Assembly: GCA_024695315.1 (NCBI GenBank)
Contig: JAILIJ010000166.1
Span: 1-34,408 of the forward strand
Source: Bacteroidaceae bacterium
Lineage (GTDB): Bacteria > Bacteroidota > Bacteroidia > Bacteroidales > Bacteroidaceae
Length of the DNA stretch: 34,408 nucleotides
Direction of reading: 5' to 3'
Position 1 is the stretch's first letter; the number at the start of each line of letters is the position of its first letter. Made by a program: the position numbers and the translations under genes. The notes below the pieces were generated by a model, which saw nothing but the letters and a program-made list of their open reading frames with translations, did no database searches and was not told where the DNA came from. Of this stretch, positions 1-34,408 are shown piece after piece.

Positions 1-101
1 TTATAAGGGTTGATGAAGAACACAAACGCTACGGATACAAGAAAACATCCGAGCAAAATCCCCATGTATTCAACTAAAGATTTCTTCAAATTACTTTTCA
101 T
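1..101 (-). CDS. YitT family (DUF161-like) membrane protein, N-terminal fragment truncated by window edge
   Basis: Reverse complement from ATG at 101 reads MKSNLKKSLVEYMGILLGCFLVSVAFVFFINPY(N/K); hydrophobic helix ending in FFINPY resembles the YitT N-terminus. Too short for the ORF track. Confidence 0.65.
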   Translation of the reverse strand, partial: MKSNLKKSLVEYMGILLGCFLVSVAFVFFINPY

Positions 102-119
102 ATCTTTCTTAATTTTACG

Positions 120-127
120 CAAAGTTA
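120..127 (-). promoter_or_regulatory. Candidate Bacteroidetes -7 box (TAACTTTG) for the YitT-like gene
   Basis: CAAAGTTA on + reads TAACTTTG on -, matching TAnnTTTG, 19 nt upstream of the ATG at 101; no clear -33 element seen. Confidence 0.45.
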
Positions 128-229
128 CGCACTTATTTTCTTTTCGAATAAAAAAATAATACAAAAAATAGTAAAAATTTAATTCTAAACTCTTAATTCA
201 TAATTCCCTCGATTTTCTTTTTTAAAGAC

Positions 230-256
230 CACGGAAGGCACGGAAAGAACGGAAAG
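230..256. repeat. Short tandem repeat, 9-bp unit x3 (CACGGAAGG/CACGGAAAG/AACGGAAAG)
   Basis: Read directly from sequence; three consecutive 9-mers with 1 mismatch between neighbours. Confidence 0.7.
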
Positions 257-385
257 GGCTGCTTTGACCATCGAAAAAACATACGGTTTATGGTTGTGAA
301 ATGGGATTATTTCGAGGGAGTAAAATGATGTTGTAAGGATGTGAAAAATGATAATGAGGAATGAGCGTGTTTTTGTTCCCTTTTT

Positions 386-446
386 AAATTCTATATGAAA
401 ATGTGAGAATTTCTATATGAAATTTTCGAAAATTCTATATGAAAAT
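386..446. repeat. 22-bp-periodic direct repeat, three copies of TTCTATATGAAA
   Basis: TTCTATATGAAA starts at 389, 411 and 433, spaced exactly 22 bp. Confidence 0.8.
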
Positions 447-999
447 AAAATGATACCTATAAAGGATGTGTTTTTTCACATATTTTTGAATGGTAAATTT
501 ATTGCCTGTTTATTGTCGCAAAATGTGGTCTTACTGAACAAGTAAAAATAGTGCTTTGGAGGATATAGTTTCAGTCACAACAATTGTTTTTTTAACTTTA
601 CTTTTTCTACATTCAAACTATTTCAAGAACTTAATTTAAATCATGATACTATGTTGATGTGAAAAAAGTTTTAAAAACTTTTTAAGAAAAAATCCCCCTT
701 TTCCCAAAAACAGCATGTATCTGTATAGTTTTTAAGTGGCTACGAGGGAAAATGTTTTGTAGAAAAACCCCATAAAAAACCAAATTTTCGTATTATGAAT
801 TTTTAATATGTGATTTATGCTTGCCTTATCTTATCATTACTTATCATTATTATTGATGCAGAAATTTGAAAAAAAAAATTCTTGCATAAAGAAAAAAGGA
901 AGTTATAGGGAGAAGTAATAAAGATTTAAGATTTGTTCGCGAAAAAATTCATGACGTCATACCGTAAAAAAAGTGTTGTTCACTTATCGTAAAAAATAA

Positions 1000-1182
1000 A
1001 AAAAGCACGTCAGAAAGAACGTACTTTTCTACCCCACCTCCTTCGACAACGGTTCGTATTGCCTTCGTAATTCCTTCGTATCAATTACTAATTTTCTTTT
1101 GTGATAAAAATCAAATTCTCAGTAAGAGAAATCTATCTTCATCTCTTGAGAAAATCGGACGTCACGCATTGTCGTCAGATGA
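1000..1182 (-). ncRNA. Predicted small RNA of about 180 nt (or short leader-peptide transcript)
   Basis: On the minus strand: TTTG (1219-1216), 20-nt spacer, TATATTTG (1195-1188), matching the -33/-7 consensus; internal hairpins (TCTCAAGAGA, TTCTCttactGAGAA); intrinsic terminator AAAAGTACGT-TCTTTCTG-ACGTGCTTTTTTTATTTTTT (one G-U). No long ORF. Confidence 0.5.
1042..1085. repeat. 11-bp tandem repeat x4 (TTCGACAACGG TTCGTATTGCC TTCGTAATTCC TTCGTATCAAT)
   Basis: Read directly; TTCG at 1042, 1053, 1064 and 1075. Confidence 0.7.
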
Positions 1183-1591
1183 ATGAACAAATATAATGAA
1201 TTTAACAAGGATTTGCAAATTTTCATTCTTTGTCAACTAAAGATTTAAGAAAGTTTAACTCTTAAAGTGTCAGCGCATGACAAGATAGTATAAGTTTATA
1301 GCCTCACATCCTTTTTTTTGCATTTTTTCACCTATCTAATATAAGGGATATCATACAATACGCTTATTACTCATATCCAATATTTGCATAATATTACATT
1401 CAAAAATCCATCGTTCCCATAATACTCCCAACAATAAATCAGAAAACAAAATAATCATTTTTCTCACATAATAATTAAAGAATTGACCTCAAAACCCTAT
1501 ATAATATATCTTTTTTTGTCGAAAAATAGATTTTTTGCAACATATTATTACAAAAATAAAAGATTATAATAACAAAAAGAAATAAAAACGC

Positions 1592-1599
1592 TATTTTTG
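1592..1599 (+). promoter_or_regulatory. Candidate -7 box TATTTTTG upstream of gltB
   Basis: Matches TAnnTTTG; no convincing -33 partner; would give a leader of about 170 nt. Confidence 0.25.
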
Positions 1600-1773
1600 C
1601 AACAAAAATACAAACAGCATAAATAATAGAAATAAAACAAACTTATAAACAACCACACAAACACCTTATCAATTATTTTATTTTGTTCAACATTATATTA
1701 TAACATAAGGCAAACGTATTAACAAACACTCATTGAGTAAAGATTTAAACTAAAACAACAAATAAACACAAAA

Positions 1774-4700
1774 ATGGTAAAGAGTTTAGGTTTATACAAT
1801 GTCGAGAACGAGCATGATGCTTGTGGTGTCGGAATGGTAGTAAACATTCACGGTAACAAAAGCCATGAACTTGTGGACAACGCTTTGAAAGTGCTCGAGA
1901 ACATGGAACACAGAGGAGCCGAGACCAAAGACAAGACCGGTGATGGTGCAGGAATCCTTCTTCAGATTCCTCACGAGTTTATTCTCCTACAAGGCATTCC
2001 TGTCCCAGAGAAAGGAAAATACGGAACTGGTCTTGTGTTCCTTCCAAAGGATGCAAAGAAACAGTCCGAGATTCTTCAGATTATGATTGAAGAAATCGAG
2101 CGTGAAGGCCTTACGCTCATGCACCTCCGCAATGTACCAACAAACCCAGAATGTCTCGGAGCAAGTGCCCTATCTGTAGAACCAGATATCAAACAGATTT
2201 TCATCACAGGAGTAAGCGATGATAACGTGGAAATTTTCGAGCGTATACTTTATAAGATACGTAAGAAAATCGAGAACCGCGTTGATGATGAGGATTTCTA
2301 TATTTGCTCTCTTTCTAATAAGGACATTATATATAAAGGAATGCTTACCAGCCGCCAGTTGCGTCAGTATTTCCCAGACCTAAGCAATAACTATTTCACA
2401 AGTGGATTGGCACTTGTACACTCACGTTTCTCTACCAACACTTTCCCAAAATGGAAGTTGGCACAGCCTTTCCGCTATCTCTGTCATAACGGTGAGATCA
2501 ATACCGTTCGCGGAAACCGTGGATGGATGAAGGCACGTGAGAGCGTACTTTCAAGTCCAGCACTTGGTGACGTAAAAGAGATTACTCCTATCGTTCAGGC
2601 AGACATGTCAGACTCTGCCAGCCTTGACAACGTGTACGAGTTCTTAGTCATGTCAGGCCTTTCACTTCCACAGGCTATGGCAATTCTCGTACCAGAATCA
2701 TTCAACGATAAGAATCCTATCTCTGAAGATTTGAAAGCCTTCTACGAGTACCACTCAATACTTATGGAGCCTTGGGATGGTCCTGCTGCACTTATGTTCT
2801 CCGACGGACGCTATGCAGGAGGTATGCTTGACCGTAACGGTCTTCGTCCTTCTCGCTACACCATCACAAACAACGGCATGATGGTTGTTGCCAGCGAAGT
2901 AGGAGTAATGGACTTCGATCCAACAGAAATCGTACAGAAAGGTCGTCTGCAGCCAGGTAAGATTCTTCTTATAGACACTCAGGAAGGCAAAATATATTAT
3001 GATGGAGAAATCAAGGCAAAGCTTGCCAGCGAACATCCATACGGCAAATGGCTCTCTACAAACCGTATCCAACTTGAGAAACTCAAGAGCGGACGTAAGG
3101 TAAACAATAGTGTAGAGAACTACGAGCGCAAGCTCATCAATTTCGGTTTTGGACAGGAAGATATTGACAAGACTGTCGTTCCTATGTGCACACTCGGACA
3201 GGAACCAACAGCAGCTATGGGTAACGATACCCCACTTGCCATTATCTCTGAAAGACCAGAAATATTCTTCAACTATTTCCGTCAGCAGTTTGCTCAGGTT
3301 ACAAACCCAGCTATCGACCCAATTCGTGAGGAACTTGTAATGTCTCTCACAGAGTATATCGGCGCTGTCGGTACAGGTATTCTTATCCCAGACGAGAGTA
3401 ACTGTAAAATGGTACGTCTTCCACAGCCTGTACTCAACAACACACAGCTTGACATCCTCTGCAACATTCGATACAAGGGATTCCACACAAAGAAAATCCA
3501 GATGCTCTTTGACATCGAAAAAGGCGAAGTTGGTTTGAGCGAAGCTATCGACAATCTTTGTAAGCAGGCAGAAGCATCAGTAGACGAAGGTGTAAACTAT
3601 ATAATTCTATCTGACCGTGACATCGATGAGAATCACGCAGCCATCCCTTCTCTTCTTGCTGTGAGTGCCGTACACCACTACCTCATCAATGTAGGTAAGC
3701 GAGTTCAGACTGCTCTTATCGTTGAGTCTGGAGAAATACGTGAGGTTATGCACGCAGCATTACTACTCGGATATGGAGCAAGTGCAATCTGTCCTTACAT
3801 GACATTTGCCGTTCTTGATGACCTCGTAAAGAATCATAAGATTCAGGAGGAATATGCTACTGCGGAGAATAACTATATCAAGGCTGTAGACAAGGGCTTA
3901 AAGAAAATTATGAGTAAGATGGGTATTTCTACTATCCGTTCTTACCGCGGTGCAAAAATATTTGAAAGCATAGGTATCTCTGAAGATGTACTTAGAAAAT
4001 ATTTCGGTACAGAAATTTCAACTATTGGTGGTATTGGCCTCAAGGAAATTGCTAATGATGCTATCAGACTTCACAACGAAGCCTTCAAACCTGCTGAAAT
4101 AAATGAGTTCCTACCTAATAATGGACTCTTCAGCTATCGTAAGGATGGTATTCTTCACGCATGGAATCCTGAGACTATAGCAAATCTTCAGATTGCTACT
4201 CGTCTTGGCTCTTACAAAAAGTTTAAGGAATGGGCACAGTTAGTAGACGAAAAAGAAAAGCCTATTTTCCTTCGTGACTTTATGGGATTCAAGAAAGCGG
4301 ATAAACCTACTCCACTCAACGAGGTAGAACCTGCAGAAAGCATCGTTAAACATTTCGTTACAGGAGCCATGTCATTCGGTGCCCTCTCTATTGAGGCTCA
4401 CGAAGCTCTCGCTCTTGCCATGAACAAAATTGGTGCACGTAGTAATACTGGTGAAGGTGGTGAAGATAATGAACGTTATCACTCTTCAGTTGATGGTGTC
4501 AGCCTTTCTTCTAAGACAAAACAGATTGCATCTGGACGATTCGGAGTTACAGCAGAATATCTCGTAAATGCTGAAGAGATACAGATTAAGGTTGCTCAGG
4601 GAGCTAAACCAGGTGAAGGTGGTCAGTTGCCAGGATTTAAGGTAAACAAGATTATTGCCAAAACACGTAATGCAATTCCTGGAATCACACTTATCTCTCC

Positions 4701-6255
4701 TCCACCTCATCACGATATTTACTCTATTGAGGACCTCGCACAGCTCATCTTCGACTTGAAGAATATAAATCCAACAGCTGCAGTTAGCGTTAAGCTTGTT
4801 GCCGAAAGCGGTGTAGGTACAATCGCAGCTGGTGTCGCAAAGGCAAAAGCCGACCTCATTGTTATATCTGGTGCAGAAGGTGGTACTGGTGCATCTCCAG
4901 CCAGCTCAATGCGATTTGCAGGTATAAGTCCTGAGATTGGTCTTGCAGAAACACAACAGACACTTGTACTCAACGGACTTCGCAATCAAGTACGTCTACA
5001 AACAGACGGTCAGCTCAAGACTGCACATGATGTAATTATCATGGCTATGCTCGGTGCTGATGAGTTCTCTTTCGGAACCCTTCCACTTATCGTTTTGGGA
5101 TGTGTCATGATGCGTAAGTGTAACACAAATACATGTCCTGTAGGTGTTGCCACTCAAAATCCAGATCTTCGTGCTCGTTTCACTGGTAAGGCTGAGTATG
5201 TTGAAAACTTCTTTATGTTCCTCGCAGAACAAGTTCGTGAATATCTGTCAGAAATTGGTGCTCACAAACTCAAAGACATTATCGGTCGTACAGATCTTAT
5301 CGAGATGAAAACACGCGAAGCAGGTAGCAAGCAAGCTACTATCGACTTCAGTCGTATGCTCACTCGTATTCCATCTGATAAGCCTCTATACTGGGATCGT
5401 AGTTCTTTCACAAAGGTTGAGGACGTTAAGGACGAGCAAATTATTACAGCATGTAAAAATGCTATCGAAAATAAGGAAGAGGTCAACCTTGACTATACAA
5501 TAAAGAATACAGATCGTGCCGTAGGAACAATGCTTTCAGGTGTGATTGCTAAAAAATATGGAGAGCAAGGACTTCCTGATTCAACAATCAACATCAAGTT
5601 CAAGGGTTCTGCTGGTCAAAGTTTCGGTGCATTCCTCGTTAAGGGCGTCAACATGAAACTTGAAGGAGAAACTAACGACTACTTCGGTAAAGGCCTGTCA
5701 GGCGGACGTATATCTATTCTTCCTCCATCACGCAGTAACTTTGTCGCTGAGGATAACATCATAGCAGGTAACACAGGTCTGTATGGTGCCACAACTGGCG
5801 AACTTTATGTAAATGGACGTGTAGGTGAACGTTTCGGCGTTCGTAACTCTGGTGCCATAGCTGTAATAGAAGGAGCTGGTGACCACTGCTGCGAATACAT
5901 GACAGGCGGACGTGTTGTTGTACTTGGAGAAACAGGTAGAAACTTTGGTGCAGGTATGTCTGGTGGTGTGGCTTACGTATGGGATAAGAACCACAATTTT
6001 GACTACTTCGTCAACATGGATCAGGTAGAAATCAATCTTGTTGAGGATGCTAGTTTCCGCAAAGAACTTCACGAACTGATTCGCCAACACTATCTCTACA
6101 CAGGTTCTGCCCTCGCACGCACAATGCTTGACAACTGGCAGAAGTATGTTGAGGAATTCATTCAGGTTGTACCTATCGAATACAAGCGAGTTCTTCAAGA
6201 AGAGCAGATGGCAAAACTTCAGCAGAAGATTGCAGACATGCAGAGAGAATTCTAA
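1774..6255 (+). CDS. gltB: Glutamate synthase large subunit
   Basis: 1493 aa; N-terminal Cys-type GATase (ENEHDACGVGMVV), central and FMN domains (GTGASPASSMRFAGI), Fe-S Cys cluster (CVMMRKCNTNTCPVGVATQ), GXGXG-type C-terminal domain; followed by gltD. Confidence 0.97.
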   Translation: MVKSLGLYNVENEHDACGVGMVVNIHGNKSHELVDNALKVLENMEHRGAETKDKTGDGAGILLQIPHEFILLQGIPVPEKGKYGTGLVFLPKDAKKQSEILQIMIEEIEREGLTLMHLRNVPTNPECLGASALSVEPDIKQIFITGVSDDNVEIFERILYKIRKKIENRVDDEDFYICSLSNKDIIYKGMLTSRQLRQYFPDLSNNYFTSGLALVHSRFSTNTFPKWKLAQPFRYLCHNGEINTVRGNRGWMKARESVLSSPALGDVKEITPIVQADMSDSASLDNVYEFLVMSGLSLPQAMAILVPESFNDKNPISEDLKAFYEYHSILMEPWDGPAALMFSDGRYAGGMLDRNGLRPSRYTITNNGMMVVASEVGVMDFDPTEIVQKGRLQPGKILLIDTQEGKIYYDGEIKAKLASEHPYGKWLSTNRIQLEKLKSGRKVNNSVENYERKLINFGFGQEDIDKTVVPMCTLGQEPTAAMGNDTPLAIISERPEIFFNYFRQQFAQVTNPAIDPIREELVMSLTEYIGAVGTGILIPDESNCKMVRLPQPVLNNTQLDILCNIRYKGFHTKKIQMLFDIEKGEVGLSEAIDNLCKQAEASVDEGVNYIILSDRDIDENHAAIPSLLAVSAVHHYLINVGKRVQTALIVESGEIREVMHAALLLGYGASAICPYMTFAVLDDLVKNHKIQEEYATAENNYIKAVDKGLKKIMSKMGISTIRSYRGAKIFESIGISEDVLRKYFGTEISTIGGIGLKEIANDAIRLHNEAFKPAEINEFLPNNGLFSYRKDGILHAWNPETIANLQIATRLGSYKKFKEWAQLVDEKEKPIFLRDFMGFKKADKPTPLNEVEPAESIVKHFVTGAMSFGALSIEAHEALALAMNKIGARSNTGEGGEDNERYHSSVDGVSLSSKTKQIASGRFGVTAEYLVNAEEIQIKVAQGAKPGEGGQLPGFKVNKIIAKTRNAIPGITLISPPPHHDIYSIEDLAQLIFDLKNINPTAAVSVKLVAESGVGTIAAGVAKAKADLIVISGAEGGTGASPASSMRFAGISPEIGLAETQQTLVLNGLRNQVRLQTDGQLKTAHDVIIMAMLGADEFSFGTLPLIVLGCVMMRKCNTNTCPVGVATQNPDLRARFTGKAEYVENFFMFLAEQVREYLSEIGAHKLKDIIGRTDLIEMKTREAGSKQATIDFSRMLTRIPSDKPLYWDRSSFTKVEDVKDEQIITACKNAIENKEEVNLDYTIKNTDRAVGTMLSGVIAKKYGEQGLPDSTINIKFKGSAGQSFGAFLVKGVNMKLEGETNDYFGKGLSGGRISILPPSRSNFVAEDNIIAGNTGLYGATTGELYVNGRVGERFGVRNSGAIAVIEGAGDHCCEYMTGGRVVVLGETGRNFGAGMSGGVAYVWDKNHNFDYFVNMDQVEINLVEDASFRKELHELIRQHYLYTGSALARTMLDNWQKYVEEFIQVVPIEYKRVLQEEQMAKLQQKIADMQREF

Positions 6256-6277
6256 TTAAGTCACAAACATAATTAAT

Positions 6278-6327
6278 AAAAGTTTCATTATAGCGAAACA
6301 GCTTTAGTCTTTTCGCTATAAACTTTT
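6278..6327 (+). promoter_or_regulatory. Long imperfect hairpin in the gltB-gltD intergenic region
   Basis: AAAAGTT(tcat)TATAGCGAAA ... TTTCGCTATAAACTTTT: 17 paired bases with a 4-nt bulge, ending 10 nt before the gltD ATG. Confidence 0.7.
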
Positions 6328-6337
6328 AACTAAATAT

Positions 6338-7711
6338 ATGGGAAATCCAAAAGCATTTTTGACTGTGCCTCGCAAGGAGGCTGGTTATCGTCCAATTCAC
6401 GATCGTATACAGGATTTTGGTGAAGTGGAACAGACATTAAACTCAAAGGACCGTCAGGAACAGGCAAGTCGTTGTATGGATTGCGGTGTACCTTTCTGCC
6501 ACTGGGCTTGTCCACTTGGAAACAAAGACCCAGAATGGAATGACGCATTATATAAAGGAGAATGGGAAAAGGCATATAAGATACTGAAGAAAACTAATGA
6601 CTTCCCTGAATTTACAGGTCGTATCTGCCCTGCCCTATGCGAGAAAGCTTGCGTACTTTACCATACTACTGGCGAAGCCGTTACAAATAGAGAAAATGAA
6701 TGTGCTATTGCAGAACGTGCTTTTCTTGAAGGATACGTTACTATCGAACATCCTGAACGTAACGGAAAGAAAGTTGCTGTCATTGGTGCTGGACCTGCAG
6801 GATTAGCAGCTGCCAACCAGCTTAACTACAAAGGATACGAGGTAACAGTATTTGATAAAAATGAAGCAGCTGGTGGTTTGCTACGTTATGGTATTCCAAA
6901 CTTCAAACTCAACAAGAAAATTATAGATCGTCGAATTGACGTCATGGAACAGGAAGGCGTTAAATTCGTCTATAACACACCATGTGACGCAGAAAAGCTC
7001 GCTGCTAAAGATTTTAGTGGGGATATGGCTGCATTTGAAGATTTCGATGCGTACGTCATCTCAACAGGTACTCCACAGGCTCGCGACTTGAACATACCAG
7101 GACGTAAACTCAAAGGCGTACATTTAGCTCTTGAACTCTTGGCTCAACAGAACAGAGTTTTGGCTGGACAAGAATTCAACAAGGACGAACGTGTTACAGC
7201 AAAGGGAAAGGATGTTCTCGTAATCGGTGGTGGTGATACAGGTTCTGACTGTATCGGTACATCACACAGACAGGGTGCAAAAAGCGTTACTCAGATTGAA
7301 ATCATGCCTAAGCCTCCTGTAGGTCATAACCCTAACACTCCATGGCCTAATTGGCCTGTAATTCTCAAGACTACTTCAAGTCATGAGGAAGGCTGTACTC
7401 GCAGATGGAATATCAATTCTTTGGAGTTCATCGGTAAGGACGGTAAATTAACAGGTGTAAAGGTTCAACCTATTGACTGGAAGCCAAATCCTGAAGGAGG
7501 AAGACCTATCATGGTTGAAGCTGGAGATGTTGAGGTAATCAAAGCTGACATTGTCTTCCTTGCCATGGGATTTATCAAGCCACAGCAGCCAGAATTCCCA
7601 GACAACGTATTTGTTGCTGGAGATGCCGCTTCTGGAGCAAGCCTTGTTGTACGCGCCATAGCTTCAGGACGTAAAACAGCTGAAGCCGTAGATAAGTTCC
7701 TTAAAAAGTAA
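6338..7711 (+). CDS. gltD: Glutamate synthase small subunit, NAD(P)H-dependent
   Basis: 457 aa; N-terminal Cys clusters (CMDCGVPFCHWACPLGN, CPALCEKAC), GAGPAGLAAA and GGGDTGSDC nucleotide-binding motifs. Confidence 0.97.
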   Translation: MGNPKAFLTVPRKEAGYRPIHDRIQDFGEVEQTLNSKDRQEQASRCMDCGVPFCHWACPLGNKDPEWNDALYKGEWEKAYKILKKTNDFPEFTGRICPALCEKACVLYHTTGEAVTNRENECAIAERAFLEGYVTIEHPERNGKKVAVIGAGPAGLAAANQLNYKGYEVTVFDKNEAAGGLLRYGIPNFKLNKKIIDRRIDVMEQEGVKFVYNTPCDAEKLAAKDFSGDMAAFEDFDAYVISTGTPQARDLNIPGRKLKGVHLALELLAQQNRVLAGQEFNKDERVTAKGKDVLVIGGGDTGSDCIGTSHRQGAKSVTQIEIMPKPPVGHNPNTPWPNWPVILKTTSSHEEGCTRRWNINSLEFIGKDGKLTGVKVQPIDWKPNPEGGRPIMVEAGDVEVIKADIVFLAMGFIKPQQPEFPDNVFVAGDAASGASLVVRAIASGRKTAEAVDKFLKK

Positions 7712-7730
7712 TATAGAAACATACATGAAC

Positions 7731-7777
7731 AAAAAAAGTCTCCCTAAATCCGAAATGGATTAGAGAGACTTTTTTAT
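7731..7777. terminator. Bidirectional intrinsic terminator between convergent gltD and regulator gene
   Basis: AAAAAAAGTCTCcCTAAATCCgaaatGGATTAGAGAGACTTTTTT, with A-tract and T-tract flanks. Confidence 0.85.
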
Positions 7778-7824
7778 ATTTATGAGTTTACAAAAGGCAA
7801 ATAAAATGAGAATGCCTTCTATTA

Positions 7825-8775
7825 CTACATATTTACCTCACTTAGAGTAACTAACTTATTTACTATTGCATAAATGGTAATACCAGCAGATGAATGAATC
7901 TGCAGTTTACGAGCAATATTACGTCTATGAGTTGTTACTGTATTGACGGAAAGACAAAGATGGTCTGCAATTTCCTTATTTGCCATTCCCTTAGCCACAC
8001 AGATGACAATCTCCTTTTCACGCTCTGACAAGCTCTCTCCTGAAACAGAGACTTCATCGTCAACCTCCTCTTGTGCCACTTTACGCTGACGATTCTGGTG
8101 CTCAAGACGATGTACAGCTGGCGCAAAAATATTATCCTCGATCTGACAATGAAGATCCAAATCTTCCTCACATTGATAAATAGAAATTATAACAGCATTC
8201 AATCTATCATTATTTTCTTTCTGAGGATAATACTGCATAAACAAATTCTTAAGTTCTTTAAGTTTTAAGTTTATGGCTTCATTGTGTCGACTCAAAAGGT
8301 GACCACCTTCTATTACTATACTTTCGCCATCTATAAGATGCTGCACGTAAGTATAGACCTTTGATTCCTCAAACTCCATGTGTTTGCTTACTTCCTCGAC
8401 AAACGCATCATAAAACTTAAGAACAAGAAACGCAATTTCATTCTTTACAGAACAATCAATTGCATTAAGAAGATGAAAACGAATATTAGGAAATAAATAA
8501 TTGAGGAAATATCGGTGAGAGCCCTTCAAGTATGAAAGAAGTGAAGAAACACTAATAGTGTCTATTCTTGTCTGTATAGAACTTGAAGAACCATTAATGT
8601 AATTTATAACAGCCAAAAAAGTATCAGAATCAACATTACATTGACGACAAACTTCTGTTATGGTTTTCTCACCGAAACCGAGAGAAATTCCAAAACGGCT
8701 CATGACTTGAAGAAGCCTATAGTCATTTGCTATGACATAGCTTAACTTGTCAGAACCTTTATAAATACTTGACAT
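7825..8775 (-). CDS. RIC/hemerythrin-like domain fused to LuxR-type C-terminal HTH; putative di-iron/redox-responsive transcription factor
   Basis: 316 aa; N-term resembles ScdA_N/DUF542 (SYVIANDYRLLQVMSRFGISLGFGEKTITEVCRQCNVD); two HxxxE motifs (HMEFE, HCQIE) plus further His; C-term SLSEREKEIVICVAKGMANKEIADHLCLSVNTVTTHRRNIARKL is a GerE/LuxR HTH. Confidence 0.85.
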   Translation of the reverse strand: MSSIYKGSDKLSYVIANDYRLLQVMSRFGISLGFGEKTITEVCRQCNVDSDTFLAVINYINGSSSSIQTRIDTISVSSLLSYLKGSHRYFLNYLFPNIRFHLLNAIDCSVKNEIAFLVLKFYDAFVEEVSKHMEFEESKVYTYVQHLIDGESIVIEGGHLLSRHNEAINLKLKELKNLFMQYYPQKENNDRLNAVIISIYQCEEDLDLHCQIEDNIFAPAVHRLEHQNRQRKVAQEEVDDEVSVSGESLSEREKEIVICVAKGMANKEIADHLCLSVNTVTTHRRNIARKLQIHSSAGITIYAIVNKLVTLSEVNM

Positions 8776-8825
8776 CTATTTTTTATTTAATATGTTTTTT
8801 ATTCTACAAAAGGGATTATTTGTTG

Positions 8826-8833
8826 CAAAGTTA
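8826..8833 (-). promoter_or_regulatory. Candidate -7 box TAACTTTG for the regulator gene
   Basis: CAAAGTTA on +, TAACTTTG on -; no clear -33 element. Confidence 0.5.
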
Positions 8834-8928
8834 AAGTAAAAAAATATGAAAATGAACTTTTTGAAATAAAAAAGCGTACTTAAACATGAATTTACTTGAC
8901 ATTTACATTAAAATCAAATAAAATTATG

Positions 8929-8936
8929 TAACTTTG
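8929..8936 (+). promoter_or_regulatory. Candidate -7 box TAACTTTG for the hisHAF-IE operon
   Basis: TAACTTTGCAA matches TAnnTTTG, 37 nt upstream of the hisH ATG. Confidence 0.55.
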
Positions 8937-8945
8937 CAAACATTA

Positions 8946-8959
8946 TGGAGATATCTCCA
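8946..8959. promoter_or_regulatory. Perfect 14-bp palindrome TGGAGATATCTCCA, candidate operator or 5' UTR element
   Basis: Read directly; lies between the candidate -7 box and the hisH start codon. Confidence 0.5.
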
Positions 8960-8973
8960 AATTAAAAAATAAG

Positions 8974-9564
8974 ATGAAAGTTGCAATAGTAAAATATAAT
9001 GCTGGAAATATTCGTTCTGTCGTAAATGCCATTGAACGTTTAGGATATGAACCAGTCTTAACTGACGATCCAGAAGAACTAAGATCGGCAGACAAGGTTA
9101 TTTTTCCAGGCCAAGGCGAAGCAAGCACAACAATGGCTTATTTGCGCGAGCATGGACTGGATAAGGTTATTATGTCACTAAAACAACCTGTGCTCGGCAT
9201 TTGCATCGGAATGCAATTGTTATGTCGACACTCAGAAGAATATGACACGGAATGTCTCGGCATTTTTGATGTTGACGTTAAGCGTTTCATAGCAAGTAGT
9301 CACGAGTACAAAGTGCCACAGATGGGTTGGAACAATATTTGTGACTACAAGAGCCAATTATACAAAAATTTCACAAAGCCAGAATATGTCTATTTCGTAC
9401 ATAGCTTTTATGTTCCACTCTGTGAGCATACAATAGCAACAACAGACTACATTCAGCCTTATAGCAGCTCACTACATAAAGATAATTTTTACGCAACACA
9501 ATTTCACCCTGAGAAAAGTGGAAGTGTTGGAGAAAGAATACTTAGAAACTTTTTAGAACTATGA
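8974..9564 (+). CDS. hisH: Imidazole glycerol phosphate synthase, glutamine amidotransferase subunit
   Basis: 196 aa; KYNAGNIRSV, nucleophile GICIGMQLL, catalytic FHPEKSG. Confidence 0.96.
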   Translation: MKVAIVKYNAGNIRSVVNAIERLGYEPVLTDDPEELRSADKVIFPGQGEASTTMAYLREHGLDKVIMSLKQPVLGICIGMQLLCRHSEEYDTECLGIFDVDVKRFIASSHEYKVPQMGWNNICDYKSQLYKNFTKPEYVYFVHSFYVPLCEHTIATTDYIQPYSSSLHKDNFYATQFHPEKSGSVGERILRNFLEL

Positions 9565-10283
9565 TAGAAATTGTACCAGCAATAGACATTATTGATGGAA
9601 AGTGTGTTAGACTGACTCAGGGCGATTATGACACAAAAAAAATATACAATGAAGACCCTGTAGAAGTAGCTAAGATGTTTGAAAGCTATGGCATACGACG
9701 CTTGCACACCGTAGATCTAGATGGCGCTAAGTCACAGCATGTGGTCAATTACAAAACTATAGAAAAAATTGCTGACCACACTTCACTTGTCATTGACTTC
9801 GGAGGAGGTATAAAATCTGACGAAGATATAAATATAGCTTTTTCTTCTGGTGCTTCATTAGTGACTGTAGGAAGCATTGCTGTTAAGAAACCAGAACTTT
9901 TCACAGAATGGCTTGAGAAATATGGTTCAAAGAAAATGATACTCGGTGCAGACGTAAAAAACGGCTTCATCAGTATTAACGGCTGGAAAGAGGAAGGCAA
10001 AGATAAACTGGTTCCTTTTTTAAGAAATTACTCTGATAAAGGTGTAACAAACGTATTATGCACAGATATTTCTAAAGACGGAATGTTACAAGGACCAGCA
10101 ATCGATTTATATAAGGATATACTTAAAGAGTTTCCTGATATGCATGTCATTGCTAGCGGAGGAGTAAGTTGTATTGAGGATATAGATGCACTTGATAAAG
10201 CAGGAATACCAGCTGTGGTTTTTGGTAAAGCAATTTATGAAGGTAAAATCAATATGAAAGACCTTCAAAAATATGTCTTATAA
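9561..10283 (+). CDS. hisA: Phosphoribosylformimino-AICAR phosphate isomerase
   Basis: 240 aa; [20 protein letters not shown]; overlaps hisH by 4 nt (ATGA). Confidence 0.96.
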
Positions 10284-10309
10284 TAAGAACAATTTATAAT
10301 TATAACATA

Positions 10310-11101
10310 GTGTTAGCAAAAAGAATCATTCCTTGCCTAGATATAAAGGACGGTCTAACGGTAAAAGGAACAAACTTTGTAAATCTTCGTCAAGCAGGTG
10401 ATCCTATAGAACTTGGCAAAGCATACTCTGAACAAGGAGCAGATGAACTTGTCTATCTTGACATCACAGCAAGCCACGAGGGACGAAAAACCTTTACCGA
10501 ACTTGTAACAAAAATTGCCAAGGAGATAAACATACCTTTTACTGTTGGAGGTGGCATAAACGAACTTGCTGATGTCGAAAGACTCCTTAATGCCGGAGCT
10601 GACAAAGTCAGCATCAACTCGGCAGCATTAAGAAACCCAAGTTTGATTGATGAAATAGCGAAGCATTTCGGTAGCCAAGTATGCGTTGTTGCAATAGATG
10701 CAAAATGTATCGACGACAACATACACACAAATGGAGATCCAAATATTGATGGAACATGGAAATGCTTCATGAACGGAGGACGAATAGAAACCGAAAGAGG
10801 GCTATTTGAATGGGCTAAAGAAGTTAATGACAGAGGTGCAGGAGAAGTACTCTTCACTAGCATGAATCATGATGGTGTAAAACAAGGATTTGCCAATGCC
10901 GCCCTACGCAGACTATCTGACTCTCTCACAATCCCAGTAATTGCTTCTGGAGGTGCAGGAACAATGCAGCATTTTCACGACACATTCGTTGACGGACATT
11001 CTGATGCTGCACTTGCTGCAAGTGTATTTCATTTCGGTGAAATACCTATTCCTCAACTCAAGCAATATCTAAATAATAAAGGAATAAGTATAAGATTATA
11101 A
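10310..11101 (+). CDS. hisF: Imidazole glycerol phosphate synthase, cyclase subunit
   Basis: 263 aa from a GTG start; [27 protein letters not shown] motifs. Confidence 0.96.
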
Positions 11102-11183
11102 TAGACAACAAACAAAAAGTGTATTCACAAGAATAATACAAATAATACAATATTCTTTTGAATTACCATAAAACAATAAAAAT

Positions 11184-11795
11184 ATGGAAATCGATTTCGC
11201 TAAGATGAATGGCCTTGTACCTGCCGTTATTCAAGATGCTAAAACGCTCAAGGTACTTATGTTGGGTTTTATGAATGAAGAAGCTTACAATAAGACAGTA
11301 GAGACGGGCAAGGTTACATTCTTTAGTCGTACTAAAAATCGTCTGTGGACAAAAGGAGAAACAAGCGGCAACTTCCTTAATGTGGTAGATATTCTATCAG
11401 ATTGTGACAATGACACCCTACTCATCAAAGCTAATCCTGTAGGACCAGTTTGTCATACCGGCGCTGATACTTGCTGGAATGAAAAGAATGAAAATCCACT
11501 TATGTTCCTCGCAGAATTACAGCGTTTCATCGAAAAACGACATGAGGAAATGCCTGAGGGTTCTTATACAACAAGCCTTTTCAAGGATGGATGCCACAGA
11601 ATGGCCCAAAAGGTAGGAGAAGAAGCTCTTGAAGCTGTTATCGAAGCTGTAGCAAACAACGACGAGCGTCTCGTTTATGAAGCTTCAGACATGCTTTACC
11701 ACCTCATCGTACTACTCACTTCTAAGGGACTAACAATAGAAAATCTTGCAGAAGAACTTGCAGTACGTCACGATCCAAACTGGCATAAGCATTAA
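11184..11795 (+). CDS. hisIE: Bifunctional phosphoribosyl-AMP cyclohydrolase / phosphoribosyl-ATP pyrophosphatase
   Basis: 203 aa; HisI part (SRTKNRLWTKGETSGN, CHTGADTCW) and HisE part (SYTTSLFKDGCHRMAQKVGEEALE). Confidence 0.96.
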   Translation: MEIDFAKMNGLVPAVIQDAKTLKVLMLGFMNEEAYNKTVETGKVTFFSRTKNRLWTKGETSGNFLNVVDILSDCDNDTLLIKANPVGPVCHTGADTCWNEKNENPLMFLAELQRFIEKRHEEMPEGSYTTSLFKDGCHRMAQKVGEEALEAVIEAVANNDERLVYEASDMLYHLIVLLTSKGLTIENLAEELAVRHDPNWHKH

Positions 11796-11827
11796 TTAAG
11801 TTCAATAGTTAACCGTTAAAAGTCATC

Positions 11828-11842
11828 TGTTCAATTTGAACA
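11828..11842. promoter_or_regulatory. Perfect palindrome TGTTCAAtTTGAACA upstream of ftsE
   Basis: Read directly; 7-bp arms with 1-nt centre, 44 nt upstream of the ftsE ATG. Confidence 0.4.
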
Positions 11843-11885
11843 TAAGAACTTATAAACTTAACGAACTTAAACTTAAAACAAGGAT

Positions 11886-12947
11886 ATGGCTTTAATCAAC
11901 TACAGAAACGTTAATGTCTACCAAGAATCAATGGAGGTCCTCCATGATGTGACATTCACTGTTGGAGAAGGTGAATTCATTTACCTTACAGGCAAAGTAG
12001 GTTCAGGAAAGAGTTCTCTGCTTAAAACTCTTTATGCCGAAATACCTGTAAAGGAGGGACTCGCTGACGTACTTGGTTTTGACATGACAAAGATAAAACT
12101 CAAGAAAGTTCCGGAACTACGAAGAAAACTTGGTATTATATTTCAGGACTTTCAGCTGCTTACAGACAGAACTGTAGAAGCTAATCTTAGATTTGTTCTA
12201 AAAGCTACAGGATGGAAAAACAAGCACGACATGGAACAAAGAATAAAAGACGTGCTTGAACTTGTTGGCATGAGTACAAAGGGATATAAAATGCCTAATG
12301 AACTCAGTGGCGGCGAGCAGCAGCGAATAAGTATTGCACGAGCAATTCTTAACAAGCCAAAGTTGATTCTTGCCGATGAGCCTACCGGTAACCTTGATGT
12401 AGAAACAAGTAATAGCATTACTGAACTCTTACAGAATATTTGCAAAGCAGGTTCTACAGTAATTATGATTACACATAATATGAATCTCCTCGCAAGATAT
12501 CCTGGAAAAGTGTTCAAATGTGAAGATCATAGAGTAACAGAAATAACCACTCCTGTAGCTTTTGACTTGTCATCACTTGAAGATGAAGTATTTTTCGAAA
12601 GTTCTAAAGAAGAAGCATCCACAGAGGTAAATAATCTCAATGAGCAAAATGCTTCTGACTCAACTACTACTAACGAAACTTCAGACCTAACGGAGAGAAA
12701 TAACAAGAATAATGCGAATGAGCAAACGATTAATGTCTCTGAACAAGTAAACGACAAAGAAACAAATTGTCAATCAGGAGACAACAACAAAAGCACTGCT
12801 CAAGAGCAACAAAAGGCATCAAATGATAATGAAAATCTATCGAAACACAATTTGAAGCCAATAAATCTCGACGATTTCCGTCCAAGTGACATCACAGATC
12901 TCGATGATATCATAAAACAACATAGTGATGACACGGTCATAGACTAA
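11886..12947 (+). CDS. ftsE: FtsE-like cell division ABC transporter ATPase with extended low-complexity C-terminus
   Basis: 353 aa; Walker A GKVGSGKSS, signature LSGGEQQR, Walker B LILADEPTGNLD; residues ~221-353 are N/S/T/E/Q-rich. Confidence 0.85.
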   Translation: MALINYRNVNVYQESMEVLHDVTFTVGEGEFIYLTGKVGSGKSSLLKTLYAEIPVKEGLADVLGFDMTKIKLKKVPELRRKLGIIFQDFQLLTDRTVEANLRFVLKATGWKNKHDMEQRIKDVLELVGMSTKGYKMPNELSGGEQQRISIARAILNKPKLILADEPTGNLDVETSNSITELLQNICKAGSTVIMITHNMNLLARYPGKVFKCEDHRVTEITTPVAFDLSSLEDEVFFESSKEEASTEVNNLNEQNASDSTTTNETSDLTERNNKNNANEQTINVSEQVNDKETNCQSGDNNKSTAQEQQKASNDNENLSKHNLKPINLDDFRPSDITDLDDIIKQHSDDTVID

Positions 12948-12998
12948 AATTACTTGGCAAACAAAAACAGAAACAATAAAAAAGAAATAATAATTACA

Positions 12999-14318
12999 AT
13001 GAAAGTACTTAAATTCGGTGGAACTTCCGTAGGCTCTCCTGAAAGAATGAAGGGAGTCGTAAAATTGATTACTGACGGTGAGAAGAAAATTGTAGTTCTG
13101 TCAGCAATGTCAGGAACTACAAACACACTCGTTGAAATCTCCGATTATCTATACAAGAAGAATCCTGAAGGTGCAATGGAGACTATCAACACTCTTGAAC
13201 AAAAGTACAAGAAACATGTTGCCGAGCTTTATAGCACAGACGAATATAAGGAAAAGACTCTCGATTTCCTAAAACAGGAATTTGATTACTTACGTTCATT
13301 CACGAAGGGAATCTTCACCATGTTTGAAGAGAAAATCATTGTTGGACAAGGTGAAATCATCAGCACCAACATGGTTACAAACTACCTTCTTGAACAGGGA
13401 TATAATGCAGCTCTCATTCCTGCCTTAGAATTCATGCGTACAGACAAAAATTCTGAGCCAGACTTGCAATATATTCGTGAAAAACTGAATGTACAACTCG
13501 AAGAAGTTTCTGGCAAAGATATATATATCACACAAGGTTTCATCTGTAGAAATGCCTATGGAGAAATGGACAACCTTCAGCGTGGTGGCTCAGACTATTC
13601 TGCATCTCTTATCGGTGCAGCTATTGATGCATCTGAAATTCAAATTTGGACCGACATCGATGGAATGCACAATAACGACCCTCGTTTTGTAGACAAAACA
13701 GCTCCTGTTAGTCATCTTCACTTCGAAGAGGCTGCAGAACTAGCATATTTCGGTGCAAAGATTCTACACCCTACTTGTGTTCAACCAGCAAAATTTGCAG
13801 GTATTCCAGTAAAACTTCTTAACACAATGGATCCAACAGCTCCAGGAACAATTATCAGCAATGAGACAGAAGCAAAGAAAATCAAAGCTGTCGCTGCAAA
13901 AGATAATATCACTGCTATAAATATCACTTCAAGCCGTATGCTTCTCGCACACGGATTCCTTAGAAAAGTATTCGAGATTTTCGAAAGCTACAAGACTAGT
14001 ATTGACATGATTACTACTAGCGAAGTTGGGGTAACAGTCACTATTGACAACACTGTTAATCTTCCAGCTATACTTGATGAATTGAAGAAGTTCGGACGAG
14101 TTAAGGTTGATGATAACATGTGTATTATCTGTGTTGTCGGTGACCTAGACTATCATAATGTAGGATTTGAAGCAAAGGCTACAGAAGCACTTAGCGACAT
14201 TCCTGTACGTATGATTTCATACGGTGGAAGTAACCACAATATTTCGTTCCTTATCTCAGCTGATGATAAGAAACATGCTTTACAGTCTTTGTCAGACCAT
14301 CTGTTCAATAACAAATAA
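12999..14318 (+). CDS. lysC: Aspartate kinase
   Basis: MKVLKFGGTSVGSPERM, tandem ACT-like C-terminal region. The ORF track start (12954, TTG) adds a K/N-rich leader; ATG at 12999 is more likely. Confidence 0.92.
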   Translation: MKVLKFGGTSVGSPERMKGVVKLITDGEKKIVVLSAMSGTTNTLVEISDYLYKKNPEGAMETINTLEQKYKKHVAELYSTDEYKEKTLDFLKQEFDYLRSFTKGIFTMFEEKIIVGQGEIISTNMVTNYLLEQGYNAALIPALEFMRTDKNSEPDLQYIREKLNVQLEEVSGKDIYITQGFICRNAYGEMDNLQRGGSDYSASLIGAAIDASEIQIWTDIDGMHNNDPRFVDKTAPVSHLHFEEAAELAYFGAKILHPTCVQPAKFAGIPVKLLNTMDPTAPGTIISNETEAKKIKAVAAKDNITAINITSSRMLLAHGFLRKVFEIFESYKTSIDMITTSEVGVTVTIDNTVNLPAILDELKKFGRVKVDDNMCIICVVGDLDYHNVGFEAKATEALSDIPVRMISYGGSNHNISFLISADDKKHALQSLSDHLFNNK

Positions 14319-14332
14319 AAAAAATGAGAAAC

Positions 14333-14373
14333 ACATCCAAGACCTTAGAAATAGGGTTTTGGATGTAGTTTTT
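14333..14373 (+). terminator. Intrinsic terminator after lysC
   Basis: ACATCCAA ... TTGGATGT stem followed by agTTTTTa. Confidence 0.7.
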
Positions 14374-14449
14374 AATAGAGAAATAACATTAAGAATTAAC
14401 TTACTAAAGCACTACACTTTTGTAAAACAAACACAAAGGTGAAACATTT

Positions 14450-15607
14450 ATGAATTTAACAAACACTAACCGCTTTCAGGGTATCCGCACTCCATTTTAT
14501 TATTACGATACCGATGTTTTACGTCAGACACTTAACGTAATAAACGAGGAAACAAAAAAGTATCCAGGATACTTTGTACACTATGCAGTAAAAGCTAATG
14601 CAAATATTAAAGTACTAAAAGTAATTAATGAAGCAGGACTAGGCATCGACTGCGTAAGTGGCGGAGAAATAGAACAAGTACAGAAAGCAGGATTCCCCGC
14701 CAATAAAATTGTCTTTGCCGGTGTAGGCAAAAGCGACTGGGAAATAGAACTCGGCATCGATAACGACATTTTCTGTTTCAACGTTGAAAGTATTCCTGAA
14801 CTTGAAATAATCAACGAGATAGCAGAACAAAAAGGCAAGATTGCTAATGTATGTTTCCGTATCAATCCTAACGTCGGAGCACATACACATGCAAACATAA
14901 CTACCGGACTAGCAGAAAACAAATTCGGTATCGCCATGGAAGATATGGAGAAGATCATTGATTTAGCTTCACAAATGAAAAATGTAAATTTCAAAGGTTT
15001 ACATTTCCACATTGGAAGCCAAATTCTTGAAATGGACGACTTTGTTGCCCTTGCTAATAGAATTAATGAACTTCAAGACAAATTGGAAAGCAACGGAATA
15101 AAAGTTGAAATAATAAACGTTGGTGGAGGATTAGGTATAGATTATGTAAATCCACAAGAAAATCCTATTCCTAACTTTAAAGACTATTTCGAGACATACA
15201 ATAAAAACCTAAAGTTAAGACCTGGACAGACAGTACACTTCGAACTCGGACGAGCTATCGTTGGACAGTGTGGCGCTCTTATCACTCGCGTCAACTTTGT
15301 AAAACAAGGCTCTGTTAAACAGTTTGCAATCGTTGATGCAGGCATGACTGACCTCATTCGTCCTGCTCTTTACGATGCACATCACAAAATAATAAACTTA
15401 ACTAGTCAAGCAACTGAAGAAGTTTATGACGTTGTCGGACCAATATGCGAATCAAGTGACGTCTTTGACAAAGATATAAAACTCAATCAGGTAAAACGAG
15501 GCGATTTAATAGCTATGCTTTCTGCTGGAGCATACGGAGAAATTATGGCTTCAAGTTACAATTGTCGAAAACTTCCAGTTGGATACACCTCTGATGAGTT
15601 GAAGTAA
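14450..15607 (+). CDS. lysA: Diaminopimelate decarboxylase
   Basis: 385 aa; HYAVKANANIKVLK PLP-lysine motif, HFHIGSQI, GGGLGIDY, LSAGAYGEIMASSYN. Confidence 0.95.
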   Translation: MNLTNTNRFQGIRTPFYYYDTDVLRQTLNVINEETKKYPGYFVHYAVKANANIKVLKVINEAGLGIDCVSGGEIEQVQKAGFPANKIVFAGVGKSDWEIELGIDNDIFCFNVESIPELEIINEIAEQKGKIANVCFRINPNVGAHTHANITTGLAENKFGIAMEDMEKIIDLASQMKNVNFKGLHFHIGSQILEMDDFVALANRINELQDKLESNGIKVEIINVGGGLGIDYVNPQENPIPNFKDYFETYNKNLKLRPGQTVHFELGRAIVGQCGALITRVNFVKQGSVKQFAIVDAGMTDLIRPALYDAHHKIINLTSQATEEVYDVVGPICESSDVFDKDIKLNQVKRGDLIAMLSAGAYGEIMASSYNCRKLPVGYTSDELK

Positions 15608-15681
15608 ATCTTCATGTCAGCCTTACATAATATTACTTATTTTGTCACAGAACAGTATAAAAGCGGTAATATTGTCATAAA

Positions 15682-15714
15682 ATGTCAGCATAAAACTATG
15701 CTGGCATCTTTTTT
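15682..15714 (+). terminator. Intrinsic terminator after lysA
   Basis: ATGTCAGCATA-aaac-TATGCTGGCAT-CTTTTTT, 11-bp stem with one G-U pair. Confidence 0.9.
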
Positions 15715-15748
15715 GTAATTATGACATGAAGAAAAAATAATTAAAATT

Positions 15749-16381
15749 ATGACAACAGACTTAAACGAAGAGAAAAATAATAATGAAGCTTTAGACGAAG
15801 CTACAGATAATAAAGAGCAGGCAAATATTAATGAAAATGCTGCAAATACAGAAAGCACAGAAACAGAAAAGCCTGATGAAGAAAAAACAAATGAAGCTGA
15901 AACAGAAGAAAAGAAAGAGCCTACTGTAGAAGAGAAACTTGCAGAAGCAGAAGCTACTATTGCAAAGCTTAAGGAACAGGCACTCTACAAACAAGCAGAA
16001 TTTGATAACTTCCGTAAACGTAGTATCTCAGAAAAAGCCGAATTAATTCTCAACGGTGGACAGAAAGTTATTACCACCCTACTCCCTATTATTGACGACC
16101 TCGAACGTGCACAGAATAATATGGATAAGATGGAGGATATTGCTGCCGTAAAAGAAGGAGTCAATCTTATCGTTGATAAATTCTTAAAACTTCTTGCAAA
16201 AGAAGGATTGAAGAAAATTGATGCTGTAGGAAAAGATTTCGACACAGACTATCATGAAGCTATAGCTCTCGTACCAGGTCTACCAGAAGATCAGAAAAAT
16301 AAGGTTATAGATTGTGTTGAATGTGGATACACTCTTAATGACAAAGTAATACGTCATAGCAAAGTTGCTGTGGCTCAATAA
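15749..16381 (+). CDS. grpE: Nucleotide exchange factor GrpE
   Basis: 210 aa; acidic N-term, coiled coil, FDNFRKR, C-terminal LNDKVIRHSKVAVAQ. Confidence 0.95.
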   Translation: MTTDLNEEKNNNEALDEATDNKEQANINENAANTESTETEKPDEEKTNEAETEEKKEPTVEEKLAEAEATIAKLKEQALYKQAEFDNFRKRSISEKAELILNGGQKVITTLLPIIDDLERAQNNMDKMEDIAAVKEGVNLIVDKFLKLLAKEGLKKIDAVGKDFDTDYHEAIALVPGLPEDQKNKVIDCVECGYTLNDKVIRHSKVAVAQ

Positions 16382-16479
16382 AACAAAGTGAATAGAGTTT
16401 TAGGCTTTAGTAAATATATAGTAATCATTTTCTAATTATTTATGTGTAAAACCTATAAATTCAAAAACTTAACAATACA

Positions 16480-17649
16480 ATGGCAAAAAGAGATTATTAT
16501 GAAGTTCTTGGCGTAGAAAAAAACGCTACAGACCAACAAATAAAGGCTGCATATAAAAAGTTGGCCATCAAATACCATCCTGATCGCAATCCTGGCAACA
16601 AAGAGGCAGAGGAGAAGTTCAAGGAGGCTGCAGAAGCATACGACGTTCTTCGTGATCCAGAAAAGAGACAGAGATACGACCAATTTGGACCAGAAGGAGT
16701 AAACGGCATGGGCGGATTCGGAGGTGGACAAGGATTCGACATGAACGACATCTTCTCTGCTTTCGGCGACATCTTCGGAAACGGAGGATTCGGAGGAGGC
16801 TTTAGCGGATTCGGAGGATTCGGAGGCGGACAACAAAGAGCACGTAAACCGGTGTTCCGTGGTCGCGACCAAAGAATGAGAGTGCAACTCGATCTAACCG
16901 AAATCGTTAATGGCACAACAAAGAAATTCAAGGTTAAGAAAGATGTTGTTTGTGAGCATTGTAAAGGTACTGGATCTGCTGACGGTAAAGTCGAAACATG
17001 TAGCACATGTAAAGGTACTGGATATGTAATACGTCAACAACGTTCTATACTTGGCATGATGCAGAGCCAGAGCGTTTGTTCTACATGTAATGGCGAAGGT
17101 ACTGTAATCAAAAATAAATGTCCTTACTGTCATGGTGAAGGAATCGTTGCAGGAGAAACTATTGAAGAAATCAACTTCCCTGCCGGACTGCAAGAAGGCA
17201 TGGTACTTACACTTGAAGGTAAGGGAGGTGCAGGACGTCACAACGGTGTAAACGGCGATTTGCAGATTATTATTTCCGAAAAGCCACATCCAGAATTGGT
17301 ACGCGATGGTAATGATCTTGTCTACAACCTTCTGCTGACAATTCCACAGGCTACACTCGGTTGTCAAATCGAAGTACCTACTGTAGATGGCAAAGCTAAA
17401 CTTACAATAGAACCAGGAACTCAACCAGGTACTGTTCTACGTCTACGCGGAAAAGGAATCCCTGCAGTACAAGGATATAACAGAGGTAAAAAAGGTGACG
17501 AGCTTGTAAACGTAAGCATCTATATTCCTCAAACACTTACGAAAGACCAAAAGAAAGCAATGGAAGAATTTGCATCATCAAGCGAATTTCAACCAAACGA
17601 AAGTATGAAAAGTAAAATTTTCTCAAAGTTCAAAGCTTTCTTTGACTAA
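16480..17649 (+). CDS. dnaJ: Chaperone DnaJ
   Basis: 389 aa; J-domain with HPD, G/F-rich region, four CxxCxGxG-type zinc motifs. Confidence 0.97.
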
Positions 17650-17674
17650 ATAGTCTATAACACACTTAAATAAG

Positions 17675-17715
17675 AATGGTGTATCAAACTCTTGTTTTGA
17701 TACACCATTTTTTAT
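17675..17715 (+). terminator. Intrinsic terminator after dnaJ
   Basis: AATGGTGTATCAAA ... TTTGATACACCATTTTTTATTTT. Confidence 0.92.
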
Positions 17716-17878
17716 TTTAGCTAAAAAGGAGACAAAGTCTTGTTTATTCTTTTACATTATGTTCGCTAAAAAAAATGTCACTTTAGCGCACCTTAATGCA
17801 GAACATTTTATTCATCAATGCAGAAGAATTTCTTTATTCCTACTGGGCAATTCTATGCCTATTGCAAAACAATTCATA

Positions 17879-17958
17879 AAATCATTCAATGGTACGGTCG
17901 TATCACTCAATGATACAGTCATACCACTGAATGGTACGACCGTACCATTGAATGATTT
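17879..17958. repeat. 21-bp tandem repeat nested in a 24-bp perfect inverted repeat
   Basis: Arms 17879-17902 AAATCATTCAATGGTACGGTCGTA and 17935-17958 TACGACCGTACCATTGAATGATTT are exact reverse complements; internal period 21 bp. Confidence 0.85.
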
Positions 17959-18132
17959 GGAAAATTTCTCCTGAATAATAGAACTATTCCTGCTGAACTT
18001 TTTAAAAAAAATTGCGCTCGAATGAAAGAATTATCCAGCATTAAAACTCCCATCACAACTTACAACAAAAATGCTAACAGATCTAGCCCTGCTCAAACGG
18101 TGATCAAAATTTGTACTCAAACACAGATTGCT

Positions 18133-18182
18133 GTTTAACGCTTGTTAAACGATAATAAAAGGGGCGTTTAATAACCATTAAA
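18133..18182. repeat. Two similar palindromes GTTTAAC-gctt-GTTAAAC and TTTAAT-aacc-ATTAAA, centres 33 bp apart
   Basis: Read directly at 18133-18150 and 18167-18182; both have 4-nt loops. Confidence 0.6.
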
Positions 18183-18244
18183 TTTTTGATTCTGTCAAAT
18201 GTTTATCATATAAACCATACTAAAAACATAGGATTTGTAGGATG

Positions 18245-18290
18245 CAAAAAAGGATGTATCATTTGTCAAATTAAAGACATTTGATACACC
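18245..18290 (-). terminator. Intrinsic terminator after oadB
   Basis: Minus strand: GGTGTATCAAATGTC ... GACAAATGATACATCCTTTTTT, stem with a 2-nt internal mismatch and U-tract. Confidence 0.75.
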
Positions 18291-18319
18291 CTCTTAAAAC
18301 GTATTAAGAAAAATAGACT

Positions 18320-19600
18320 TTATCCCAAGAAACTAAGTAAAACACCTGCCGCTACTGCAGAGCCAATTACACCGGCTACATTCGGTCCCATGGCATGCAT
18401 AAGAAGGAAATTACGTGAATCTGCCTGCTGACCTACAGTTTGACTTACACGTGCAGCCATCGGCACAGCGCTTACACCTGCAGATCCAATAAGCGGATTA
18501 ATCTTTTCCTTAAGAAATAAATTCATAAACTTTGCCAAAAGTACACCTCCTGCACTTCCACAACCAAAAGCTATGATACCTACACAGAGAATACTTATTG
18601 TCTGCAAATTCAAAAAAGCATCAGCAGAAGCTGTCGCTCCAACTGTAATTCCTAAGAAAATTACAACTATATTATTAAGTGCATTTTGAACCGTGTCACT
18701 CAATCGATCAACCACACAACTCTCTTTCATAAGGTTACCAAGCATCAAACAGCCAATCAATGGTGCTGCAGATGGTAAAACGAGAGATACAATTATGGCC
18801 ACAATAATTGGAAAAATAATCTTTTCTTTCTTGCTAACAGTACGAAGCTGACTCATCCTAATTTTACGCTCTTCCTCTGTAGTCAGAAATTTCATTATCG
18901 GAGGTTGGATAACTGGTACGAGTGCCATATAACTATAAGCGGCTACAGCTACAGGACCAAGCAGTTCTGGAGCCAACTTAGTAGTAAGAAATATGGCCGT
19001 AGGTCCATCTGCTCCACCAATAATACCTATAGAGGCAGCCTGAGCAGGTGTGAATCCAAGAAACTCCATCTGCATTACAATAAATGTTGCAAAGATACCA
19101 ATCTGTGCAGCTGCACCAAGTAAAAGGCTTTTCGGATTAGCAATCAGCGGTCCAAAGTCCGTCATTGCACCTACACCAATAAAGATAAGACAAGGATATA
19201 TTCCTCCCTTCACTCCAATATAGAGCCAGTCCAAAATACCACCTTCTGTAAGTATATGTCCATAGCTATGATAATATGGACTTTCAGGATTCAAGAAATC
19301 TCCATTCCATAGTTCCGTGTGATATAGATTGGCACCAGGAAGATTTGTAAGAATCATACCAAAAGCTATAGGAAGGAGCAAAAGTGGCTCATACTTCTTA
19401 TGAATTGCGAGGTATAGCAGAAGACATCCTATGGCTAGCATAACGATATTCTTCCAGCCATCACCTGTAAACAATGCCGTGAATCCCATTTCATTATAGA
19501 ACTTTTCAAGTCCCATGCTAAGATTAAACTCACTAGCCATTACAGGCGACGCAACCATCAGAAGTAAAGCTATCATAATATAATATTTGATATTCTTCAT
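18320..19600 (-). CDS. oadB: Sodium ion-translocating decarboxylase beta subunit (OadB/MmdB family)
   Basis: [49 protein letters not shown] motifs. ORF-track start at 19651; M18 (19600) gives [22 protein letters not shown] and avoids overlap with the upstream gene. Confidence 0.93.
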
Positions 19601-19643
19601 AGATTGTGTAATGTTAATGTATAAATCAAAAAAACTACCCCTA

Positions 19644-20348
19644 TTAAGCAAATTCTATAAGAGTCTGACCGTTTTGAACTTGATCGCCCACGGATACTAA
19701 AATAGCCTTTACTTCACCTGTAGTTTCTGCCGTAATACTATTTTCCATCTTCATGGCCTCAAGAAATACCACAGTATCACCAGCTTTGACTTTGTCACCT
19801 ACGTTGACAGCAATTTTTGTTATTTTTCCTGGCAATGGAGAAGTAACACCATTATTTCCTACCACAGGGGCTACTGGCTTTGACTCAGCAACTGGTGCTG
19901 GAGCAACAGGAGCTGGCTTTGGAGCTATTGTAGCTTCTGCAGCGACAAAATCGGCAACCATTTCTACAAGTAAATCTCCCTGATTAACATTCTGCCCTGG
20001 AGTTACAACGACATGCTGAACTGTTCCGTCGACATCAGAAACAATATCATTTGCCATCTTCATAGACTCAATTACAAGTAGCACATCTCCTCTCTTGACA
20101 TGCTGACCATCTGTGACGACAACTTTTGTGACAGTACCAGGAAGTTCGGAATTAACATTTGCTGGTCCACCCGTCTGTGCCTTTGGATTAGCAGGAGCAG
20201 CAACAGGTCTTGGTCCCTGAGCTTTCGTCTGTGGGATGTCCACCTCGTACGTCTGTCCATTAACAGTAACTTTGAGCAACTCAGGAGTCTGCTCTTCCAC
20301 GGCTACAGCATAATCCTGGTTTCCTATCTTAAATTTAAATTCTTTCAT
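19644..20348 (-). CDS. Biotin carboxyl carrier protein with two tandem biotinyl domains (decarboxylase gamma/biotin subunit)
   Basis: 234 aa; ESMKMAND (K97) and EAMKMENS (K200), each within a full PGxxxxxxVxxGxxVxxGxxxxxxExMKM domain, separated by a Pro/Ala linker. Confidence 0.93.
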
Positions 20349-20470
20349 TGTATTTTCTGTTTGAATGGTGAAAACATAAGCTTTCTACGCACTCTTCCAT
20401 TTTTGTTAAAAAAATAAATTGAGCAGACAACGTTATATGAAATCGCACTTAATCTGCTCTTTCAATCTAA

Positions 20471-20815
20471 CTATAGCCTCTCATTGAGTTCAGAATGCCA
20501 TGCAGAATTTGGATTAGGCTTAATAGTAAGGATACGGTTCTCTCTGTTGTTCTTCTCATAATAATATAGATATAGAGCAACAGCTACAGCAGCTTTTTCC
20601 TCATCACTTGCCTTATCAAAAGCTTTGGCTTGTTTCTTATCCTTATAATCAGCTTTTACATTTATGGCTTTCGCAGTAGTCTTTCGTCCCATAACACTAA
20701 AAATTTGCAAAACAAAAATTAGCAATATGAGAATCACAAAAACCACTCCAATTCCCATGCCTGTCATTAGCCATGATTGTGACCAATCTGTTTCTAATAA
20801 AATCATAAGCAACAT
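20471..20815 (-). CDS. OadG-like small membrane subunit of sodium-pumping decarboxylase
   Basis: 114 aa; one N-terminal TM helix (GMGIGVVFVILILLIFVLQIFSVMG) then charged tail; sits between mmdA and the biotin carrier gene. Confidence 0.75.
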   Translation of the reverse strand: MLLMILLETDWSQSWLMTGMGIGVVFVILILLIFVLQIFSVMGRKTTAKAINVKADYKDKKQAKAFDKASDEEKAAVAVALYLYYYEKNNRENRILTIKPNPNSAWHSELNERL

Positions 20816-20817
20816 AA

Positions 20818-22389
20818 TTAAAGTGGAATGTTACCATGCTTCTTAGCAGGATTTTTCATCTTCTTGTTCTCAAGCTGAGCAAGAGCGCGAATAATACGGA
20901 ATCGCGTGTTTCGAGGCTCAATAACATCATCAATATAGCCATACTTTGCTGCTTGATAAGGATTAGCAAAGAGTTTTGTATATTCGTCTTCCTTCTCCTT
21001 TATATAAGCCTTGGCCTCCTCAACCTTTCCTTCGTCCTTTAATGCTTTAGCCTCCTTTGCATATAATACTGAAGCTGCTCCACTTGCTCCCATCACTGCT
21101 ATCTCTGCAGAAGGCCAAGCGTAATTGATATCGCCACGAAGCTGTTTACATGACATCACGATATGTGAACCTCCATAGGACTTACGCAATGTGACAGTTA
21201 CCTTTGGCACAGTAGCTTCTCCATAAGCATATAGCAACTTTGCACCATGCAGAATAACAGCATTATATTCCTGAGCTGTACCTGGAAGGAATCCTGGTAC
21301 ATCAACCAAAGTTACTATTGGAATGTTGAAGGCATCACAGAATCTAACAAAACGAGCTCCCTTACGACTTGAGTTGCAGTCAAGAACTCCTGCCAACTGT
21401 TTTGGCTGATTTGCTACAATACCTACAGACTGTCCATTGAATCGTGCAAAACCGACAATAATATTCTTAGCATAATTAGGTTGTACCTCAAAGAAATCTC
21501 CATTATCTACAATACCTGCAATGACCTGATACATATCGTATGGCATATTAGGATTATCAGGTATAATATCATTAAGATAATCTTCCATACGACTAATAGG
21601 ATCAGTACATTCTATACGTGGAGTCTTTTCCAAATTATTTTGAGGAATAAAACTAATAAGTTTCTTTATCATCGAGATGGCTTCTTCTTCTGTTGGAGCT
21701 GTGAAATGTGTAACACCACTCTTTGTAGCATGTACACTTGCTCCTCCAAGCTGTTCCTGTGTGACCACTTCTCCAAGTACAGCCTTTACAGGTCCAGGTC
21801 CAGTAAGGAACATATATGAAGAATTCTCAACCATGAATGTAAAGTCAGTCAAAGCTGGAGAATAAACAGCTCCACCAGCACAAGGTCCCATGATAGCAGA
21901 AATTTGTGGTACCACTCCACTTGCCATAATATTACGTTGGAAGATTTCAGCATATCCTGCAAGAGCGTTAATACCTTCCTGAAGTCGTGCACCACCAGAG
22001 TCGTTGAGTCCAATACATGGTACACCAACCTTCATTGCCATATCCATGACTTTACATATCTTGCTTGCAAGCATCTCAGAAAGAGAACCTGCACTAACTG
22101 TGAAATCTTGAGCGAAGACATAGACAAGGCGTCCGTCAATAGTTCCAGAACCGGTTACAACACCATCTCCAAGATAGTGTTTTTTCTCCATTCCAAAATT
22201 AGTACAACGATGCTCAACAAACATATCCATTTCTTCAAAACTTCCTTCATCAAGAAGAAGAGCAATACGTTCACGCGCTGTAAGTTTTCCTTTTGCATGT
22301 TGTTTTTCAATGGCTTTTTCTCCGCCACCAATACGTGCCTTCTTACGGAGTTCAATCAACTCCTGTATTCTTTCTGTTTGTTTAGACAT
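20818..22389 (-). CDS. mmdA: Methylmalonyl-CoA decarboxylase alpha subunit / acyl-CoA carboxyltransferase
   Basis: 523 aa; carboxyltransferase family ([39 protein letters not shown]). Confidence 0.92.
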
Positions 22390-22482
22390 TAGATTATACG
22401 GTTTTATGTATTATAAATTGAAAAAATCTATATATACAATATATGATTATAAATCTTTTGTACTCAAAAAAGAGAACATTTC

Positions 22483-22893
22483 TTATTTTTGAGGTTCGCA
22501 AAGCTCAGTAAGAATACCTGCTGTTGTCTTTGGATGCAAAAATCCTATATTCATTTTCTCTGCACCAGGTCGTGGAGTTTTATCAATAAGACGAACGCCC
22601 TTACCTTCTGCTTCCACAAGTGCCTCTGCCACACCATCTTCAACAGCGAAAGCTACATGATGAACACCCTTTCCACCATTAGCGAGCCACTTTGCGACAG
22701 CACTTTCTTCTGATGTTGGTTCAAGTAGTTCCAACTTAACCTCACCGACTTTCAAGAAAGCTGTTTTTACCTTTTGGTCAGCAACTTCTTCTACTGCATA
22801 ACACTTAAGTCCAAGTACATTTTCAAAAAAAGGAAGTACCTCATCAATACTTTTAACACCAATGCCAAGGTGATCAATTCGTGAAATTTTCAT
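22483..22893 (-). CDS. mce: Methylmalonyl-CoA epimerase
   Basis: 136 aa; glyoxalase/VOC fold (IDHLGIGVKSIDE, HHVAFAVED, GxLTELCEP), adjacent to mmdA. Confidence 0.93.
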   Translation of the reverse strand: MKISRIDHLGIGVKSIDEVLPFFENVLGLKCYAVEEVADQKVKTAFLKVGEVKLELLEPTSEESAVAKWLANGGKGVHHVAFAVEDGVAEALVEAEGKGVRLIDKTPRPGAEKMNIGFLHPKTTAGILTELCEPQK

Positions 22894-23140
22894 ACGATTT
22901 AATGTTTTAGATATTAGTTGTAAATTATAATAAACACTTTAATGTGAAAACAACACACATATAAGAATGGATGTGTTTCACAAAACACTCAACATAGAGT
23001 TAAATCAAAACACTTGAATAGTTTGTAAAAAATAAAACACCGACTCTCACAAGTCAACTGCACATCTTTCACGGTATTTTTAGCAAATATAGGTTTTCTT
23101 AAAATAATAAAAAAAATATTTCGTACTTTTTTTCACTTTT

Positions 23141-23761
23141 TTATTTCACCCTTCCTCCAGCGTACCAATGTTTGTTCCAATACGCATCATTCAAACTGCT
23201 AACAATTACACCTTTGGATGAACTTGCATGGATAAATTTATCACCTTTCAAAAATATGCCAGAATGCCCAATACGCCTTCCAGAATTATCAGTTGTAAAA
23301 AATACGAGGTCACCTTGTTTCAAAGATGAACGACTAATTTTAGAACAATACTTAGAAAACAAATCTGCGCTACTACATCTAGAGATATGATTTCCATATA
23401 CTCTAGTATAAATTGCATAGACCAAACCAGAACAATCCACACCTTTTCGGTCAGCTCCTCCAGCTCTATATCTAACGCCTACCCATGAAGCAGACTCCGT
23501 CATTAGTTTTGAATTATCTGAAGCAGTTATACTTATTCCTAATTTACTACTTGCTTGTGACATATCAGCACGACTAGTCTTGCTCTTTGATGAGTCAGCA
23601 GATGACTTCGAAGAAGTAGTAACTGGAGTGAATTTCCATCCAGCCGAAGTTCCTTTATTATTCGACATTTTATTTCTTCCTGGAATAGAAGAAAAATTGT
23701 ATTTGTTAGTCGAACAAGACGTCAAAAACAGTATAAAAAATAAGTATAATAATTTCTTCAT
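23141..23761 (-). CDS. NlpC/P60 family lipoprotein, putative peptidoglycan endopeptidase
   Basis: 206 aa; lipobox LTSC; catalytic DCSGLVY, GHSGIF, HASSSKGV. Confidence 0.92.
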   Translation of the reverse strand: MKKLLYLFFILFLTSCSTNKYNFSSIPGRNKMSNNKGTSAGWKFTPVTTSSKSSADSSKSKTSRADMSQASSKLGISITASDNSKLMTESASWVGVRYRAGGADRKGVDCSGLVYAIYTRVYGNHISRCSSADLFSKYCSKISRSSLKQGDLVFFTTDNSGRRIGHSGIFLKGDKFIHASSSKGVIVSSLNDAYWNKHWYAGGRVK

Positions 23762-24477
23762 TACTCCTTTACGTTCTCTATAAAATAATTTTCAATTTCG
23801 TGAGTCAAATCGGCATGCGTGCTCTTATCATAATCCTTTATCACTTTTCCATGTTCCAATAAGGTTACACGAGTACAGATGTCAATAGTATGAGTAAGAT
23901 TGTGAGAACTAACGATTACTGTTGCTCCTGTAGCCTTATTATAGTTTTCTATGACGTGCTTCATTGCCAACTGTGAAGTAGGATCGAGGAAATTGAAAGG
24001 TTCATCCAAAATTAATAACTTAGGATTAGTAAGCATAGCAGCGATAATACCCACCTTTTGCTTATTTCCCATAGAAAGATTACGAATAAGCGTATTTTGA
24101 CCTAAAACCTCACCATTCATAAATCCTTCAAAAGACTTCAATCTCTCATCCAATTCATCCTTAGACATACTTGTTATTTTAGCAATAAAACTAAAATACT
24201 CATCTGGAGTCAAATAGTCAATTAAGAACCCACTATCCACATACGCTCCAGTAAATTCTTTCCAGTCTTCACTTTCTGCAGGATTTGTTCCGTCAATAGA
24301 AACAACTCCACAATCTGGTTTTATAAGGTCAAGAATAACTCTAAACATAGTAGTCTTACCGGCTCCATTATTACCGACAAGTCCAATAACCTCGCCTTCA
24401 TTGACTATATAATTATCAACGTCCAAAGCTACCTTATCTCCAAAAGACTTCTTTATATTTGAAAGTTCTAACTTCAT
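23761..24477 (-). CDS. ABC transporter ATP-binding protein
   Basis: 238 aa; GNNGAGKTT, LSMGNKQKVG, LLILDEPFNFLDP. Confidence 0.92.
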   Translation of the reverse strand: MKLELSNIKKSFGDKVALDVDNYIVNEGEVIGLVGNNGAGKTTMFRVILDLIKPDCGVVSIDGTNPAESEDWKEFTGAYVDSGFLIDYLTPDEYFSFIAKITSMSKDELDERLKSFEGFMNGEVLGQNTLIRNLSMGNKQKVGIIAAMLTNPKLLILDEPFNFLDPTSQLAMKHVIENYNKATGATVIVSSHNLTHTIDICTRVTLLEHGKVIKDYDKSTHADLTHEIENYFIENVKE

Positions 24478-24483
24478 AACTTA

Positions 24484-26070
24484 TTAATTATTTCTACTGT
24501 TTCTAAAACCATCCATATTCTCATATCTTCTTGCCATAAAACGCTTGTAAATGTTACGCAACCATATAGGTTCAAGAAGAACACCAACAAGACCTATTGC
24601 AGCCATGGCATAAGAAGCCCAATCCGTCAAAAGCACCATAAGAGCATACATAATTATCATAGGTCCAAAAAGTGCAATCATAGACACTATCATCTGGGTT
24701 TTACTATTAGACCTTGCTTTCGTGAGCTTTGCATTCAATGGAATTGTATTTTTATTATATACAGCCATCTGCATGAGGCATGGCAACACTACACCTGCTG
24801 TAAATAGAAGACACCCAACAGACTCCATAAAAGAATTCTTTCCTTGAATAATTGGAATCATAAATATCAAGAAAGGAATTATCATCATAAACAAATTAAA
24901 ATAATATTTTGCTTTTAAAAGAGATAATACCGATTCTTTTCGTGACATAAGTCCGTCTATATAGTTACCTTCCGCACACATGACTCCAGTTAATGTTATT
25001 ACAGACAATGCACAATAGCAATACATACTAATATATGCTTTCATAAATAGCATATCGTCATATATCGGAGTAAATGCAAAGATACAAGTCAGCATTATAG
25101 TGCATACTAATCCAGATAAGAAGGATTGGCGTATGACATTATTTCGCATTATAGACTTAATATCTAATTTGATATACTCACCTACAATTCCGAAGCGGTT
25201 TAAGAATGCCATTTCACGTGACTTCACCTTAGCCGCCTGCACTTCTGCAATCTCTCGATAAACAGAACGTATCTGTATAAAATAATTGACTGAATAGAGT
25301 GCACCAATAGCAACTATTGGTATTACGTACGCTATAGGATTCAGTTCTAAAGCCCATCGTCCCACTTTCAAACAGGTCCAAAATACTGGTTGCGTATTAT
25401 CGTCCCCGAGAATCAATTTTGTATATTCGTCATCAAAGATTCCTAAATAAATAAAAACGGCATATAAAACAACAGGGATGATAATAAATAGCATATTACG
25501 ATTAAGTAATGTTCTCCACAAAAGATACCAATAGCTATTTGCTACAAAAATAAGCCATAATGCTATACACCATCCAATAAAACCACAGAATCCATAAAAG
25601 TGTAGAAGACTAAAGAATCCAAATGGAACAAAGAAGAACAACCATATAATATTGAAAATAGATGTACCTCTTCTTACCAGGAAAATATTTATGAGGAAAG
25701 AAGATGAAATTGGCATTAGCTTGAACTGTTTTACTTCTTGCGCTGGTGTGTCAACAAGAAACATTCTTAAAAAGAAATCACATGTCAAGAAAAATACCAA
25801 ACCACCATTTATAATATCAAACATCTCAGTAGCCCCATCATCTACATTTCCGAGCAAAACACCGAAGAAAATCAGATAACAAGCCCAAAAAGCAAAACCA
25901 AGATATCCCAACCATTTCATTGCCCTGTTTTGTTCAAACATAGGATGACGTCGTTCGGAAACATTCTTACATTTATTTATGAGACGATACAATTTCCATT
26001 TATAAAGTGGAGAAGAATATGTATTTAATTTCTTATCCAGATTAAAAGGTGAAGAGATATATTTTTCCAT
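24484..26070 (-). CDS. ABC transporter permease-like multi-pass membrane protein (possibly DUF5687-like)
   Basis: 528 aa with many hydrophobic segments; directly upstream of the ATPase; family assignment from memory of Bacteroidetes ABC pairs. Confidence 0.75.
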   Translation of the reverse strand: MEKYISSPFNLDKKLNTYSSPLYKWKLYRLINKCKNVSERRHPMFEQNRAMKWLGYLGFAFWACYLIFFGVLLGNVDDGATEMFDIINGGLVFFLTCDFFLRMFLVDTPAQEVKQFKLMPISSSFLINIFLVRRGTSIFNIIWLFFFVPFGFFSLLHFYGFCGFIGWCIALWLIFVANSYWYLLWRTLLNRNMLFIIIPVVLYAVFIYLGIFDDEYTKLILGDDNTQPVFWTCLKVGRWALELNPIAYVIPIVAIGALYSVNYFIQIRSVYREIAEVQAAKVKSREMAFLNRFGIVGEYIKLDIKSIMRNNVIRQSFLSGLVCTIMLTCIFAFTPIYDDMLFMKAYISMYCYCALSVITLTGVMCAEGNYIDGLMSRKESVLSLLKAKYYFNLFMMIIPFLIFMIPIIQGKNSFMESVGCLLFTAGVVLPCLMQMAVYNKNTIPLNAKLTKARSNSKTQMIVSMIALFGPMIIMYALMVLLTDWASYAMAAIGLVGVLLEPIWLRNIYKRFMARRYENMDGFRNSRNN

Positions 26071-26072
26071 TA

Positions 26073-27011
26073 TTATAGATTATTGTCTTGAAGATATTTT
26101 TCTGCTTCCATAGCAGCCTTACATCCGCTACCCGCAGCAACAATGGCCTGACGATAAATAGGGTCTGCAACATCTCCAGCCGCAAACACTCCAGGAACAT
26201 TTGTACATGGAGTTGCATCCTTAGTTACAATATATCCCATCTCATCAGTTTCTACCCATGGCTTGAAAATATCTGAATTAGGTTTATGTCCAATAGCCAA
26301 GAAGAATCCATCAATAGGCAAATCATAATGGCGCTCGTCTGCCTCACCCTTACGATGAACGAGATGTGCTCCTTCTACCCCATTATCTCCATATAATCCT
26401 TCTGTATTTGTTTCGAAAAGAACTTCAATTTTAGGATTATTCATAACCCTATCCTGCATAATCTTACTTGCACGCAAGAATGGTTTACGTACAATAAGAT
26501 AAACCTTATTAGCAAGTCCAGCAAGGTATTGAGCTTCACCACAAGCTGTATCTCCACCACCAACGACGGCAACAACTTTTTTACGATAGAAGAATCCATC
26601 ACATGTAGCACAAGCACTCACTCCTTGTCCCATATATTTCTTTTCATCAGACAATCCCAGGAACTTAGCACTTGCACCGGTAGATATTATTACTGTGTCA
26701 GCCTCTACCTCACTATTATCATCAAAAGTGAAATGATAAGGTGCCTTGCTCAAATCTGCTTTAACACAAATATTACTACGTACATCTACACCAAACTTAT
26801 CAACCTGCTGACGCATAAGATCCATTAATTCAGGACCAGAAATCTCCTCTGGATGTCCAGGGAAATTCTCTATAGCATCAGTAATAGTCAACTGTCCTCC
26901 TGGCTGTATTCCTTCATAAAGCACAGGACTAAGGTTTGCGCGACTTGCGTATATGGCAGCAGTATAGCCTGCAGGCCCAGAACCAATAATTAAGCATCTA
27001 ACATGTTCCAT
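26073..27011 (-). CDS. trxB: Thioredoxin-disulfide reductase
   Basis: 312 aa; GSGPAGYTAAIYASRA, redox CATCDG, GGGDTA, VFAAGDV. Confidence 0.96.
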   Translation of the reverse strand: MEHVRCLIIGSGPAGYTAAIYASRANLSPVLYEGIQPGGQLTITDAIENFPGHPEEISGPELMDLMRQQVDKFGVDVRSNICVKADLSKAPYHFTFDDNSEVEADTVIISTGASAKFLGLSDEKKYMGQGVSACATCDGFFYRKKVVAVVGGGDTACGEAQYLAGLANKVYLIVRKPFLRASKIMQDRVMNNPKIEVLFETNTEGLYGDNGVEGAHLVHRKGEADERHYDLPIDGFFLAIGHKPNSDIFKPWVETDEMGYIVTKDATPCTNVPGVFAAGDVADPIYRQAIVAAGSGCKAAMEAEKYLQDNNL

Positions 27012-27016
27012 AATAT

Positions 27017-27637
27017 TCAGCGTAAATCTACAATTTCAACGTTAGGATATTTATTTTTATTAAACTTGAATATAGAATCAGAAAACTTCTGATTTTTCTT
27101 CAAAGATTTCACACTTATCTCAGTAACAGCCTTTGAACCAGTAGTCTTAATGTAAGAAGGCTGATAGCTCTTTTTATTTATTCGAACAGAAATATGAGAA
27201 AAAGTTGAGCCTTTTTGTCCAGTAAGTATTACTTCATACTCATTAGCCGACGATTTTCCCATTTCACATTTATACCCATTCTTATACAAAGACAAGAAAG
27301 AATAAGGATTCATACGTGCAATTTCTGCAGCAGAAGGGTTAGTAACATTAACCTCATCGTTTGCTGCCACATAGTGCCACATAGTTTTTCCGTCAAACCA
27401 AGATGTTACCGCATCGGTAGAACATTTGAATTTCTTTCCGGAAACATATAAAGTACCATTCATATCATTACCATTAACTGCCAAAACAAAGTCCGCTTTA
27501 ATATTACCTGCTGACTTAAACCTTGCCGCAGCCTTGTCTAAAATCCCCTTGGCATTCTCTGCATGCAAAGACTCCACAGATAATAGGCAGAATATAGTAG
27601 ACAGAATAAATAATAATTTCTTCATATTACCTTTCAA
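27017..27637 (-). CDS. LolA-like outer membrane lipoprotein carrier protein
   Basis: 206 aa; signal peptide MKKLLFILSTIFCLLSVESLHA; GTLYVSGKKFKC, WFDGKTMWHY; position next to ftsK as in other Bacteroidales. Confidence 0.8.
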   Translation of the reverse strand: MKGNMKKLLFILSTIFCLLSVESLHAENAKGILDKAAARFKSAGNIKADFVLAVNGNDMNGTLYVSGKKFKCSTDAVTSWFDGKTMWHYVAANDEVNVTNPSAAEIARMNPYSFLSLYKNGYKCEMGKSSANEYEVILTGQKGSTFSHISVRINKKSYQPSYIKTTGSKAVTEISVKSLKKNQKFSDSIFKFNKNKYPNVEIVDLR

Positions 27638-27644
27638 TTAAGAA

Positions 27645-30464
27645 TTAACCTAAAGTATTTAATAGTCCTTCAAGCGTCAATACATCTTGAATAAGAACCT
27701 GACGTGGTTTTGAACCCATTTGAGGTCCTACGACACCCATTTTTTCCAACTGATCCATAATCTTTCCAGCTCTATTGTATCCTATAGAATAATTACGCTG
27801 AATCATAGACGTAGAACCTTGTTGTGATGTGACTACAAACTTGGCAACTTCACTAAATAGAGGGTCCAAATGTTTCGCATCCATTCTTTGGTCACCTCCC
27901 ATCATGTCGCCACCATCTTCTGTCTGTACATCTGGCAGATACATAGGATGCAAATAAGCCTGCTGTCGAGCTATGAAGTGGCAAATATTGCTAACCTCAG
28001 GAGTATCAACAAAAGCACACTGAACACGTACTGGCTCTGCACCTGCAAGATACAGCAAGTCACCCTTTCCAATAAGTTGGTTTGCTCCAGCTCTATCAAG
28101 AATTACTCGAGAGTCCATCATCGAACTAACCTTGAAAGCAATACGCGTAGGGAAGTTCGTCTTGATAGCACCTGAAATGATACTTGCTTGTGGTCTCTGA
28201 GTAGCGATAATCATGTGTATGCCGACCGCACGCGCCAACTGTGCGATACGACAAATAGGAAGTTCTACCTCCTTACCAGCAGTCATGATAAGATCACCGA
28301 ACTCATCGACGATAACCACAATATATGGCATAAATTCATGACCATTTTCAGGATTCAACTGACGAGCCTTGAACTTAGCATTATATTCCTTAATATTACG
28401 TACGCCCGCCTTTTTAAGTAGATCGTATCTCGAATCCATCAAAGCACAAAGGGAGTTCAAAGTCTTCACCACCTTTTGAACATCAGTAATGATACAATCC
28501 TCCTCTTCTTCTAGACGAGCCAAGAAATGGTTCTCAATAGGCGAATAAATACTGAACTCAACCTTCTTAGGGTCAACCATCACTATTTTCAGTTCTGAAG
28601 GGTGCTTCTTATATAAGAGAGAAGTCACAATAGCATTCAGTCCAACGGATTTTCCCTGTCCTGTAGCACCGGCCACCAGCAAGTGTGGAGCCTTAGCCAA
28701 GTCAAACATGAACACATCATTAGAAATAGTCTTACCAATAGCACAAGGGAGTTCCATTGTACTCTCGTGATATGTTTTACTATTTATGATGCTCTCCATT
28801 GAGACTATACACTTCTTCTTATTAGGAACCTCGATACCTATTGTACCCTTTCCTGGAATAGGTGCAATAATACGAATACCTTCCGCAGCAAGTGAAAGAG
28901 CTATATCATCCTCTAGATTACGTATTTTACTAATACGTGTACCCTCAGCAGGAACAATTTCATAAAGTGTAATTGTTGGACCTATAGTAGCCTGAATACT
29001 ACTGATTTCGACTCCGAAATTCTTCAGAACATGAATAATACGTTCCTTATTAGCCGTCTGTTCCTCCATATCAATTGTTGGAGTAGAATCAGAACTAGCC
29101 TTAGCAAGAAGATCTACAGTAGGATAATTATAGTTTTCCAAATCCTTATGTGGATCATACGGAGCATTAGGATCTATGTCACGAACAATATCTCCAGAAG
29201 CAAGTTCCGTATCATTTATAGTCACATCCAACTGTACATCATCCACATTCTTTCCAGAATCTACCTCATTAGAATTCTCTTCTCCCAGCGAATCATCATT
29301 AATTTCCGAAGCATCCCCCTCTTCATGCGAAGCCGCCCTGCCCTCTTCATTTTTCTGTGACAAAGCATTAGCTATAGAGAGTGCATTATTCATTTCGTCC
29401 GTTACACCACCGATAGTGAAATCGACATCTACTTTTTCATCATCCTCACCATCATTATTTACGTTTTCCTGTTCTGGTTGTGTATTTTCTACATTAGAAA
29501 GTGGCACAAAAATTGGTTCTCCAGTATAACTATCCTTTGCAGCTTGTTCTCCTTCATTTGGAGTTGTATTTTCAGAATCCATTCCCTCTGCATTCTTAGC
29601 AGAAAGTGCGTCAGCTATAGATAATTCATCATTACCAACAGCCTCTCCGTTCTCAACATTATGCTGTTCTAGAGTAGACAAGTTTACACTATCCTCACTA
29701 GGAGCACTATCGCTTGCCTGTGCACTTGCCGCCAACTCTGCTGCAGCAGCTTCAGCTGCACGTTTAGCTTCGGCATGTTCACGTCGTTTTTCTCTCAACT
29801 CCTGTAGATACCTAAACCTCAAGAACTCACGTAAAACCTCCACCGTTTTAGTGCTAAGATATATCAACAAGAGAATACCTGTGAAAAAAACAGAAACAAT
29901 AATTCCTGGTACACCAATTACACGATTCAAGTAATTTACTACTTTGATACCATGCATACCTCCAATCTTCAAGAAGGAATCGTCTAAAAATGGGATGTAA
30001 CTGCCCACAAAAGCGAGACAAACGCTTAACCACAACATCAGAAGAGTCATAAAAATGAATCTTTTGAACAATTTGAAGTTAAACACCCCCATCATTTTGA
30101 ATCCTGCCATCAACAGAAATGGTGGTATTAAGAAAGAAGCAAGACCGTAACAATTATTCATGAAGAAAAACGCAGTATATGCTCCCCATGTGCCGCATAG
30201 GTTCTTTACCTTCACGTCCTCATCAACAGACACGCCATTTTCCAACCAAGAATAGTCGTCAGCTCCAGTAATGAGGTACGACACAAACGCAACGATTAAG
30301 AATATAGACACAAGAGATAGGATAAGTCCACTTACGAAAAAAGTGAGGCTCCATTTTCCCAACCCTTCATATACATTCAAAACCGATGTACCATCATCTA
30401 CCTCAGGCTTCAGCCGAGTACCTTTATTTTGAGACGACTTTTTATTTGTCTTGCTAATTGTCAT
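27645..30464 (-). CDS. ftsK: DNA translocase FtsK/SpoIIIE
   Basis: 939 aa; N-terminal TM segments, acidic linker, PHLLVAGATGQGKSVGLN, VDEFGDLI, C-terminal winged helix (STSMIQRNYSIGYNRAGKIMDQLEKMGVV). Confidence 0.96.
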   Translation of the reverse strand: MTISKTNKKSSQNKGTRLKPEVDDGTSVLNVYEGLGKWSLTFFVSGLILSLVSIFLIVAFVSYLITGADDYSWLENGVSVDEDVKVKNLCGTWGAYTAFFFMNNCYGLASFLIPPFLLMAGFKMMGVFNFKLFKRFIFMTLLMLWLSVCLAFVGSYIPFLDDSFLKIGGMHGIKVVNYLNRVIGVPGIIVSVFFTGILLLIYLSTKTVEVLREFLRFRYLQELREKRREHAEAKRAAEAAAAELAASAQASDSAPSEDSVNLSTLEQHNVENGEAVGNDELSIADALSAKNAEGMDSENTTPNEGEQAAKDSYTGEPIFVPLSNVENTQPEQENVNNDGEDDEKVDVDFTIGGVTDEMNNALSIANALSQKNEEGRAASHEEGDASEINDDSLGEENSNEVDSGKNVDDVQLDVTINDTELASGDIVRDIDPNAPYDPHKDLENYNYPTVDLLAKASSDSTPTIDMEEQTANKERIIHVLKNFGVEISSIQATIGPTITLYEIVPAEGTRISKIRNLEDDIALSLAAEGIRIIAPIPGKGTIGIEVPNKKKCIVSMESIINSKTYHESTMELPCAIGKTISNDVFMFDLAKAPHLLVAGATGQGKSVGLNAIVTSLLYKKHPSELKIVMVDPKKVEFSIYSPIENHFLARLEEEEDCIITDVQKVVKTLNSLCALMDSRYDLLKKAGVRNIKEYNAKFKARQLNPENGHEFMPYIVVIVDEFGDLIMTAGKEVELPICRIAQLARAVGIHMIIATQRPQASIISGAIKTNFPTRIAFKVSSMMDSRVILDRAGANQLIGKGDLLYLAGAEPVRVQCAFVDTPEVSNICHFIARQQAYLHPMYLPDVQTEDGGDMMGGDQRMDAKHLDPLFSEVAKFVVTSQQGSTSMIQRNYSIGYNRAGKIMDQLEKMGVVGPQMGSKPRQVLIQDVLTLEGLLNTLG

Positions 30465-30487
30465 TAAAGATTACAATGCCAAATATT

Positions 30488-31381
30488 TTAGCATTTGATA
30501 TTTAATTCTTTCACTATAGCACTAATCTCACCCATTGTAGTTATGCGAGCAGGCACAAGTGGAAGACGAAGTTCATTTTCAATTAATCCCATACTGTTAA
30601 GCATAGCCTTGACTCCAGCAGGGTTTCCGTCTACAAATAGCAGTTTGAACAGCTCTGTGAACTTATGATGTATAGTAAGCGCATTCTGATAGTCACCATT
30701 TAGAGCGAGACGAACCATACGGCTAAATTCTTTTGGAAGAGCATTTCCAATTACAGAAATAACTCCTGCTGCTCCCAAAGTGATAAGTGGGAAAGTGATA
30801 CCATCATCACCAGAAATGACATCGAAATCCTTAGGTTTATTCTTGATGATGTCATCAATCTGAGTGAAATTACCACTTGCCTCCTTGATTGCAACAATAT
30901 TCTCACAGTCACGAGCCAAACGGAGTGTAGTCTCAGCAGTCATATTAACACCAACTCTTCCAGGTACGTTATAAAGTACTACAGGTACAGGACTAGCTTC
31001 AGCAATAGTCTTAAAATGCTGATAGAGTCCTTCCTGTGAAGGTTTATTGTAATAAGGGCAGACGCTCAAAATACCATCAATACCCTTGAAATCAGTCTTC
31101 TTAATAGTGTCAACGACTGCAGCAGTATTATTACCACCCATGCCAAGAAGAATAGGCACTTTTCCCTGGACTCTTTCCTTAACAATCTCTTTAATATTTT
31201 CCTTTTCCTCTTCAGTAAGACATGGAGTTTCACCAGTTGTAGCGAGGATGCAGAGAAAATCAATACCATTAGAAAGTTGGTAGTCCAATAGACGACGAAG
31301 TGCTGTGTAATCTACTGCTCCATCTTTTGTAAAAGGCGTGATTAGGGCTATACCTAAGCCTTTGAACTTGTTACGTGACAT
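30488..31381 (-). CDS. dapA: 4-hydroxy-tetrahydrodipicolinate synthase
   Basis: 297 aa; LGIALITPFTKDGAVD, TTGETPCL, YNVPGRVGVNM, IKEASGN. Confidence 0.96.
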   Translation of the reverse strand: MSRNKFKGLGIALITPFTKDGAVDYTALRRLLDYQLSNGIDFLCILATTGETPCLTEEEKENIKEIVKERVQGKVPILLGMGGNNTAAVVDTIKKTDFKGIDGILSVCPYYNKPSQEGLYQHFKTIAEASPVPVVLYNVPGRVGVNMTAETTLRLARDCENIVAIKEASGNFTQIDDIIKNKPKDFDVISGDDGITFPLITLGAAGVISVIGNALPKEFSRMVRLALNGDYQNALTIHHKFTELFKLLFVDGNPAGVKAMLNSMGLIENELRLPLVPARITTMGEISAIVKELNIKC

Positions 31382-31412
31382 ATTTTAATCTTAATAGTTT
31401 ACGAATTTTATG

Positions 31413-31420
31413 CAAAAGTA
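31413..31420 (-). promoter_or_regulatory. Candidate -7 box TACTTTTG for dapA and downstream cluster
   Basis: CAAAAGTA on +, TACTTTTG on -, matching TAnnTTTG; 31 nt upstream of the dapA ATG. Confidence 0.45.
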
Positions 31421-31514
31421 CGAAATTATTACGAAACAACAGATATGAATTATGATTTTTTAGTAATCAAATATGCAATATATTTTACGGTTCATAACTT
31501 ATCCACATACAGAA

Positions 31515-33527
31515 TCAGAAATTGTTAATCATTTCCAGAAATTCGTCCTCAGAAATAATCTTAACACCTAAGCTCTGAGCCTTTTCCAATTTTGCAGGTC
31601 CCATATTTTCTCCTGCAAGGATAAAAGACGTCTTTTTAGAAATGCTTCCAACGTTCTTTCCCCCATTCTTTTCTATCATGTTCTTATACTCATCCCTCGA
31701 ATGCTTAGCGAATACTCCACTAATAACGATGCTCTGTCCAGATAAAATATCTGTTTGTCCAGACATGGCCTCTTCCGATAAGGCCATCTGTACTCCAGCC
31801 TCCTTGAGTCTGTTAAGTATATCTATATTCCTTTCGTCACGGAAGAAACGAATTATGCTTTCGGCAATAACCTGCCCTACACCATCGACTTCAAGCAGTT
31901 CACCAATACTGGCATTTGCCAAAGCGTCCATATTCTTAAAATGACGAGCAAGCAATTTTGCCGTCGTTTCTCCTACAAAACGTATTCCAATAGCAAATAC
32001 CACTCTTTCAAATGGGACCTCCGTAGACTGCTTTATAGCATTAACTGCCTTAGTTGCTGAAACGCGTCTATTTTCATTATTATTAGCAATCTGCGAAACT
32101 GTAAGTTTGTAAAGATCTGCCACATCGTTAATAAGTCCACGTTGATAGAAATCGTCGACAGTTTCAGGCCCAAGACTATCTATATTCATAGCCTTACGAG
32201 ATATGAAATGCTCAATACGTCCTTTTATCTGAGGAGGACAAGCCGTATCATTAGGGCAATAATGTGCAGCCTCTCCCTCATAACGTACAAGAGTAGCTCC
32301 ACACTCAGGACAGGTCTTTATAAATTGAACTTTCTGCAATCCTGGCACACGTTGTGTCTTATCCACACCAACCACTTTAGGAATTATTTCTCCTCCCTTC
32401 TCAACATACACCATGTCACCAATATGCAAATCCAATTCTTCTATAATATCAGCATTATGAAGAGAAGCACGTTTAACCTGAGTTCCTGCGAGCTGCACCA
32501 CATCCATATTAGCGACAGGCGTAATAGCTCCAGTACGCCCCACTTGATATGTAACCTCGTTAAGTCGTGTACATGCCCTTTCCGCTTTGAACTTATATGC
32601 GATAGCCCATCGTGGACTTTTAGCAGTATAACCGAGATGTCGTTGCTGACGCAGAGAATTAACCTTCAGCACAATTCCGTCCGTAGCAACAGGTAGGTTC
32701 TTCCTCTCCTTATCCCAGTAATCAATAAATTCAAGAATTTCATCAACAGTTTTACATTTTTTCATTCCTTGTGAAATCTTGAATCCCCAATCACGTGCCA
32801 TCTGCAGATTTTCGTAATGGAATCCATCTGCAGGAATTTCATCTCCCAACAGATAATACAGATATGCGTCCAATTTACGAGAAGCAACAAGTTCTGATTT
32901 CTGTGACTTCAGAGTACCAGAAGCAGCATTTCTCGGATTAGCGAAAAGCGGTTCCTCATTTTTTTCTCTTTCAGCATTCAAAGCTTCGAAAGAAGTCCAA
33001 GGCATCAATATTTCTCCACGAATTTCAAATTCATGAGGATATCCAGAACCTTCGCGCAAGCGTAGCGGAATACTCTTAATGGTTCTCACATTTGCCGTCA
33101 CATCATCCCCCTGCACACCATCTCCTCGAGTCACTCCCTGCACCAATTGTCCGTCAATATAAGTAAGAGAAATGCTGAGTCCATCATATTTCATCTCACA
33201 GCATATCTCAAAATCCTCACCTTCCAATCCCTGTTTCACACGATTATAAAAGTCGCGCACATCGTCCTCATTATAAGTATTAGCCAAAGAGAGCATAGGA
33301 TACTTATGTGGAACAGTCTTAAAAGACTGGTTGAGGTCCGAACCCACACGTTGAGTAGGTGAATTAGGATCAGCATATTGCGGATAGAAAAGTTCCAGAT
33401 CTTGCAGTTTATGCATCATCTGGTCAAAGTCATAGTCAGAAATCGTTGGCTGATTCAACACATAATAGTTGTAATTATGTTGTTCAAGCTCTTTTCTTAG
33501 ACTTTCAATTTCTTCTTTTGGTGTCAC
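31515..33527 (-). CDS. ligA: NAD-dependent DNA ligase
   Basis: 670 aa; active site [14 protein letters not shown], zinc finger [19 protein letters not shown], HhH and C-terminal BRCT. Confidence 0.97.
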
Positions 33528-33592
33528 TTGACGTCTAATTTAAGTATTTGATTATATATTCGTAACGCAAAGCCAATGAAAATAAATATGAA

Positions 33593-33626
33593 TTCACCCT
33601 ATCCTACAAAAGCAGGACAGAGTGAA
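33593..33626 (-). terminator. Hairpin downstream of ettA, probable terminator
   Basis: TTCACTCTGTCCT-gcttttgt-AGGATAGGGTGAA (two G-U pairs) starting 7 nt after the stop codon; downstream U-tract weak. Confidence 0.6.
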
Positions 33627-33633
33627 ATTTTCA

Positions 33634-34408
33634 TTATTCATCCATAAGTTTGCGGTAGCGCACTCTCTTAGGTTCTTCTATACCCAGACGCTTAGCTTTA
33701 TTCGTCTCATAATCTGTATATGAACCTTCGAAGAATACTACTTCTCCATCCCCTTCAAATGCAAGGATATGTGTACATATACGATCGAGGAACCAACGAT
33801 CATGACTGATTACAACAGCACAACCAGCAAAATTCTCAAGACCTTCCTCGAGAGCTCGCAAAGTATTAACGTCAATATCATTTGTTGGCTCATCGAGAAG
33901 AAGTACATTACCCTCCTGCTTTAGTGCCATAGCAAGATGCAGACGATTACGTTCACCACCGGAAAGTACCCCACAAAGTTTCTCTTGATCGGCTCCGTTG
34001 AAGTTGAAACGGCTAAGATAAGCACGTACATTGAGGTCACGGTTTCCGATACGTATTGTTTCATTTCCTTGGCTTACCACCTGGTACACACTTTGGTCAG
34101 CCTTAATATCTTTATGCTGCTGATCCACGTATGACAATTTAACAGTCTCACCCACTTCGAATGTTCCCGCATCTGGAGTTTCAAGTCCCATAATAAGTCG
34201 AAACATTGTTGTCTTACCCGCGCCATTAGGTCCTATAACGCCAACGATACCATTAGGTGGGAGATTAAAGTTAAGATCCTTAAAGAGAACTTTATCTCCA
34301 AAGGCCTTTGCCATGTGCTTAGCCTCAATAACCTTATTACCAAGACGTGGTCCATTAGGGATGAAGATTTCGAGTTTTTCTTCACGTTCCTTCTGTTCCT
34401 CGTTAAGC
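33634..34408 (-). CDS. ettA: Energy-dependent translational throttle protein EttA (ABC-F), C-terminal part, truncated at window edge
   Basis: Frame stays open past the ORF-track start to 34408: LNEEQKEREEKLEIFIPNGPRLGNKVIEAKHMAKAFGDK...; GPNGAGKTT, LSGGERNR, LDEPTNDID, C-term EPKRVRYRKLMDE. Confidence 0.92.
   Translation of the reverse strand, partial: LNEEQKEREEKLEIFIPNGPRLGNKVIEAKHMAKAFGDKVLFKDLNFNLPPNGIVGVIGPNGAGKTTMFRLIMGLETPDAGTFEVGETVKLSYVDQQHKDIKADQSVYQVVSQGNETIRIGNRDLNVRAYLSRFNFNGADQEKLCGVLSGGERNRLHLAMALKQEGNVLLLDEPTNDIDVNTLRALEEGLENFAGCAVVISHDRWFLDRICTHILAFEGDGEVVFFEGSYTDYETNKAKRLGIEEPKRVRYRKLMDE

Follow-up and report, generated by a model that had tools for sequence, protein, structure and literature searches.

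The window, a stretch of 34,408 nucleotides, opens on the minus strand with a gene start cut by the contig end (positions 1–105, MKSNLKKSLVEYMGILLGCFLVSVAFVFFINPYK), the product of which looks like what we take to be a YitT-type membrane protein. Two dispersed sequences follow: a short CGGAA-rich repeat at 208–279 (ACCACGGAAGGCACGGAAAGAACGGAAAGG), with similar stretches on C3 and C292, and a repeat of about 200 bp at 631–837 on the plus strand (AAAAACTTTTTAAGAAAAAATCCCCCTTTT...CCATAAAAAACCAAATTTTCG), which recurs in varying orientation near copies of the element described below on C3, C286, C278 and C170 and on a contig from a metagenome-assembled genome (MAG; copy L073). Beyond these, on the minus strand of the gltB region, lies the predicted gene of a small RNA of about 190 nt (994–1182), delimited by a promoter and a terminator, which we consider real as a feature of the sequence.

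The candidate RNA gene

The preliminary description of this DNA had proposed a minus-strand promoter, a terminator, four 11-nt repeats and a 16-codon open reading frame (ORF) starting at 1169, and each is found where it had been placed. The −33-like TTTG (1219–1216) is separated by a 20-nt spacer from the −7-like TATATTTG (1195–1188); both are read directly and recur across copies, the latter also in the alignment of long copies, and the position of TATATTTG would put the transcript start near 1182. A terminator scan of positions 1–1800 returned exactly one site, against 0.4 expected, namely an intrinsic terminator-like hairpin with a T tail at 1030–999 of the minus strand, which is seen again in type A copies and in many of type B, the two subfamilies of the element. 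The predicted fold of the 196-nt strand has an energy of −52 kcal/mol (z = −2.97), a stability equalled by 1 of 200 shuffled sequences. As sequence features, then, the −33/−7 promoter, non-coding body and intrinsic terminator of a stand-alone Bacteroidota sRNA gene are all present. Rfam contains nothing that reaches its gathering threshold, all sub-threshold matches in 1–1780 having E values of 3.8 or worse, and a tRNA search found none.

The element reads as encoding an RNA rather than a peptide. Neither the start codon nor the frame of the 16-codon ORF (1119–1169, minus strand) is kept: among 17 type A copies, seven start with ATG and one with GTG, and the length of the frame varies from 4 to 40 codons. 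We therefore judge that it is not a gene, and the leader-peptide transcript that had been offered as an alternative to an sRNA fails because the ORF is not conserved. Two further motifs were considered and set aside. The Shine–Dalgarno-like GAAGGAGGTG of the window copy is absent from lower-scoring loci of the host genome and from two congeneric genomes discussed below (G029 and G065), so no ribosome-binding role is proposed for it, and a hammerhead-like CUGACGA was rejected, since it reads CUAACGA in several copies.

The repeat element and its copies

The predicted gene is embedded in a larger unit with sharp limits. BLAST alignments of the copies end at about 1358 and 982, the long copies are conserved over that stretch, and the information content of the flanks drops to near zero just beyond a TTTTAYGATA motif at both ends. 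The window copy is thus a 377-bp type A element (982–1358, minus strand), oriented with the RNA. Its 5′ terminal direct repeat, placed by boundary alignment, occupies 1349–1358 (here TTGTATGATA, consensus TTTTAYGATA), and its 3′ counterpart, TTTTTTACGATAAG, occupies 983–996; in a genome-wide motif count, TTTTTWAYGATAAG has 26 exact matches, nearly all at known copy ends, versus one for a reversed-pattern control. The terminal repeats are spaced 364–365 nt apart in most type A and 332 nt apart in many type B copies, and element length is accordingly about 345 or 379 bp (range 345–380). The 3′ terminal repeat is missing from 38 of 77 core copies, so that not all of these are intact elements. Upstream of the promoter, an alignment of 18 long copies reveals a strongly conserved block, ACTTATACTATCTT...TTAAATCTTT, at 1232–1295.

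Copy number was gauged in the host assembly (2.84 Mb in 376 contigs, 81% completeness) at several levels of stringency. BLAST of 980–1240 (minus strand) recovers, besides the copy in the window, 11 more at 84–88% identity over roughly 250 bp, the 193-nt RNA segment has 40 matches, of which 15 besides the window copy are full-length at 82–90% identity, a 25-nt core occurs 77 times with at most two mismatches, and a model of a 78-nt core reports 143 loci at E ≤ 0.1. In 48 of 68 copies, or in 62 under a relaxed pattern, the conserved TTCATC is preceded within 16 nt by a −7 box (TAnnTTTG), versus one at a control position; a run of at least five T residues follows the core on its 3′ side in 53 of 75 copies, a count made without a control. 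Because the whole arrangement recurs across copies, the succession of promoter, RNA and terminator is far above chance. The host genome carries roughly 60–80 scattered copies of a 345–380-bp repeat that comprises a promoter, a predicted structured RNA and, often, a terminator.

The copies are intergenic, the right-hand gene lies on the same strand in 34 cases and on the opposite strand in 31, and no neighbouring gene was seen to be common to them. Considering this intergenic placement and the balance of neighbour strands, the high-scoring copies, that of the window included, appear to behave as free-standing units. The undescribed sRNA of the preliminary description thus stands as a predicted RNA gene, with its promoter, terminator and compensatory pair changes kept across copies and with a hairpin-bearing copy in a second species, but not as an sRNA unique to the gltB region, since the gene sits inside an interspersed repeat of about 377 bp that is present dozens of times. 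On the sequence evidence, the gene is one member of a large family of RNAs that has not been described before.

The element is mobile-like and of fixed length, from which we infer movement. Its termini are direct repeats with a near-palindromic TTAYGATAA core and no terminal inverted repeats, which sets it apart from miniature inverted-repeat transposable elements (MITEs). Inspection of the flanks by eye disclosed no target-site duplication, and neither a transposase, an empty site nor an insertion polymorphism was found; in the empty-site comparison with MAG contigs, the gene flanking one copy (L072) has no more than a distant homologue in the host genome. An apparent flank shared by L073 and the copy on C3 was rejected as a sign of orthology, as it overlaps the 200-bp repeat noted above and proves nothing.

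RNA structure and covariation

Over 64 copies, 87.5% of the cells of 26 proposed base pairs hold standard pairs. Cells changed on both sides number 70, versus 36 in shuffled alignments (0 of 500) and 20–28 in slid controls; the shuffles keep the relatedness of the paralogues, and part of this signal reflects the A/B subfamily split. Among the strongest pairs is 13–140 (AU in 37 of the 64 copies, GC in 14, an A–C mismatch in 13), which belongs to the long-range helix P2 (helix 2) between CGACA at 1170–1174 and UGUCG at 1044–1048, and which is also among the top pairs of a free covariation scan that is otherwise dominated by the subfamily split. Compensatory changes are likewise seen at pairs 48–78 (GC 28, AU 20) and 59–68 (UA 25, CG 16). 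A central hairpin, GAUGAA.../...UUUAUC with an inner stem (helices 3 and 4; 1103–1143), is also found in a copy from another species. The RNA structure across copies is thus supported, with relatedness only partly controlled.

Toward the 3′ end, a small hairpin, GGGGUAG-AAAA-GUACGUUC (helix 5; 1017–1035), has 95.6% of its cells paired (GGGGUAG...UACGUUC), with changes on one side only. It overlaps the 5′ arm of the terminator, so that the two would be mutually exclusive. Between this hairpin and the central one lie the four 11-nt repeats, running from TACGAAGGNNN to GTCGAAGGAGG (1080–1037) and read directly as the units TACGAAGGAAT, TACGAAGGCAA, TACGAACCGTT and GTCGAAGGAGG; they are common to the lower-scoring loci and to G029 and G065.

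Distribution beyond the host genome

Conservation in relatives, which the preliminary description had named as a test, turned out to be strong among paralogues and patchy between species. The 25-nt core is absent, at up to two mismatches, from 44 other congeneric genomes, and BLAST of 980–1240 (minus strand) against 60 relatives gave nothing comparable except short partial matches in G029. The 78-nt core model, at E ≤ 0.001, identifies 54 loci in G065, 28 in G029 and 26 in G019, with few or none in the remainder of 45 congeneric genomes, about four of which hold large locus sets. The matches in G019 score low (7e-7 at best), and the repeats there differ in appearance, making the membership of that genome in the family doubtful. 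Several loci of that genome (L161, L169, L174, L184) carry two to five units of a related-looking TCTCGAAGGCA with no visible promoter, and most such arrays have a conserved GGTGATGGAATTATC ahead.

A full-length model yields 12 matches in G029 and nine in G065. The best of these across species, a G029 copy (L235; 71.5 bits), preserves the central hairpin in an altered sequence. An order-wide search produced isolated weak matches only, at E about 1e-5 or worse, and plasmid and phage collections gave only weak matches of about 40–50 nt. Exact core matches elsewhere are confined to three short contigs, probably misbinned, from MAGs that carry the labels Lachnospiraceae and Treponema.

The 11-nt unit in other contexts

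The 11-bp unit is found in three arrangements: the stand-alone elements, promoter leaders accompanied by phased A-tract arrays, and short arrays. Of 40 lower-scoring loci examined in the host genome, 16 have phased 11-bp A-tract arrays (AAAAGYATCRA) upstream of a promoter, and in 12 of the 13 decidable cases of this class the gene that follows is co-directional (p = 0.0017), versus 15 co-directional and 7 opposed among the remaining loci. An earlier co-directional count of 16 of 17 came from a mixed first batch of 20 loci under a looser ORF limit. The CGAAGG repeats of the array-class leaders run in the same sense as those of the sRNA element. In one series of loci (L210–L229, e.g., L217), the A-tract arrays lie directly upstream of the promoters and 11-nt-repeat leaders of diverse genes, with neighbours that include glyA-, gyrA- and cobJ-like proteins; arrays in G065 are built from a different unit, GAATCGAACTG. 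Many of the loci outside the A-tract class consist of short CGAAGG arrays that lack a promoter match; such arrays at L297–L314 consist of TACGAAGGTAA, and several are flanked by TTTTGTCA-like sequences.

Comparison with known systems

The BOX elements of Streptococcus pneumoniae are modular intergenic repeats, about a hundred in number, with the capacity to fold as RNA; they belong to a phylum unrelated to the host and are not known to have been described as stand-alone terminated genes. Nearest in kind, by description, is PINSR, a non-coding intergenic repeat of 188 bp that lacks terminal inverted repeats, has 177–184 copies per genome and is confined to some species of its lineage (2015, PMC4755523). 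In general description it resembles the element in its intergenic location, lack of coding capacity, high copy number (more than 170 for PINSR) and lineage specificity, and it differs in its 188 bp versus 345–379 bp with terminal direct repeats; promoter, terminator and RNA structure, all present in the window element, are not among the features given in the PINSR description consulted (PMC4755523).

The nearest sRNA family is FopS of Bacteroides, likewise paralogous, from Bacteroidota and mostly intergenic, whose RNAs have canonical sigma-ABfr promoters and are bound by the RNA-binding protein RbpB (Ruttiger et al., 2025, PMC11697453). FopS RNAs are 65–70 nt long, carry the R1′ seed in their 5′ part and have 12–15 copies per genome (14 in B. 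thetaiotaomicron), as opposed to about 190 nt and 60–80 copies here, and no bounded repeat has been described for them (PMC11697453). BrickBuilt of Porphyromonas gingivalis is similarly intergenic and dispersed, contains short tandem repeats (a 23-nt minisatellite) and gives some transcripts, but it is MITE-like, with terminal inverted repeats, 19 loci and bidirectional promoters (Mob DNA 2015, PMC4596501). None of the three matches the element in all respects, PINSR being judged by its description.

Interpretation

Considering its copy number, boundaries, orientation pattern, recurring promoter and terminator, and covariation, all of which are read from the genome itself, we regard 982–1358 as probably a multicopy structured-RNA repeat, in anatomy as in class. 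It would be a non-autonomous, mobile-like interspersed repeat carrying a complete stand-alone small-RNA gene, made up of the conserved block, a Bacteroidota-type promoter, an RNA of about 190 nt with the central hairpin, P2 and four CGAAGG repeats, and an intrinsic terminator. A mobilizing enzyme acting in trans may have spread the copies between genes by transposition. CsrB-type RNAs titrate CsrA; by analogy, the transcribed RNA might act in trans as a multi-site decoy that titrates a factor binding the CGAAGG boxes. Since the repeat has the same orientation in sRNA and leaders, the two would more naturally compete for one binder than pair with each other, and competition is accordingly preferred. 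This decoy role for a putative CGAAGG-binding factor is our preferred function, offered tentatively.

Among the alternatives, a miniature selfish element, in which the fold of the strand serves nothing but the element's mobilization in the manner of REP/RAYT or IS200/IS605 hairpins and transcription is incidental, would explain the high copy number, sharp ends and constant length, the orientation-independent intergenic sites and the patchy species distribution, and even the covariation would be expected if movement needs structure. We hold it to be rather unlikely, given that mobilization does not require a matched promoter and terminator at fixed, conserved positions, and that the element has no terminal hairpins or inverted repeats and no transposase was found.

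It is a little less probable that the repeat operates as DNA, with the phased 11-bp CGAAGG units and A-tracts forming nucleoid- or transcription-factor-binding or bending sites and the RNA a by-product. The three architectures of the 11-bp unit and the TTTTGTCA-like flanks of several arrays are in keeping with such a role, but binding to double-stranded DNA leaves the compensatory changes in RNA helices unexplained. Still further down in likelihood are portable promoters, that is, elements that persist by giving their neighbours a promoter and a 5′ leader: the array-class loci do read into the next gene, but a terminator is often found in the stand-alone copies, which are not biased in orientation. 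Despite the correct spacing of promoter, structure and terminator, it is highly improbable that the feature is a trans-acting sRNA gene present once and peculiar to the gltB region, or a transcript for a leader peptide: dozens of dispersed copies at unrelated loci have already refuted "single copy", and the ORF is not kept between them.

Returning to the multicopy structured-RNA repeat, its furthest-reaching version, in which a mobile element spreads ready-made sRNA genes and thereby creates dozens of paralogous decoys, all vying for a single factor with the 11-nt-repeat leaders of many housekeeping genes, is speculative, and we would not expect it to hold in full. Families of paralogous sRNAs in bacteria are usually small, with a handful of members; 60–80 copies of a bounded repeat with a promoter, a covarying RNA and a terminator would make this family exceptionally large, and would reveal one way in which sRNA genes can multiply. 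The role of intergenic repeats such as PINSR in the phylum would also become testable, through their transcripts and through a protein that binds the 11-nt repeats.
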